DNA from: Shewanella violacea DSS12
GTDB lineage: Bacteria; Pseudomonadota; Gammaproteobacteria; Enterobacterales; Shewanellaceae
DNA: 64,000 nt
NCBI RefSeq assembly: GCF_000091325.1
Contig: NC_014012.1
Span: 2,338,824 to 2,402,823, forward strand
Direction of reading: 5' to 3'
Of the stretch, positions 1-64,000 are shown piece by piece. A program made the translations under genes and the position numbers. The notes under the pieces are model-generated. The model was given only the letters and a program-made list of their open reading frames with translations, was not told where the DNA came from and did no database searches. The stretch's first letter is position 1. Every line of letters starts with the position of its first letter.

Positions 1-53
1 TCTTTGCCTACCATGATCACATTACCGACTCGCATTTCATGAGCTGTTTTCAT
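1..53 (-). CDS. efp: Elongation factor P, N-terminal fragment (cut by window edge)
   Basis: Only the first 17 or so codons are inside the window, on the minus strand. They read MKTAHEMRVGNVIMVGK, which fits the start of bacterial EF-P. EF-P relieves ribosome stalling at consecutive prolines. The start codon is followed, 47 bases further on in plus coordinates, by the stop of earP, the gene for the enzyme that rhamnosylates EF-P. The two genes are divergent from neither side: both read leftward, with earP upstream. The modified arginine lies outside the window and cannot be checked here. Confidence 0.85.
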   Translation of the reverse strand, partial: MKTAHEMRVGNVIMVGK

Positions 54-100
54 TTATTTAATTCCTAATATTCACAGACAATTTGTTTCAGCGCAGAATA

Positions 101-1272
101 TTAGCCTTTTTTGACAAATTGCACTAGTCGAGTTGCTAAATCTGCGTAATTTAATGCCAACATTGGCCATTTAACGGCGTGTTTATCCATCAAAGTGTGG
201 CCTTGCTGTAACTTTTTCCACATTTGCACTGTGGTCTCGCCGTCTTCCTGGTTGAAGGCTAGATTGAGCTTTGACCATACTTGCCCTGTGTCAGAGTCCA
301 GTGAGTCAATATACAGGGAAGTAAATGCCGATAATTTATCTAAATGTGCATCGTCTTCTTGACCATATATGTGCCAAATGAATGGCTTCGCGGCCCATTG
401 GGCTCGAATAAAAGAGTCTTCACCGCGGACAATATTAAAGTCACAGCTCCAGAGTAAGCGATCGTAAGCGCGCTGATCTGTCATGGGTAAGATATGTATG
501 CTTAGGGAATCTAACGTCAGTGAATCTCCTGGCACTAGGCTGAGATCATCAGGAAACAGGCTCCTGATGCTATTTAGGCTACGACCCATTGGGATAAGAG
601 CATGAACTCGACTTTTACCTTGTCGCCAGGATTGGCAAAGACCTAGCAGTGCAGCACTCTCATAGCTAAAGATGCTGACGAGTGTGTCTTCACTGCTTAC
701 ACCTTCAATATTTAAGTCTTTAAGCAAGCGAGCCCGGTTAGCAGGGTCCCGTTGCCACTGGTCTCTATCTTGGAATAAACCTTGCTCACAAAGCAGACCA
801 CCACTGTTTGGTGTGAAGCCTGGAAAATAAAAATGCTTACTGATCCCGTTGGATTGCAAAGAGGGCAAGCCATGGCAGCTTTCTATCCAGTCCTCGGCGC
901 TCAAGTATTCCAGATTAAGCCATCTTGGTGGCTTGTGGATATCGGCTAACTGTTCCAGTACAGATACTGGCAAGTGCAGGCAAAGGCTTCGATGAGTACG
1001 TCACCCGCTTGCCACTGCTCGGGTAAAGGCTGGCGCCAATGATATATCCTGACGCCCATGACTTCTTGCCGGGGAAGGCTGACATCGAGTCCTGGCAGAA
1101 TATGGGCGAAACTCTTAAGATCGTCGACCCAGAGTCTGACGTCGATACCGAAATCATGTACCAGTTGTTTGGCTAAGCGCCAGGTTACTCCTATGTCACC
1201 ATAGTTATCTATGACGGTACAGAAGATGTCCCAGTGCCCGGAAGGGCCGGAAGAGGAGAGCGGCTTAGTCAT
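101..1272 (-). pseudogene. earP: EF-P arginine rhamnosyltransferase, split by a frameshift
   Basis: EarP transfers rhamnose from dTDP-rhamnose to a conserved arginine of EF-P. Here the family sequence is split over two frames. The N-terminal part (946-1272) has the typical start FCTVIDNYGDIGVTWRLA and runs to IEAFAC; the C-terminal part (101 to about 973) resumes with LPVSVLEQLADIHKPPRWLN and continues to the end, including the sugar-nucleotide region. Between the TGC of the first part and the TTG of the second there are two bases where three are expected, so one base is missing around 971-978. The rest of both halves looks intact and conserved, and the joined length (about 385 residues) is normal. 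This is either a recent mutation or a sequencing error; there is no homopolymer at the site. The adjacent efp start is intact. Confidence 0.85.
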
Positions 1273-1384
1273 TATGTACTCATTTACTTGGCTGATATGG
1301 GTGGCTATGAGTAGTGTTACATGAAAGCAGGATCATAGTCGGTGAGATAGTCAGTTTTAATGTTTATCTATCACTAGACACAAG

Positions 1385-1548
1385 GTCAGTTTTTACACGT
1401 CCCTGTAAAACTGACATAAGTGTTCCTGACACAAAGTCAGTTTTTAATGACCTCCATGGATGGAGGAAATGTCGTAATAATGTCAGGAACATTAACGACC
1501 GTCCTTGTACTCTTTATAAAAGAAGGACATAAGTGTTCCTGACACAAA
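1385..1548. repeat. Cluster of short direct and inverted repeats (REP-like) between earP and fldA
   Basis: The 323-base gap between earP and fldA has no convincing gene. A 23-bp sequence beginning GACATAAGTGTTCCTGACAC occurs at 1413-1435 and again at 1526-1548; its core TGTTCCTGACA is also present inverted at 1481-1491. GTCAGTTTT (1385-1393) pairs with AAAACTGAC (1407-1415), and CCTCCATGGATGGAGG (1451-1466) is a near-palindrome. This density of paired short repeats resembles intergenic REP or MITE-type elements. No transposase is next to it, so the mobilising agent is unknown. Confidence 0.6.
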
Positions 1549-1580
1549 AAAGCGGCGCTATTTCTAGTCGCCGCTTTTTT
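1546..1580 (-). terminator. Rho-independent terminator after fldA
   Basis: AAAAAAGCGGCG and CGCCGCTTTTTT form a 12-bp stem with an 11-base loop, 16 bases past the fldA stop. The A and T tracts make it usable in both directions. Confidence 0.85.
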
Positions 1581-1595
1581 TAGAACGATGGAGAA

Positions 1596-2126
1596 TTAAT
1601 CTTCTAATTCAGCCAGACACATCTCTTCGTAGATCTGCTTGACCCAAGCATCGACTCGCTCTTCGGTCAGTTCTGGTTGTCTATCTTCATCGATCCCCAG
1701 ACCGACGAAATGCTTCTCGTCTTCTGTTAAACCTTTAGACGCTTCGAAATCATAACCTTTGATTGGCCAGTGACCTATGACGATACCGCCACGGCCTTCG
1801 ACAATCTCATTGACCATGCCCATAGCATCGAGGAAGTACTCGGCGTAATCTTCCTGATCGCCACAACCAAAGATTGCAACGAGTTTATCTTCGAAGTTGA
1901 CTTGTTCTAAATCTGGGAAAAAATCATCCCAATCACACTGAGCTTCACCGTAATACCAGGTAGGAATACCAAACATCAGAAGATCAAATTCTTGAATCTG
2001 CTCCTTGGTACTCTTGGCGATGTCTTTGACATCGACCATTTTTTTACCCAGTTTTTTCTGGATCATCTTGGCGATGGCTTCAGTGTTACCTGTATCGCTA
2101 CCGAAAAAAAGACCTACAGTTGCCAT
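1596..2126 (-). CDS. fldA: Flavodoxin, long-chain type
   Basis: Small FMN electron carrier of the cytoplasm (176 residues, the usual length for E. coli-type FldA), serving radical-SAM and reductive enzymes. The FMN phosphate loop GSDTGNTE is at residues 9-16. Aromatic residues that normally stack on the flavin are present (PTWYYGE around 55-61 and GCGDQEDYAEYF around 88-99). The acidic C-terminus EEMCLAELED is typical. It is the last gene of a leftward set with ybfE 49 bases upstream, the same fldA-ybfE-ybfF order as in E. coli, and it ends at a strong terminator. No fur gene follows, unlike in enterobacteria. Confidence 0.95.
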   Translation of the reverse strand: MATVGLFFGSDTGNTEAIAKMIQKKLGKKMVDVKDIAKSTKEQIQEFDLLMFGIPTWYYGEAQCDWDDFFPDLEQVNFEDKLVAIFGCGDQEDYAEYFLDAMGMVNEIVEGRGGIVIGHWPIKGYDFEASKGLTEDEKHFVGLGIDEDRQPELTEERVDAWVKQIYEEMCLAELED

Positions 2127-2175
2127 TGTCTATCCTTTATCTATTTCGCTGTATGTTGATCGTTAACAAGAGCAG

Positions 2176-2448
2176 TCAGAGGTTGACTTGCTTTTGCAAT
2201 ATTAATTCGATTAATTGGCTGCGGCTGATATTACTGGCCATAGCTTTCTCATTCAAGGCGTCGTATAAATCTTGTGACACCTTTAACTCTATTCGTTTTA
2301 AACCGTTCGCTCGGTCACGTTGGATCTGATTACGCTTATTGATTTTAAGCTGCTGATCTCTAGGCAGTGGATTACTACGTGGACGACCGCGTCGTTTTTC
2401 TGTGGCGAACAGATCGATAGTGGTTCTATCTGATGTTTCTTTTGCCAT
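2176..2448 (-). CDS. ybfE: YbfE-like ribbon-helix-helix protein (LexA-regulated family)
   Basis: 90-residue basic protein with the family's RGRPRSNPLPRDQQLKINKR block (about residues 20-39) and a C-terminal helix pair, LKVSQDLYDALNEKAMASN, that fits a ribbon-helix-helix DNA-binding fold. In E. coli the orthologue is a member of the LexA regulon. I looked for a CTG-N10-CAG SOS operator in the upstream gaps and did not find a convincing one, so LexA control here is not supported by the sequence. It lies 10 bases after the DUF2788 gene and 49 bases before fldA, so the three are probably co-transcribed. Confidence 0.85.
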   Translation of the reverse strand: MAKETSDRTTIDLFATEKRRGRPRSNPLPRDQQLKINKRNQIQRDRANGLKRIELKVSQDLYDALNEKAMASNISRSQLIELILQKQVNL

Positions 2449-2458
2449 TGATTCAATC

Positions 2459-2674
2459 TTACCCTACACCTTCCCAAAACACCTGTATCATTCCTTTTGC
2501 AATAAATCCGGCACAGCCGAGAAATAACACTGACCACACAATATAGCGGCCAAATTTGGGAACTTTACCTTGTTTCAGCACATCATGAATGGCCATGCCG
2601 ATAAAGAAAAAAATCGCTGCAAAAAATAGGTCTAACCCTATTGCTTCAATCTGTACCATGTATTGAGACAACAT
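2459..2674 (-). CDS. DUF2788 small inner-membrane protein
   Basis: 71 residues with two predicted membrane segments (about 15-32, LFFAAIFFFIGMAIHDVL, and 44-65) joined by a short basic loop, GKVPKFGRY. The sequence matches the DUF2788 family, whose function is not known to me. It sits between ybfF and ybfE in the leftward operon, 10 bases from ybfE, an association common in this group of bacteria. Confidence 0.8.
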   Translation of the reverse strand: MLSQYMVQIEAIGLDLFFAAIFFFIGMAIHDVLKQGKVPKFGRYIVWSVLFLGCAGFIAKGMIQVFWEGVG

Positions 2675-2756
2675 AAATCAATTCTTCAGGCCAAAAAGAG
2701 GCGCGAATATACCATAGTTGAGCAGCACCTGCCATATGGATAGTGCCTTAAACGCA

Positions 2757-3539
2757 TTATTTACTGTCGTGTTTATTCAGGAAATCAGCCACTATTCGGT
2801 TGAACATGGCGGGTTTTTGAGCATGCAGCCAATGACCTGTACCCTCGATGGTTTTAGCCTGAACCCGAGGGAACTGACTTATGATGGCTTGTCTATGTTC
2901 TGCTGTGACATAGTCTGAGTCGCCGCCACGTATAAATAGGGTCGGCTTTTTATATTGCAAAAAACCTTGGGTCTCGATGTCATTATGCCAAGCGATCAAG
3001 TCCTTATAGCAAGATTTTAGTCCTGCAAGATTCATTTTCCAGCTAAATCCTTGATCGGTGCGGGAGAGATTTTTTAATAAAAACTGAGCAGTGCCTTCAT
3101 CTAAACCTGCCGCTAAAAGTTGTTTTAGGGCATCTGAGCGGCTGTTTAAGCTGGCAAGATTGATATTCTCAAGACCTGCAAAAACATTATCATGTCGCTG
3201 CTGATAACTCACAGGGGCAATATCCGCAGCAATCAGGCTAGTCACACGGTCTGGATTAGCGAGCGCCGTCGCCATGGCTATCTTGCCGCCCATGGAGTGG
3301 CCAAGGATATGGGCGCGTTCTAATTGCAGATTGTCCATAAGTTCGATAACGGCTTGTGCCAGCAGGGGGTAATCCATTTTTTGCCAATGGGGACTGAGTC
3401 CGTGATTGGGCACATCGATACGCACTACCTGATGCGTCTCTTCCAGGCTCTTGGAGAGGCCTTTTAAATTATCAAGATTACCAAAAAGGCCATGAATTAA
3501 GATCACAGCTGAACCTTGGCCTGAAGAGATATGATGCAT
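2757..3539 (-). CDS. ybfF: YbfF-type alpha/beta hydrolase (esterase)
   Basis: Acyl-ester hydrolase of the alpha/beta fold. Seen in the sequence: oxyanion-hole motif HGLFGNLDN, nucleophile elbow GHSMGG, a late acid in FIRGGDSDYV and the catalytic His in GTGHWLH. In E. coli YbfF is a cytoplasmic thioesterase/esterase. The reading frame is open up to an ATG at 3620, but homology begins at the methionine of MHHISSGQG (3539), giving 260 residues, close to the E. coli 254. ATG codons at 3605 and 3602 are alternatives; GGTGAG lies ten bases before the former. First gene of the leftward set ending with fldA. Confidence 0.85.
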   Translation of the reverse strand: MHHISSGQGSAVILIHGLFGNLDNLKGLSKSLEETHQVVRIDVPNHGLSPHWQKMDYPLLAQAVIELMDNLQLERAHILGHSMGGKIAMATALANPDRVTSLIAADIAPVSYQQRHDNVFAGLENINLASLNSRSDALKQLLAAGLDEGTAQFLLKNLSRTDQGFSWKMNLAGLKSCYKDLIAWHNDIETQGFLQYKKPTLFIRGGDSDYVTAEHRQAIISQFPRVQAKTIEGTGHWLHAQKPAMFNRIVADFLNKHDSK

Positions 3540-3827
3540 GCTTGAACCTATAGATGAGTTGATGAGTGCAGATTGTGGCTGCAAACGGAATATTTTGACC
3601 ATCATACTCGGATATCTCACCCGTGCTTGCCGTCTTTTTGAGCAAACTCGTCATCTTTTTAGGATCTAATGAAGATCTCTGGCATTTTTAGTCTTTTGGC
3701 ACTTTATTATAAGCCTCGAGTTGGCATACACTTGCAACTGACATTTGAACCTTGATTCAAACAAGAAATATAAAATGTTCAATGCGGGCGCAAAATTAAC
3801 TAATTTCACTTAAGGAAGATTAAGGTC

Positions 3828-4382
3828 ATGAAATATATCGAGGTCGATGAAGATCTATATCGCCATATTGCCGGTAAGACAGAGCGTATTGGTGAGAGTG
3901 CTTCAGATATCCTGCGCCGCTTGCTTGGGTTAGATGTAGAGTCAGTTAATCATGACACACCCGAAACCATCAGCCATCCCTCAATGGAATCGGTTCCAGT
4001 TAAGCCTCAAGTCAAAGCTAAAACGAGTCTTAAGACGAAAGCGAATAAAGATTTTTCTCAGTGCATAGACACAGAGGAACTGGCGGCTCAGAAAGGGGCC
4101 GTGGGTCGGTTCCTGTTTATATTAGAGGCTGTATATCGCGCCGCGCCAGAGCAGTTCTCCCAGGTGTTAAAGATACAAGGCCGCGATAGGCTCTATTTTG
4201 CGACTTCAAAAGCATCACTGCTTAAGGCCAGTAAGTCTGCCAATCCCAAAGAGATTGGCCAGAGTGGTTTTTGGGTGACCACCAATAACAATACTGCTAA
4301 GAAGCGTAACATTCTAACCGAAGTCTTGCAGCAGTACGGCACGGTGGAAGCACAAATTGAGACGATTACCAATAATCTGTAG
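3828..4382 (+). CDS. seqA: SeqA, negative modulator of replication initiation
   Basis: Binds hemimethylated GATC pairs and sequesters oriC after initiation. The N-terminal oligomerisation domain is clear (MKYIEVDEDLYRHIAGKTER, then ESASDILRRLLGL), followed by a low-complexity linker of about residues 45-85 and the C-terminal GATC-binding domain (GAVGRFLFILEAVYRAAPEQF to YFATSKASLLKASKSANPKEI and GFWVTTNNNTAKKRNIL). Length of 184 is normal. AAGGAAGATTAAGGTC gives a good ribosome-binding site. seqA-pgm is the same order as in E. coli; here a terminator separates them. Divergent from ybfF. Confidence 0.96.
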   Translation: MKYIEVDEDLYRHIAGKTERIGESASDILRRLLGLDVESVNHDTPETISHPSMESVPVKPQVKAKTSLKTKANKDFSQCIDTEELAAQKGAVGRFLFILEAVYRAAPEQFSQVLKIQGRDRLYFATSKASLLKASKSANPKEIGQSGFWVTTNNNTAKKRNILTEVLQQYGTVEAQIETITNNL

Positions 4383-4413
4383 CCTAATAGCATAAATGTA
4401 ATAGGCTGTTAGT

Positions 4414-4450
4414 AAGCTGAAATCATCTGAGTATGAATTCAGCTTTTTTT
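4414..4450 (+). terminator. Terminator after seqA
   Basis: AAGCTGAA (4414-4421) pairs with TTCAGCTT (4438-4445), followed by a run of T. Loop of 16 bases. Confidence 0.75.
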
Positions 4451-4479
4451 TACTCATTATTAATCAATATAATAAGGAT

Positions 4480-6150
4480 ATGAGATTGAGCATTCATGAG
4501 CGAGCAGGGCAAGTTGCACAGCAACAAGACTTAGTGAATATTCCCAAGTTGATGAGCCATTATTTCTGCATCCAGCCAGACATTCAACTGGATGAGCAGA
4601 AAGTCAGTTTCGGCACATCCGGTCACCGTGGTAGCTCACTGAAAGGCAGTTTCAATCAAGCTCATATATTGGCCATCACCCAAGCTGTTGTCGATTATCG
4701 CAATGGAGCCGAAATAAGTGGCCCCTTATATCTGGGTATCGATACTCATGCCTTGTCACAAGCCGCATTTGTCACTGCTATCGAGGTTTTGGTGGCGAAT
4801 TTGGTCGATGTCATCATACATAAAGATGATGGTTTTACCCCGACGCCTGTGGTGTCTCACTCGATCCTTCAAGCCAATAAACTGCTAGACGCACATCAGC
4901 CTGCATTAGCCGACGGTCTTATCATTACGCCTTCACACAATCCACCACAGGATGGTGGCATCAAGTATAACCCGCCACATGGTGGCCCGGCAGAAGGCGA
5001 GATCACTAAGTGGATCGAGCAAAAGGCGAATCAGTATCTTGCCCAAAAGTTGGTGGGAGTTAAACGTCTCGATTATGCAGTGGCCATCACGTCGCCGTTA
5101 GTGAAAGAAGCTGATTTGATCGCACCCTATGTAGATGATTTAGATTCTGTTATCGATATGAAGGCCATCTCTAAGGCGGGCATACGCATAGGCGTTGATC
5201 CACTGGGCGGCTCAGGCATTCACTATTGGGCTAAGATTGCCAAGCGTTACGACTTAGACATAAGTCTGGTTAATACCCGTATCGATCCCAGTTTCAGTTT
5301 CATGCCGCTGGATAAAGACGGCAAGATCCGCATGGATTGTTCTTCACCCTATGCCATGGCTGGCTTGTTAAAGCAGCAAGATAATTTCGATCTCTGTGTC
5401 GGCAATGACCCAGACTATGACAGGCACGGCATCGTTTGTCCCGGTTCAGGTTTGATGAACCCGAATCACTTCTTAGCCGTGGCTATCGATTATCTGGTGA
5501 CCCACAGACCCGATTGGTCTGATAGCTTAATCATAGGTAAAACCTTAGTCTCTAGTGCCATGATAGATAAAGTCTGCGCCCAGCATGGTAAGACGCTGTG
5601 TGAGGTGCCTGTTGGATTTAAATGGTTCGTCGATGGTCTCGCCGATGCAAGTTTTGCCTTCGGGGGAGAGGAGAGTGCCGGTGCTGCATTCTTGAGACGC
5701 GATGGCACTACCTGGTGTACCGATAAAGATGGCTTTATTCTCGCACTATTGGCGGCTGAAATTCTAGCGGTAACAGGGCTGACACCGGCCCAACGATATC
5801 AAGAACTTGTGACGCTACACGGAGAGGGGTTTTATAAGAGAGTCGACAGTCCGGTGCAAGCAGACAAGAAGGTCAAGTTTGCTCAGGTGTTGAAGAGTGA
5901 GGTTAATACCCAGACCTTAGGCACTGAGGTTCTGGCCGGTGAGTCGATATTGGCTGTGCTGACCAAGGCCCCCGGAAATCAGGCAGACATAGGTGGCATC
6001 AAGGTCATCACCGAGAATGCCTGGTTCGCGGCTCGTCCATCGGGTACCGAAGCCTTATTTAAGATCTATGGCGAAAGCTTTATTAGCCCAGCTCATCTGC
6101 AACAGGTCATCGATGAGGCACAAGCCATGATCGATACTCTCTTAGCGTAA
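4480..6150 (+). CDS. pgm: Phosphoglucomutase, alpha-D-glucose specific
   Basis: Interconverts glucose 1-phosphate and glucose 6-phosphate in the cytoplasm, linking glycogen and sugar-nucleotide synthesis to glycolysis. 556 residues, collinear with E. coli Pgm (546). Seen: FGTSGHRGS (44-52), the phosphoserine loop TPSHNPP with Ser152, the metal site GNDPDYDRHG, the sugar-binding GGEESAGA, and the phosphate-binding AARPSGTE near the C-terminus. The start ATG at 4480 follows AATAAGGAT. Possible co-regulation with seqA is limited by the terminator between them. Confidence 0.96.
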   Translation: MRLSIHERAGQVAQQQDLVNIPKLMSHYFCIQPDIQLDEQKVSFGTSGHRGSSLKGSFNQAHILAITQAVVDYRNGAEISGPLYLGIDTHALSQAAFVTAIEVLVANLVDVIIHKDDGFTPTPVVSHSILQANKLLDAHQPALADGLIITPSHNPPQDGGIKYNPPHGGPAEGEITKWIEQKANQYLAQKLVGVKRLDYAVAITSPLVKEADLIAPYVDDLDSVIDMKAISKAGIRIGVDPLGGSGIHYWAKIAKRYDLDISLVNTRIDPSFSFMPLDKDGKIRMDCSSPYAMAGLLKQQDNFDLCVGNDPDYDRHGIVCPGSGLMNPNHFLAVAIDYLVTHRPDWSDSLIIGKTLVSSAMIDKVCAQHGKTLCEVPVGFKWFVDGLADASFAFGGEESAGAAFLRRDGTTWCTDKDGFILALLAAEILAVTGLTPAQRYQELVTLHGEGFYKRVDSPVQADKKVKFAQVLKSEVNTQTLGTEVLAGESILAVLTKAPGNQADIGGIKVITENAWFAARPSGTEALFKIYGESFISPAHLQQVIDEAQAMIDTLLA

Positions 6151-6168
6151 AATATGGGTTTAATAGAC

Positions 6169-6212
6169 GAGTCACCAGAACCTAAGCTTTAAGCTCGAGT
6201 TTCTGGAGACTC
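6169..6212. terminator. Bidirectional terminator between pgm and msrA
   Basis: GAGTCACCAGAA (6169-6180) and TTCTGGAGACTC (6201-6212) pair at 11 of 12 positions between the converging ends of pgm and msrA. There is no long T run, so strength is uncertain. Confidence 0.5.
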
Positions 6213-6215
6213 CTA

Positions 6216-6695
6216 TTAGAAAGAGATATGACAGCTAGGGAGATTATTCTTCTCCAGATAGTGCTGGTGATACTCTTCGGCGCGATTAAATTCGAGTACA
6301 GGGGCTATTTCTGTCACTATCTGTTTTTTTCCCCACTTGCCACTAAGGGCCAGAGCTTGTTTAGACTGCTCTGCTAGTGTTTTTTGCAGATTGTCGTGGA
6401 AAAAAATGGCGCTGCGATATTGAGAGCCTATGTCTGCCCCTTGTCTGTTGAGTGTGGTTGGGTTGTGGTTTTGCCAAAACACCTGGAGTAAGTCCTGAAA
6501 AGAGACTAAAGCGTCATCGTATTCCACCTGAACGACTTCGGCGTGACCGGTTTTGCCACTTTTAACTTGGGTGTAGCTGTTAGCCGCGTTATCGCCACCC
6601 ATATAGCCACAAGTCGTCTGCTTAACGCCTGCCAACTGATTAAAGAAGAACTCAACGCCCCAAAAACACCCAGCTCCAAATGTCGCTACTGCCAT
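6216..6695 (-). CDS. msrA: Peptide methionine-S-sulfoxide reductase MsrA
   Basis: Repairs oxidised methionine (S-sulfoxide) in proteins using thioredoxin. 159 residues. The catalytic GAGCFWGVE is at residues 7-15 with Cys10 as nucleophile; the substrate-binding HAEVVQVEYD and the EYHQHYLEKN motif are present, and a late Cys in LPSCHISF could act as resolving cysteine. Convergent with pgm. The 336-base gap between its start and astE contains tandem octamers that look like a MetJ operator about 105 bases upstream of the start, which would link expression to methionine status. Confidence 0.95.
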   Translation of the reverse strand: MAVATFGAGCFWGVEFFFNQLAGVKQTTCGYMGGDNAANSYTQVKSGKTGHAEVVQVEYDDALVSFQDLLQVFWQNHNPTTLNRQGADIGSQYRSAIFFHDNLQKTLAEQSKQALALSGKWGKKQIVTEIAPVLEFNRAEEYHQHYLEKNNLPSCHISF

Positions 6696-6799
6696 ACAAT
6701 ACCTCTAATTAAGTCGATGTAGATTAACCCTGTTTACGTTTGCAGAGCCATTAGATACCAGCAATACATTCAGACCTGTAGACTGAGTTCATTCGAAAT

Positions 6800-6823
6800 G
6801 AACGTCTGGATGGCTAGACGTCT
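6800..6823. promoter_or_regulatory. Tandem MetJ-like boxes upstream of msrA
   Basis: Three contiguous octamers, GAACGTCT, GGATGGCT and AGACGTCT, match the MetJ consensus AGACGTCT at 6, 5 and 8 of 8 positions. MetJ binds tandem copies of this octamer to repress methionine genes when S-adenosylmethionine is abundant. The array is 105-128 bases before the msrA start and 209 before astE. By distance and biology msrA is the more likely target; this is inference. The rest of the 6696-7031 gap shows no gene. Confidence 0.6.
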
Positions 6824-7031
6824 ACATCTTGTGCTTTATCGCTATCTTTTGCAACAAGATAAAAAACATTTTGGTAAAGATATTATTTGATGCCTCGATA
6901 AATAGCTGAGGTATGGGTTAAGTGTTATTATTCTAAGCAATAGATTTTTCGAAATAAAATTAAAGCTTCTTCCATGAAATCACGCCGTTTCCAATTGCGA
7001 TTTACTTGTAAGAACAATTAAGGGGAATTTT

Positions 7032-8066
7032 GTGCTACAGGCGCTAATAGAGTCACAAGACTTTTTAAAATTTACGTTAGACAACCCACATCACATAGAT
7101 GAAAGCGGTACATTTTCTTTAGGCGAACACACACAAGTAGAAGTGTGGGATACCGGGGTTATCGTATTTGAGCCTAAACAAGGTGAGGGGAAAGATATTG
7201 TCCTCTCTTGTGCGGTACATGGTAACGAAACTGCCCCCATCGAGCTCTGCAATGACTTGATAAAAGACCTGCTCCAGCAAAAGATAATCACCAAGCACAG
7301 GGTCTTATTCCTATTTGGCAATCCGCCGGCAATCATCAATGGCACTCGCTTCATCGAAGAAAACCTAAATCGTTTATTCAATGGTGCACACTCTGTGGGC
7401 GAAGGTCTGAGTAATCCTGAGCGGATCCGTGCGAAAAAACTCGAATTCTATGTCGATAAGTTCTTCTCGGCCTCGAGTGCAACAGAGCAAAGAATTCATT
7501 ATGATTTGCATACGGCTATTCGTGGCTCAAAACATGAAAAGTTCGCCATCTATCCATACCGTCCCGGTCGCCAGTATAGCGCCCAGCAGATCATGTATCT
7601 CGAAGCCTGCGGTATCGATACTGTCTTGTTCCATCATGAACCGACTACCACCTTCAGCTATTTTTCATCTAAGCACTATGAAGCCGATGCGTTTACCATA
7701 GAGTTAGGTAAGGTCTTGCCCTTTGGCCAGAATGATATGACACGTTTTATCGCATTAAGAGAGATGTTGAATCGCTTGATCACCAATCAAGATCTAGAGC
7801 TGGATGAATTTGATGCCGATAAGGTGAATCTGTATCAGGTCTGCCGCGCGATCAATAAAAGCTGCGATGACTTTGAATTTACCTTTGCTAACGATGTCGA
7901 AAACTTTACTGCATTCCCTAAAGGCTACATCTTAGCCAAAGAGGGGGGCATGGATATCAAGGTTGAGCATGAAGTCGAGGCCATCGTTTTCCCGAATGCT
8001 AAGGTGCCAGTCGGACAGAGAACTGTGTTATGCCTAAAGCCTGCCAGTACAGAGAATATTGCTTAG
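7032..8066 (+). CDS. astE: Succinylglutamate desuccinylase
   Basis: Last step of the arginine succinyltransferase pathway: N-succinylglutamate is hydrolysed to glutamate and succinate. 344 residues. Zinc-peptidase-like motifs are visible: [11 protein letters not shown] (His and Glu ligands, about residues 61-71), [35 protein letters not shown] (third ligand His) and the catalytic region [12 protein letters not shown]. The start is GTG at 7032, preceded by AAGGGGAA. The other ast genes are not in the window, so astE is detached from them here. It lies just upstream of the bkd genes but 196 bases apart. Confidence 0.95.
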
Positions 8067-8262
8067 TGCTGGTGCCATCTCAATGACATGTAAAGCTAAA
8101 CATACGCCGCGAGGATCGTTAGTTTTTATTCAAGCCTTTAGAACGGTTGATCGCAAGTTTACGTTAACGTAATGTCTTTCCCGCGTATTACAAGAATTGC
8201 TGATCCGCTCCATAAGAGCGGCTCAACTCATAACAAAGCACTCAGCTGATAAGAGATATAGT

Positions 8263-9441
8263 ATGAGCAACGCAACAAGCGATAATGAGACTGTCCATAG
8301 AGTCAGTTTTCTCGACAGGGAGTCGGTTAACATCCCTATTCTTAAAATATTACAAGCCGACGGTACCGTTTATGATAACGCCGTTATGCCTGTAATTGAT
8401 GAAGCATTGGCCCATAGAATCTATGATACTTGTGTCTTCACTCGCGTGTTAGATGAGCGTATGTTGGGTGCACAAAGACAGGGGCGTATCAGCTTCTATA
8501 TGACATGTACCGGTGAAGAAGCCTCTATCATAGGCAGCACGGCTTCCTTAGATGATGGTGATGTTATCTTGGCTCAATACCGTGAGCATGCGGCAATCCG
8601 TTATCGTGGATTCACCACTGAGCAATTTATGAACCAATTGTTCAGTAATGAAAAAGATCTCGGTAAGGGCAGGCAGATGCCGATCCATTACGGCAGTGCC
8701 GAACTCAATTATCAAACCATCTCTTCTCCCTTAGCCACACAGATCCCGCAGGCAACAGGCGTAGGCTACAGCTTTAAGATGCAAGGTAAGCGTAACATCG
8801 CCATCTGTTACTTTGGTGAAGGCGCCGCGTCTGAAGGTGACTTCCATGCCGGTTTAAACATGGCAGCAGTGCTTAAATCACCGACTATTTTCTTCTGTCG
8901 AAATAATGGTTATGCCATTTCGACGCCGACAAGTGAGCAGTACTGTGGTAATGGCATAGCCAGCCGCGGGCCAGGTTACGGCATTCACACGATTCGGGTC
9001 GATGGTAATGATATGTTGGCGGTACTCGCTGCGACACAGCAGGCTCGCGCTTATGCGGTAGAGAATCATTCTCCCGTGTTAATCGAAGCCATGACATATC
9101 GCTTGGGCGCTCACTCATCATCTGACGACCCATCGGGATACCGTTCAAAAGACGAAGAAGCTAAGTGGCAACAGCATGATCCGGTTAAGCGCTTTAAGTT
9201 ATGGATGATCAATAAGGGCTGGTTGACTGAGAGTCAAGATGCTGAAATGTACGAAAGATATCGTAAAGAGATCCTCGCAGAGTTAAAAGTAGCAGAGAAG
9301 CTACCTATGTCTATGCTAGATACCATCATTGAAGATGTCTATGACACACCGCCACCTCGTCTTAAGCAGCAGTTAAAAGATCTTAAGAAACATCTTAAAA
9401 AATACCCAGATTCCTATCCAAACAGTAAAGGGAGACTCTAA
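8263..9441 (+). CDS. bkdA1: Branched-chain 2-oxoacid dehydrogenase E1 alpha subunit
   Basis: Thiamine-diphosphate subunit that decarboxylates the 2-oxoacids of valine, leucine and isoleucine. 392 residues from the ATG at 8263, which has AAGAGA upstream; the frame is open to 8197 but the added residues are not conserved. Seen: RMLGAQRQGRISFYMTCTGE, the ThDP-binding GEGAASEGDFHAGLNMAAV with FFCRNNGYAIST, and the phosphorylation-loop-like YRLGAHSSSDDPSGYR. It is followed after three bases by bkdA2, so the subunits are translationally coupled. Confidence 0.93.
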   Translation: MSNATSDNETVHRVSFLDRESVNIPILKILQADGTVYDNAVMPVIDEALAHRIYDTCVFTRVLDERMLGAQRQGRISFYMTCTGEEASIIGSTASLDDGDVILAQYREHAAIRYRGFTTEQFMNQLFSNEKDLGKGRQMPIHYGSAELNYQTISSPLATQIPQATGVGYSFKMQGKRNIAICYFGEGAASEGDFHAGLNMAAVLKSPTIFFCRNNGYAISTPTSEQYCGNGIASRGPGYGIHTIRVDGNDMLAVLAATQQARAYAVENHSPVLIEAMTYRLGAHSSSDDPSGYRSKDEEAKWQQHDPVKRFKLWMINKGWLTESQDAEMYERYRKEILAELKVAEKLPMSMLDTIIEDVYDTPPPRLKQQLKDLKKHLKKYPDSYPNSKGRL

Positions 9442-9444
9442 GTC

Positions 9445-10422
9445 GTGGCTGAGATTAACATGTTACAAGCCATCAATGATGCGCTATCCATTGCGCTGGA
9501 GTCTGATGAAAACTCGATTCTGTTTGGTGAAGATGTAGGACATTTTGGTGGTGTATTTAGAGCGACATCGGGCCTGCAAGATAAATTTGGCCGCGATCGT
9601 TGCTTCAATACACCTTTAACCGAGCAAGGCATAGCCGGTTTTGCCAATGGTTTAGCCTCCAACGGCATGGTAGCCATTGCCGAAATTCAGTTTGCCGATT
9701 ATATCTTTCCCGCCTTCGATCAGATAGTGAATGAAACTGCTAAGTTCAGATATCGAAGTGGTAATGAGTTTAATGTCGGTGGTGTGACTTTCAGGACGCC
9801 TTATGGCGGTGGCATCGCTGGCGGACATTACCATTCTCAATCACCAGAAGCTTATTTTACCCATACTGCGGGTCTCAAGGTAGTGGTTCCTCGTAACGCC
9901 TATCAGGCCAAGGGCCTGTTGTTGGCGTCTATTCGCGATCCTAACCCGGTGATATTCTTCGAGCCTAAGCGTCTTTATCGCGCCAATATTGCCGAAGTAC
10001 CCGATGGAGATTATGAGATAGAGCTGGGTAAAGCCGAAGTCGTCAGACAAGGTAGTGACATTACCTTAGTTGCCTGGGGAGCTCAGGTGGAGATCATCGA
10101 AAAAGCAGCAGATATGGCGGCTAAGAAAGGGATCTCATGTGAGATTGTTGATCTAAGAACCTTGTCTCCCTGGGATGTTGATACCCTTGCGGCTTCAGTC
10201 AAAAAAACAGGACGCTTGCTTATTAACCATGAAGCGCCACTGACTGGCGGATTCGCCGGAGAGATCTCTGCGACGATTCAAGAGGAGTGTTTTTTGCACT
10301 TAGAATCGCCTATCGCCCGAGTCTGTGGTCTGGATACGCCTTATCCATTGATCCATGAGAAAGAATATATGCCAGACGCGCTTAAGACATTCGAAGCGAT
10401 TAAAGCAACGGTCAATTTTTAG
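9445..10422 (+). CDS. bkdA2: Branched-chain 2-oxoacid dehydrogenase E1 beta subunit
   Basis: Partner of BkdA1 in the alpha2-beta2 E1 heterotetramer. 325 residues, the normal size. Seen: [32 protein letters not shown] (the catalytic Glu that protonates ThDP), [19 protein letters not shown], and the C-terminal transketolase-like half with [16 protein letters not shown] and [17 protein letters not shown]. Start GTG at 9445 with GGGAGA upstream; three bases separate it from bkdA1 and nine from bkdB. Confidence 0.94.
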
Positions 10423-10431
10423 GAGTCTGGC

Positions 10432-12039
10432 ATGATTAAAGAATTTATTCTTCCCGATATTGGAGAAGGGATTGTTGAGTGTGAATTGGTCGAATGGTTG
10501 GTGAATGAAGGTGATCTTGTCATCGAAGATCAACCGATTGCTGATGTGATGACAGATAAGGCTCTCGTGCAGATCCCCGCACCCCATGGTGGTGTCATCA
10601 AAAAACTTCACTATGCTAAAGGGGATATAGCAATCGTACATGCACCACTTTATTCAGTCGATATCAGTGGCACAGAGCAAGATGATGTGAGTGATGAGGC
10701 GGGAAAATCATCAGATGAGCCAAACTCCCATCACATCGATGAAGAAATTTCACTGCCAGATGCCGTTAAGCTTGCCAGCAAAGTGCACATAGAAGAATTT
10801 CTTCTGCCAGACATAGGCGAAGGCATTGTTGAGTGTGAGCTAGTTGAATGGCTCGTCAATGAAGGCGATATCGTGGCGGAAGACCAGCCCATTGCCGATG
10901 TCATGACTGACAAGGCCCTGGTACAAATACCGGCAATTAAAGCGGGTAAAATCGTTAAGCTATATTATCGTAAAGGCCAATTGGCACGAGTCCATGAACC
11001 TCTGTTTGCCGTTGAAGTTGAGTCTGAAGAGATTATTGATCTTGCTGTTACTGCGACAGTCGAAGAGTCTGGCGAACAGCCCAATCAAGAAATGAGTGAG
11101 CCTGTCCCTCAGGGCAAGGCGCTGGCGAGCCCTGCGGTTCGGCGCATGGCGAGAAGCTTAGATATTGATATTTCAACCGTCAGTGGTTCAGGCAAAAATG
11201 GCCGGGTCTATAAAGAAGATATCCAGCGTCATCGGTCAGGCGTAAGCATCTCTTCAAATACAATGGAGTCTGGCTCTTCATCTGTCGACATTTGCTCCAC
11301 AGTGGCCAAATCGGCTCAGGTACCGGCTCATAGTGAGAACAGGGTAGAGGCTATTCGCGGCGTTCAGGCTGTGATGGCTAAGATGATGACTGAGTCAGTA
11401 TCGACCATTCCTCATTTTACTTATTGTGAAGAGATTGACTTAACCGAGTTGGTCAAGCTACGTGAGAGTATGAAGAAGAAGTATTCAAATGATGAGCTAA
11501 AGCTCACCATGATGCCATTTTTCATGAAGTCACTGTCATTGGCACTCACCGCATTTCCTATTATCAATAGTCGGGTAAATGCCGATTGCACCGAGTTGAC
11601 CTATCTCTCGCGTCACAACATAGGCATGGCAGTGGACTCTAAAGTGGGTCTATTGGTGCCCAATGTTAAAGATGTGCAGGATAAGTCGATTTTAGACATA
11701 GCCACCGAGATCACTCGTCTGACAATTGCGGCTCGTAGTGGTCGTGTGAGCCCAAGCGATCTTAAAGAGGGCACAGTGTCTATTTCCAATATAGGCGCAC
11801 TTGGCGGCACTGTAGCGACACCTATCATCAATAAACCTGAAGTGGCGATTGTGGCCTTGGGCAGGATGCAGGTTTTACCTAGATTTAACGCCGATGGTGA
11901 AGTGGAAGCGCGCAAAATAATGCAGATCAGTTGGTCAGGTGATCATAGAGTCATAGATGGTGGCACCATAGCCAGATTCTGTAATCTGTGGAAGCTTTAT
12001 CTAGAGCAGCCCCAAGAGATGCTATTAGCCATGAAGTAG
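10432..12039 (+). CDS. bkdB: Branched-chain 2-oxoacid dehydrogenase E2 with two lipoyl domains
   Basis: Dihydrolipoyl acyltransferase core of the complex, 535 residues. Domains: lipoyl 1 (about 2-78, lipoyl Lys43 in TDKALVQIP), acidic linker, lipoyl 2 (about 121-196, Lys161 in the same motif), peripheral-subunit-binding domain (about 230-265, ASPAVRRMARSLDID), flexible linker, and catalytic domain with HRVIDGG (His505, Asp509). The two lipoyl domains are nearly identical in protein (LPDIGEGIVECELVEWLVNE in both) but differ at many third codon positions, so the duplication is old and under selection. No E3 gene is nearby; the complex presumably shares the lpd product of pyruvate dehydrogenase. 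Confidence 0.94.
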   Translation: MIKEFILPDIGEGIVECELVEWLVNEGDLVIEDQPIADVMTDKALVQIPAPHGGVIKKLHYAKGDIAIVHAPLYSVDISGTEQDDVSDEAGKSSDEPNSHHIDEEISLPDAVKLASKVHIEEFLLPDIGEGIVECELVEWLVNEGDIVAEDQPIADVMTDKALVQIPAIKAGKIVKLYYRKGQLARVHEPLFAVEVESEEIIDLAVTATVEESGEQPNQEMSEPVPQGKALASPAVRRMARSLDIDISTVSGSGKNGRVYKEDIQRHRSGVSISSNTMESGSSSVDICSTVAKSAQVPAHSENRVEAIRGVQAVMAKMMTESVSTIPHFTYCEEIDLTELVKLRESMKKKYSNDELKLTMMPFFMKSLSLALTAFPIINSRVNADCTELTYLSRHNIGMAVDSKVGLLVPNVKDVQDKSILDIATEITRLTIAARSGRVSPSDLKEGTVSISNIGALGGTVATPIINKPEVAIVALGRMQVLPRFNADGEVEARKIMQISWSGDHRVIDGGTIARFCNLWKLYLEQPQEMLLAMK

Positions 12040-12067
12040 CTCACCACATAGGCATCTGGTACGAAGA

Positions 12068-12092
12068 GAAGGGCGCATAAGCGCTCTTTTTT
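12068..12092 (+). terminator. Terminator after the bkd operon
   Basis: AGGGCGC and GCGCTCT (one G-U pair) form a stem with a four-base loop, followed by six T. Confidence 0.75.
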
Positions 12093-12136
12093 ATGGCTAT
12101 TGCGCTTTTTTAGTTAATTTTTCAATCATATTTACG

Positions 12137-12142
12137 TATAAT
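12137..12142 (+). promoter_or_regulatory. Putative -10 element for nadA
   Basis: A perfect TATAAT hexamer stands 33 bases before the nadA start, in AT-rich DNA after the bkd terminator. The -35 region (TTAATT, 17 bases upstream) is weak. Confidence 0.45.
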
Positions 12143-12174
12143 CCCGCGAATAATAAATCCTCCTTGGTTTTAAG

Positions 12175-13242
12175 ATGAGTCAGTCAGCCCCACAAATTGA
12201 AGATATTCAATATATTTTTCCGCCTAAACCACTTCCACTAAGCGATCTCGACAAAGCGAGTCATAAGTCGCGTATCAAGCAGTTATTGATTGAGAAAGAT
12301 GCGGTACTCGTGGCTCATTATTATACCGATCCCGAGATCCAGGCTCTGGCAGAAGAAACTGGTGGCTGTGTCTCAGACTCATTGGAGATGGCCAGATTTG
12401 GTCGCGATCACCCGGCTAAGACTCTGATTGTCGCTGGGGTTAAGTTTATGGGGGAGACCTCGAAGATTTTGAGTCCGGAAAAAACGGTACTCATGCCGAC
12501 TTTGGATGCGACCTGCTCGCTGGATATAGGCTGTCCTATTGAGGCCTTCAGTGAATTCTGTGATGCTCACCCTGATCATACCGTTGTGGTTTATGCCAAC
12601 ACATCAGCCGCCGTTAAAGCCCGTGCAGATTGGGTTGTTACCTCAAGCATTGCCCTTGAAATTGTTGAGCATCTAGATAGCCAAGATAAGAAAATAATTT
12701 GGGGGCCCGATCGTCATCTAGGTGGTTACATCGCTAAACAGACTGGCGCTGAGATGTTGATGTGGCAAGGTGACTGTATAGTCCACGATGAGTTTAAGGC
12801 TAAGGCGCTGCGGGAGCTTAAGCTGCTGCATCCTACCGCTGCAATACTGGTTCACCCTGAATCACCAGCAAGTGTCGTTGAGCTTGCCGATGCCGTTGGC
12901 TCGACCAGTCAGCTTATTAAAGCTGCCCAGCAGATGGATAACGACAAATTCATCGTCGCAACCGATAAAGGCATCTTCTATAAGATGCAACAGGCAGCAC
13001 CTGACAAAATTCTTATCGAAGCGCCGACTGGCGGAAATGGTGCAACTTGTAGGAGCTGCGCCCACTGCCCTTGGATGGCCATGAATGGTCTGCAGGCGAT
13101 AGAAGCGTCATTGTTGGCCATTGACACCAGCAAGCATGAGATCTTTGTCGATGATGAGTTACGCCAAGCTGCATTAATCCCCTTAGATAGAATGCTTAAT
13201 TTCGCTGCGGAATTAAACATGAAGGTAAAAGGAAATGCCTGA
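12175..13242 (+). CDS. nadA: Quinolinate synthase A
   Basis: 4Fe-4S enzyme that condenses iminoaspartate with dihydroxyacetone phosphate to quinolinate in NAD synthesis. 355 residues. Seen: [20 protein letters not shown] near residue 43, [12 protein letters not shown], and the cluster and nearby cysteines in [16 protein letters not shown] and [10 protein letters not shown]. The last motif corresponds to the CxxCxxCPWM pattern of the E. coli-type enzyme. No nadB or nadC is adjacent; the gene stands alone between two terminators. Confidence 0.96.
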
Positions 13243-13315
13243 TGTAAGCTTTTGGTTGGCTTTGGGTGATGAATAAGTTCCCCCCAAGTAACGTATAAGT
13301 TTGATCTGTATTAAT

Positions 13316-13341
13316 AAGCCCTCAATTAGAGGGCTTTTTTG
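13316..13341 (+). terminator. Terminator after nadA
   Basis: AAGCCCTC (13316-13323) and GAGGGCTT (13329-13336), five-base loop, followed by T residues. Confidence 0.85.
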
Positions 13342-13422
13342 TGGGGATTTTCTAAGTCTTTCTGACGATTTGCACTAGACTCTGGCCATATCGCTTCAGT
13401 CTGTTGCTCAAGGAGAGCATTT

Positions 13423-15417
13423 ATGAATATTCGATGGATCGAAAACCTTACGATAAAAAATAAACTGCTTATGGTTATCATGCCCCCCATCATGGGGTGC
13501 ATTGTTTTTGGCTCATCAATTGTCTATAGCCAATTCCAGTTAAGCCAAAGTCTATCTAAGGTGCAGTTGCTCAGCGAGCTGGCGGGTGTAAATAGTTCAC
13601 TAGTACATGAATTACAAAAAGAGCGCGGCATGAGTGCCGGATTTCTGAGTGCCAAAGGTCAAGCGTTTGCGGCTACACTGCCCAAACAGAGAAAGCTGAC
13701 CGACAGACAGATCACCACATTTCAATCTTTTATTGCCCAAAACCCTTTACCTAATGCCTTTGACCATCAACTCAGCAGTGTCAATAAGGCCTTAGCAAGT
13801 CTTCATGGGCTGAGAAATCGCGTCGACAGCTTATCGGTTCCAGTCTCTGATGAAGTAGAGTTTTATACCGAGCTCAATATGACATTACTCAACATCGTCG
13901 ATCAAACTGCCCATGAGGGGGCGAGCCAGGAAATTGCCATCAAAGCCGCGTCTTTTAGTGCTTATTTGCAGATGAAGGAAGCTGCTGGACTCGAACGTGC
14001 CGTGCTTAGCTCTATGTTTGGACAAGATGAAATCGAGGCCCAGAGCTTTATTAATTTTGTCACCTTAATGGCAAAACAAAACAGCAATCAAGGACGATTC
14101 TTGGCATTAGCAGATGCCCAAACGAAACAAAATTATCACCTTTTGCAAAGCTCTAGCGCCTTTGATGATGTTAATACACTCAGGCAAGTCGTGTTAAGCC
14201 AAAATGTAGCGGCCATTGCAGCACAAGGTCCAGAGCAATGGTTTACTTTAGCCACTGGGCGTATCGAACTCCTCAGTCAGTTCGAGCAATCACTGGCCTT
14301 TGGCTTAACGGCTCAGACTGAAAAGCTGTTATCGGCATCAAATACCTTGATGTATAGCATCATAACTCTGATGTTATTATCTGGCACTTTAGTGTTCGGC
14401 ATGTCTATCTTACTGGGCAGGTATCTGCATCATAATTTGACCAAGATGCATTCAGTGGTTACTCAAGCACAAACCAGTTTCGACCTTAGCCTACGAGTTA
14501 AAGCCGACACTAATGATGAATTGGGTCAACTGGGTAAGGCATTCAACCAGATGATGATGGATTTTGAGCATGTTATTTTAAGAGTCAGAGACAATACCGC
14601 GAGTTTATTATCAGCATCCCAGAAGATGGATACCTGTGCGACCTCAATGCAACGTGACGTTGCCATAGGCCATTGCGAGTCTGAGCAGGTGGCCTCTGCG
14701 ATGACCGAAATGAGTGCCACGGTACAGGAGATAGCCCAGAATGCCGTCAGTGCATCGGAAGCATCCACTGCCGCTAATTTAGATGCCAAAGAAGGGCGAC
14801 TAGAGGTCAGCAAGAGCGGGGCCAGTATCAAGTTACTCGCGGTAGAAATCGGTGATGCTTCCAATGCTATTCATAAACTGGATAATGACATTGAATCTAT
14901 CGTGAGTGTATTGAGCGTAATTAGTGGCATTGCAGATCAAACTAACTTACTCGCATTGAATGCCGCCATTGAAGCCGCCAGAGCCGGAGAGATGGGCCGC
15001 GGTTTTGCAGTAGTAGCCGATGAGGTGAGAAGCCTGGCACAACGTGCACAAGCTTCCACCGAAGATATCCGCACCATGACGGAACGCCTTGAGTCTGGCG
15101 CTAAACTTGCGGTCACTGCGATGGAGAAGGGCAAGGCGCAAGCCGAGCTAAGTGTTATGGAGTCTCGAAAGGCCGGAGAAGAGCTAGACCGCATAGTCAC
15201 TGAGGTCGAGATTATCGACAGCATGAATGAGCAGATAGCGGCGGCGACTCACGAGCAGTCAACTGTGTCTGAAGAGGTTAATCGTAATGCGCTTAAGATA
15301 AGCGAAACTTATCGAAATACCCAAGCCGTTGCCGATGAGCTGAGTCAGCTTAACCAAGCGTTACTCCAAGGTGCTAACAAGATGGCCCAGGAAGTTAGCA
15401 AATTCAAATTAAGCTAA
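13423..15417 (+). CDS. Methyl-accepting chemotaxis protein with NIT-type sensor domain
   Basis: Transmembrane chemoreceptor of 664 residues. Order: short cytoplasmic start, membrane segment about 15-37, periplasmic domain to about 305 with the NIT-family signature [15 protein letters not shown] (about 61-75), second membrane segment about 311-332, HAMP domain, and a long signalling coiled coil. The CheA/CheW-contacting hairpin tip reads [20 protein letters not shown], then [19 protein letters not shown] domains are known for nitrate/nitrite sensing in some proteins, but the ligand here is not known. There is no C-terminal NWETF-type CheR-tethering pentapeptide. Single gene, closed by its own terminator. 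Confidence 0.92.
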
Positions 15418-15496
15418 ACTCAGTGACATAGAGTCAAGCAGCTAATCCACTAGATATTAGCCACTAGATATCGTTATTCGTGACTCATCTGAAACG

Positions 15497-15527
15497 AAAC
15501 AAGCCTACTATTCAAGTAGGCTTGTTT
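15497..15527 (+). terminator. Terminator after the chemoreceptor gene
   Basis: AAACAAGCCTACT and AGTAGGCTTGTTT form a perfect 13-bp stem with a five-base loop, 80 bases past the stop codon. Confidence 0.8.
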
Positions 15528-15646
15528 GCAGAATATGGCGCATCCTCGCATCCTCGCTCCTGACACTGAGGACCTAGGGCGTACTCAATAATCCAGGGAT
15601 CTGCTACACTGCTGTAGGTTACTTTTCAATTTAAGATCAATTTGTT

Positions 15647-16456
15647 ATGCAGCGCCCACCACTACGTCAAGCCAAAACCATAGATAACGTTTTTAATAGT
15701 GCTTATTGGCACCTTGGTCAGCAAGATTTTACCATTAATGAAATTCGCACCAAGCTTGAGCGTAAAACAGAAAACCAAGAGTGGATTGAGACCGTACTGG
15801 CCAAACTCATAGAAAATGGTTATTTAAAAAATGACTATGACTTTGCGGTGCGCTATTGCGAGGTGGCCTTTAGTAATGAACTGGGTGCCGGCGCTATAAG
15901 ACGTAAGTTACAAAGGCGCGGCGTACCGGTTACAGAGATAGATACTGCCATAGAGCAAGTCATGGACGACAAAGATGTCGATGCCTTTAAGATGGCCACA
16001 TCTAGACTGCTAAGCAGATTTGTTAACTTCTATGGCACCAACAAAGAAAAAGTCTATGCCCAGATGACCACAAAAGGTTTTTCTCGCGTAGAAATTGATC
16101 ACGCGTTATCACAACACCCAGAACGTGAAACACTGCGCAGTAAATTAGCCGTCAAAGCAGATAAAGCCGATTTAGCCACCGAAATAATCAAATTGTTTAA
16201 TAAAGGTAAAGGCGAAACTCTCATCCTGCAGGAGCTAAAACAGCGACTGATTGATGTGAGTGACTTTGAAGAGACCTTGTACCAATTAACCCTAACAGAT
16301 GATGTGGATTTTTATCAAAGCTGTAAAAATCAGCTGGCTAAAAAGCGCTATAACTTAGCGGACTATAAAGAAAAATCGAAAGCCTATGCGTATTTATCCC
16401 GTAAAGGCTTTGGCAGTGATGAAATAAAAGAGGCAATGAATCCGGAAGATGACTAG
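15647..16456 (+). CDS. Long RecX-family protein
   Basis: 269-residue protein built of RecX-like three-helix repeats: for example NVFNSAYWHLGQQDFTINEI, ENGYLKNDYDFAVRYCEVAF, GAGAIRRKLQRRGVP and KAYAYLSRKGFGSDEIKEAM. Classical RecX, which caps and inhibits RecA filaments, is about 150-170 residues; this one carries extra repeats. It is not beside recA, so it is probably a second, longer member of the family and its effect on RecA is an inference. The end MNPEDD is acidic. No operon partner: about 190 bases separate it from the next gene. Confidence 0.75.
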   Translation: MQRPPLRQAKTIDNVFNSAYWHLGQQDFTINEIRTKLERKTENQEWIETVLAKLIENGYLKNDYDFAVRYCEVAFSNELGAGAIRRKLQRRGVPVTEIDTAIEQVMDDKDVDAFKMATSRLLSRFVNFYGTNKEKVYAQMTTKGFSRVEIDHALSQHPERETLRSKLAVKADKADLATEIIKLFNKGKGETLILQELKQRLIDVSDFEETLYQLTLTDDVDFYQSCKNQLAKKRYNLADYKEKSKAYAYLSRKGFGSDEIKEAMNPEDD

Positions 16457-16667
16457 AAGATGGCAAGGGGCTTATAACTTTTACCTTCACCCTTATCTAT
16501 CGCTTCGAGATACTGGACTTTCTTGAATTTAAACAGAGTCTGTATGTTATTGATAACAATGGCTGGCATGTTTTATCTAAGGGTAAGTGTAAATATTGAG
16601 GCACAGTCAACTTTTAATGGATTAGGTATAGGGCTATAATGGTCGCGAACTATACAAAAGTTAGGTA

Positions 16668-17024
16668 TTGATGAACAATAACAGAGAGATAATCGCGTAT
16701 CTTCGCGAACGTATTCCGACCTTCGAATGTGTGCCAGGTTGTCACGATTGCTGTGGACCGGTAACCACTTCCTCGGAAGAGATGTCGCGCCTGCCAGTAA
16801 AAACAGATGCTGAACACGATGCCGCGTTAGATGAGTATAACTGTGTACACCTGGGGCCTAATGGTTGCAATGTGTACGAAGAACGTCCCTTGATCTGCCG
16901 AGTGTTTGGCACCACACCCAATATGCCTTGCCCAAATAGTTGTCGACCAAAAGAAATGATTGACTCGAAAACGGAACGTCAGATCCATCACTTCATCAGA
17001 AACACACGACAAGTGTTAGTGTAA
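16668..17024 (+). CDS. YkgJ-family cysteine-cluster protein
   Basis: 118 residues with eight-plus cysteines in the pattern of the YkgJ (zinc/iron-chelating) domain: CVPGCHDCCGPVT (about 19-31), YNCVHLGPNGCNVYEERPLI (about 61-80) followed by CRVFG, and CPNSCRP. Proteins of this family are thought to bind Zn or an Fe-S cluster; their molecular role is mostly unknown. Monocistronic, followed by a strong bidirectional hairpin. The two starting methionines (MMNNN) leave the start uncertain by one codon. Confidence 0.85.
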   Translation: MMNNNREIIAYLRERIPTFECVPGCHDCCGPVTTSSEEMSRLPVKTDAEHDAALDEYNCVHLGPNGCNVYEERPLICRVFGTTPNMPCPNSCRPKEMIDSKTERQIHHFIRNTRQVLV

Positions 17025-17083
17025 CTGAGCCCTAAGCTGATTTGACTCAAGTCGATTGAAGCCAAGCTAATAGAAGATTATCA

Positions 17084-17133
17084 AAACGATTTTTTACACT
17101 CGGCGTTGTCACTTGCCGAGTGTTTCTCGTTTT
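17084..17133 (+). terminator. Extended hairpin after the YkgJ-type gene
   Basis: ACACTCGGC (17096-17104) pairs with GCCGAGTGT (17115-17123). The flanks AAAACGA (17084-17090) and TCGTTTT (17127-17133) also pair, giving a long interrupted stem usable in both directions. Confidence 0.75.
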
Positions 17134-17280
17134 GAAGCGTCAAACTCTGGGATGGTCAAGATAGTCATGACCAAATGAATGTTTAGTCATGTATTGAGGA
17201 TGGTTTTCTACTTTTAGTTTAAGTAATGGCGGTATGTAGGAGTCAATCTAGTGTGTAATGATCCCAAATTGATGCCAAAC

Positions 17281-17308
17281 AAAAAAGCAGCCAATAGGCT
17301 GCTTTTTT
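17281..17308 (-). terminator. Terminator of the tRNA-Ser transcript
   Basis: AAAAAAGCAGCC and GGCTGCTTTTTT are a perfect 12-bp stem with loop AATA, 12 bases beyond the 3' end of the minus-strand tRNA. Confidence 0.85.
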
Positions 17309-17319
17309 GTTATAGAATA

Positions 17320-17410
17320 TGGCGGTGAGTTAGGGGTTCGAACCCTAGATGGGCTATAAACCCATACACACTTTCCAGGCGTGCGCCTTCAGCCACTCAG
17401 CCAACTCACC
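17320..17410 (-). tRNA. tRNA-Ser (anticodon GGA)
   Basis: Read on the minus strand, the 91 bases start GGTGAGTTGGCTGAGTGGCT and end with an encoded CCA. The acceptor arms GGTGAGT and ACTCACC pair. The anticodon loop contains CTGGAAA with GGA at 17374-17376, reading UCC and UCU codons. The long variable arm (TGTATGGG...CCCAT) and the T loop GGTTCGAACCC are typical of tRNA-Ser and match E. coli serW/serX closely. Confidence 0.97.
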
Positions 17411-17699
17411 AAATTCCGTTATGTTTAAAGTGTTTAACGCCACCAATATCGTTAAAAGATTCATCAAGCTGGCTTAATTGCTTTCTCCTTTAACGGAGCC
17501 CGTACTTTACGCAATACAGGTTTAATGGTCAAGGGATAAAAGTGTACTTTCAAGTGTTTGCACGTTTGCTAAGCAATTTGACTGCAATTGGCTCAAGTTT
17601 TATGAGAAAAACTGAGTCATTGAGCCATTTAGCCTACAGATGGTGGCTGAGCCAGTGTCATTTTATGATGAGGAGATTGTTTCGCAGTAACACAAAATC
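17411..17699. other. Intergenic stretch between tRNA-Ser and cls terminator
   Basis: About 290 bases, AT-rich, with no open frame of note on either strand. It must hold the tRNA-Ser promoter on the minus strand, but I could not pick a convincing -35/-10 pair. Confidence 0.5.
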
Positions 17700-17720
17700 G
17701 TGACGCTAAAATAGCGTCAC
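17700..17720 (-). terminator. Hairpin after cls
   Basis: GTGACGCTA and TAGCGTCAC form a 9-bp stem with loop AAA, 42 bases beyond the cls stop. The following minus-strand sequence GATTTTG is only weakly T-rich. Confidence 0.65.
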
Positions 17721-17761
17721 TTTAAATGTGCTAGGAATATGAATGCTGGTGTACAGGGTAA

Positions 17762-19219
17762 TTAAAGCAGCGGGCTGAATAGATAGAAAAATTGTTCAGT
17801 CACGCGTTTATGAACCGGTCTTTTCCGCCAGAGCGAGTAATCGACTAAGGTGGAGTTATCCATATATTCCTGCTGCAATTGGGTCAAGTCTTGAGTAAAT
17901 GAGAGGTCATCGACGGCCAAGGTTAACTCGAAATTCAACCAAAGGCTGCGCATATCGAGATTGACGCTACCAATTAAACTGAATGCTTCGTCTATTACTA
18001 CAGATTTAGTATGCAAGAGACCACCCTTAAATCTGTGGATATTAACTCCGGCCTGCAACAGTTCAGCGAAGAAGGACCGGCTTGCCCACTCAACCATGAG
18101 TGAGTCATTCTTGTCGGGAATGATAATATTGACACATAAGCCTCTGTGGGCGGCAGCAATCAGTGCCACCTGTAAGTTCTCACTGGGTACAAAGTAGGGG
18201 GTAGTAATAACTACCTTTCGCTCAGCCTGATAAAGACTCTGTAACAGGACTTCATGGATGATCTCTTCGGGCATACCGGGACCTGAGGGAATGACCTGCA
18301 CAGTGTCCAGTTGCTCTGGGGCTGGATGAGATTGACAAATAGGCTTTTCTGGTAGGAAACGTTGATCTGTTTCTACTTCCCAGTCCCAGGATTGGATGGC
18401 GTTTAACAGAGGGACACAGGTCCCTGTGACGCGGATCATCACATCTATCCATTCGCCTACACCTGAATTAGCTTTAAAACAACTGGGGTCTACTAAATTC
18501 ATTGAGCCTGTGTAGCCAATGACGTTATCTATGATGACGATTTTTCTGTGCATTCTCAGGTCCATTCGGCGAAATAAGATCCTGAGCGGACTGACCTTGA
18601 GTGCTCTGGCGATTGAGATGCCTGAAGCTTGCATTTTTTCGGGCCACTCACTTCGAAAAAATTGATGGCTCCCAGCCGCGTCGAGTAAGAGTCTTATTGT
18701 TATGCCTCTTTGAGCCGCTTGTATCAAGGCTTGAGCCACCGAATCTGCCATGCCTCCAGGGTGCCAGATATAGAATTCAAGATGTATAGATAGTGTGGCT
18801 TTATCAATATCCTCAATCATAGAGGTCAAGATCTGCTCGGGAGATGCCAGTAACTGTAAATCATTATCGGCAAGTGGCGGGATCCCGAGCCGTTTTTTAC
18901 ATAAGCGACCAATCGACTGGGCATGGTGACTCTGAATTCCGGTGTGATATTGTTGAGTTTCAAATAGATGAGCAAACCATTCACCATAGGGCTTATACAT
19001 TTTTTGGGCCCTGACAGCCCGGGTACGACCGATATTTTGCTCTCCTATGAGTAAGTAAGCGACTATTCCAACCACAGGAATGACATATATGACCATCATC
19101 CAGGCAAAAGATACGCCGATGGAACGACGTCTTATTACGATCCTTGCCGTCACTGCTGCAATAATTATCCAGTAAACGAGCACGCTGATGAGAGCGAGTA
19201 TCTGGTACAAATGATCCAT
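17762..19219 (-). CDS. cls: Cardiolipin synthase, ClsA type
   Basis: Membrane phospholipase-D-family enzyme that joins two phosphatidylglycerols into cardiolipin. 485 residues. Two N-terminal membrane helices (about 5-28 and 36-58), then two HKD half-sites: HRKIVIID with His224/Lys226/Asp231 and TGSMN after it, and HTKSVVID with His403/Lys405/Asp410 and GSVNLDMRS after it. Length and the double N-terminal helix fit ClsA rather than ClsB or ClsC. Monocistronic. A second lipid-synthesis HKD protein, PssA, is at 58.9 kb. Confidence 0.93.
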   Translation of the reverse strand: MDHLYQILALISVLVYWIIIAAVTARIVIRRRSIGVSFAWMMVIYVIPVVGIVAYLLIGEQNIGRTRAVRAQKMYKPYGEWFAHLFETQQYHTGIQSHHAQSIGRLCKKRLGIPPLADNDLQLLASPEQILTSMIEDIDKATLSIHLEFYIWHPGGMADSVAQALIQAAQRGITIRLLLDAAGSHQFFRSEWPEKMQASGISIARALKVSPLRILFRRMDLRMHRKIVIIDNVIGYTGSMNLVDPSCFKANSGVGEWIDVMIRVTGTCVPLLNAIQSWDWEVETDQRFLPEKPICQSHPAPEQLDTVQVIPSGPGMPEEIIHEVLLQSLYQAERKVVITTPYFVPSENLQVALIAAAHRGLCVNIIIPDKNDSLMVEWASRSFFAELLQAGVNIHRFKGGLLHTKSVVIDEAFSLIGSVNLDMRSLWLNFELTLAVDDLSFTQDLTQLQQEYMDNSTLVDYSLWRKRPVHKRVTEQFFYLFSPLL

Positions 19220-19440
19220 GGAGTTTATTGCCTTTAAATAACGTCCCTTCTATATTTTCAAGGGGAATGCCAACATTTTGCATTAAATAAGCATAAAGAT
19301 CAGTCTTTTTAGCGAATGGTGTTTGAGACTAAGATCTTGATCCTTGTACTGTATTGGCATTTTGTCTGCATAGCGGATGTTTAGCTATGGTGTCTTATGG
19401 TATAAACTGCGGACTTATTCTTATATTTAGTTCTCAAAGT

Positions 19441-20301
19441 ATGAAACTCACTTCTTTGACCCGTTCAGTTTTTTTGTTCATATTATTTATTCTTATTTCA
19501 ATAATGCTCTCTATGGCGTTATTGGTAACCAATGAGCCGCGAATTTTGACTGATTTAGACACACCATCCTTCGATACTCGATGTGTCCTAGGTGTTGAAA
19601 ATACAGGTGCATACTTAGATAACAAGGGGTTATTGAGCGTATCCACATGGAATATATATAAACAGAAAAAGGATAATTGGGATAAACAGCTGGCACGCTT
19701 AAATCAAGGGAGTCAATTGGTCCTACTGCAAGAGGCTGGCCTGAGCCCTGAGCTTAGTCAGTATATTCGAGATACTGGACTTAAGGTTTCCATGGCGAAG
19801 GCATTCACGCTGTGGAATACTGCATATGGGGTGATGAATCTTGCTCGTATCCAGGCAAAATCTGCATGCGCATTTACCGAGACTGAGCCCCTTATCCGTT
19901 TTGCCAAGTCTGGGATAGTCGCACATTACCCACTTTCTACCGGCGAGGACCTCTTGGTCGTGAATCTACATGGCATTAATTTTGAGTGGGATCTCACGCA
20001 TTTTTCTAAGCAATTTGAGGCAATAGCCCTAGAGCTTGATAAGCATCATGGGCCGATCATTTTAGCGGGTGATTTGAATACCTGGCGTGCTGAGAGACTC
20101 AATTTTGTCGCGGCTTTAGCGAGTAAACATCACTTGAGCGAAATCAGCTATCGAGTCGATAAACGTCGACGTGTATTTGGCTTGCCCTTAGATCATCTCT
20201 ACTATCGTGGATTAACATTCCAGAGCGCCGAGTCATTAGCCACAGATAGCTCAGATCATAACCCCATCACGGCTCACTTCATGGTCAAGGAATTACCTTG
20301 A
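19441..20301 (+). CDS. YafD-like endonuclease/exonuclease/phosphatase-family protein
   Basis: Metal-dependent phosphodiesterase fold of 286 residues with an N-terminal membrane or signal segment (about 10-28, VFLFILFILISIMLSMALL). EEP motifs: STWNIYKQ, the catalytic Glu in LLQEAGLS, VNLHG, LAGDLNTW and the terminal SDHNPITAHF. It resembles E. coli YafD, whose role is not settled. The frame is open to an ATG at 19354, but the membrane segment begins just after the ATG at 19441, which I prefer. A faint motif at most precedes either start, so the assignment is uncertain. Divergent from cls. Confidence 0.8.
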   Translation: MKLTSLTRSVFLFILFILISIMLSMALLVTNEPRILTDLDTPSFDTRCVLGVENTGAYLDNKGLLSVSTWNIYKQKKDNWDKQLARLNQGSQLVLLQEAGLSPELSQYIRDTGLKVSMAKAFTLWNTAYGVMNLARIQAKSACAFTETEPLIRFAKSGIVAHYPLSTGEDLLVVNLHGINFEWDLTHFSKQFEAIALELDKHHGPIILAGDLNTWRAERLNFVAALASKHHLSEISYRVDKRRRVFGLPLDHLYYRGLTFQSAESLATDSSDHNPITAHFMVKELP

Positions 20302-20379
20302 GTAGACATAGGATAAGCTGGGTATTGGCTCTGCTTATCCAATTTATACCTGAACTTATACCTGAGTTAATCATTGAGT

Positions 20380-21096
20380 TTATTGCTGGTTATAGGAACA
20401 TGCTGAGGTCTGCTGGTTAAAATCGGTAATAAATTCTGGGTGTTTTTCCAAGAAAACCTTACCGAAATACACACCCAGAGGTTTGCTCTTGTTATGTATT
20501 TTCTTAAATTTGTTCATATCCAATCCCGCTCGTTCTACCGCCGTCTGGAAGATTAAACTATTCTCCATGATGGCATCGATACGTTTGTGGACGAGTAGTT
20601 TAATGAGTTGATCGACCGAGTCGGTTTGATGAGCAAGTATAAACTTGTGTTCATGGAGCCAATGGGCGGTATTTGAATGTTGACGACTGGCAAAAACGGC
20701 TGTGGCTTTAATCTCACTAAGGGACGAGGAAATTTTACTGTCTTTTAGTAGATAAAAATTCCAGTTTTGTTCAATAAAAGTATTAGATTGGACTGCATAT
20801 ACGTCTCGCTTGTCGTTATGTGAAGCGGCAAAAAAACCATCATAGGTACCAATTTCGACGCCTTTTTGTGCTCTTCCCCAGGGTAAGAATATGACCTGAT
20901 AATCCTGTTTAAGCCTGTTCATCACGCAAGCCAATGCCTCTATGGCATAGCCAGTCTGTTTGCCGTTCGACTCCATCTGGTAGGGAGGCCATTCTTTGGT
21001 TGATATGGATAATTTAGTAATTGGCTCGTTTGCTTGAGTCATAAACTGACTCCCGAGTAATAGCATAGCCATAGAGCCAGTGATAAACCTGAGCAT
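20380..21096 (-). CDS. Periplasmic solute-binding protein, family 3 type
   Basis: 238 residues with a signal peptide (MLRFITGSMAMLLLGSQF, cleavage probably after QANE or nearby) and the fold signature of small amino-acid-type binding proteins: LSISTKEWPPYQ, GYAIEALACVMNRL, WGRAQKGVEIGTYDGFFAAS, and the late YFGKVFLEKHPEF. Shewanella carries many such lone proteins without transporter genes, and none is adjacent here. The ligand is unknown. An upstream ATG at 21201 would add 35 residues that do not look like a signal sequence. Confidence 0.75.
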   Translation of the reverse strand: MLRFITGSMAMLLLGSQFMTQANEPITKLSISTKEWPPYQMESNGKQTGYAIEALACVMNRLKQDYQVIFLPWGRAQKGVEIGTYDGFFAASHNDKRDVYAVQSNTFIEQNWNFYLLKDSKISSSLSEIKATAVFASRQHSNTAHWLHEHKFILAHQTDSVDQLIKLLVHKRIDAIMENSLIFQTAVERAGLDMNKFKKIHNKSKPLGVYFGKVFLEKHPEFITDFNQQTSACSYNQQ

Positions 21097-21408
21097 TCCT
21101 ATATGCAGCCGTTTTTTGCAGAACCAATACCAGAGCGATAAATAGGAGTCAGGTATAGATTGAGGTATATGTATCAAGATGCTCTCACTCAGTGCCTTCA
21201 TAGTATAAATTCTAGTTTAGGCTAAGGTGATGTCAAAATAGATACGCCGCAATTGATGAAAAAATGGGTTGCCTATGTTTCACAGACTAAATAAACAAGC
21301 CTTGTATTGGTTTTCGGCAAAAAAAACGTGATTGCAGACATTTATCAAGATATAGCTTGTACACTAGGGCATTAAGAGCCCGTTCTTCTCCATATTTAGG
21401 CGCATCAC

Positions 21409-23373
21409 ATGTCTGCTAATGCTATAACTTCCGAATCTCACCGTCTGTTACAATCCTATTTTGGCTTTGAAGCGTTTAGACCCGGCCAGCTTGACGTTAT
21501 TAATAATATTCTGGACGGGCAGAGCGCCGCGGCTATTTTCCCCACGGGTTCAGGCAAGTCTATCTGTTACCAACTCCCCGCGATCGCACTGCCACACTTG
21601 ACTCTGGTGGTCTCGCCATTACTGGCCTTGATGCAAGATCAACTCGCATTTCTTAAGGAGAAAGGGATCAGTGCTGCAAGCATAGATTCTACTCAGAGCC
21701 GGGAGCAAGCCAATGAAATCATGCGGGGCATAAGAAGTGGCCAGATAAAAATATTGATGATTTCAGTCGAGCGGCTCAACAATGAAAGGTTCAGACAGTT
21801 TATCTCAGAGATCCCTCTGTCTTTATTAGTGGTCGATGAAGCCCACTGTATCTCTGAGTGGGGGCATAATTTCCGTCCTGATTACCTTAAATTGCCCCGT
21901 TATCGACAGGAACTCAATATTCCACAAACCTTATTGTTAACTGCCACGGCGACCCCTAAGGTGATTGAGGATATGGGTGATAAGTTTGGCATAGCTAAAG
22001 ATAATGTCAGCTTAACCGGTTTCTATCGGGCCAATTTGCACTTGGCCGTACAAGGCGTTAAAAGCTCAGTGAAACTCGATACCCTGTGTCACTGGTTACA
22101 GCCTAGACAAGGGCTGGCTGGCATCATCTACGTGACCTTGCAACAGACTGCCGAGCAGGTGGCTGAGCATCTTAGAAGTCGAAATATTCCGGCTACAGCC
22201 TATCATGCTGGCATGAATTCAGATGTCCGCTCAAAAATCCAAGAAAATTTTATGTCCGGCAGGCAGCAGCTCATTGTCGCTACGATAGCCTTTGGTATGG
22301 GGATAGATAAGAGCGATATTCGCTATGTGGTGCATTATGATCTGCCCAAGTCTATCGAAAACTACGCTCAGGAAATAGGTCGTGCGGGACGTGATGGAGG
22401 GGATTCCGACTGTCTGGTGTTAGCGAATGGCGATAACTTAAGTACGCTGGAAAACTTTGTTTACGGCGATACACCCGAAGCTTCAGCCATCGCTATCGTA
22501 CTCGGTGAGATCCTTAAGGCAACAAATAGCCAGAGCGGTAACGCTGGGCGACAGTGGGAAGTGGTGCTCAACAGCTTATCTTCGCAATCAAATATTCGAC
22601 CATTATCCCTAAAGACTTTACTGGTATACCTAGAACTATTTAATGTGATCAAGCCTACCTACAGTTATTTTGCCGAGTATAAATATAAATTACTGAAAGG
22701 CGAAGAGGAGATTTTATCGGTATTTAACGGTGAGAGACGTGATTTTGTGCAAGCTATTTTTAGCAGTTCAGACAAAGCTAAGATCTGGTTTAGTATCAAT
22801 TTCGATAGGCTACACCAAGATTATTCCAGTGATCGTCAGCGCGTACTCAAAGCGATTAATTATCTGGACGAAAAGGGCATGATCGAGCTACAGAGTAAAC
22901 AGATGACCCAAGTTTATGACATTCTAGACACTGGCTTCTCAGCCGAGTCGCTGCAGTCTTCTCTGTTTGATCGCTTTAGCCAAAAAGAGCGCAGTGAAAT
23001 AGAGAGAATTAACCATCTGGTGTCCTTTTTTACCTCTAATTCATGTCTCAGCCAGCAGCTTGCCGAGTATTTTGCCGACAAGAATATGACGGCTCCCTGT
23101 GGAACCTGTAGTGTCTGTCAGGGCCATCAGGCCGTATTACCGCCGCAACCCTATCTGCGTCCCTTGGGTGAGCAAGATTTTAATACCCTTACCACAGCGG
23201 CCATCATCAAACTGGATAAGGTGTGTAGCCCGGTACTCTTGTCCCGCTTCTTGTGCGGTTTAACCACGCCCATATTCACTCGGCTCAAGATGAGAGCCTG
23301 TAGTGGTCATGGATCGCTGGAAAAATATCCCTTCGGTGAGGTCAAACTCTGGGTTGAGTCTAATTTGAACTAA
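21409..23373 (+). CDS. RecQ-family ATP-dependent DNA helicase (non-canonical paralogue)
   Basis: Superfamily 2 helicase of 654 residues. Walker A TGSGKS (about 47-52), DEAH in VVDEAHCISEWGH, motif III LTATATP, and motif VI QEIGRAGRDG are clear. A four-cysteine zinc site lies near residues 560-580 (CGTCSVC). The C-terminal part differs from the usual 610-residue RecQ: I see no HRDC domain. It is therefore more like the RecQ-like second helicase of some gammaproteobacteria than the recF-pathway RecQ. Function in 3'-5' unwinding is inferred from the motifs. Monocistronic. Confidence 0.85.
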   Translation: MSANAITSESHRLLQSYFGFEAFRPGQLDVINNILDGQSAAAIFPTGSGKSICYQLPAIALPHLTLVVSPLLALMQDQLAFLKEKGISAASIDSTQSREQANEIMRGIRSGQIKILMISVERLNNERFRQFISEIPLSLLVVDEAHCISEWGHNFRPDYLKLPRYRQELNIPQTLLLTATATPKVIEDMGDKFGIAKDNVSLTGFYRANLHLAVQGVKSSVKLDTLCHWLQPRQGLAGIIYVTLQQTAEQVAEHLRSRNIPATAYHAGMNSDVRSKIQENFMSGRQQLIVATIAFGMGIDKSDIRYVVHYDLPKSIENYAQEIGRAGRDGGDSDCLVLANGDNLSTLENFVYGDTPEASAIAIVLGEILKATNSQSGNAGRQWEVVLNSLSSQSNIRPLSLKTLLVYLELFNVIKPTYSYFAEYKYKLLKGEEEILSVFNGERRDFVQAIFSSSDKAKIWFSINFDRLHQDYSSDRQRVLKAINYLDEKGMIELQSKQMTQVYDILDTGFSAESLQSSLFDRFSQKERSEIERINHLVSFFTSNSCLSQQLAEYFADKNMTAPCGTCSVCQGHQAVLPPQPYLRPLGEQDFNTLTTAAIIKLDKVCSPVLLSRFLCGLTTPIFTRLKMRACSGHGSLEKYPFGEVKLWVESNLN

Positions 23374-23536
23374 ATTTTGTCTGGTCTCAGGCGTTGATAT
23401 GGTAAATTTCAACTACAAATCAACGCCGATGCTGATATTTCCCATCATACGTGTTTTACTGTTTTGCGCACATCTAGCGTCAAAGTGGGATCCCTCCCAC
23501 GAAAAAACAATAACTAAAACACATCGGGGAAGAAGC

Positions 23537-25306
23537 ATGAAACAAGCCATATTACCACTTGCCATCGCATTATCATTCGCAGGGTTAGGCGGATGCCAGA
23601 CACAGGAAGAAACCTCTGATACTGCCGAGGTTCACGCCAGCCAACAACTGAGCTTTGCACAATTTTCTAGCCAGTTTATCGACGATTTATGGATAGAATC
23701 ACCGACTTGGGCGCTTTACACCGGCTATCACAAGTATGATGGGGTGCTCAAGGTGCCTAATGCCAAGAATCGTGAACTCTCGTTAGCCTTTAACCAGAAA
23801 GCCTTGGGTAAGCTAGCGTCTTTCGACCAGTCTAAGTTATCAACCAATGAATCGATAGATTATCGCTTGATCGAGAATTTACTAAAAAGAGATATCTGGG
23901 AGATAAATACGTTTAAGTCCTGGCAATGGGATCCCTCTTCATACAATGTCGCCGGTGGCTTCGCACAACTGGTAAATGAAGATTTTGCACCATTAGATAC
24001 TCGTCTACGCTCTGTTCTGGCCAGAATGGAAAATGTGCCAGCTTATTATCAGGCTGCACGGGATAATATTGACTCACCGACCTTAGAGCACACTCAATTA
24101 GCAATATTACAGAATAAGGGCGCTTTCTCAGTTTTTACTGATGAGCTATTGGCTCAGGCGAAAAACTCAGGTTTAACAGCAGATGAGAAATCTCTGTTCG
24201 AGACTCGGTTTACGGCATCAATCAAGGCTATCGATAAGCATATTCAGTGGCTCGACGGGCTAGCAAAACAATTAACACAGGATGGTGCGCGCAGCTTCAG
24301 AATTGGTGAATCTCTCTATGAACAGAAGTTTGCCTTCGATATTCAGGCTGGGATGAGTGGTAAAGCTTTATATGAGAAGGCCAGTGCCGATAAGGCTCGG
24401 GTACAGGAGGAGATGGCAAAGATCACCTCTAAGCTCTGGTCTAAGTACTTCAACACTGGTATGCCAGCAGATAAAAATACCGCCACCAAGCAGTTGATCG
24501 ATAAATTGTCATCTAAGCATGTAAAACGTGAAGATTTTGTCGATGAAATTCGTGCGCAAATCCCTCAACTCATCGCATTTGTGAAACAGAAAAACTTAGT
24601 GACCTTAGATGCCAATAAGCCTCTGGTTGTACGTGAAACCCCAGCCTATATGCGCGGATTTGCCGGGGCTTCCATCAGTGCTCCTGGTCCCTATGAGAAG
24701 TCGAGCAACACCTATTATAACGTGACACCTCTGGATGGCATGAGTGATGAATCGGCGGAAAGTTATCTGCGTGAATACAACCACTGGATCTTACAGGTGC
24801 TCAATATTCACGAAGCCATTCCTGGACACTACACTCAGCTAGTTTATTCAAATGAATCCCCGAGCATGATAAAGAGCCTATTGAGTAATGGTGCTATGGT
24901 CGAAGGTTGGGCGGTATATACCGAACGTATGATGCTTGAAGAGGGCTATGGTGACTTCGAGCCTGAGCTCTGGCTGATGTACTACAAGTGGAATCTGCGG
25001 GTGATAGTCAATACCATCCTAGATTACAGTATTCAGGTGAAAGGCATGACTGAGCAAGAAGCCCTTAACTTGATGACCCAAGAAGCTTTTCAGCAAACAG
25101 CCGAAGCCGAAGGTAAGTGGAGAAGGGCGACGCTGAGTCAAGTACAGTTAACTAGCTACTACTCAGGTTATCGTGAGATCTATGATTTCCGTGAAGAGCT
25201 AAAAGAAAAACAGGGCGAGCAGTTTGATCTTAAAGGTTTCCATGAGCAATTTTTAAGTTACGGCAGCGCTCCAGTTAAGTACATACGTGAACTTATGATG
25301 AAATAG
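23537..25306 (+). CDS. DUF885 lipoprotein, putative zinc metallopeptidase
   Basis: 589 residues from the ATG at 23537, which is preceded by GGGGAAGAAG. The lipobox LGGC after a hydrophobic segment (ILPLAIALSFAGLGGC) predicts a lipid-anchored protein. The body matches DUF885, whose members carry the helical HEAIPGHYTQL motif (HExxxGH) and a downstream Glu in EGWAVYTERMMLEEGYG, consistent with zinc binding and hydrolysis. Substrate is unknown; related proteins are described as periplasmic peptidases. The open frame extends 138 bases further upstream but those residues lack homology. No terminator was obvious after it. Confidence 0.85.
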   Translation: MKQAILPLAIALSFAGLGGCQTQEETSDTAEVHASQQLSFAQFSSQFIDDLWIESPTWALYTGYHKYDGVLKVPNAKNRELSLAFNQKALGKLASFDQSKLSTNESIDYRLIENLLKRDIWEINTFKSWQWDPSSYNVAGGFAQLVNEDFAPLDTRLRSVLARMENVPAYYQAARDNIDSPTLEHTQLAILQNKGAFSVFTDELLAQAKNSGLTADEKSLFETRFTASIKAIDKHIQWLDGLAKQLTQDGARSFRIGESLYEQKFAFDIQAGMSGKALYEKASADKARVQEEMAKITSKLWSKYFNTGMPADKNTATKQLIDKLSSKHVKREDFVDEIRAQIPQLIAFVKQKNLVTLDANKPLVVRETPAYMRGFAGASISAPGPYEKSSNTYYNVTPLDGMSDESAESYLREYNHWILQVLNIHEAIPGHYTQLVYSNESPSMIKSLLSNGAMVEGWAVYTERMMLEEGYGDFEPELWLMYYKWNLRVIVNTILDYSIQVKGMTEQEALNLMTQEAFQQTAEAEGKWRRATLSQVQLTSYYSGYREIYDFREELKEKQGEQFDLKGFHEQFLSYGSAPVKYIRELMMK

Positions 25307-25467
25307 TCGTTAATCATCTGGGTAACAAGTATGTTGGTGATAAATGGGGCAAGTATCGGGCTTGCACCCTTGCGTCACTGCTTGTTTACAATTATTTAGC
25401 ATAAATAACTAACACAGCTCACATTTCAACAAAAAACAACTGGAAGTAAACCAATAGTTATAGTAAC

Positions 25468-25486
25468 CTTAATGATAATCGTTCGC
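25468..25486. promoter_or_regulatory. Fur-box-like sequence before the dead response regulator
   Basis: CTTAATGATAATCGTTCGC matches the 19-bp Fur consensus GATAATGATAATCATTATC at 14 positions, 18 bases before the ATG of the pseudogene. Confidence 0.5.
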
Positions 25487-25504
25487 GTTGGCGGCGTTTG
25501 TGTG

Positions 25505-26178
25505 ATGAGTACAATATTATTGGTCGATTATGATCTAGTGTTTAGGGAATTACTTTAGGAAGTGTGAGAGGCCAAAGGACACGATATTGTCTGTGCTAAA
25601 AAAGCATTGGCAATATTAGAGATAGACCTCCCCGACATTATTCTGCTAGATATCATGACGCCAAAATTAGATGGATTTGGTTTATTGGCTGTAAGGAAAG
25701 ATCAGCTCCCAAGGATACTTTTTTCTAATATCGGTAACTACGATGAAGGAATAGAGGCAATCAATCTGGGGTCGGTGATTTTCTTATAAAGCCTTTTAGC
25801 GTAAAGGAGCTTTTAGTCCGCATGATAGCATTACAAAGTCCCGTAGAATTAACTCTAGCAGAACAACTTAATGTAAGTTCAACCTCTGATAGTGAAGTTA
25901 AATTTGACGATACTCAATATTGTGTTTCGATAGCATCGAGAAGGGTTACCCTCACTCAAACAGAATTTAAATTATTTAAGTATCTGTTCGAACGCAAAGG
26001 AAAAGTGATCACAAAGCAGGAATTACAGCGCAGTGTACTTCACAAAGATCTCGGCAGGTTCGATCGAAATCTAGATATGCACATCAGTAATACTCGTCGT
26101 AAATTAGCCGACACTCAACTACCAAAAACTCTGATTAATACGGTCAGAGGACAAGGGTATAGCTTTGCCGTTTGGTGA
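25505..26178 (+). pseudogene. Degraded OmpR/CpxR-family response regulator
   Basis: Starts as a receiver domain (MSTILLVDYDLVFRELL) and then has in-frame stops at 25556 (TAG) and 25565 (TGA). The frame continues with KGHDIVCAKKALAILEI and the phospho-acceptor region IILLDIMTPKLDGF, then a one-base deletion near 25770-25785 shifts it: the correct continuation DFLIKPFSVKELLVRM is in another frame. The C-terminal winged-helix domain (25822-26178, RRVTLTQTEFKLFKYLFE to TVRGQGYSFAVW) is intact and could in principle be made from the ATG at 25822. No sensor kinase gene is adjacent. Three lesions make a functional full-length protein very unlikely. Confidence 0.9.
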
Positions 26179-26201
26179 ACAGTTTTTTAAAGTAAGGTTA
26201 C

Positions 26202-26228
26202 AAAAGCCACAGTCGATGTGGCTTTTTT
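26202..26228 (+). terminator. Terminator after the response-regulator pseudogene
   Basis: AAAAGCCACA and TGTGGCTTTT, five-base loop, followed by T residues. Confidence 0.85.
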
Positions 26229-26332
26229 GTTTTTTAGCTGCTCAAAAGATTATTTTCGTTTATCCTATAGGTCATTTAATGAGTCGCTATGAATAGATGA
26301 CTCATCATCCCAGATAATTCAAAGGAAGACAT

Positions 26333-27460
26333 ATGCGGATCAGTGCTAATTTTGATGGTGGTAACATCGAAGTCATCAATCAAGATAATATTAATGATGT
26401 GCAGTTAGCCATTCGCCCGGATGTTGGTGGAGAGTTTTACCAATGGTTCAACTTTCGCCTCGAAGGTGAAGTGGGTAATCGTTATCTGCTGAATATTGTC
26501 AACGCTGGCTCTGCCTCTTACCCACAAGGTTGGGAAAACTATCAAGCCGTAGCGTCTTACGATAGACAACAATGGTTTAGATTACCCACAGAGTACAAAG
26601 ACGGCAAATTAACCATAGCGGTTGATCTCGACTGTGATGCGATTCAAATTGCCTATTTCGCTCCCTATAGTTATGAACGTCATCAAGATTTACTTGCCGC
26701 AGTTCAAGTTCACCCTCTCGTGAGTCTTGAGCATCTGGGATTGACACTGGATAACAGAGATCTGACCTTAATCAAGTTGGGCGATGGTGACGAATCTAAG
26801 AAAAACATCTGGATCACAGCACGCCAACACCCAGGTGAGACCATGGCCGAATGGTTGGTTGAAGGCTTAATCAACAACCTGCTCGATAGTGATTGTGCCA
26901 ATGCCAAGGCGTTATTAGACAAGGCAAACTTCTATATTGTGCCTAATATGAATCCGGATGGCTCGGTGAGAGGACACTTGAGAACCAATGCTGCCGGCGT
27001 TAATCTTAATCGTGAATGGCTGAGCCCATCTCTCGAGAAAAGCCCGGAAGTATTCCATGTCACTAATAAGATGAAAGAGACTGGTGTGGATCTTTTCTAT
27101 GATGTTCATGGCGATGAAGGCCTGCCTTTTGTATTCCTTGCAGGTTGTGAAGGCGTACCTTCCTATACCGATAAAATGGCCGCACTGCAGCAGAAATTTG
27201 TCGATACACTCCAGTTAACCAGCGCCGATTTTCAAACTAAGTTTGGTTATGACAAAGATGAGCCAGGAAAGGCAAATCTCACCGTGGCATCTAACTGGGT
27301 CGCTGAAACATTCCAATGTTTGTCTAATACATTAGAAATGCCATTCAAAGACAATGATAATTTAGCCGATCCTATGGCTGGATGGTCTCCTGAACGTTCA
27401 ATCTACTTAGGTGAAGCCTCATTGACGGCTATGTTAGCCGTAGTAGATGAGCTTCGCTAG
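26333..27460 (+). CDS. M14 zinc carboxypeptidase, cytosolic (CCP/AGBL-like) type
   Basis: 375 residues with an N-terminal beta-sandwich domain (about 1-130, typical of the cytosolic carboxypeptidase subfamily) and an M14 catalytic domain. Zinc ligands: His and Glu in ARQHPGETMAEW (about 163-174) and the later His in DVHGDEGLPF. Substrate-binding NMNPDG, NLNREW and the catalytic Glu in NTLEMPFKDN are present. There is no signal peptide. Eukaryotic relatives trim polyglutamate from tubulin; the bacterial substrate is unknown. Good ribosome-binding site (AAAGGAAG) before ATG 26333. Confidence 0.88.
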   Translation: MRISANFDGGNIEVINQDNINDVQLAIRPDVGGEFYQWFNFRLEGEVGNRYLLNIVNAGSASYPQGWENYQAVASYDRQQWFRLPTEYKDGKLTIAVDLDCDAIQIAYFAPYSYERHQDLLAAVQVHPLVSLEHLGLTLDNRDLTLIKLGDGDESKKNIWITARQHPGETMAEWLVEGLINNLLDSDCANAKALLDKANFYIVPNMNPDGSVRGHLRTNAAGVNLNREWLSPSLEKSPEVFHVTNKMKETGVDLFYDVHGDEGLPFVFLAGCEGVPSYTDKMAALQQKFVDTLQLTSADFQTKFGYDKDEPGKANLTVASNWVAETFQCLSNTLEMPFKDNDNLADPMAGWSPERSIYLGEASLTAMLAVVDELR

Positions 27461-27610
27461 TTCGCTCATCAATCAGTTATCCCTTTGGAATAAAATCCGG
27501 GTAAGGGGGCGTTTGCCTCTATCCCGGGCAAGCGCTTAGACTCGTGCTTATGCAAGAGGCTCTAATCTTGATATTATTGACAATAATTTAAGTATAATTT
27601 TGAGGTAGCG

Positions 27611-27928
27611 ATGGCATTAATTAACTGTCCAAGTTGTCAGAAACGCATCTCGAGTAAGGCGACTAAATGCAGCTCCTGTAGTGCGAACCTTACTGGTGAT
27701 ACTGACTCTCTGACGACTATCAGTCATATTAAACGTTCTAATCAGCTGATGAATCACAGCATGTTGTCTATGACCTTGTTCATCGCGGGAGTGGTGATCT
27801 GGTTTTGGGGTGGTGAGCCAGCCCAAGGGGTGAGATCCTATATCGCCGGTGTGTTTTTTGTGTTTGGTTTTGTTGGCTACATGATCACTCGTCTGAGAAT
27901 CGTATTGCATAAACGGAAAAGTGTATGA
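27611..27928 (+). CDS. Small zinc-ribbon membrane protein
   Basis: 105 residues. The first 27 form a zinc ribbon with two CxxC pairs (CPSCQKR and CSSCSAN); residues about 50-68 and 75-95 form two membrane segments. Family unknown to me. The stop overlaps the yeaC start by four bases (ATGA), so the two are translationally coupled, which points to a shared transcript, not necessarily a shared function. A GAGG ribosome-binding site precedes the ATG. Confidence 0.8.
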   Translation: MALINCPSCQKRISSKATKCSSCSANLTGDTDSLTTISHIKRSNQLMNHSMLSMTLFIAGVVIWFWGGEPAQGVRSYIAGVFFVFGFVGYMITRLRIVLHKRKSV

Positions 27929-28206
27929 CAGAGATAAATAAGATGATCGATGACATGCCTCATGTCGTCTATGAGAGACTGGTCAGTGGCGTCGAGCTGG
28001 GAAAGTGGGAAGATGGCACTGTGTTGTCACAAGCCCAGCGTGATTCGACTCTACAGTTGGTGATGCTTTATCAGGCCAGAAGATTAAACCAAACCGACCA
28101 TTTGACGGTTAACTCTGCCGGACAAGTCAATGAATTGTCTAAGTCTCAATTGAAGAAGCAGTTCAAGGGTGAGCCCATCGCTGAATTTAAAGAGAAAGAT
28201 CTATAA
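27925..28206 (+). CDS. yeaC: YeaC family protein (DUF1315)
   Basis: 93 residues matching E. coli YeaC: MPHVVYERLVSGVELGKWEDG followed closely by LSQAQRDSTLQLVMLYQARR and a lysine-rich C-terminus. Cytoplasmic; role unknown to me. Starts inside the stop of the zinc-ribbon gene and ends shortly before a terminator that separates it from the opposed ansA. Confidence 0.85.
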   Translation: MTEINKMIDDMPHVVYERLVSGVELGKWEDGTVLSQAQRDSTLQLVMLYQARRLNQTDHLTVNSAGQVNELSKSQLKKQFKGEPIAEFKEKDL

Positions 28207-28232
28207 TAGATCTGTTACGCATCTCTATTGAG

Positions 28233-28267
28233 AAGGCGAGTAATCAAATAAGAGTTACTCGCCTTTT
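28233..28267. terminator. Terminator after yeaC
   Basis: AAGGCGAGTAA (28233-28243) pairs with TTACTCGCCTT (28255-28265), followed by T residues. Confidence 0.85.
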
Positions 28268-28359
28268 TCTTTATTTTCTGGCTAATATGCGCAGCATATT
28301 ATTCCTAATCTCCCATACTTCAATAAACAATGAGTTTACAGTAAGATTTCAATGGGAGA

Positions 28360-29373
28360 TTAATCTTCGCTTAGCTCGCCAACCAAATCTTTCTGCATAG
28401 CATCTCTCACTTCTGCGGCTGACATAGGCTTAGACAGCAGATAGTGTAGTTTCGCTAAGGCGGCTTCCGTCGTCATGTCCGCACCACTGATCACCCCAGC
28501 TTCTTGCAGGGCATTGCCCGTTGCGTAGCCCGACATATTGACCTTGCCCTGAAGACATTGGGTGAGATTAACTAAGACTATTCCACGTTCACTCGCTTGT
28601 GACAGCACCTTAAGCAGCGCTGGATTCTGGGGCGCATTGCCTACCCCATAGGTAAGCAAGATCAGTGCTTTGACCGGTTGTTGTAAGATGTTCTTTATCA
28701 CATCTGTGGTAATGCCTGGATAGAGTGTCACTACGCCTATGGGCTGAGGACTGATGGTAGCAACTTCCAAAGGCTTATCCGACGGCTCGGCTATTTTGCC
28801 GGCATTCATGCGGATCTTTATGCCCGCCTCAAGCAGTAAAGGAAAGTTAGGCGATGCAAAGGCCCCGAAACCATCGGCATGGGTCTTGGTGGTCCTGTTT
28901 CCTCTAAAGAGCTTGTTATTAAAAAATAAACAGACTTCTGCGACCGGATAATTGGCGGCAATATAGAGAGAGTTCAGCAGGTTGGTTTGACCATCAGATC
29001 TGAGTTGAGCTAGGGGGATCTGAGAACCTGTGACTATGACTGGCTTGGATAGTTCTTGCAGCATGAATGACAAGGCTGAAGCGGTGAAGGCCATGGTATC
29101 TGTGCCATGTAAGATCACGAAGCCATCATACTTGTCGTAGTTCAACTTAATATCATCGGCGATCATCTGCCAATCCGTCGGTGCCATATCCGATGAATCT
29201 ATCAGTGGAGAATACTCCTGAATCACAAATTCGGGCATATCGTCATGGTAGAACTCAGGCATGGCCTTCACACAATCTGTGAGGAAACCTGCCACAGGCG
29301 CGAAGCCATGGGAGGTTTTTTGCATGCCTATGGTACCGCCTGTATAGGCAACATATATGGAACGTTTGGTCAT
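28360..29373 (-). CDS. ansA: L-asparaginase I, cytoplasmic
   Basis: Hydrolyses asparagine to aspartate and ammonia. From the ATG at 29373 the protein has 337 residues, close to the E. coli AnsA 338, and begins MTKRSIYVAYTGGTIGMQ with the nucleophile Thr14. The second active-site loop LHGTDTMAFTASAL and the TNLLNSLYIAA and TTKTHADGFGAF segments fit the type I enzyme. An ATG at 29433 would add 20 non-conserved residues. There is no signal peptide. It follows sppA after a terminator, in the same order as in E. coli. Confidence 0.94.
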   Translation of the reverse strand: MTKRSIYVAYTGGTIGMQKTSHGFAPVAGFLTDCVKAMPEFYHDDMPEFVIQEYSPLIDSSDMAPTDWQMIADDIKLNYDKYDGFVILHGTDTMAFTASALSFMLQELSKPVIVTGSQIPLAQLRSDGQTNLLNSLYIAANYPVAEVCLFFNNKLFRGNRTTKTHADGFGAFASPNFPLLLEAGIKIRMNAGKIAEPSDKPLEVATISPQPIGVVTLYPGITTDVIKNILQQPVKALILLTYGVGNAPQNPALLKVLSQASERGIVLVNLTQCLQGKVNMSGYATGNALQEAGVISGADMTTEAALAKLHYLLSKPMSAAEVRDAMQKDLVGELSED

Positions 29374-29494
29374 TGTTATATTCAGATGGACGCTATTTGG
29401 CTGAAGTATACTTGCTTGGTGGGCTTCACCCAATGGTTTCTGCTATTTAAATTGGTATCTGTGACGGTATCGGTATAGCGATTAAATTAGACAT

Positions 29495-29528
29495 TAAAAA
29501 ACCCGAACAGGCTAGACCTGATCGGGTT
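29495..29528 (-). terminator. Terminator after sppA
   Basis: On the minus strand AACCCGA and TCGGGTT pair, with an inner CAGG/CCTG stem, followed by six T. It lies in the 208-base gap before ansA. Confidence 0.8.
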
Positions 29529-29581
29529 GGTGTTTGTTCCAGAGCCAAGTGTTGAGACTCTTTACTCAGTTCAAACTGAGA

Positions 29582-31423
29582 TTATAGGGTACAGTTATCG
29601 CAAAACAGGTACATGCCGTTAGGGTCGTCGAAGGCGTTGAACTCTTCAACCACTCCTGACCACTGAGTCAAGGCTTGTTCGATAAGTGAAACACCCATGC
29701 TGCTCTGAGGTAAGTAAACGGCAACCGATGAGAACATCTCCTGAATAAAGAACTCTTGTGGAGTCAGCTCATGCTCGATGATCTGACTGTCAAAATCCTC
29801 CAGTCCGGCCATGTCTGCAGCCTTAGCAACAGCATCATCCAGATCGCCTAGCTCATCGATAAGTCCTAGATCCAATGCCTTACGGCCAGACCAAACTCGT
29901 CCTTGGGCTATGTTATCGACTTCTTCCAGACTCATGTTGCGCTCTGTAGCGACCAGTGAGATGAAGTCATGATATCCACGTTCGATATGACGCTGAATCA
30001 CGCTCTTAATTGCAGGGGTTAAGCCCTTAGCCACAGATATTCCTGCCCACTCTGATGTCGCGACACCATCTGTATGTATGCCTAAGCTAGAGAGTGAATC
30101 TTCGAAGGTGGTTATCATACCGAAGATGCCGATTGAACCTGTGAGTGTAGTGGGGGTGGCATAGATGTAGTCAGCACTGGCGGAGATCCAGTATCCACCC
30201 GATGCGGCATAGCTACCCATACTCACGACGACGGGTTTGCCGGCTGTTTTGAGAGCCAGAACTTCTTGACGGATTTGCTCAGATGCAAAAGCACTGCCGC
30301 CTGGGCTGTCTACGCGCAGTACTACAGCCTTAACATTATCATCAAATCTGGCTTTGCGAAGCAGCAAGGAAGTGCTCTCACCGCCAATTTGACCAGCGGG
30401 TTGGTTACCATTGAGTATGGTACCTTTCGCGACGATTATGCCGACGGTATCATCGAGGAACAGATCTGGCTGAGTAGCAATGAGAGACTCATAGTCATAC
30501 AAGCTTATCTGCTTATAGCTGTTGCCCTCAGTAGCTTTACCCACAGTCTCTATCATCTCGAGTCTGAAGGCTTCTGCAGTGGCTAACTCGTCGACCCAAT
30601 GCATATTGATTGCCATAGCTGCCGATTTACCATCGGCCTTATCTAGCTCACTCAGGTAATCTTCTGCACCAAGCACCAAATGCTCGGGCTTGATGTCACG
30701 GTTACTTGACACAGTTGCTGCATAACTGGCCCAGATATCCTTGAGTAAATCAATATTGGCTTCTTTAGCTGCTGGAGACATATCATCACGGATATAGGGC
30801 TCGACTGCTGACTTGAAGGTACCAACACGGAAGATATGGGCATTGATTTTTAGTTTATCTAACGCAGACTTGTAGTACTGACGGTAACGGCTCAAGCCTT
30901 CTAATTCGACACTTCCCTGGGGATTGAGGTAGATGGTGTCGGCGAAGCTGGCTAAGAAGTATTGATTCTGCCCGTAGCTATTGGCTGTGGCCAGTATCGG
31001 CTTACCACTGGCTTTAAAGCGAGTGAGAGCATCACCAATAGATTGCAGCTTGCTTATTCCGGTCCATCTAAGATGACCCATGTCTAATACGATAGATGAA
31101 ATACGCTCATCGGCGGTGGCATTATCGATGGCATTGAGGACATCGGCGAGTAAGATTTCCCCTGAGCCATCATTATTCTTGCCACTTTTCATTGCCTCTT
31201 CGATGGGATCGACCTGACGCTTCTGCTCAACGATAGAACCCGCTAAGTCCAGCACTAAGGCTGAGCCAGATTCAAGCTGGACATCATCATCGACGCTGAT
31301 TGCGACAATGAGCATGGCAAGTAAGCCGAAAAAGAAAAGATTAAGTACCAGCTTTCTAAATCCGTTGATGGTTTTCCAGGTGAACTGAAATATTCTTTTG
31401 ATTAACGAGGGTTTAGCGGACAT
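29582..31423 (-). CDS. sppA: Signal peptide peptidase SppA, 67K type
   Basis: Inner-membrane serine protease that degrades cleaved signal peptides. 613 residues from the ATG at 31423, which follows AAGGAGTGGATA; an ATG six codons upstream lacks such a site. Single membrane anchor about residues 25-45 (LFFFGLLAMLIVAIS). Tandem ClpP-like halves: the general-base Lys is in RVGTFKSAVEP in the first half and the nucleophile Ser in GSYAASGGYW in the second, followed by GSIGIFG. The unusual C-terminal tail MYLFCDNCTL contains two cysteines. Confidence 0.94.
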   Translation of the reverse strand: MSAKPSLIKRIFQFTWKTINGFRKLVLNLFFFGLLAMLIVAISVDDDVQLESGSALVLDLAGSIVEQKRQVDPIEEAMKSGKNNDGSGEILLADVLNAIDNATADERISSIVLDMGHLRWTGISKLQSIGDALTRFKASGKPILATANSYGQNQYFLASFADTIYLNPQGSVELEGLSRYRQYYKSALDKLKINAHIFRVGTFKSAVEPYIRDDMSPAAKEANIDLLKDIWASYAATVSSNRDIKPEHLVLGAEDYLSELDKADGKSAAMAINMHWVDELATAEAFRLEMIETVGKATEGNSYKQISLYDYESLIATQPDLFLDDTVGIIVAKGTILNGNQPAGQIGGESTSLLLRKARFDDNVKAVVLRVDSPGGSAFASEQIRQEVLALKTAGKPVVVSMGSYAASGGYWISASADYIYATPTTLTGSIGIFGMITTFEDSLSSLGIHTDGVATSEWAGISVAKGLTPAIKSVIQRHIERGYHDFISLVATERNMSLEEVDNIAQGRVWSGRKALDLGLIDELGDLDDAVAKAADMAGLEDFDSQIIEHELTPQEFFIQEMFSSVAVYLPQSSMGVSLIEQALTQWSGVVEEFNAFDDPNGMYLFCDNCTL

Positions 31424-31559
31424 TATCCACTCCTTTTTCACTTCAATATCACTATGCTAACTGAAAAAACGCCAATTAGGGTAATTCAATTGTAATGGAG
31501 TCTAATAAATCCCGAGTGGCTCTGGAGTTGAGCTTAAGAGAAACAAGATGTATGCTGAT

Positions 31560-31577
31560 TTAAATCACTTGTTTAAA
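31560..31577. promoter_or_regulatory. PsrA-type operator before fadH
   Basis: TTAAATCACTTGTTTAAA lies 13 bases before the fadH start. It differs at one position from the reverse complement of the site before the acyl-CoA dehydrogenase at 54603-54620. Both fit the PsrA pattern AAAC-N4-GTTT loosely. PsrA represses fatty-acid-degradation genes in Shewanella and Pseudomonas. Confidence 0.65.
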
Positions 31578-31589
31578 AAGGATGTTTGA

Positions 31590-33627
<2,038 letters not shown>

Positions 33628-33629
<2 letters not shown>

Positions 33630-33644
33630 TATCAATCGGTATAA
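33628..33644 (+). repeat. Short dispersed repeat, copy 1
   Basis: AATATCAATCGGTATAA directly after the fadH stop. A related sequence in opposite orientation is at 35406-35424. The copies flank yfaE-nrdB. Confidence 0.45.
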
Positions 33645-33665
33645 TATTTCCAAAAGATAATAATT

Positions 33666-33714
33666 AAGCCTGATCTTATACGCAAATCTTTGCTTATTGA
33701 AATCAGGCTTTTTT
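33666..33714 (+). terminator. Terminator after fadH
   Basis: AAGCCTGAT (33666-33674) and ATCAGGCTT (33702-33710), 27-base loop, followed by T residues. Confidence 0.7.
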
Positions 33715-33730
33715 GTGTCTTACTTATACC

Positions 33731-33881
33731 AGATTAGATTTTAGGACTTGGATTGTTTTTGGATTATCGCTGAGGTCGTTAGACCTAGTCAGCTAATTTT
33801 TATATTGCCATGTGCAGATAGCAGATTAGATTTTTAGGATTTGGTTTGCGGCTGGATTATCTGCGCGGCTGTTATGCCCGG
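33731..33881. repeat. Direct duplication of the yfaE 3' end
   Basis: Positions 33731-33787 and 33823-33881 are imperfect direct repeats (both begin AGATTAGATTTT and share GGATTATC). The second copy is the real yfaE C-terminus; the first, on the minus strand, still reads GLTTSAIIQKQSKS and then a stop, against [15 protein letters not shown] in yfaE. It is a decayed tandem copy of the gene's tail. Confidence 0.6.
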
Positions 33882-34220
33882 GCGGGTCACAACATCACAG
33901 CCTTCAGGTGATAGCTTAAGGTCTAAATCACTGGTTGGGGTGCAACAACAGGGGAGACACTCATCGGCTTTGAGTGTGACTAAGGGCTGGGTATGATAGC
34001 TCACACTGCCGCTGATTATTGTCGTTTTACAGGCACCGCAATAACCATTACGGCACTCTGAGAAAACTTTAACTTTTTTATGCTCCAGTGCAATCAAGAG
34101 GCTAAGGTGCTGCTGATTAAACAGCAGCACAGGCTGGCCATCGAGACTGACAATCGGGGCTTTTTTTAAGATCTTATTAAAGGTCAAAATCTTCAAATTC
34201 ACTTTCATCGATAGAGGCAT
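33834..34220 (-). CDS. yfaE: YfaE, 2Fe-2S ferredoxin for ribonucleotide reductase
   Basis: Maintains the diferric-tyrosyl radical cofactor of NrdB. Plant-type ferredoxin pattern: [14 protein letters not shown] gives the first three cysteines (CxxxxCxxC) and CLPCCC the fourth. E. coli YfaE has 84 residues; here the tail extends about 24 residues beyond CCC and ends PQTKS. The start is uncertain: ATG 34220 has AGGT upstream but overlaps nrdB by 44 bases; ATG 34208 has no clear site. Coupled to nrdB, as in E. coli. Confidence 0.9.
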
Positions 34221-35307
34221 CGATTTGACCTACGAGGTAAGAGGAAACCTCTACTTCTTGTGGCGCGACCTGAACCGCATCACTTTCTAACCAGTTCTTC
34301 ATCCAAGGCAGAGGGTTGGTTATCTCGTCATAATGACATGGCAGATTGACCGACTTCATGCGCTCATTGGTAATGTACTCGACATATTGACACAAGATAG
34401 CTTGGTTAAGACCGATCATAGAACCGTCTTTAAACAGGTATTGAGCCCATTCTTTCTCTTGTTCAGCGGCTTTGACGAAAATGTCATAAGCTAGCTGCTC
34501 ACACTCTTTAGCTATCTCACCCATTTCAGGGTCATCAGCACCGGCTCGCATTATCTTAAGAATATGTTGCGTGCTGTTAAGGTGCAGCGCCTCATCACGA
34601 GCGATAAGGCGGATAATCTTAGCGTTGCCCTCCATGACATTGCGTTCGGCGAATGCAAAAGAGCAGGCGAAGCTGACATAGAAACGAATCGCTTCTAATA
34701 CGTTGACTGACACCATACACAGATAGAGCGACTTCTTGATAGTACGCTGTGTCACCAAGAGCTCTTTACCATTTATGATATGCGTGCCTTCACCGTGTAA
34801 GTGGAAGGCTTGAGTAAGCAAGATTAAATCATCATAGTACTGGGCAATATCGGTGGCACGCTTCAAAATCTCTTCATTTTCAACTATGTCGTCAAAAATG
34901 ATAGAAGGGTCGTTGACGATATTACGTATGATATGGGTGTAAGAGCGTGAGTGTATTGTTTCAGAGAAAGACCAAGTTTCAATCCAGGTCTCGAGTTCAG
35001 GTAGCGATACCAAAGGCAAGAATGCCACATTAGGTGAGCGGCCCTGAATCGAGTCGAGCAAGGTTTGATATTTCAGGTTGGAGATGAAAATATGTTTTTC
35101 ATGATCTGGAAGTGCGGCGTAATCAATTTTATCTTTACTGACATCAACTTCCTCAGGACGCCAGAAAAAAGACAGCTGTTTTTCAATTAGCTTTTCAAAC
35201 ACTTCATATTTTTGTACGTCATAACGGGCTACGTTGACGGACTGCCCCATGAACATAGGTTCAAGGCGAGCATTATTGGGTGTTTGACAAAATGTAGAAT
35301 AGGCCAT
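34177..35307 (-). CDS. nrdB: Ribonucleoside-diphosphate reductase class Ia, beta subunit
   Basis: Carries the diiron-tyrosyl radical that starts catalysis by NrdA. 376 residues, E. coli length. Metal ligands in [16 protein letters not shown] (which also holds the radical Tyr), [13 protein letters not shown] and related helices are in place, as is the C-terminal tail [10 protein letters not shown] that docks into NrdA. Between nrdA and nrdB (112 bases) there is a strong small hairpin close to the start. GGAAGAAAAC precedes the ATG. Confidence 0.96.
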
Positions 35308-35323
35308 GTTTTCTTCCAGAATA

Positions 35324-35342
35324 TAGGGGCATCATGCCCCTA
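35324..35342 (-). promoter_or_regulatory. Perfect hairpin in the nrdB leader
   Basis: TAGGGGCAT and ATGCCCCTA pair around a single central base, 17 bases before the nrdB ATG and immediately before its ribosome-binding site. No T run follows, so it is not a terminator. It may affect stability or translation of nrdB. Confidence 0.5.
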
Positions 35343-35405
35343 ATAAATTTAATAATGGACTCAATCATTAAATGTTGAATCCAGATCTTAATCACTGCTA
35401 CGTGT

Positions 35406-35424
35406 TATACCGATTGGTATTATA
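35406..35424 (-). repeat. Short dispersed repeat, copy 2, overlapping the nrdA stop
   Basis: On the minus strand TATAATACCAATCGGTATA, related to copy 1 after fadH. The nrdA stop codon TAA (35420-35422) is part of it. Confidence 0.45.
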
Positions 35425-37708
35425 TCTTACACGCGCCGCCTTCACAGCCTTCGTCTTCTTCCTCTACGCTGATGATGCTATCGAGTTGATCCGACGCACC
35501 ATCACGAGTGTTGTGATAATAGAGGGTCTTAAGACCGAGTTTGTAGGCATTCAACAGGTCTTTTAATAACACCTGCATGGGGACCTTATTACCTTCGAAT
35601 CGACTCGGGTCATAGTTAGTGTTTGCCGAGATAGCTTGATCGACAAACTTCTGCATCAAGCCAACAAGCTGTATATACCCATCATTGTTGGGCATTTGCC
35701 AGAGTAGCTCATAGCTATGCTGGTACTTCTCGAAGTCCGGCACCACTTGCTTTAGCTGTCCATCTTTGCTCGACTTAACACTGATGAGTCCACGTGGTGG
35801 CTCGATACCATTAGTCGCGTTTGAGATCTGCGATGATGTTTCTGATGGCATAAGCGCAGATAGGGTTGAGTTACGCAGTCCGTGTTTAACGATATCCTGA
35901 CGCAGTGTTTCCCAATCCATATGCAGTGGCTCATCACATATTTTATCCAGAGAACGCTTGTAAGTATCGATGGGCAATACACCCTTCGAATAGGTTGTTT
36001 CATGGAATAAGGGGCAAGGGCCTTTCTCTTTAGCCAAATTCATTGAAGCCTTGAGTAAGTAGTACTGTATGGCTTCGAATGTTTTATGGGTGATGTTATT
36101 AGCCGAACCATCTGAGTAGCGTACACCTTCTTTCGCCAAGTAATTAGCGAAGTTAATCACGCCTATGCCTAAGGTACGACGGTTCATCGAAGACTGACGC
36201 GCGGCTATGATTGGATAGTCTTGATAATCGAGTAAGTTATCTAATGCTCTTACTGCCAGATCTGCTAAGGGTTCAAGTTCCGATAGGTCTTTGATCTTAC
36301 CTAAGTTTAAGGCTGACAGGGTACAAAGTGCAATTTCGCCATCTGGGTCATTGATGTTATTGAGTGGCTTAGTCGGTAGTGCAATTTCAAGACATAGGTT
36401 TGACTGTCTGATCGGTGCAACCTTGCTGTCAAAAGGACTGTGCGTATTACAATGGTCCACATTTTGAATATAGATACGGCCAGTAGAGGCGCGTTCCTGC
36501 ATCATCAATGAGAATAGCTCTGTCGCTTTAATCTGTGTCTTACGCACCGAGTTATCGGCTTCATACTGAAGGTAGAGACGTTCAAATTCGTCTTGGTCTT
36601 CAAAAAAGGCATCATAAAGCCCAGGCACATCCGATGGGCTAAACAAGCTGATCATGCCGCCTTTAATCAAGCGCTGATACATGAGTTTGTTTAACTGTAC
36701 ACCGTAATCAAGGTGACGGACGCGGTTGTCTTCAACACCTCGGTTGTTCTTCAATACCAGCAGAGATTCGACTTCAAGATGCCAGAGAGGGTAGAACAAG
36801 GTTGCAGCGCCACCGCGAACTCCGCCTTGTGAGCAAGACTTAACAGCGGTCTGGAAATACTTAAAGAAAGGCAGACAACCAGTATGGAATGCCTCACCGC
36901 CGCGAATAGGGCTACCTAGAGCGCGAATTCGGCCTGCATTGACACCTATACCTGCGCGCTGACTAACGTATTTAACGATAGAAGAGGCCGTCGCATTGAT
37001 GGAATCTAGGCTATCGTCACATTCAATCAGTACACATGAACTGAACTGGCGAGTGGGAGTACGCACTCCCGCCATGATAGGTGTTGGCAGTGAGATCTTA
37101 AAAGTGGAGACCGCATCGTAGAAACGCTTAATGTAACTAAGGCGAGTCTCTTGGGGATATTTTGCGAACAAACAGGCGGCAACCAAGATATAAAGGAACT
37201 GTGCACTCTCGTATATCTCGTGGGTGACACGGTTTTGAACCAGGTACTTACCTTCCAGCTGTTTGACTGCCGCATAGGAGAAATCCATATCGCGCCAGTG
37301 ATCCACATAGCCGTCTAAGATATCGAGTTCTTCGCGGCTAAAATCTTCAAGAATATGTTGGTCATATTTACCTGACTCGACCAGTTTTACAACATGATCA
37401 TAGAGTTTAGGTGGTTCAAACTGACCGAATGCCTTCTTTCTCAAATGAAAGACAGCTAAGCGAGCCGAAAGGAATTGGTAATCAGGTGCTTCAGGTGAAA
37501 TTAGATCGGCAGCGGCCTTAATAATTGTCTCATGAATAGCTTCAGTAGGAATACCATCGAAAAATTGCAGGTGTGATCTGAGCTCTACTTCTGATACCGA
37601 GACGTTTTTAAGATCTTTGGCTGCCCATGTGATCACGCGGTGGATTTTTTCTAGGTCGATGGTCTCGCGCTCGCCACTACGTTTGGTGACTTTCATATTG
37701 CAATTCAT
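35420..37708 (-). CDS. nrdA: Ribonucleoside-diphosphate reductase class Ia, alpha subunit
   Basis: Catalytic subunit that reduces ribonucleoside diphosphates. 762 residues. N-terminal ATP-cone (KVTKRSGERETIDLEKIHRV), active-site cysteine in FSSCVLIECDDSLDSINAT, NLCLEIALPT (Asn, Cys, Glu), LCTLSALNLG (second redox Cys) and the C-terminal shuttle pair CEGGACKI. Overall class Ia, allosterically regulated by ATP/dATP through the cone. It heads the minus-strand nrdA-nrdB-yfaE operon. NrdR- and DnaA-type sites lie upstream. Confidence 0.97.
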   Translation of the reverse strand: MNCNMKVTKRSGERETIDLEKIHRVITWAAKDLKNVSVSEVELRSHLQFFDGIPTEAIHETIIKAAADLISPEAPDYQFLSARLAVFHLRKKAFGQFEPPKLYDHVVKLVESGKYDQHILEDFSREELDILDGYVDHWRDMDFSYAAVKQLEGKYLVQNRVTHEIYESAQFLYILVAACLFAKYPQETRLSYIKRFYDAVSTFKISLPTPIMAGVRTPTRQFSSCVLIECDDSLDSINATASSIVKYVSQRAGIGVNAGRIRALGSPIRGGEAFHTGCLPFFKYFQTAVKSCSQGGVRGGAATLFYPLWHLEVESLLVLKNNRGVEDNRVRHLDYGVQLNKLMYQRLIKGGMISLFSPSDVPGLYDAFFEDQDEFERLYLQYEADNSVRKTQIKATELFSLMMQERASTGRIYIQNVDHCNTHSPFDSKVAPIRQSNLCLEIALPTKPLNNINDPDGEIALCTLSALNLGKIKDLSELEPLADLAVRALDNLLDYQDYPIIAARQSSMNRRTLGIGVINFANYLAKEGVRYSDGSANNITHKTFEAIQYYLLKASMNLAKEKGPCPLFHETTYSKGVLPIDTYKRSLDKICDEPLHMDWETLRQDIVKHGLRNSTLSALMPSETSSQISNATNGIEPPRGLISVKSSKDGQLKQVVPDFEKYQHSYELLWQMPNNDGYIQLVGLMQKFVDQAISANTNYDPSRFEGNKVPMQVLLKDLLNAYKLGLKTLYYHNTRDGASDQLDSIISVEEEDEGCEGGACKI

Positions 37709-37855
37709 TACTGATAGGCCTTGATAATAATTTTTGAGAATGAGGGGTTAAACTCTTTCTGCGATTCCCTGTATAACAACCAATTTAAAACACCCTAATT
37801 GGTACCTTCCTTGACGATTCACAAGTTTTGCCTTGTGTCTCTGTTTGTTACTTAC

Positions 37856-37900
37856 ACACCATATATAGTGTTTTTAAATTTCTTAGGTACAAGATAGTGT
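37856..37900. promoter_or_regulatory. NrdR box pair upstream of nrdA
   Basis: ACACCATATATAGTGT (37856-37871) matches the NrdR consensus acaCwAtATaTwGtgt at all but one position. AGGTACAAGATAGTGT (37885-37900) matches at 10 of 16 and lies 29 bases further, near the usual three helical turns. NrdR represses ribonucleotide-reductase operons. 148-192 bases upstream of the nrdA start. Confidence 0.75.
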
Positions 37901-37951
37901 CGTTTACGTGATTTTGCAAGTCCCAATTATTCCAATAAGCTGTGGTCATCT

Positions 37952-37960
37952 TGTGGATAA
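37952..37960. promoter_or_regulatory. DnaA box upstream of nrdA
   Basis: TGTGGATAA is the exact reverse complement of the strong DnaA box TTATCCACA. In E. coli, DnaA binds upstream of nrdA and couples its expression to replication. The rest of the 37709-38167 gap shows no gene. Confidence 0.65.
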
Positions 37961-38167
37961 CTTGAGGGTAAGCTTGATGGTAATATTGAGGGTTAGTATA
38001 GGCTAACCTTTGAGGTCGGAATTTATTAGCTTTATCCCTGAAAAATGAAATATTGAACGGACTCTCCAAGATCAAAAGATCCCAAAATAAATTGGTGATC
38101 TTTTAGATCTCGTCAGCCTTTGGTGAACATTATACGAGCAATATATACTTGCCGGTCACTGTCAGTG

Positions 38168-38851
38168 TTAACTGAGAAACTTAAGTACATCACCAGGTGT
38201 GTTGAACTGATAATCACTTGGCCAATCTTCAGGCGTGTCAGCGTCACTTATATAGCCCCATAACGCGATACCACCAAGCATTCCCGATGCGTGTGCCGCC
38301 ACAAGATCTCGTTTGGCATCGCCAAGGTAGAGGATCTCTTGGCACTTGCATTTAATCTGCTGTGAGGCGAGCAGCATGGGCGCCGTATGAGGTTTAGCGT
38401 AAAGTGTGCTGTCACCACTGATCACAGTTTTCATGGATTGGGTCAAATCTAGCGCTGCAATCAAGGGCCGGGTGTATCTAGCTGGCTTGTTGGTCACTAT
38501 GCCAAAAGGGATGCCTTGAGCATTGAGATGACTGAGTAGCTCAGGCATACCGGCAAATAAATGGCAAAACTTACCGTTTACCTCTGAATAAAAGTTCAGT
38601 AGTAACTGCTGCGCCTTCAGATGAACCTCTTCAGAGGCGTCAGGTAAGGCGGCGACAGCCATTGCCAAACTGCCATCTGAAGCAATATGGCGCATCGCTT
38701 CGAGGGATACTCGAGGGTAACCTAGCTCGGATAAGCTCATATTCAACGCCCCTACCAGATCTGGGGCGGTATCGGCAAGCGTCCCGTCAAGATCGAATAA
38801 CACTGCTTTTATGTTGATTTTATTAGCCGTATCGAATGCCTGTGTCATCAA
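38168..38851 (-). CDS. HAD-family phosphatase next to ubiG
   Basis: 227 residues. HAD motifs: nucleophile [11 protein letters not shown] (about 18-28), motif II VTNKPAR, Lys in YAKPHTAPM, and motif [14 protein letters not shown]. This subfamily includes phosphoglycolate phosphatase (Gph) and MupP (N-acetylmuramate 6-phosphate phosphatase); the neighbourhood after ubiG is the one in which mupP is found in Pseudomonas, but sequence alone does not decide. The start overlaps the ubiG stop by four bases (ATGA), so the two are co-translated. Confidence 0.85.
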
Positions 38852-39573
38852 TCTTCACTCTTACGTGTGGCAATCATATAGTTCACATCGACACTTTTGG
38901 TATAAGTGAAGGTGTCAGTCAATGGGTTATAGGTGATCCCTGTTGCATCTTCACAGAATAGCTCGGCATTCTCGGCGAGTGAGATGAGCTCTGAGGGTTT
39001 GATAAACTTCTTATGGTCATGAGTCCCAACCGGTAGCATTTTAAGCAGGTACTCGGCACCTAAGATAGTCTCTATATAAGCACGTATATTTCGATTGATG
39101 GTGGAGAAGAATACATAACCGCCGGGTTTAACCATATCGGCACAGGCCTGAACCACTGAGCGAGGGTTAGGTACGTGCTCGAGCATCTCCATGCAGGTGA
39201 TGACATCGTAGCTCGCAATATTAGAATCTCGGTGAGACTCGGCAGTGTCCTGTATATAATTGACCTGAACGCCAGTTTCTATGGCGTGCAGTCTAGCCAC
39301 GTCAAGAGGTTCTGTGCCCATGTCTAAGCCGTCAACTTTAGCGCCGATACGAGCCATACTCTCAGACAAAATACCACCACCACAGCCTACATCCAGAACC
39401 CGCTTACCAAACAGACCAGCACAAGTTTGATCGATATAGTTGAGTCGCAGAGGGTTTAACTTATGTAATGGTTTAAATTCGCCTTGTGGATCCCACCAGG
39501 TTGCTGCCATTTTTTCAAATTTGGCAATTTCTGCTGGATCGACGTTTATCTCAGGTTTAATTTCTTGCTCCAC
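38848..39573 (-). CDS. ubiG: Ubiquinone biosynthesis O-methyltransferase
   Basis: SAM-dependent enzyme catalysing both O-methylations in ubiquinone synthesis. 241 residues, E. coli length. SAM motif [14 protein letters not shown], then [20 protein letters not shown] and the C-terminal [19 protein letters not shown] are characteristic. The start codon is 37 bases from the tandem-repeat array, so its promoter must lie in or beyond the array. Divergent from gyrA, with the 847-base gap between. Confidence 0.95.
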
Positions 39574-39610
39574 TATATCACCTCAATAGGGATTATTAAT
39601 GCCGCCATTA

Positions 39611-40185
39611 TACCCATAGAATGACAGATTCAAAGCTGGTATCAATATGAATGCCTAGGATACCCCTATGTAAACTGACAGATTCAAAGCCGGTATTAAT
39701 ATGAAGCCTAGGATACCCATAGAATGACAGGTTCAAAGCAGGTATCAATATGAATGCCTAAGATCCCCCTATGTAAACTGACAGATTCAAAGCCGATATT
39801 AATATGAAGCCTAGGATACCCATAGAATGACAGATTCAAAGCGGGTATTAATATGAATTCCACGATCCGGCGATAGCCATAGGTAGACCGACAGATTCAA
39901 ATCCAGTATCAATATGAATGCCTAGGATCCCCCTATGTAAACTGACAGATTCAAAGCCGATATTAATATGAAGCCTAGGATATCCATAGAATGACAGATT
40001 CAAAGCTGGTATCAATATGAATGCCTAGGATACCCCTATGTAAACTGACAGATTCAAAGCGGGTATTAATATGAATTCCACGATCTCAAGATCCCCTTAA
40101 AGAGGCCGACAGATTCAAAAGGACGACAGGTTCAAAGCTGGTATCAATATGGACCCCAGGATATCTATAGAATGTCAGATTCAAA
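39611..40185. repeat. Tandem array of alternating 54- and 49-bp units between ubiG and gyrA
   Basis: The core GACAG(A/G)TTCAAA occurs 12 times (starts 39623, 39677, 39726, 39780, 39829, 39890, 39944, 39993, 40047, 40108, 40125, and 40174 as GTCAGATTCAAA). Spacings are 54, 49, 54, 49, 61, 54, 49, 54, 61, 17 and 49. Two unit types alternate: A (54 bp, ends CCTATGTAAACT) and B (49 bp, ends CCCATAGAAT), with a 61-bp variant C twice. Order A B A B C A B A C, a truncated copy, B-like, fragment. Copies 1 and 8 are identical over 54 bp. A B-type end (39611-39622) precedes copy 1. No ORF runs through it: the unit lengths are not multiples of three. Confidence 0.9.
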
Positions 40186-40362
40186 CTAGCGATAAATAAC
40201 AAACTAGCGAATATTTAACCAATTGATTGATTAGCTAACATTGTTTGATTTAGGTCAGTTTTATATAGAGATTAATACTTATTTATCTCTAAAATTGAAT
40301 AGGGTCTGGTGACAAAAAATAACTGTGTTAGAATGCCAAATCACGTTTTCAGGCTGAACCAT

Positions 40363-40386
40363 TTACCGCGCTATTTCGGCCGGTAA
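40363..40386 (+). promoter_or_regulatory. Hairpin in the gyrA leader
   Basis: TTACCG and CGGTAA pair with a 12-base loop in the 5' region of gyrA, 35 bases before its ATG. The rest of 40186-40420 is AT-rich and must hold the gyrA promoter; I could not choose a -35/-10 pair confidently. GyrA synthesis in other bacteria responds to supercoiling at its promoter. Confidence 0.35.
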
Positions 40387-40420
40387 CGGGTAAGCACAAT
40401 TTCAAGGGATCGAGCAGTTT

Positions 40421-43138
40421 ATGACTGATCTGGCTTCATCTATAACACCAATTAATATTGAAGACGAATTAAAGAATTCATATCTAGATTACGCCATGAG
40501 CGTGATCGTGGGCCGTGCATTACCCGATGTTCGTGACGGCCTTAAGCCCGTTCACCGTCGCGTACTTTTCGCGATGAGCGAACTTAAAAACGATTGGAAC
40601 AAACCTTATAAGAAATCGGCACGTGTTGTCGGTGACGTTATCGGTAAGTATCACCCCCATGGTGATACTGCGGTTTATGACACAATCGTTCGTTTAGCAC
40701 AGCCTTTCTCCATGCGTTACCCTTTAATCGATGGCCAAGGTAACTTTGGTTCGGTCGATGGTGATGCTGCAGCTGCGATGCGTTATACCGAAATCCGTAT
40801 GGATAAGTTAGCCCATCAGCTATTAGCAGATCTTGAAAAAGAGACTGTCGACTTTGTGCCTAACTATGATGGTACCGAGTTTATTCCGGCAGTTATGCCT
40901 ACTCGTATCCCGACACTCTTGATTAACGGCTCTTCAGGTATTGCCGTCGGCATGGCGACCAATATCCCGCCTCATAACATGACTGAAGTGATTAAAGGTT
41001 GTTTGGCGCTAATCGAAGAGCCTGCACTTTCTATTGAACAGTTAATGGAATACATTCCAGGTCCAGATTTCCCCACAGCCGCCATTATCAATGGCCGCAA
41101 AGGGATTATCGATGCCTATAAAACGGGCCGTGGCCGCGCAATTATGCGTTCTAAGGCTGAAGTTCAAGTAGAAGATAATGGCCGTGAGCGCATTATCGTT
41201 CACGAAATTCCTTATCAGGTTAACAAAGCTCGTCTTATCGAGAAGATAGCCGAGCTGGTTAAAGATAAGAAAATTGAAGGCATCACTGGCCTACGTGATG
41301 AGTCCGATAAAGATGGTATGCGCATCGTTATCGAAATCAAACGTGGAGAGGTGGGTGAGGTTGTACTAAACAACCTTTATGCACAGACTCAGATGCAGTG
41401 CTCATTCGGGATAAACATGGTGGCTTTGACCAATGGTCAACCTAAACTGTTTAACCTAAAAGAGATGATAGAGTGCTTTATCTTGCACCGCCGTGAAGTG
41501 GTTACTCGCCGTACCGTATTTGAATTACGCAAAGCCCGTGACCGTGCACACATTCTAGAGTCACTGGCTATCGCACTGGCTAACATAGATCCTATTATTG
41601 CCATGATCAAGGCGTCACCAACGCCTGCCGAAGCTAAAGTTAAGCTGGTTGATCAAGGTTGGGAGCTAGGTCATGTTCAAGCCATGCTTGAGAAAGCCGG
41701 TGATGATGCAGCGCGTCCTGAATGGTTAGAGCCTGAGTACGGTATTCGTGACGGTCTCTACTACCTAACTCAGCCACAAGCACAAGCTATCTTAGACTTA
41801 CGCTTACATAAGCTAACGGGTCTAGAGCATGAGAAGATATTAGCTGAGTATGAAGAGCTGATAGATATCATCGCGGCTTTACTCTACATTTTGCGAAGCC
41901 CTGAACGCTTATTAGAAGTGATCAAGGAAGAGCTGAACGAGATACTGGAAAATTTCGGTGATGAACGTCGCACCGTCATCAATGCTAACGAAGTTGATAT
42001 GAGTCTTGAAGATCTTATTAACGAAGAAGATGTGGTAGTAACCTTATCGCACTTAGGTTATGCCAAGTATCAACCACTGACTGATTACCAGGCTCAGCGC
42101 CGTGGTGGTAAGGGCAAGTCAGCGGCAAAAGTGAAAGATGAAGACTTCGTCGAGAAACTACTTGTCGCCAACACCCATGATACGATTCTGTGTTTCTCTG
42201 ACTTTGGTAAGCTCTATTGGCTGAAAGTGTATCAGTTGCCGCTCGCAAGCCGTCAGGCTCGTGGTCGTCCAATTGTGAACTTATTGCCTCTATCTGAAGG
42301 CGAGCACATCACAGCCATTCTTCCAGTGCGTGAATATGCAGATGATAAATACATCATCATGGCAACATCACACGGCACAGTGAAGAAGACAGCATTGAAG
42401 GCATACAGCAATCCTCGTGCAAACGGTATTATTGCAGTAAACCTTAAAGACGGCGATGAGCTCATTGGCGTCGATATTACCGATGGCAAGAATGACATCA
42501 TGTTGTTCTCCGATGCGGGTAAAGTGGTTCGTTTCAATGAGATGGTCAGAGATTCTGAAACTGGTTTGGTCAAACTTGATCCGGAAACCAACGAAGAGCT
42601 AGTTGCACTGCGTCCTATGGGCCGTACCGCTACTGGTGTTCGTGGTATACGTCTTGAAGATGGTCAGAAAGTGGTGTCACTGATTGTACCTAAAGAAAAT
42701 GGTGCCATCTTAACCGTCACCGAGAATGGATACGGTAAGCGTACCTCACTCGAAGAGTATCCGGCCAAGAGCCGTGCGACTAAGGGTGTTGTTTCTATCA
42801 AGGTCAGCGAACGAAATGGTGCCGTAGTTGGTGCTGTTCAAGTTGGTGAAAATGATGAAATCATGCTTATCAGTGATAGAGGTACTTTAGTACGTACTCC
42901 TGCAACCGGTGTATCCACTATCGGACGTAACACTCAAGGTGTAACGATTATTCGTATCGTCGAAGGAGAGAAGGTTGTTGGTCTTCAACGTATCGATGAG
43001 ATCCATGAGGATGAAGTCGAGCTTGATGAAGAGGGCAATCCTATCATCCTAGAGGGTGATGACGCCGAAACAGGTCAAGTCATCGAAGGCGAAGAGCCTA
43101 AAGGTGATGATGAGCCTGAGGCAGAGCCTGCCGAATAA
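40421..43138 (+). CDS. gyrA: DNA gyrase subunit A
   Basis: Breakage-reunion subunit of gyrase, introducing negative supercoils. 905 residues. N-terminal winged-helix and tower ([20 protein letters not shown]), quinolone region [19 protein letters not shown], catalytic Tyr in [10 protein letters not shown], GyrA-box RQARGRP within the C-terminal beta-pinwheel, and an acidic tail ([10 protein letters not shown]). Position 83 is Thr (codon ACT) where E. coli has Ser; Asp87 is retained. Start ATG 40421 is preceded by AAGGGA. Confidence 0.97.
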
Positions 43139-43150
43139 GCGTTAACCTCT

Positions 43151-43182
43151 AAAACGAGCGTCCAATTGGACGCTCGTTTTGT
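43151..43182 (+). terminator. Terminator after gyrA
   Basis: AAAACGAGCGTCCAA and TTGGACGCTCGTTTT form a perfect 30-base palindrome, with T-rich sequence after it. Confidence 0.85.
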
Positions 43183-43289
43183 TTTAGGGATACGTAAGTA
43201 AAAAAGATAATTCACAATAGAAAATATGCTTAGAAAACTAAGTGTCTTATGGCAGACTAAATTGTTACTAACGATGAGAGGATAGAGAC

Positions 43290-44384
43290 GTGAGCGTGAC
43301 TTATAATTTCTGTGCAGGTCCTGCGATGTTACCCCAAGCCGTGATGCAAAAGGCGCAATCTGAATTATTGGATTGGAATGGTCTAGGTACTTCGGTGATG
43401 GAGATTAGTCATCGCAGCAAAGAGTTTATTGCGCTGACTGAACAAGCGGAAATAGATTTGCGTGAACTAATGTCGATCCCTGCTAATTACCATGTATTGT
43501 TTATGCATGGTGGCGGACGAGGCCAGTTCTCTGCTGTAGTGAATAATTTTCTTGGTAAGCAAGGTAAAGCCCTCTATTTGGTCTCAGGTAGCTGGTCTCA
43601 ATCGGCAGTTGAAGAAGCTAAAAAACTGACCTGTGATGCTCAGATAGACAGTATCAACATTGCTGAAAATACTAATGGAATTAATCAAATAGTCTTGCCT
43701 GATCTCGCTAAGATAGATCAAGATTATCGTTATCTGCACTACTGTCCTAACGAAACCGTCGATGGTATCGAAATCTTTGATGAGCTTGATTCACCATGGC
43801 CAATCATCGCCGACATGTCCTCGAACATCATGTCCAGAGAGATAGATGTTAGCAAGTATGCTGTGATCTATGCCGGCGCTCAGAAGAATATTGGGCCTTC
43901 GGGTCTGAGTATCGTCATCGTCCGCGATGATATGCTTGAACTGCCAAGTCTGCCTCAGTCATCTATCATGGATTATGGTTTAGGGGTTAAACACGGCTCC
44001 ATGTACAACACGCCACCGACATTTGCTTGGTATCTGGCTGCCGAGGTCTTCGCTTGGCTTAAAGACTCTGGTGGAGTCGTGGCCATGGCCAAGAGGAACC
44101 TGAAGAAAGCGGCGCTGCTTTATGATTTTATCGATAGCAGTGATTTTTACACCAGTAAGGTGTGTCAATCAAACCGCTCAGTGATGAATGTGACCTTTTA
44201 TCTAGCCAATGAAGAATTGAATGCATCTTTTTTGAAAGGCGCCACAGATGCAAATTTAGTGGCACTGAAAGGGCACCGGAGTGTAGGCGGTATGCGAGCG
44301 AGTATTTATAATGCCATGCCAATCGAAGGGGTTGAGGCGTTAGTCGAGTTTATGCAGGATTTTGCTGGTAAAAACCAAGCTTAA
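43290..44384 (+). CDS. serC: Phosphoserine aminotransferase
   Basis: PLP enzyme for serine and pyridoxal phosphate synthesis. 364 residues. Seen: [35 protein letters not shown], the PLP-Lys in [12 protein letters not shown], and the C-terminal [19 protein letters not shown] start at 43290 after GAGAGGATAGAGAC. In many gammaproteobacteria serC precedes aroA directly; here an aminotransferase on the opposite strand comes between them. Confidence 0.95.
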
Positions 44385-44392
44385 TTACGAAG

Positions 44393-44425
44393 AAAGTTCC
44401 TAGCACTCAGGTCCTAGGAACTTTT
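44393..44425. terminator. Terminator between serC and the aminotransferase gene
   Basis: AAAGTTCCTAG (44393-44403) and CTAGGAACTTT (44414-44424) form an 11-bp stem between convergent genes. Confidence 0.8.
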
Positions 44426-44482
44426 CATTTCTATAATACTTTTAATTTCAAAAGTTCTAAATTTCAAAAGTGCTTTAAATGT

Positions 44483-45688
44483 CTATAGTACTTTTGCGAT
44501 GGACTCAGCTAAGTAATTAACGTTTCCCTGTCCTATCCCCGCTATGCTGATGCGGCTAGAGTCTACCATGTAGATGCTGTGTTCTTGCTGCAGACGTTCT
44601 ACCTGTTGTGGGTTAATACCCAGGAATGAGAACATGCCTTTTTGCTGGGCTATAAAGCCAAAGTCACGCTTAACACCCTTCTCGATCAACTTGTCTACCA
44701 GCATGATGCGATTGCCATTGATACGGTCTCGCATAATTTTGAGCTCATCTAACCATTGCTGCTTTAACTCATGGGACCCTAGTATCGTTTCAACTATGGC
44801 AGCGCCATGGGCTGGCGGCATAGAGTAGATGCAACGGACCACATAAAGCAGCACAGAAAAGGCCACATTCACGCTGGCAGCATCTCTACCTAAGATTGAA
44901 CAGGCACCGATTCGTTCACGGTACAGGCCGAAGTTTTTAGAGCATGAGCTACACAAGATCATGTTATCCACAGCTGCGGCCATCTTACGCACGCCGTAGG
45001 CATCTTCATCGACGCCGACACCAAACCCTTGATAGGCCATATCGATAAGCGGTGTGAAGCCTTGCTGCTGGGTTATCTCAACGATTTGGTCCCACTGGGC
45101 CTCACTAAGATCCATGCCGCTGGGATTATGGCAGCATGCATGGAGTAAAACCACATCGTCTGGGCCCACTTGAGACAGAGCCGCTTTCATCTCATCAAAT
45201 TTAAGGCTCTTGTTGTCATAGTCGTAATAAGGGTAGGTTTTAACTTCTATGCCGGCGGCTTCGAACAGACCAGTATGATTGGCCCAGGTTGGATCGCTGA
45301 CCCAGATCACCGCAGTTTGAGATTTTGTCATGGTGCTGGCACGTTTAATAAATTCAGCGGCGACTCTTAATGCGCCCGTTCCACCTGGGGTCGATACGGT
45401 GCGGATTCGATCGGCCAATAAAGCAGGATGATCGCTGCCGAATGCTAGTTCGCCCAGTAAGCTATTAAATTGAGCCGAGCCTGTGGGTCCGATGTAAACT
45501 TTTGTTTCCTCGGAATCGATACGGTATTGTTCGGCTGTTTTAACACAGTTTAAGATAGGGGTATGACCCACCTCATCTTTATACACGCCGACGCCAAGAT
45601 CTATCTTGTTGGCGTGGGTGTCTTGCTTGTATTTAGTCATCAAGCCGAGGATAGGATCAGCAGGCATAGCGGTGAGAGTGTCGAACAT
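44483..45688 (-). CDS. Aspartate/aromatic aminotransferase (class I PLP)
   Basis: 401 residues, similar to E. coli AspC/TyrB. Seen: GVGVYKDEVGHTPIL, TPGGTGALRVAAEF, WVSDPTWANH, HACCHNPSGMDLS, IDMAYQGFG, and the PLP-Lys in CSSCSKNFGLYRERIG. Residues that would separate AspC from TyrB were not resolved, so no symbol is given. Convergent with serC; 406 bases separate it from the divergent aroA. Confidence 0.92.
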   Translation of the reverse strand: MFDTLTAMPADPILGLMTKYKQDTHANKIDLGVGVYKDEVGHTPILNCVKTAEQYRIDSEETKVYIGPTGSAQFNSLLGELAFGSDHPALLADRIRTVSTPGGTGALRVAAEFIKRASTMTKSQTAVIWVSDPTWANHTGLFEAAGIEVKTYPYYDYDNKSLKFDEMKAALSQVGPDDVVLLHACCHNPSGMDLSEAQWDQIVEITQQQGFTPLIDMAYQGFGVGVDEDAYGVRKMAAAVDNMILCSSCSKNFGLYRERIGACSILGRDAASVNVAFSVLLYVVRCIYSMPPAHGAAIVETILGSHELKQQWLDELKIMRDRINGNRIMLVDKLIEKGVKRDFGFIAQQKGMFSFLGINPQQVERLQQEHSIYMVDSSRISIAGIGQGNVNYLAESIAKVL

Positions 45689-46094
45689 AGCTTATTTACC
45701 CTTTATTAGATTTGTTGGTTTAATCTAGCTTTACTCATAAAGTTTAGAGTAACGTAAAACACAGACTCAGTAATAGTGAATAGCGCTAAATCATAAAAGT
45801 AATTATCTGGCATGATTCATTTCCACCTAGTTTATTTTCTCCATTAATTGATATGAAAAGTGTTAGAAAATTGTCACTTTGAAAGAAAATCACCTCAAAC
45901 AGGCTAAAAACATAAATAAGTGTTGAATACTGCCGCTTAATCAGTAAATTTAGTACTACGAAGTTCAAACACCGGTTAAGCAGAACACCATTTTGTCGTG
46001 ATGGTGCCAGTCGTAAACCTTACAGTCTGTTTGCCATGAACATCTAATGTTAACCAGCGGTTTGTTTGTCCCGCGATGATAAAGAAGTATTTTA
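45689..46094. other. Intergenic region upstream of aroA
   Basis: 406 bases between the divergent aminotransferase and aroA. I see no credible gene; small frames on the minus strand overlapping aroA look like shadows. No TyrR box (TGTAAA-N6-TTTACA) was found. A 6-bp inverted repeat (CACCAT/ATGGTG) lies about 100 bases before aroA. Confidence 0.5.
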
Positions 46095-47375
46095 ATGAAG
46101 CAGCTACGTCTCGAGCCAATTAGCAAGGTCCAGGGCACCATCAATATCCCTGGCTCTAAAAGTATCTCTAACCGTGCACTATTACTAGCCACGCTAGCTA
46201 AAGGCACCACGACACTGACAAACTTGTTAGATTCTGATGATATTCGCTATATGCTGGCATCGCTCAAGCAATTGGGGGTGAACTATCGACTCTCCGAAAA
46301 TAATACCGTTTGTGAACTCGAAGGGACCGGGGCACCGCTCAATGCAGAGCTGGCGCAGACACTGTTTCTTGGCAATGCTGGTACCGCTATGCGCCCCCTT
46401 TGTGCGGCATTAACCTTAGGTCAGGGTGAATTTACCTTAACCGGTGAGCCTCGTATGGAAGAGCGTCCCATCGGTGACTTGGTCGATGCACTGCGTCAAC
46501 TCGGCGCATCTGTGACCTATCTTAAGAATGAAGGTTTTCCTCCCTTGACGATCAATGCGACTGGGCTAAACGCCGGTGATGTCGAGATTGCAGGGGATCT
46601 ATCTAGCCAGTTCCTCACCGCACTGCTTATGGTTGCCCCGCTTGCGAAGGGGGAGGTTAACATCAAGATTAAGGGTGAGTTGGTCTCTAAGCCTTATATA
46701 GACATCACCATAGCCCTGATGGCGCAATTTGGCGTCAAGGTGATAAATCATGATTATCAAGCCTTCGAGATAAAAGCCGGCCAAACTTATGTGTCACCGG
46801 GTAAAGTGTTAGTCGAAGGGGATGCCTCCTCGGCGTCTTACTTCCTCGCCGCAGGCGCCATAAAAGGCGGTGAAGTCAAAGTCACTGGTGTAGGTCGCCT
46901 GAGCATTCAAGGTGATGTTAAGTTTGCCGATGTGCTGGAGAAGATGGGCGCCGAGATAGAGTGGGGTGATGATTATATTATTTCACGTGTAGCAAAACTC
47001 AATGGGGTGGATCTCGACATGAACCATATCCCAGATGCGGCCATGACCATAGCCACAGCGGCCTTATTTGCCACAGGGCCCACTACCATTCGCAATATTT
47101 ATAACTGGCGCATCAAGGAAACCGACCGTTTAGCTGCCATGGCTACCGAGTTGAGAAAAGTGGGTGCCATCGTTGACGAAGGTCATGATTATATTTCTAT
47201 TACACCGCCGAGCAAGCCACATACGGCGGAAATCGATACCTATAACGATCACAGAATGGCCATGTGCTTCTCTATGCTGGCGTTGGCCGATTGCGGCATC
47301 ACCATTAATGATCCAGATTGTACCTCTAAGACATTCCCCGATTATTTTCAGCAGTTCGCTGCATTAGCTCAGTGA
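46095..47375 (+). CDS. aroA: 3-phosphoshikimate 1-carboxyvinyltransferase (EPSP synthase)
   Basis: Adds the enolpyruvyl group to shikimate 3-phosphate. 426 residues, E. coli length. Class I signature: [15 protein letters not shown] at residues 19-33, [13 protein letters not shown] (residues 92-104) with the Gly of the glyphosate-sensitive type I enzymes, [12 protein letters not shown], and [13 protein letters not shown]. Start ATG follows AAAGAAG. Next in the run is cmk after a terminator. Confidence 0.96.
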
Positions 47376-47392
47376 ACTAAATAGCGTTAATG

Positions 47393-47417
47393 AAATGGGC
47401 CAGCAGGCCCATTTTTA
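47393..47417 (+). terminator. Terminator after aroA
   Basis: ATGGGCC, loop AGCA, GGCCCAT, then T-rich sequence. A second, weaker stem ACCAAT/ATTGGT followed by T residues is at 47471-47496. Confidence 0.8.
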
Positions 47418-47529
47418 TTTTGCTCATAACTAAGTTCTTGCCTCAATCATATTGTCCACTTAAGGTCTCTACCAATAAGTTTTAATTGGTTTTTTGAATT
47501 TTTTTACCGCTTTATTTTTTTACTTGGTT

Positions 47530-47535
47530 TATAAT
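47530..47535 (+). promoter_or_regulatory. Putative -10 element for the cmk-rpsA transcript
   Basis: TATAAT about 100 bases before the cmk ATG, in strongly AT-rich DNA after the aroA terminators. The -35 element is not obvious. Confidence 0.4.
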
Positions 47536-47631
47536 ACGCGCGCTTAATTTTCAGTGTATGGATAAGCATATGAGGCACTGGAAGCACTCATTTAAAAATC
47601 TTAGGGAAGATGGTTTACTGTGGAGAAATTT

Positions 47632-48324
47632 ATGTCAGAACGGGCTCCTGTTGTCACTATTGACGGCCCTAGCGGTGTAGGGAAAGGTACGATTAGTCAG
47701 TTGTTAGCACAGCGTTTAGGCTGGAAACTACTGGACAGTGGTGCTATTTACCGAGTCTTAGCCTTAGCCGCTATTCATCATAATGTTCAACTCGATAATG
47801 AAGAGTCTCTTACTTTACTGGCCTCGCACTTAGATGTGCAGTTTGTTACCAGCAGTGAAACTCAAGGTATCAAGGTGGTACTCGAAGGCGAAGATGTGTC
47901 AACAGACATACGTAGCCCAGAGTGTTCGAAGGCGGCCTCTATCGTCGCCGCATTTCCACGAGTTCGTGAGGCATTATTACGTCGTCAACGTGCATTTAAT
48001 ACCACACCGGGTCTGATTGCCGATGGTCGAGATATGGGCACGGTTGTTTTCCCCAGTACACCCGCTAAAATTTATTTAATTGCATCGGCGGAAGAAAGGG
48101 CTCAGAGACGCTATAATCAGTTGCAGGACAAGGGCTTCGATGTTAACATCGATCGGCTTTTATCTGAGATTAAAGAGCGTGATGACCGCGATATGAATCG
48201 CACCGTCTCTCCTTTAGTCCCGGCTGATGATGCATTAGTCATAGATACTTCGGGTATCGGGATAGAAGATGTGCTCAATCTTGTATTGGCGCACGTAGAA
48301 TTAAAATTACCAAACGTTAGTTAA
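47632..48324 (+). CDS. cmk: Cytidylate kinase
   Basis: Phosphorylates CMP and dCMP. 230 residues from the ATG at 47632, preceded by GGAGA; a start four codons earlier is possible. P-loop [34 protein letters not shown] and the lid [10 protein letters not shown] fit the family. cmk-rpsA-ihfB is the order found in E. coli. Confidence 0.95.
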
Positions 48325-48339
48325 TGTTAACTGACGTTT
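48312..48339 (+). promoter_or_regulatory. Near-palindrome over the cmk stop
   Basis: AAACGTTAGTTAA and TTAACTGACGTTT pair at 12 of 13 positions, two bases apart. No T run follows, so termination before rpsA is unlikely; it could be an RNA processing or protein-binding site. Confidence 0.35.
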
Positions 48340-48426
48340 AACCATTCGCACCAAGGATGATGCGGATTATTATACTGACTCCACGTCTAGGATGGGCTGT
48401 GGTTTATTAAAGAAAGTAACTTAAAC

Positions 48427-50094
48427 ATGACTGAATCTTTTGCTGATCTATTTGAAGAATCCCTTGCAACTTTGGAGTTCCGTCCTGGTTCTATCGTAAC
48501 CGGTGTTGTTGTTCGCATCGAAAACGGTACTGTACTAGTTGACGCTGGTCTAAAGTCTGAAAGCCCAATCCCAGCTGAACAGTTCAAGAACGCTCAAGGC
48601 GAACTTGAAGTTTCTGTTGGTGATACTGTGCACGTTGCGCTTGACTCTGTTGAAGATGGCTTCGGTGAGACTCAACTGTCTCGCGAGAAGGCTAAGCGTC
48701 ACGAAGCTTGGATTGTTCTAGAAAAAGCGTACGAAGATGCTGAAACTGTAATCGGTGTCATCAATGGTAAGGTTAAAGGCGGTTTCACTGTTGAATTAAA
48801 CGGTATCCGTGCATTCCTACCAGGTTCTCTAGTTGACGTTCGCCCTGTTCGCGATACTGCTCACCTAGAAAACAAAGATCTAGAATTCAAAGTTATCAAA
48901 CTAGACCAGAAGCGCAACAACGTTGTTGTTTCTCGTCGTGCTGTTATCGAATCTGAAAGCAGTGCAGAGCGTGATGCTCTTCTTGAGAACTTGCAAGAAG
49001 GTCAGGCTATTAAGGGTATCGTTAAGAACCTTACTGACTACGGCGCATTCGTTGACTTAGGTGGCGTTGATGGTCTTCTACATATCACAGATATGGCTTG
49101 GAAGCGTGTTAAGCACCCATCTGAAATCGTCAACGTTGGTGACGAAATCGACGTTAAAGTACTTAAGTATGACCGTGAGCGCACACGTGTTTCACTAGGT
49201 CTTAAGCAACTTGGCGAAGATCCTTGGTTAGAAATCAGCAAGCGCTACCCAGAAAACACACGTTTGACTGGTCGCGTTACTAATCTAACTGACTACGGTT
49301 GTTTCGTAGAAATTGAAGAAGGCGTTGAAGGTCTAGTTCACGTTTCTGAAATGGATTGGACTAACAAGAACATCCACCCATCTAAGGTTGTTAACCTAGG
49401 TGATGAAGTAGAAGTTCTAGTTCTTGACATCGATGAAGAACGTCGTCGTATTTCTCTTGGCCTTAAGCAGTGTAAAGTTAACCCGTGGGATGACTTCGCA
49501 GAGCGCTTTAACAAGGGTGACAAAGTCACTGGTAAGATCAAGTCAATCACTGACTTCGGTATCTTCATCGGTCTTGACGGCGGCATCGACGGTCTAGTTC
49601 ACCTTTCTGATATCTCTTGGAATGGTACAGGCGAAGAAGCCGTTGCTGACTATAAGAAAGGCGACGAAATCAACGCAGTAGTTCTTTCTGTTGACCCTGA
49701 GCGTGAGCGTATCAGCCTAGGCGTTAAGCAGACTGAAGACGATCCATTCAATGCTTATCTTGCTGATAAGAAGAAGGGTGCGGTTGTTCACGGTACAGTT
49801 GTCGCTGTTGACGCTAAAGGCGTTACTATCGAACTTGCTGAAACTGTTGAAGGTTACCTACGTGTATCTGATATCTCTCGTGAGCGTATCGAAGATGCAT
49901 CTACAGTTTACTCTGTAGGCGACGCTGTTGAATCTAAGTTCATGGGTGTTGACCGTAAGAACCGTACTATCAGCCTATCTATCCGTGCGAAAGATGAAGC
50001 TGAAGAGAAAGAAGCAATGGCTAGCTTGAACAAGCAGGAAGACGCTGTGATGAGCAGTGCTATGGCTGAAGCGTTCAAAGCGGCTCGTAAGTAA
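48427..50094 (+). CDS. rpsA: 30S ribosomal protein S1
   Basis: Largest ribosomal protein, needed for mRNA binding; also autoregulates its own translation. 555 residues with six S1 domains, four of them with the repeated motif [20 protein letters not shown] or close variants. Codon use is strongly biased to fast codons (CGT, GGT, GTT), unlike the neighbours. The start ATG lacks a strong Shine-Dalgarno sequence, as is known for rpsA. Confidence 0.97.
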
Positions 50095-50108
50095 TTGCCT
50101 GAAGTTCT

Positions 50109-50126
50109 GGGAGGCTTCGGCCTCCC
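50109..50126 (+). terminator. Hairpin between rpsA and ihfB
   Basis: GGGAGGC, loop TTCG, GCCTCCC is a very stable tetraloop hairpin. It lacks a T run, so partial attenuation or mRNA stabilisation of rpsA is more likely than full termination. Confidence 0.6.
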
Positions 50127-50167
50127 TGTTAGGTGACTGTGTTTGGCTTGATAATAGAGGGTATAGG

Positions 50168-50455
50168 ATGACAAAATCCGAGCTAATCGAAAAACTCGCC
50201 AGTAGGCAGTCGCAGCTGTCGGCTAAAGAAGTGGAAAGCGCAATCAAAGAGATGTTAGAGCAGATGGCTCAAACATTAGAAAGCGGTGATCGTATAGAGA
50301 TCCGTGGCTTTGGTAGCTTCTCTCTTCACTTTCGTGCGCCACGTACAGGCCGTAATCCTAAGACTGGTACATCAGTTCAGTTGGATGGCAAGTATGTTCC
50401 GCACTTTAAGCCAGGCAAAGAACTGCGCGAACGTGTCGATGCAATCAATGCATAA
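50168..50455 (+). CDS. ihfB: Integration host factor, beta subunit
   Basis: DNA-bending nucleoid protein, partner of IhfA. 95 residues from the ATG at 50168 (the frame is open further upstream but homology starts at [14 protein letters not shown]). The beta-arm motif [18 protein letters not shown] contains the intercalating Pro. Ends in a terminator. Confidence 0.96.
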
Positions 50456-50468
50456 ATGACATTGTTTT

Positions 50469-50494
50469 AAAAGCCTCCGAATGGAGGCTTTTTT
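50469..50494 (+). terminator. Terminator after ihfB
   Basis: AAAAGCCTCC, loop GAAT, GGAGGCTTTT and further T. Confidence 0.85.
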
Positions 50495-50577
50495 ATGCCT
50501 GAAATGAACTAAATCCTAGCTAGTTTAGTGAATATCTTAGATAATCACTTGATTGAAATGGGTATATGGAGTGTATT

Positions 50578-50868
50578 GTGCGGTCATTTATTGTCACAGT
50601 GTTAGTCGTACTACTGTTTTTTTTAGCATTAATCTTCGGTGCACGTAACGAGCAGATGGTAACTATCAGTTATTTTGTTGCTCAGGGTGAATTTCGATTA
50701 CCCCTAGTGCTGGCCTTCGTATTTCTGTCCGGTTTCATGATCAGTTGGGTGTTTGCCATTTATCACATGACGAAACTTAAATTGGCATTAAGAAACGCGC
50801 AAAAAAAATGTAACCGACTCGAATCAAAATTAGAAGGGATCGCTCCTTCTCGGGACGTCGACGCCTAA
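50578..50868 (+). CDS. lapA: LapA, lipopolysaccharide assembly protein A
   Basis: Small inner-membrane protein with two membrane helices (about 3-22 and 40-60 of the short form) and a basic cytoplasmic tail; conserved GARNEQMVTISYF follows the first helix. LapA works with LapB. I prefer the GTG start at 50578 (MRSFIV...) because GGAG lies eight bases before it; ATG 50566 would add four residues. One base separates it from lapB. Confidence 0.88.
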   Translation: MRSFIVTVLVVLLFFLALIFGARNEQMVTISYFVAQGEFRLPLVLAFVFLSGFMISWVFAIYHMTKLKLALRNAQKKCNRLESKLEGIAPSRDVDA

Positions 50869-50869
50869 T

Positions 50870-52030
50870 ATGCAAGAGATCCTGTTCCTGTTACTTCCAA
50901 TTGCCGCCGCTTACGGCTGGTATATGGGGCGACGCAGTGTAAGGCACAATCAGAGTAGCCAAAGAAAACAGTTGAGTCGTGATTACTTCACGGGTCTAAA
51001 CTTTCTACTTTCGAATGAATCAGACAAGGCGGTCGATCTGTTTATCACCATGTTAGATGTGGATGATGACACCATAGACACACACCTCTCCCTGGGCTCT
51101 CTATTTAGAAAGCGTGGAGAAGTAGACCGCTCGATCCGCATTCATCAAAACCTCATCGCCAGACCTAGTCTCACCAATGAGCAGAGAGACATTGCCATGA
51201 TGGAGTTGGGCAAAGATTATCTTGCCGCGGGATTTTACGATAGAGCGGAAGAGATATTCATCAATCTGGTTCAGCAGGAAGATCACAGTGAAGATGCCGA
51301 AACCCATCTTATCGACATCTATCAGGTTACCAAAGATTGGCAACAAGCCATCAATATCATCAAGAGCTTGAAACGAAAAAGACAGCAAAGTCTCAGACAC
51401 AATACGGCGCATTTTTATTGTGAATTAGCCAATGAAAGTAGCGATGTAGACACTCAGCTAAAACTGCTTCAGGCCGCGTTAAAACAAGACTCAGATTGTG
51501 GCAGAGCCTTGCTCACCCAAGCTGAGAAGTATCTTGATTTACATGAGTATGCCAAGTGTAAAGCCTTACTGGTTAAGTTACTCGATGCAGATATCGAGCT
51601 TTTCCCCGATGCGCTGTCAATTGCACGTCAGGTTTTCCATGATAGTCATGATCTCACCGGCTACAGAGACCTGTTACGCCAAGCATTGCAAAATGGGGCC
51701 GGCGCGAGTGTCGCCATCACCTTAGCGCAAAATATGATTGAGCAAGGTGAGACTCAAGAGGCGGAGCAGCTGGTTCTCGACGGATTATATCGTCACCCGA
51801 CGATGAAAAGTTTCCAGCATCTGATGAAGATGCATGTACAGCAGGCTGAAGATGGTCAAGCGAAAGAGAGCCTGACCATGTTGGAAAAACTGGTTGAGCA
51901 ACAGATAAAATTCCGTCCAGGATATCGCTGTAGTGGATGTGGTTTTCCTTCACATCGCCTCTACTGGCATTGCCCATCGTGTAAGAGCTGGGGAAAGATA
52001 AAACGAATTAGGGGACTTGACGGTGAATAA
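50870..52030 (+). CDS. lapB: LapB, lipopolysaccharide assembly protein B
   Basis: Inner-membrane TPR protein that recruits LpxC to FtsH and so controls lipid A synthesis. 386 residues: N-terminal membrane anchor (about 1-18), then TPR repeats, and a C-terminal rubredoxin-type zinc domain [20 protein letters not shown]. Same layout and order (lapA-lapB-pyrF) as in E. coli. Confidence 0.94.
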
Positions 52031-52063
52031 TCCCGTTTAGAGGTTATTGGCCTAATCCCCCGA

Positions 52064-52100
52064 ACCATGAGACTTATCATCTGACGATGTCGCTCATGGT
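52064..52100 (+). promoter_or_regulatory. Inverted repeat upstream of pyrF
   Basis: ACCATGAG and CTCATGGT pair across 21 bases, between lapB and pyrF. No T run, so its role is unclear. Confidence 0.35.
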
Positions 52101-52140
52101 CGATATACCCAAAATATACCGCAAAGAAAATGGAGAAAAA

Positions 52141-52836
52141 ATGAGTAATAAGTCGATTTTGGTAGCTCTGGATTTTGATGATAAGCATGCTGCTTTGCAA
52201 CTGGTCGATCAATTAGATCCTAGTATGTGCCGTCTCAAAGTAGGCAAGGAGATGTTTACTCTTTTTGGACCCGAATTTATCAAGGCGCTCCATGAGCGTG
52301 ATTTTGATGTGTTCCTGGATCTTAAATTCCACGATATCCCAAATACCGTTGCTAAGGCCGTAACATCGGCAGCCGAATTAGGCGTTTGGATGACAAACGT
52401 CCATGCCAGTGGTGGTTTAGCCATGATGCAAGCGGCTAAGAAAGCCCTTGAGCCTTATGGTGATAAGGCGCCTATGCTGATAGCAGTCACAGTGCTTACC
52501 TCCATGAGTGATGAAGATCTTAAGCTAATAGGCATAGATGTTCCAGCCTTCGAACATGTTCAACGTTTAGCTCAATTAACGCAACAAGCTGGTCTCGATG
52601 GCGTTGTTTGCTCTGCACATGAAGCTAAAGTGCTAAAATCTAAGTTAGGTAAAGAATTCAAACTCTGTACCCCAGGTATTCGTCCAGTAGGTTCAGATAA
52701 GGGCGATCAACATAGGGTTATGACGCCACCAGAAGCGATTGAAGCCGGTTCTGACTACTTAGTCATAGGAAGACCTATCACTAAAGCTAAGGACCCATTA
52801 GCCGCGCTGAAGGCGATTCATGAGTCACTAAATTAA
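52141..52836 (+). CDS. pyrF: Orotidine 5'-phosphate decarboxylase
   Basis: Last step of UMP synthesis. 231 residues from ATG 52141, preceded by GGAGAAAA; an upstream ATG (52087) adds 18 non-conserved residues. Active-site [15 protein letters not shown], and the C-terminal phosphate loop PGIRPV and VIGRPITKA are present. Confidence 0.96.
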
Positions 52837-52895
52837 GTCCATTTCAAACGAGAGTGATGCGTGTTTTCTAGCTTCATTTTCAATGAGGTAGCCGT

Positions 52896-53711
52896 ATGTT
52901 TGATTATCAAGGTAAGAATGTCGTCGTTGTGGGTGGCACTAGTGGCATTAATTTAGCCATAGCTATCGCATTTGCTCAGGCTGGTGCCAATGTAGCCGTC
53001 GCCAGCCGCAGCGCCGAGAAAGTCAATGCCGCGGTTAAATTACTGCGAGAAACCAATCCAAAAGGCACCCATATGGGTGCCAGTTTCGATGTACGGGATA
53101 TCGAAGGCCTCAAGGCGGGTTTCACTCAGTTTAAAGTCCATTATTCTCAAATTGATGTCTTGGTCAGTGGCGCCGCAGGTAACTTTCCAGCTCCCGCTGC
53201 CTTATTGAGTGAAAACGGCTTTAAATCTGTGATGGACATAGATCTACTGGGCAGTTTTCAGGTGCTTAAACAAGCCTATCCTTTGATGACTAGGCCCGGG
53301 GGCTGTATCATTCAGATCTCGGCGCCCCAAGCGTTTATTGCCATGCCCATGCAGGCACATGTCGGCGCGGCGAAGGCCGGCGTGGACATGTTGACCAAGA
53401 ATTTGGCGTTAGAGTGGGGTTGTGAGGGGATTCGAATAAACTCAATCGTCCCGGGGCCTATCAGTGGCACTGAGGGGTTTAACCGATTAGCTCCCAGTGA
53501 AGAGTTACAAGCGCGTGTTGCTAAGAGTGTGCCTCTGCAGAGAAATGGCATCAAGCAAGATATTGCCAATGGAGCCTTATTTCTGGCATCCCCCATGGCA
53601 TCTTATATCACAGGTGTCGTACTGCCCATTGATGGCGGTTGGTCACTGGGCGGTGCATCCATGGCAATGGCTGAGCTGGCTCTGCTAGCGGGAAAACCGA
53701 ACAAAGAATGA
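52896..53711 (+). CDS. SDR oxidoreductase resembling 2,4-dienoyl-CoA reductase (DECR)
   Basis: 271 residues. The nucleotide-binding motif is GGTSGIN rather than the usual GxxxGIG, with Asn19 at the last position. SGAAGNFPAPAALLSENGF, NLALEWGCEGIRINSIVPGP and ISGTEGFNRLAP match the DECR branch, which reduces 2,4-dienoyl-CoA with NADPH. The classical YxxxK is VGAAK here: Lys160 is kept and the Tyr position is Val156. DECR enzymes are known to lack that Tyr. It would complement FadH, but no PsrA-like site was found in front. Confidence 0.75.
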   Translation: MFDYQGKNVVVVGGTSGINLAIAIAFAQAGANVAVASRSAEKVNAAVKLLRETNPKGTHMGASFDVRDIEGLKAGFTQFKVHYSQIDVLVSGAAGNFPAPAALLSENGFKSVMDIDLLGSFQVLKQAYPLMTRPGGCIIQISAPQAFIAMPMQAHVGAAKAGVDMLTKNLALEWGCEGIRINSIVPGPISGTEGFNRLAPSEELQARVAKSVPLQRNGIKQDIANGALFLASPMASYITGVVLPIDGGWSLGGASMAMAELALLAGKPNKE

Positions 53712-53768
53712 GTCGAGATCATCTAAGGCGATGCTCTCGACAGAAATATAAATTAAAGCGAGAAACAG

Positions 53769-54311
53769 ATGGCAAATTCTTTTCAAGAGCAATTGCTAAA
53801 AGCTGGTCTAGTCAGCAAGCAAAAAGTACAGAAAGCCAGGACTCAGAAACGACGTGACCGTAAGGCCAAGGTTGATGATGGTTCTGCAGATTTAAAACAG
53901 CAAATAGCAGCACAGAAGCTGGAGCAAGTAGCAAAAGATAAAGCATTGAATGAACAAAATTTTGCTGCGGCAACTGAGAAGGGACTCGTCCGCGGTCTAG
54001 TGACAGAATTCACTCGCCTTGCCATAAGACTACCTAGAAGTGGCGAGATTAAGTTTAATTTCACTCACAATAATAAAATCTTCTCGGTTTATGTGGATGA
54101 TAAATTACAGACCCAACTGCTTAACGGGCAACTGGGTATCGTGCGTCATGAGGATGCCAGCTACTTAGTGCCTCATAAACTTGCCGAGCGAGTCAATATG
54201 TTAGTGCCCCACTGGTGTGGCTATTTATGGGTGAAAAACGACAATAATCAAGTCGTCGAAGAAGATGATCCATATGCAGATTACGTTATCCCAGACGATT
54301 TGATGTGGTAA
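53769..54311 (+). CDS. yaiL: DUF2058 protein, YaiL-like
   Basis: 180 residues with a conserved basic N-terminus (MANSFQEQLLKAGLVSKQKV followed by RTQKRRDRKAK), a helical central region and a C-terminal domain ending YADYVIPDDLMW. Homologue of E. coli YaiL, annotated as a nucleoprotein or polynucleotide-associated protein; its true function is not established. The Lys/Arg-rich N-terminus fits nucleic-acid binding. Monocistronic. Confidence 0.85.
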   Translation: MANSFQEQLLKAGLVSKQKVQKARTQKRRDRKAKVDDGSADLKQQIAAQKLEQVAKDKALNEQNFAAATEKGLVRGLVTEFTRLAIRLPRSGEIKFNFTHNNKIFSVYVDDKLQTQLLNGQLGIVRHEDASYLVPHKLAERVNMLVPHWCGYLWVKNDNNQVVEEDDPYADYVIPDDLMW

Positions 54312-54602
54312 TAGCACTAGGGACTCGCTTGAGTTCTTAGTTAATCGTTAATAGCTCCTAGTCAATAAGTGGTTTCTGTGTCTACAGGAACCTTTTATTG
54401 AGTCGCCCCAAGTTGGCTTTTTCTCCTTTTCTTAACAAAGTGTAGATAGCCTAATTATCCTCATTGCTAGCCCTTGCTCCCCAAGTTACTAAACATCAAG
54501 CCTGGCTCAACTACACTTAAAGTAACTTATCTCTTACCTAAACTCTCTTTTTGTTTAACTTATCCAATTATCTCTTTCTTTTCTTACGGTATCTGTTATA
54601 AA

Positions 54603-54620
54603 TTTAAACAAGTGTTTTAA
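54603..54620. promoter_or_regulatory. PsrA-type operator before the acyl-CoA dehydrogenase
   Basis: TTTAAACAAGTGTTTTAA lies 22 bases before the ATG. Its reverse complement matches the fadH-upstream site at 17 of 18 positions. The rest of 54312-54641 is CT-rich and shows no gene. Confidence 0.65.
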
Positions 54621-54641
54621 TCCAACGTTTGAGAGTCGATA

Positions 54642-56399
54642 ATGAATCCTTACCAAGCTCCGTTAGCCGAAATGAAATTCCTGTTAGATAAGGTGTTTGA
54701 TGCGCCTCAAACATGGGCATCTTTACCCGCCATTGCAGAAAATGTCGATATGGACACGGCAATGGCGATAATGGATGAAGCTGACAAGATCAGTCGCGAA
54801 TTGCTTCATCCTATAAACCGAAGTGGTGATGAGCAAGGCGTGTTACATCAAGGTGATAAGGTGATCACTCCCGACGGTTATAAAGAGGCGTACAGTCAGT
54901 TTGCCGAAGGCGGCTGGGTTGGCCTGTGTGGGGAACCTGAACTAGGCGGTATGGGCATGCCCAAAATGTTGGGGGTGCTTGTGGATGAAATGGCCTATAG
55001 CGCCTGTAATGCATTCACCTTATATGGCTCACTCACAGCCGGCGCGGCCTTATGTATCAATGCCCACGGTAGCCATGAGCTGAAACAAAAATACTTGCCC
55101 ATGATGTACAGCGGTGAATGGTCCGGTGCCATGGACATGACAGAGCCTCAAGCGGGCTCAGACCTACGTGGTATACGTACCAAGGCTGTGCCCTTAGATG
55201 ATGGCAGTTACAGCATCACAGGCAGTAAGATATTTATCACAGGCGGTGACCATGATCTCACCGAAAACGTGATCCATCTGGTATTGGCCAAATTACCCGA
55301 CTCCAAGGGGATTTCACTCTTCTTAGTACCAAAAATCAAGGTGGATGACTCAGGTGCCTTAGGTGAATCAAATAAGGTCACCGTTGGTTCAATCGAACAC
55401 AAGATGGGGCTCAAAGCATCGGCGACCTGTGTGATGAATTATGATGAAGCGCAAGGTTATCTTATCGGTGAGCCAAATCGTGGCCTAGTATGCATGTTCA
55501 CCATGATGAACTACGAGCGTCTGGCAATTGGTATCCAAGGTTTGGGCACATCACAAGCGGCTTACCAGATGGCTGCTGACTACGCCAAAGAGCGTGTTCA
55601 AGGTGTAGCTGCAGGAGGCTCGCCTACCGGCGCGACTAGCGATCCCATCATAGTTCACGGTGATGTTCGCCGCATGTTACTTAATATTCGGGTACTGACC
55701 GAAGCGGGGCGCGCCCTGTCTGTGCTCACGGGGCAACAGCTAGATATAGCCAAATACGGAGAAGGCGAAGCTAAAGCTAAGGCCAGTCGATATGTCGGCT
55801 TGTTAACCCCGGTTGCTAAAGCATTCTTGAGCGATCGAGGCCTAGACGCTGCCATCATGGCCCAACAGGTATTTGGTGGTCATGGTTATATCCGTGAAAC
55901 GGGTATTGTGCAACTGGTGCGTGACACTCGAATTGCACAGATTTATGAGGGAACCAATGGTATTCAGGCCATAGACTTCCTTGGTCGCAAGGTGACTGGA
56001 GACAATCTGGCGGCTTTAACTGAATTTGTTAATGAGTGTACAGACAAGCTTGCAGCCTTGAGTCATGTGGATGAAGCACACAAGGCTAAAGTGACTGAAC
56101 TCTTGCAACAGCTTATCTTAGTCGCGTCTGAAGTTAATGATAAGAAACGTGATAAGCCAGCAGTCATCAATGCCTGTGCCGTTGATTTTCTCGATGCTTT
56201 TGGCCATGTCTTATATGGTTATTTTTGGCTGCTTATGTCTGATGCTGCCGCGTCACATCCAGATAAAGAATTTGCTGTTCAGAAGCGTTACTTGAGTGAT
56301 TTCTACATCAAGAAGATGTTGCCTAAGGCCGAGTATCATCTGGCTCAGGTACGAGCCGGTGAAGCAACGGTTATGGATATACCTGAATCACTATTTTGA
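54642..56399 (+). CDS. Acyl-CoA dehydrogenase with C-terminal extension
   Basis: 585-residue FAD enzyme that introduces the first double bond in beta-oxidation. Sequence from AMDMTEPQAGSDL to FGGHGYIRETGI is the ACAD core; the catalytic Glu is probably in IYEGTNGIQ. About 130 C-terminal residues form the family extension. It is not the 800-residue FadE but the shorter class with this extension, as in DmdC-like enzymes; substrate chain length is not known. The operator above suggests fatty-acid-linked control. Confidence 0.9.
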   Translation: MNPYQAPLAEMKFLLDKVFDAPQTWASLPAIAENVDMDTAMAIMDEADKISRELLHPINRSGDEQGVLHQGDKVITPDGYKEAYSQFAEGGWVGLCGEPELGGMGMPKMLGVLVDEMAYSACNAFTLYGSLTAGAALCINAHGSHELKQKYLPMMYSGEWSGAMDMTEPQAGSDLRGIRTKAVPLDDGSYSITGSKIFITGGDHDLTENVIHLVLAKLPDSKGISLFLVPKIKVDDSGALGESNKVTVGSIEHKMGLKASATCVMNYDEAQGYLIGEPNRGLVCMFTMMNYERLAIGIQGLGTSQAAYQMAADYAKERVQGVAAGGSPTGATSDPIIVHGDVRRMLLNIRVLTEAGRALSVLTGQQLDIAKYGEGEAKAKASRYVGLLTPVAKAFLSDRGLDAAIMAQQVFGGHGYIRETGIVQLVRDTRIAQIYEGTNGIQAIDFLGRKVTGDNLAALTEFVNECTDKLAALSHVDEAHKAKVTELLQQLILVASEVNDKKRDKPAVINACAVDFLDAFGHVLYGYFWLLMSDAAASHPDKEFAVQKRYLSDFYIKKMLPKAEYHLAQVRAGEATVMDIPESLF

Positions 56400-56418
56400 T
56401 TTAAGTGACCCCATAAAC

Positions 56419-56462
56419 AAAAGGCGAATACTCAGGTTCATCCCCGAGTATTCGCCTTTTTT
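56419..56462. terminator. Terminator after the acyl-CoA dehydrogenase gene
   Basis: AAAAGGCGAATACTC and GAGTATTCGCCTTTT form a 15-bp stem with a 12-base loop. It also serves the convergent dacB. Confidence 0.88.
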
Positions 56463-56497
56463 GTTTAAATTCAACTGATGCGTTTAAGTCTGCGCGA

Positions 56498-57958
56498 TTA
56501 ATTCGCTTGAAAGGAAGTATCGAGAGTCGGGCCAGTTTGTATGTGCTTGGCTAAGGAATTATCCATTAAGGTATGTAAAAACAGTGCACTGAAAGGAAGC
56601 TGCTGTTGTTTTTTATCCAAAGGGCTCTGACCATTTTCTAAGATCACAAACAGGGTGTCATCTTGGGTGTCACTCCTGATAAAACCAGCAAGATTATTCA
56701 CTCCCTGCATGGAACCCGTTTTTGCCATTACATGCTTATGCAGGGGCGGTTTATTGAAGCCTGACTTATATTTTAGTGTGCCGCTCACACCTGCGACGGG
56801 CAATGAATCCATAAGATCCCTGAATCTTGGATCGGTATAGATCAAGTGCAATACCTGACTGAGTTGGCTAGCACTCAGCAGATTATATCTGGAGAGGCCT
56901 GATCCATCGACTATTTGTGCATGGGTTAGGATTATGCCTTCACCAGTCAAGATATCTTTAAGTGCACGACTGCCATTAGTAAAGTTGCCCGGTCGGTGAA
57001 ACAGGTTTTTACCTAGCTGTTTAAGTAAGCTGTCGGCAATCAGGTTATCGGAATGGATCAACATGGTGTGAAGTAAATCAGCGAGAGGGGAGGATTGGTG
57101 GGCCGCGATTAAGTGAACCTGAGTTGGCAGCTTGTGGGTTACCGATATTTTGCCCTGGAGACGAATTTTGCTGCTCTTGAATATTCCCTTGAGTGACTCT
57201 TGCATAAATAAGCCAGGATCTGTGATGGCAATGGCAAGTTTTATGGCGTGTGAGCCTGAATAGCAACCGCTCAGAGAGAAGTGATTAGCGGGGAAACGCT
57301 GCAGATCTAATTGGCAAAAATCATCGATTCCAGATTTATCAAATACTGAGGTGTTTTTGATACTGATAGGCAGGTCGTTAGGCACGGATAATAGACTCTG
57401 AACACTGGCGAGTTTAGGCGAGAGTTTGCCGTGAACACAGTTCTTGTTGAGTACAAAATTTGATACCGGCGCGGCATAACAGATCCCCAGATCATCCCAA
57501 ACCCAACCAGGAGCCTTTAACTGCTCATTAGCCTGACCGACTAGATATAGGTTGCCCTGGATCTTATTCAAGCCAAGATCCCTAAGCTGGTTCAGCAGTG
57601 ACTTAAGATCATTTTCCGTCAATGTAGGATCGCCACTGAAGCGAATATATACATCACCCCCTATGACACCGTCTTTTATGGGCGTTGTAGAATACACACC
57701 TGTGGTGAATCTAAATCTTGGGCCCAGTGCTGATGTCGCCGCTACCGCCGTCAGTAATTTCATGGTACTGGCGGGTAAGAGTAAGGTGTCTGGGTTTTGC
57801 TCGAAGATGATGTCGCCGGTCACCAGGTTAGTGGCAATGATGGCCGTGTGTGAATGTGGCGGTTTAATACTGGAGAACAAATGATTAAAATTGGCATCGC
57901 CAAGGGCCGGCAGAGATAAAAAGCTGAGCAGAAGACAGGCATTAACGAGAGGTTTCAT
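56498..57958 (-). CDS. dacB: D-alanyl-D-alanine carboxypeptidase/endopeptidase (PBP4)
   Basis: Periplasmic peptidoglycan hydrolase of 486 residues. Signal peptide MKPLVNACLLLSFLSLPALG. The three penicillin-binding motifs are seen: SxxK in LLPASTMKLL, SxN in HSDNLIADSLL and KTG in VMAKTGSMQGVNN. The frame is open to 58021 but the signal peptide begins at 57958. Convergent with the acyl-CoA dehydrogenase. Confidence 0.93.
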   Translation of the reverse strand: MKPLVNACLLLSFLSLPALGDANFNHLFSSIKPPHSHTAIIATNLVTGDIIFEQNPDTLLLPASTMKLLTAVAATSALGPRFRFTTGVYSTTPIKDGVIGGDVYIRFSGDPTLTENDLKSLLNQLRDLGLNKIQGNLYLVGQANEQLKAPGWVWDDLGICYAAPVSNFVLNKNCVHGKLSPKLASVQSLLSVPNDLPISIKNTSVFDKSGIDDFCQLDLQRFPANHFSLSGCYSGSHAIKLAIAITDPGLFMQESLKGIFKSSKIRLQGKISVTHKLPTQVHLIAAHQSSPLADLLHTMLIHSDNLIADSLLKQLGKNLFHRPGNFTNGSRALKDILTGEGIILTHAQIVDGSGLSRYNLLSASQLSQVLHLIYTDPRFRDLMDSLPVAGVSGTLKYKSGFNKPPLHKHVMAKTGSMQGVNNLAGFIRSDTQDDTLFVILENGQSPLDKKQQQLPFSALFLHTLMDNSLAKHIQTGPTLDTSFQAN

Positions 57959-58038
57959 AAAATTCACATAGCTGGTGACTGCGTCGTGATGAGCAGGTAT
58001 GACTGAGTCGATAAAAAGCACAGACTAGTATAATGGGG

Positions 58039-58212
58039 CTATTCATCTTCGGGTTTATCTTTTTCTATTAAACTATAGAGTCTTAAAGTCACAAAGGTCA
58101 CTAAGCCGATAAATACCGGTAAAATAAATATCCCCAGATGTGCCTTAAAATGAAATATAGCCCATGCCAAAATGAGTGTGACGGCGATAGTGGTTAATAT
58201 CTTAAAATTCAT
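58039..58212 (-). CDS. Small two-helix membrane protein (57 residues)
   Basis: Too short for most gene callers. The minus-strand frame reads MNFKILTTIAVTLILAWAIF, then HFKAHLGIFILPVFIG and ends YSLIEKDKPEDE. It predicts two membrane segments (about 5-21 and 25-41) and an acidic tail. The ribosome-binding site is weak (AGACAG). It sits just upstream of dacB, same strand. Unknown function; support is only its membrane-like composition and position. Confidence 0.5.
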   Translation of the reverse strand: MNFKILTTIAVTLILAWAIFHFKAHLGIFILPVFIGLVTFVTLRLYSLIEKDKPEDE

Positions 58213-58569
58213 TACTGTCTAGATGCCTATTTAATGACGGATAAACATTATAACTAAACTTGTCATTCTATGCCGTGATCGGTGAAAGATATTAATCCCC
58301 GCCAAGCCAAATTTATGTTGCCCATACTAGGCTTTGGTTAAAGATTTTGGGCGGCAGCTAAGAATTGCCGTAAACAAAATTCACTTCGCCAAGTTAACGA
58401 TAAAGCTCAGTCAGTGTGTAATTTGTTCGCTTTAGTCACTCAAAATCGTATTTGTTCAAAATACGCTCATTTCTTATAGTCTTATTGCTGCAAAATGTAG
58501 AAAACCCTTGCTCAACCGGGTGTAAATCGGTAATTTCTATCTCCTTATTGATTTATATAAGGGATCCAT
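58213..58569. other. Intergenic region before DUF1904-pssA
   Basis: About 357 bases, AT-rich, without a convincing gene, terminator or known operator on either strand. Confidence 0.5.
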
Positions 58570-58902
58570 ATGCCTCATATTCGTATGCGCGGACTACCAG
58601 AAGACGCAGTAGCTAGTCTGAGTGGTACATTACTCACACAATTAGCCGAGCTAACTGGCATCCATGCTCAAGGGTTTACCTTGGACTGGATACCCAGTAC
58701 CAGTTACCGTGATGGCAAAGTTGACCTGAGCACGACACAAGTTGAAGTTCTCTGGTTTCCGAAAGATCCCAATACCCACGATAAAGTAGAACAAGCTATC
58801 CGTGAAGCCGTCATATTGGCTTATCCGGAGTTACAGTGTCTTGCTGTGATGTTTAGAGCATTAGACCCGAGCCGCTACTATCGTGACGGAAAGCATTTTT
58901 AA
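58570..58902 (+). CDS. DUF1904 protein (tautomerase-like fold)
   Basis: 110 residues beginning MPHIRMRGLPEDAVASLSGT, a pattern of the DUF1904 family, related to 4-oxalocrotonate tautomerases. The initial Pro2 after Met could be exposed as in tautomerases; this is inference. Six bases separate it from pssA, so they are likely co-transcribed. Confidence 0.8.
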   Translation: MPHIRMRGLPEDAVASLSGTLLTQLAELTGIHAQGFTLDWIPSTSYRDGKVDLSTTQVEVLWFPKDPNTHDKVEQAIREAVILAYPELQCLAVMFRALDPSRYYRDGKHF

Positions 58903-58907
58903 AGGAG

Positions 58908-60227
58908 ATGACCTTGCTTGATAAGCTTGGTGGAATACCAATTCAACCCGACGCATTACAATGGTTGCTTACGCCAAAGGCCTTAAAGGCTGAACTCTTG
59001 ACGCGTATCGCCAGTGCGGTTCATTCAATCTATATTGCCGCACTTTATCTTGAAGATGATGAGGCTGGCCGAGAAATTTTAGCGGCATTGATGTCCGCGA
59101 AAGACAATAATCCACAACTGGATATCAAGGTACTCGTCGATTTTCATCGCGCCAGACGTGGTCTGATAGGCCATAAAGGCGACAGTGGCAATTACCAGAT
59201 GTATCGCAAGGTGATGCAGGCAGCAAAACACCCAATCGACATTTTAGGTGTGCCGGTCAAGTCCCGTGAGTTCATGGGGGTACTGCACCTTAAAGGATTT
59301 ATTGTCGATGACGCAGTGATTTACAGTGGTGCAAGTATCAATGATATCTATCTGCATCAAGGTGAGAAGTATCGCTTCGACCGATATCATGTGATTGAGT
59401 CGGCTGAGCTTGCGGCTTCTATGAGACAGATGATTCAAACTTATCTGATCCAAGACCCTGCTGTCAGTTCACTTACTCAAGATAAAGCCACTGAAATTCT
59501 GCCACATAAAAATGATATCCGTAGCCTTAAGTCACGGTTAGCTAAGGCAAATTATCAATATAAATCCACGACAATAGGAAATCGCGTAACACCGGTTGTG
59601 GGCTTAGGAAGAAAGAAAAATAAGCTCAATAAGATAGTCGTCGATATGGTGACCGAATCACAAGAAGCCTTGTTTATCTGTACGCCTTATTTTAATCCGC
59701 CGTACATGCTGGCACGTGCTTTAGCTAAGCACCTTAAAGACGGTAAGCGCATCGATATCGTCGTGGGGGATAAAACCGCCAATGATTTCTATATACCGCC
59801 AGAGCAAGATTTCTCGACCATAGGGGCCTTGCCATACATGTATGAGCAGTCTCTGCGTAAATTCGCCAAGCGTCAGCAATGGGCGATTGAAAATGGTCAA
59901 CTGAATATTCATCTGTGGAAAGATGGTATTAACAGTTATCATCTCAAGGGGATCAGCGCCGACAGTAAACGTCATCTGATCACCGGCAGTAACTTAAACC
60001 CTCGTGCTTGGGCGCTTGATCTGGAGAATGGCTTATTGCTCCATGATGAATGTGGTGCCTGGAAAGAGAAGTTTGAAGAGGAACAAGCGCATATTCTGCA
60101 GCACACAGAGCGCTTGTATCATTATAGCCAGATAGAATCGTTAAATGATTATCCGGCTCCAGTACGTAAGATTATGACTCGCATCAGACGCCTAAAGGCC
60201 GACTTTCTGTTAAGACGTATACTCTAG
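58908..60227 (+). CDS. pssA: CDP-diacylglycerol-serine O-phosphatidyltransferase (PssA)
   Basis: Makes phosphatidylserine, precursor of phosphatidylethanolamine. 439 residues, HKD (phospholipase-D) type as in E. coli (451). Half-sites: HLKGFIVDD (His127, Lys129, Asp134) and HLKGISAD (His345, Lys347, Asp352), with TGSNLNPRAWALDLENG after the second. GGAGATGACC precedes the start. With cls it completes the anionic and zwitterionic phospholipid branches in this window. Confidence 0.95.
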   Translation: MTLLDKLGGIPIQPDALQWLLTPKALKAELLTRIASAVHSIYIAALYLEDDEAGREILAALMSAKDNNPQLDIKVLVDFHRARRGLIGHKGDSGNYQMYRKVMQAAKHPIDILGVPVKSREFMGVLHLKGFIVDDAVIYSGASINDIYLHQGEKYRFDRYHVIESAELAASMRQMIQTYLIQDPAVSSLTQDKATEILPHKNDIRSLKSRLAKANYQYKSTTIGNRVTPVVGLGRKKNKLNKIVVDMVTESQEALFICTPYFNPPYMLARALAKHLKDGKRIDIVVGDKTANDFYIPPEQDFSTIGALPYMYEQSLRKFAKRQQWAIENGQLNIHLWKDGINSYHLKGISADSKRHLITGSNLNPRAWALDLENGLLLHDECGAWKEKFEEEQAHILQHTERLYHYSQIESLNDYPAPVRKIMTRIRRLKADFLLRRIL

Positions 60228-60242
60228 ACTTAGAGTTAGAGT

Positions 60243-60273
60243 TAGGTTCTGGATCTCTGTGATCCAGAACCTA
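60243..60273 (+). terminator. Hairpin after pssA
   Basis: TAGGTTCTGGATC and GATCCAGAACCTA form a 13-bp stem with a five-base loop. No T run. The remaining gap to 60490 has no gene. Confidence 0.55.
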
Positions 60274-60490
60274 GTCTTAAAAATTTCAATTCTAGCTTGT
60301 TACCATGGCCAATTCAGAACCCAATTTCTAAGCAGGATCTGTTCAAGATTCAACACTTCAAATACTCGAAACGCTAAAGCTTAAATACTAAATCTTTAGA
60401 CCTAAGCTTGTATTGCCAGTCCAACCTAAGTTAACTGGCTATCAAATTATTTCATCTAACCTTGCGATTAATGCCAATCCCTAGAGCACA

Positions 60491-61726
60491 TCAAGTACTA
60501 GCAGAGTTGTGGCCTAAATCTGAGCCTGTTCTGGCGTAATTGAGTGCCAGCATGACTAAGAACACCATGATGGCGCATAAGGCACCGACACTGAGTTGAC
60601 CGTGCATGGGCAGCTGAGACATCAAAAGCGCCGCCAGACCCGCACCGAAGTTCTGCAGACCACCAAGAAGAGCGCCTGCGACACCTGCATGGCGTGGAAA
60701 TGGCTCCAGCGCTGCCGAGGTCAGTACGGGAAACAGCATTCCTGCGCCGGTAAAGAAGAGAATTGAGCCCACAAGTAAACTCCAGCCTATGACTAAGTTA
60801 GACAGACCCGGGATCAATATAAATAGAGTTCCAGCCCCCAGGAGCGCCACGCTGCGATAGACCACGCTGTGCTTGTTATCCCATTTAGCGGCACAGTAAG
60901 CACCTGCAAGGTATCCAGGGATAGGAGCCACAAAGTAACAGCTGACCCAAAAAGGTGACAGCTTGAGGATATGACCGTAAAAGATACCTGCGACAGCCTC
61001 GAATGCGGCAATGCCAGCGAATGTGGCGACTAGGCAGAGCAGATAACTCTTGAACTTCCTATTGGAGAGTACGAAGCGGTATGAGGCCAGTACGGGCTCA
61101 GGCTTGCGTCGCTCAGAGGGAGGTGACTCTTTAAATTTAAACATGATCAGCAGGAGTACCAAGATACCGAAGACAGCAAGTAGATCATATACCGCCTGCC
61201 AACCGAAGTAATGAGTCATAAAGCTGCCGATAAAGGGGGCCATCAAGGGCGAAAATATCACAGCCATGGAGATATAGCTGTTGAGTCTGACCAGAGGCTC
61301 ACCGAAGTAATGATCCCGCGGAATACTGCGACACAAGGCGCCAGCGCTGGCCGTGCCCGCTCCCTGTAGCAAGGTTGCGGCTATCAGCTCTTGGTAGCTG
61401 GTGGCGAAGCTTGCGAGCAGGGCACCGACAATAAAAATACTCAGGCCGATAATCAATACGGGTTTACGTCCATATCTGTCCGAAGCCGGGCCATAGATAA
61501 ATTGCAGTAAGCCATAGGACAACAGATAACAGGCCATGATGGCTTGGAGTTGACCTGGGGACACATGGAAACTGGCCGTTATGTCCGGAAGTGCGGGAAC
61601 GAAGATGGTTTGCGCCATTTGGCCGCAGGCGACCATCATAACGATAATAAAAATTAGGGCTGAGAAACCAGTATCCTGACCGTGATCTTTATTGGCTGGA
61701 ATAGGTTGTGACTGAGGGCCGCTCAT
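60491..61726 (-). CDS. emrD: EmrD-like multidrug exporter (major facilitator superfamily)
   Basis: 411 residues with 12 membrane segments. ACGQMAQTIFVPALPDI, the A-loop FIYGPASDRYGRKPVL and GAGMLFPVLTSAALEPFPR match E. coli EmrD (394 residues) closely and collinearly. It is a proton-coupled drug antiporter of the Bcr/EmrD group. ATG 61726 is preferred: GGAG lies five bases before it; an ATG at 61774 would add 16 residues. The substrate range is not known. Confidence 0.88.
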   Translation of the reverse strand: MSGPQSQPIPANKDHGQDTGFSALIFIIVMMVACGQMAQTIFVPALPDITASFHVSPGQLQAIMACYLLSYGLLQFIYGPASDRYGRKPVLIIGLSIFIVGALLASFATSYQELIAATLLQGAGTASAGALCRSIPRDHYFGEPLVRLNSYISMAVIFSPLMAPFIGSFMTHYFGWQAVYDLLAVFGILVLLLIMFKFKESPPSERRKPEPVLASYRFVLSNRKFKSYLLCLVATFAGIAAFEAVAGIFYGHILKLSPFWVSCYFVAPIPGYLAGAYCAAKWDNKHSVVYRSVALLGAGTLFILIPGLSNLVIGWSLLVGSILFFTGAGMLFPVLTSAALEPFPRHAGVAGALLGGLQNFGAGLAALLMSQLPMHGQLSVGALCAIMVFLVMLALNYARTGSDLGHNSAST

Positions 61727-61853
61727 GATGACTCCAAAAGGGGAAGCAGGGGTTTTATAAGGAAGCGGCATCATACTGGGTATTGGTACAAATTCAATGT
61801 ATAACAGCCCCTATTATTAAACATTTATTCTTATGGTTTTCATCAATTTTTCT

Positions 61854-61929
61854 AAGGTGTAAAGGCTGTAAATATTACTTTACGCCTTGTGTTGTTAAGG
61901 TTAATGAGTTCACAATCCAGCAACCTTAA
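61854..61929. promoter_or_regulatory. Two consecutive inverted repeats upstream of emrD
   Basis: AAGGTGTAAAG (61854-61864) with CTTTACGCCTT (61878-61888), one mismatch; then TTAAGGTT (61895-61902) with AACCTTAA (61922-61929), perfect. Both lie between the divergent emrD and the DTW gene. They could be operators; no regulator gene is adjacent. Confidence 0.4.
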
Positions 61930-62067
61930 TTTGGGGCGTGAGCAGCAAGGATATAAGCATGATCTTAATCTGAGACTGAAAACTATTGTGTGCTAACCGA
62001 GCCAAGAGTAAAATATCTGTCGGTCCAATCAGGGCTATCAAAATTTTTAATGATAAACAGATGACTT

Positions 62068-62826
62068 ATGAATCTTGAGCAACATGCTATCCATAAGCTT
62101 TACCAATATCGTAAGGCAATTTCTACCCGTCCTTATGGCGCCCGGGGTAAAAAACTGATCAGGTGTGAGCAGTGTTTACTAGCACAGCAGTATTGTACCT
62201 GTCAGAGTCGCCGCCAACTGGTGTCTGATAATACCTTTTTACTCATCATGTATGATGATGAGGTGCTAAAGCCCAGTAATAGCGGCCGTCTCATTGCGGA
62301 TCTTATTCCAGATACTCATGCTTATATCTGGTCTAGAACTCAGGCAAACCGAAAAATGCTGGCGTTAATCCAAGATCCTCGCTATCAGCCCTTCGTTATC
62401 TTCCCCGGTGAATATGCCTATCCAGAGCAAACTGTGGTCAGTGAAGTTAAACCTACAGGTTTAGACAGCGCCAAGAAGCCACTGTTTATCATGCTCGATG
62501 GTAGCTGGCGCGAAGCCATAAAAATGTTTCGCAAGAGTCCTTACCTACATGACTTGCCGCTGCTTTCATTTACCCCAGAAACCGTCGCCAAGTATGGATT
62601 AAGGAAAGGCAGCCGGGAGTTCCAGCTTGGTACTGCAGAAGTGGCCGTATTGGCATTAGAGGCGTCGGGTGAGAAGGGCAATGCCGAGGCGCTGAGTATC
62701 TGGTTTGAGCTGTTTATCGCCTCTTCAATGTTTAGCCGAAGTCGTCAAAGCAACAAGGATATTAGCTCCTTGAATCGACTATCCGAAGCGTTTAAGCAAC
62801 AAGTCCGTGCGACTTCTGAAGTTTAA
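62068..62826 (+). CDS. tapT: DTW-domain tRNA-uridine aminocarboxypropyltransferase-like protein
   Basis: 252 residues. Four-cysteine zinc site near the start (CEQCLLAQQYCTCQ), and the DTW motif as DGSWREAIKMFRKSP (about residues 147-161). E. coli TapT (YfiP) transfers the aminocarboxypropyl group of SAM to U47 of tRNA. Shewanella may carry more than one DTW protein, so TapT is the most likely but not a certain identity. Confidence 0.75.
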   Translation: MNLEQHAIHKLYQYRKAISTRPYGARGKKLIRCEQCLLAQQYCTCQSRRQLVSDNTFLLIMYDDEVLKPSNSGRLIADLIPDTHAYIWSRTQANRKMLALIQDPRYQPFVIFPGEYAYPEQTVVSEVKPTGLDSAKKPLFIMLDGSWREAIKMFRKSPYLHDLPLLSFTPETVAKYGLRKGSREFQLGTAEVAVLALEASGEKGNAEALSIWFELFIASSMFSRSRQSNKDISSLNRLSEAFKQQVRATSEV

Positions 62827-62903
62827 TTTTGTTATTCATGCCTGATCCTGACTCTGTTTGGTTCTTATCCAACTAGATTCAGGTAAAGAGCTTTATTTAA
62901 GCC

Positions 62904-62985
62904 AGTGCTTTAACAATTAGTGCCTTAAGAACCAGTGCCTTAAAAATTAGTGCTTTAAGAATTAGTAACTTAAGAATTAGTGTCT
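62904..62985. repeat. Tandem 15-bp repeat
   Basis: Five and a half units of 15 bp, consensus AGTGCCTTAAGAATT, starting at 62904, 62919, 62934, 62949, 62964 and 62979 (partial). They lie in the 494-base gap before the small secreted protein. Each unit is a multiple of three but no long frame uses it. The rest of the gap is AT-rich without a gene. Confidence 0.75.
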
Positions 62986-63320
62986 AGAGTGATATTAGTC
63001 AATATCAAGACAGAAAGTGAGTAAAGGCCAAACTCGATGATGAGGTCAGGTTTAGCATTAAGCCTGATTAACATAAAGTGGCTTCATTACTAGCTTTCAT
63101 AAAAGCGCTTTGATAAAGGGCATTGAATTATCACGGAATAGCAGTCACCTATGAAAAATAATATAAGTGATTGCCATACAAGTTTTGCCATCTGAGGGAG
63201 ATTTCCCTATATTGGAATAAGAAGTATGAACAATTAGTCGATTGAATAGCGGCTAATTAGGTCGAAACCTTGTATTGATTCATGTCTTCTTTCAGTTAAT
63301 AACCAGTAATGGAGCGCTTG

Positions 63321-63563
63321 ATGACAGATAAATGGAAATGTAAATTTGTACCATTGGTTATCTGCTTTTCACTCGTGGCTTTGCTCAACATCTCTGCTAT
63401 AAATTCTTTAGATACTAGCGCCAATCCTTCGCCTACATCAGTTGTAAGTAATTTGAGTCAATTAACCCTCAGCTACAATCGTTATCAAGCGGGTTTTGCC
63501 TGTCGTGAAAATGGTTGGGAGTTTTGCGAGGGCTGGTTCTACCGCCGAGCACGCGTAGCCTAA
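63321..63563 (+). CDS. Small secreted or membrane-anchored protein, unknown
   Basis: 80 residues from ATG 63321, preceded by GGAG and six bases; ATG 63309 would add four residues. A hydrophobic segment (FVPLVICFSLVALLNISA) suggests a signal peptide or anchor, followed by a Ser/Pro/Thr-rich linker and an aromatic, two-Cys end (GFACRENGWEFCEGWFYRR). I do not recognise a family. It stands alone between two repeat regions, so its reality rests on the signal-like start and ribosome-binding site. Confidence 0.5.
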   Translation: MTDKWKCKFVPLVICFSLVALLNISAINSLDTSANPSPTSVVSNLSQLTLSYNRYQAGFACRENGWEFCEGWFYRRARVA

Positions 63564-63649
63564 AGTCAGATCCCTATACTAGCCTGTCTATTGAGGCCTA
63601 ATGCCTATTTTTGCTGTCATCTAACCACCACTGAATTTATCGTCTTTTC

Positions 63650-63879
63650 GGACTCGTTCCGGGATCTAGCCTTTGGCTTTAGGTTCTAAACAGTGGATTC
63701 CGGCCAACAAGCGTGCCGGAAAGACACTTGGTATCTACTATTCTATCTTCTGACCTACAGGGACGTAGGAAATGTCGATCATGCATGGAGCAATTATCGA
63801 CCCGGGCTTGTTCTGGGATCCAGCTTTTACCTTGGCTGCTAAGAGTAGATTCCGGCTTAATAAGCATGCCGGAAAAACG
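63650..63879. repeat. Two copies of a 76-bp dispersed-type repeat
   Basis: 63650-63725 and 63804-63879 have the same layout: GGGATCTAGC or GGGATCCAGC near the start, then a variable middle, then GATTCCGG...CATGCCGG or GCGTGCCGG. Each end contains an imperfect inverted repeat (CCGGC...GCCGG). Such elements are scattered in intergenic DNA of many Shewanella. A perfect hairpin GCCTAGC/GCTAGGC follows at 63937-63954. The gap 63564-64000 has no convincing gene. Confidence 0.6.
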
Positions 63880-64000
63880 TAAGAGAAGAATACTGGAATG
63901 ACAGAAGGGAAGGACACCTGAAAGAGGGCAGGTTTCGCCTAGCTAACGCTAGGCCCTAGGTTTTAACTCGCAGCTCGAAACTCACAACCACTCTTGCTTC

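Follow-up and report, generated by a model that had tools for sequence, protein, structure and literature searches.

A tandem array between ubiG and gyrA of Shewanella violacea DSS12: a locus-specific minisatellite with probably little or no selected role

Tandemly repeated intergenic DNA in bacteria is best described from the minisatellite or variable-number tandem repeat (VNTR) loci used in MLVA typing, in which units of tens of bases stand head to tail as diverged variants, with higher-order blocks, chimeric units and a copy number that differs between lineages. Two further classes of repeat invite comparison, namely the CRISPR arrays, in which a short motif recurs at nearly regular spacing between unrelated spacers, and the dispersed intergenic elements of the REP, BIME, ERIC and MITE kinds. 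The array considered here lies between the divergent ubiG and gyrA genes, in a window of 64,000 nucleotides from S. violacea DSS12 (contig NC_014012.1, positions 2,338,824 to 2,402,823), the window being the whole stretch of DNA that was analysed. In the papers matched by literature searches on S. violacea tandem repeats and on ubiG/gyrA intergenic promoters, the array figures in no title or abstract opening. We find that it is a locus-specific minisatellite and not a dispersed element, and consider it likely that it arose within one lineage and is near-neutral, with little or no selected sequence-specific role; its origin is reconstructed by comparison, and its lack of function we infer.

The gap holds eleven exact copies of the core GACAGRTTCAAA and a twelfth, GTCAGATTCAAA, with one mismatch, which begin at 39623, 39677, 39726, 39780, 39829, 39890, 39944, 39993, 40047, 40108, 40125 and 40174. 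The core-to-core spacings are, in order, 54, 49, 54, 49, 61, 54, 49, 54, 61, 17 and 49. The first-pass annotation of the window had given the same twelve cores and spacings, which we reproduce; however, the alternation that it called strict is interrupted three times, twice by a step of 61 bp and once by one of 17 bp. Tandem Repeats Finder describes the array by periods of 103 and 164 (scores 561 and 609, respectively). As had been claimed, the array fills most of the gap (about 576 of the 847 bp between the start codons), but the ubiG start, earlier taken as ATG, is GTG at 39573 in the list of open reading frames. That list covered 37500-43500 and contains no frame of at least 60 aa inside the array, on which ground a coding role is rejected; the names ubiG and gyrA are those of the first-pass annotation. 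The features of the region are:

39610..40185, no strand assigned: tandem array of twelve cores at spacings of 54/49/61/17, from core search and Tandem Repeats Finder
39623..39889, no strand assigned: higher-order block 1 of 267 bp, comprising units 1-5 in the order A B A B C, from block alignment
39890..40107, no strand assigned: higher-order block 2, comprising units 6-9, which repeats block 1 minus one 49-bp unit, from block alignment and self-match
40108..40136, no strand assigned: cores 10 and 11, 17 bp apart, a short internal duplication
40186..40220, no strand assigned: right flank of copy 12, like the sequence after the single unit in relatives
38848..39573, minus strand: ubiG, an open frame whose tblastn matches adjoin gyrA in relatives
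40421..43138, plus strand: gyrA, an open frame with tblastn matches in relatives

The window contains a second tandem repeat at 62904-62982, with a 15-bp unit in 5.3 copies.

The linkers that follow the cores are of three types, A (54), B (49) and C (61). With five single-base gaps, inserted by hand, types A and B align, so that the 54/49 alternation amounts to one unit in two indel forms. The five-unit block recurs minus one 49-bp unit, as is also seen in a self-match of 201 nt at 91% (39617-39817 versus 39884-40084), and unit 9 is a chimera, B-type on its left side and C-type on its right. The complete identity of units 1 and 8 over 54 bp, noticed in the first-pass annotation, is confirmed; set beside the pairs predicted by the block model (1/6 and 3/8), which are 93% alike, it fits a later conversion. 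The block duplication, the chimeric unit and the identical pair thus argue for unequal exchange or conversion, as had been suggested.

Across the whole single-contig genome of 4,962,103 bases the exact core pattern occurs 14 times, 11 times in the array and 3 times elsewhere, and a reversed control of the pattern occurs 0 times; with only these 3 outside the array and none for the control, chance is excluded. The best match to the array in the rest of the genome has an E value of only 1.67, and plasmid and phage collections, which may omit records very near the S. violacea genome, gave zero matches. A dispersed or mobile repeat is therefore rejected. Repeat self-comparison revealed no inverted repeats within the array, and a candidate unit hairpin, GATTCAAA..TTTGAATC, was dropped, being perfect in one unit of a relative (G027, read by eye) and broken in the S. 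violacea units.

The genus was searched at the DNA level, as proposed in the first-pass annotation. Of 129 genomes including that of S. violacea, with one genome per species for comparison, 16 matched the array query at E <= 0.001, that is 15 of 128 relatives, and 8 of the 15 matches reach no further than query position 61, within the ubiG-side flank. A longer query, run earlier against 98 relatives, had matched 4. Only the gaps of the 15 matching relatives were read; the other 113 of the 128 gave no match. G010, G003 and G108 carry one unit of about 50 bp each, G058 carries two, G027 three and S. violacea twelve, and G116 has a single, more diverged unit. More than one unit is thus seen in 2 of the 15, and in these the cores of the second unit (G058) and of the third unit (G027) are diverged. 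The remaining nine have the flanks with no recognisable unit, some of them with the stretch AGATTCAAA. Among named genomes, 79 ubiG-gyrA gaps (62 from Shewanella and 17 from others, out of 80 loci, one of which lacks ubiG) contain no exact core. These counts (1, 1, 1, 2, 3 and 12) bear out the proposal of a variable-number type of repeat, with variation between species, and the related species, with 1, 2, 3 and 12 units, show in steps how a bacterial minisatellite can arise next to a promoter.

At each end the array adjoins sequence that resembles the flanks of the single unit in relatives (CATTATACCC on the ubiG side and CGAATATTTAACC on the gyrA side), and the right flank of copy 12 ends in GCGAATATTTAACC, for which G003 and G108 have the counterpart ACGAATATTTAACC. 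The C linkers (CCACGATC) resemble the G027 and G058 junctions (CCCACGATAG), so the first duplication may be common to these species and, from this sequence likeness, seems older than S. violacea. A two-gene tree groups G010, G000 (the S. violacea genome), G003, G027, G058 and G108 at 98/98, with weaker inner support, and the unit counts are scattered over it (1 in G010, then 12, 1, 3, 2 and 1). Since the counts do not simply follow the tree, loss or exchange must be assumed; this scatter and the diverged extra units of G058 and G027 speak against a lineage-specific minisatellite. In length the S. violacea gap, at 847 bp, compares with 268-409 bp across 62 Shewanella loci. The gap of G058 (L121) carries an unrelated insertion of several hundred bases between a block resembling an FNR/CRP site and the gyrA promoter region; as this insertion is of another kind, long ubiG-gyrA gaps arose in more than one way. 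In the gap of another Shewanella locus (L094), positions 70-173 hold an unrelated, perfect tandem array of a 34-bp unit in 3.1 copies.

The relation of the array to the two promoters is defined by three elements:

39607..39612, minus strand: likely ubiG -10 hexamer TATAAT at the ubiG edge of the array, from conservation in the genus
39629..39634, minus strand: likely ubiG -35 hexamer TTTGAA, 16 bp from the -10 and in the core of copy 1, from conservation in the genus
40324..40335, plus strand: likely gyrA extended -10 element TGTGTTAGAATG, outside the array, present in 59 of 62 Shewanella loci

Among the 62 Shewanella loci that gave a ubiG match, 58 (all except L058, L073, L074 and L094) have ATTATA, read as TATAAT on the strand of ubiG, no more than 75 bp upstream of that gene's start, the starts being estimated from protein alignment. 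At a spacing of 16 from TATAAT, TTTG is found in 30 of these 58 and another hexamer in 28; TTTG is found in 0 of 58 at spacings of 14, 15, 17-20 and 22, and in 1 of 58 at 24. All 16 genomes that match the array query, whose species may overlap the 62, have TTTGAA, TTTGTT or TTTGCT at spacing 16, and all 16 also have the gyrA element. Only 3 of the 6 letters of the ubiG -35 agree with the consensus, and a general promoter scan did not list this promoter, so the call rests on conservation and not on consensus. As the -10 stands at the ubiG edge of the array and is conserved across most of the genus loci, the start of ubiG transcription is expected near 39600, probably just outside the array. The earlier claim that transcription of ubiG has to begin within the array or cross it is therefore not supported. 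A candidate distal ubiG promoter (TTGACC or TTGACT, 17, GCTAAT) is present in 5 of 6 close relatives and weakened to CTGACC in S. violacea, and a stricter pattern for it was found in 1 of 62 genus loci against 0.3 expected from shuffles; we regard a distal promoter reading through the array as doubtful. The likely ubiG and gyrA promoters thus appear to be kept at the two ends of the array, and both look intact.

On this reading the array amplifies the half of the likely ubiG promoter that lies upstream, the break falling within the -10. An ancestral segment of about 50 bp, running from inside the ubiG -10 through the spacer and the -35 (TTTGAATC) to the CGAATATTTAACC stretch, was tandemly duplicated, the break probably occurring through the short homology ATA. 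Unequal exchange, slippage and conversion then raised the number to twelve cores in S. violacea, and the array would mostly only push the divergent ubiG and gyrA promoters apart.

Several observations point to a near-neutral minisatellite: 1) A single unit lies at the same place in G010, G003 and G108, with two in G058 and three in G027. 2) RNA folding of the whole array is no better than that of shuffles on either strand (minus strand, z +3.29, with 20 of 20 shuffles folding at least as well; plus strand, z +0.50, with 14 of 20), and the array has no Rfam match up to an E value of 1, on which grounds an RNA leader or attenuator is rejected. 3) The core is not significantly conserved once scanning is allowed for. 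In a test on eight units of types A and B, which set aside units 5 and 9 (type C) as well as copies 10 and 12, 1 of 12 core columns is variable versus 21 of 42 others, and an equally conserved window of 12 columns arises in 505 of 5000 column shuffles; core conservation is therefore rejected as a sign of selection. 4) The unrelated array in the L094 gap and 21 other noncoding arrays in a sample of the genome place this array in company. Against near-neutrality stand the core conservation before scan correction (a fraction of 0.00045 of random 12-column sets as conserved, in an alignment with poorly placed linkers), the presence of the -35 in every core, and an excess of promoter-like matches over shuffles.

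The genome sample consisted of 40 stretches of 20 kb of S. violacea, with the window excluded, searched with Tandem Repeats Finder. Noncoding arrays with a score of at least 200 number 21 in these 800 kb versus 13 in 1.6 Mb of four single-contig relatives chosen by the analyst (3 in G010, 4 in G013, 4 in G116 and 2 in G003; binomial p 0.0006), and at scores of at least 400 the counts are 15 and 9 (p 0.003). Per Mb the S. violacea sample has about three times the arrays of the four relatives, where noncoding means that open frames of at least 100 aa cover less than 30%, a crude rule under which some arrays may hold tRNA genes. Fourteen noncoding arrays of the sample outscore that between ubiG and gyrA (609). 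Long noncoding tandem arrays are found at L142, L167, L151, L175 and L153, in these five with periods of 78-291 bp in 3.9-9.5 copies, and at further loci of the sample. At L174 (1616-5413, 8603-9501 and 9539-19932) the open frames are very large and contain repeats of some 297-378 bp; our guess, from their size, is that they probably encode a giant surface protein built of repeats. Piezophilic Colwellia are reported to have a lower coding density (PMC7542103), and the intergenic regions of S. violacea to average 196.6 bp (PMC5893861), a length to which abundant noncoding arrays could contribute. The latter source also gives longer intergenic means, 228.1 and 197.2, for two Psychromonas from 228-250 m, so that depth alone does not explain intergenic length.

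The first of the alternatives, which we hold to be unlikely, is that the -35 and spacer halves recruit RNA polymerase or sigma-70 and fire poorly, so that, as decoys or a local reservoir, they would tune ubiG and possibly gyrA according to the number of copies. The core does include the likely -35 of ubiG; the arrangement is TTTGAA-16-TATAAT in copy 1 and TTTGAA-16-TATCCT in copies 3, 5, 8 and 12, a retained 16-bp spacing that could matter and that weighs against near-neutrality. Between 39500 and 40500 there are 10 promoter-like matches versus 4.6 (sd 2.2) in shuffles, and eight of them lie within the array, all on the plus strand, towards gyrA, repeating two types of site. However, a good -10 is confined to copy 1; at a spacing of 20 bp copies 2 and 9 have TATCCT (TTTGAA-20-TATCCT) and copies 4, 6, 7 and 10 poorer hexamers, and copy 11 has none; moreover, the agreement of the -35 with consensus in half of its letters and the silence of the promoter scan count against this alternative, and the close single-unit relatives manage without an array.

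Slightly less likely still is a role as spacer or insulator, in which the longer gap would separate the ubiG promoter, the gyrA promoter and the FNR/CRP-like block and thereby uncouple supercoiling or regulation. The site concerned is:

40245..40258, no strand assigned: FNR/CRP-like site TTGATTTAGGTCAG, from a match to the consensus

Some 630 bp separate this block from the ubiG -10 in S. violacea, versus about 100 bp in single-unit relatives, and the site fits the consensus less well, by one letter, than it does in 5 of 6 close relatives. In E. coli, ubiG and gyrA both appear in a list of cAMP-CRP targets taken from RegulonDB (PMC3105977). Nevertheless, the site is also missing in the single-unit G108, so that its loss need not follow from the array; the pattern occurs in only 22 of 62 genus loci; and the G058 gap owes its length to another insertion, on the gyrA side of the block.

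An iteron-like protein-binding, recombination or replication site, suggested by a 12-bp core repeated in direct orientation, is very improbable, the spacings of 54/49/61/17 not being multiples of one helical turn, the array occurring once in the genome and giving no query match in 113 of 128 genus relatives, and core conservation failing the scan correction; nor was any evidence found for the protein-binding, supercoiling, recombination or replication roles raised in the first-pass annotation. Equally remote is a wrong copy number through mis-assembly, to which repeats are prone and which a single genome invites, as the units differ among themselves, two other genomes have multi-unit versions, and the array (576 bp) is about as long as one Sanger read.

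Beside the near-neutral minisatellite that we prefer, a more speculative possibility, which we rate as improbable, is that the split -10 multiplied the ubiG -35 and spacer without a start site, and that landing sites for polymerase, made variable by recombination, could tune ubiquinone synthesis against gyrase expression. Such a promoter-half minisatellite could be set in a deep-sea species with an array-rich genome.

Compared with the known systems, the array shares with CRISPR its short motif at nearly regular spacing, but the sequences between its cores repeat too and are not unrelated spacers, in agreement with the earlier opinion that it is not a CRISPR. Like the REP, BIME, ERIC and MITE elements it is intergenic and repeated; unlike them it is not dispersed, has no plasmid or phage match and, taken whole, folds no better than shuffles. 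Its closest counterparts are the bacterial minisatellites and VNTR loci, with which it has in common head-to-tail units of tens of bases (within 10-100 bp) in diverged variants, higher-order blocks, chimeric units, confinement to one locus where it derives from local single-copy sequence, and a copy number that differs between lineages, from 1 to 12. It differs from them in that the variation is here known between species, and its unusual feature is a repeated unit that carries half of the likely promoter of a neighbouring gene.
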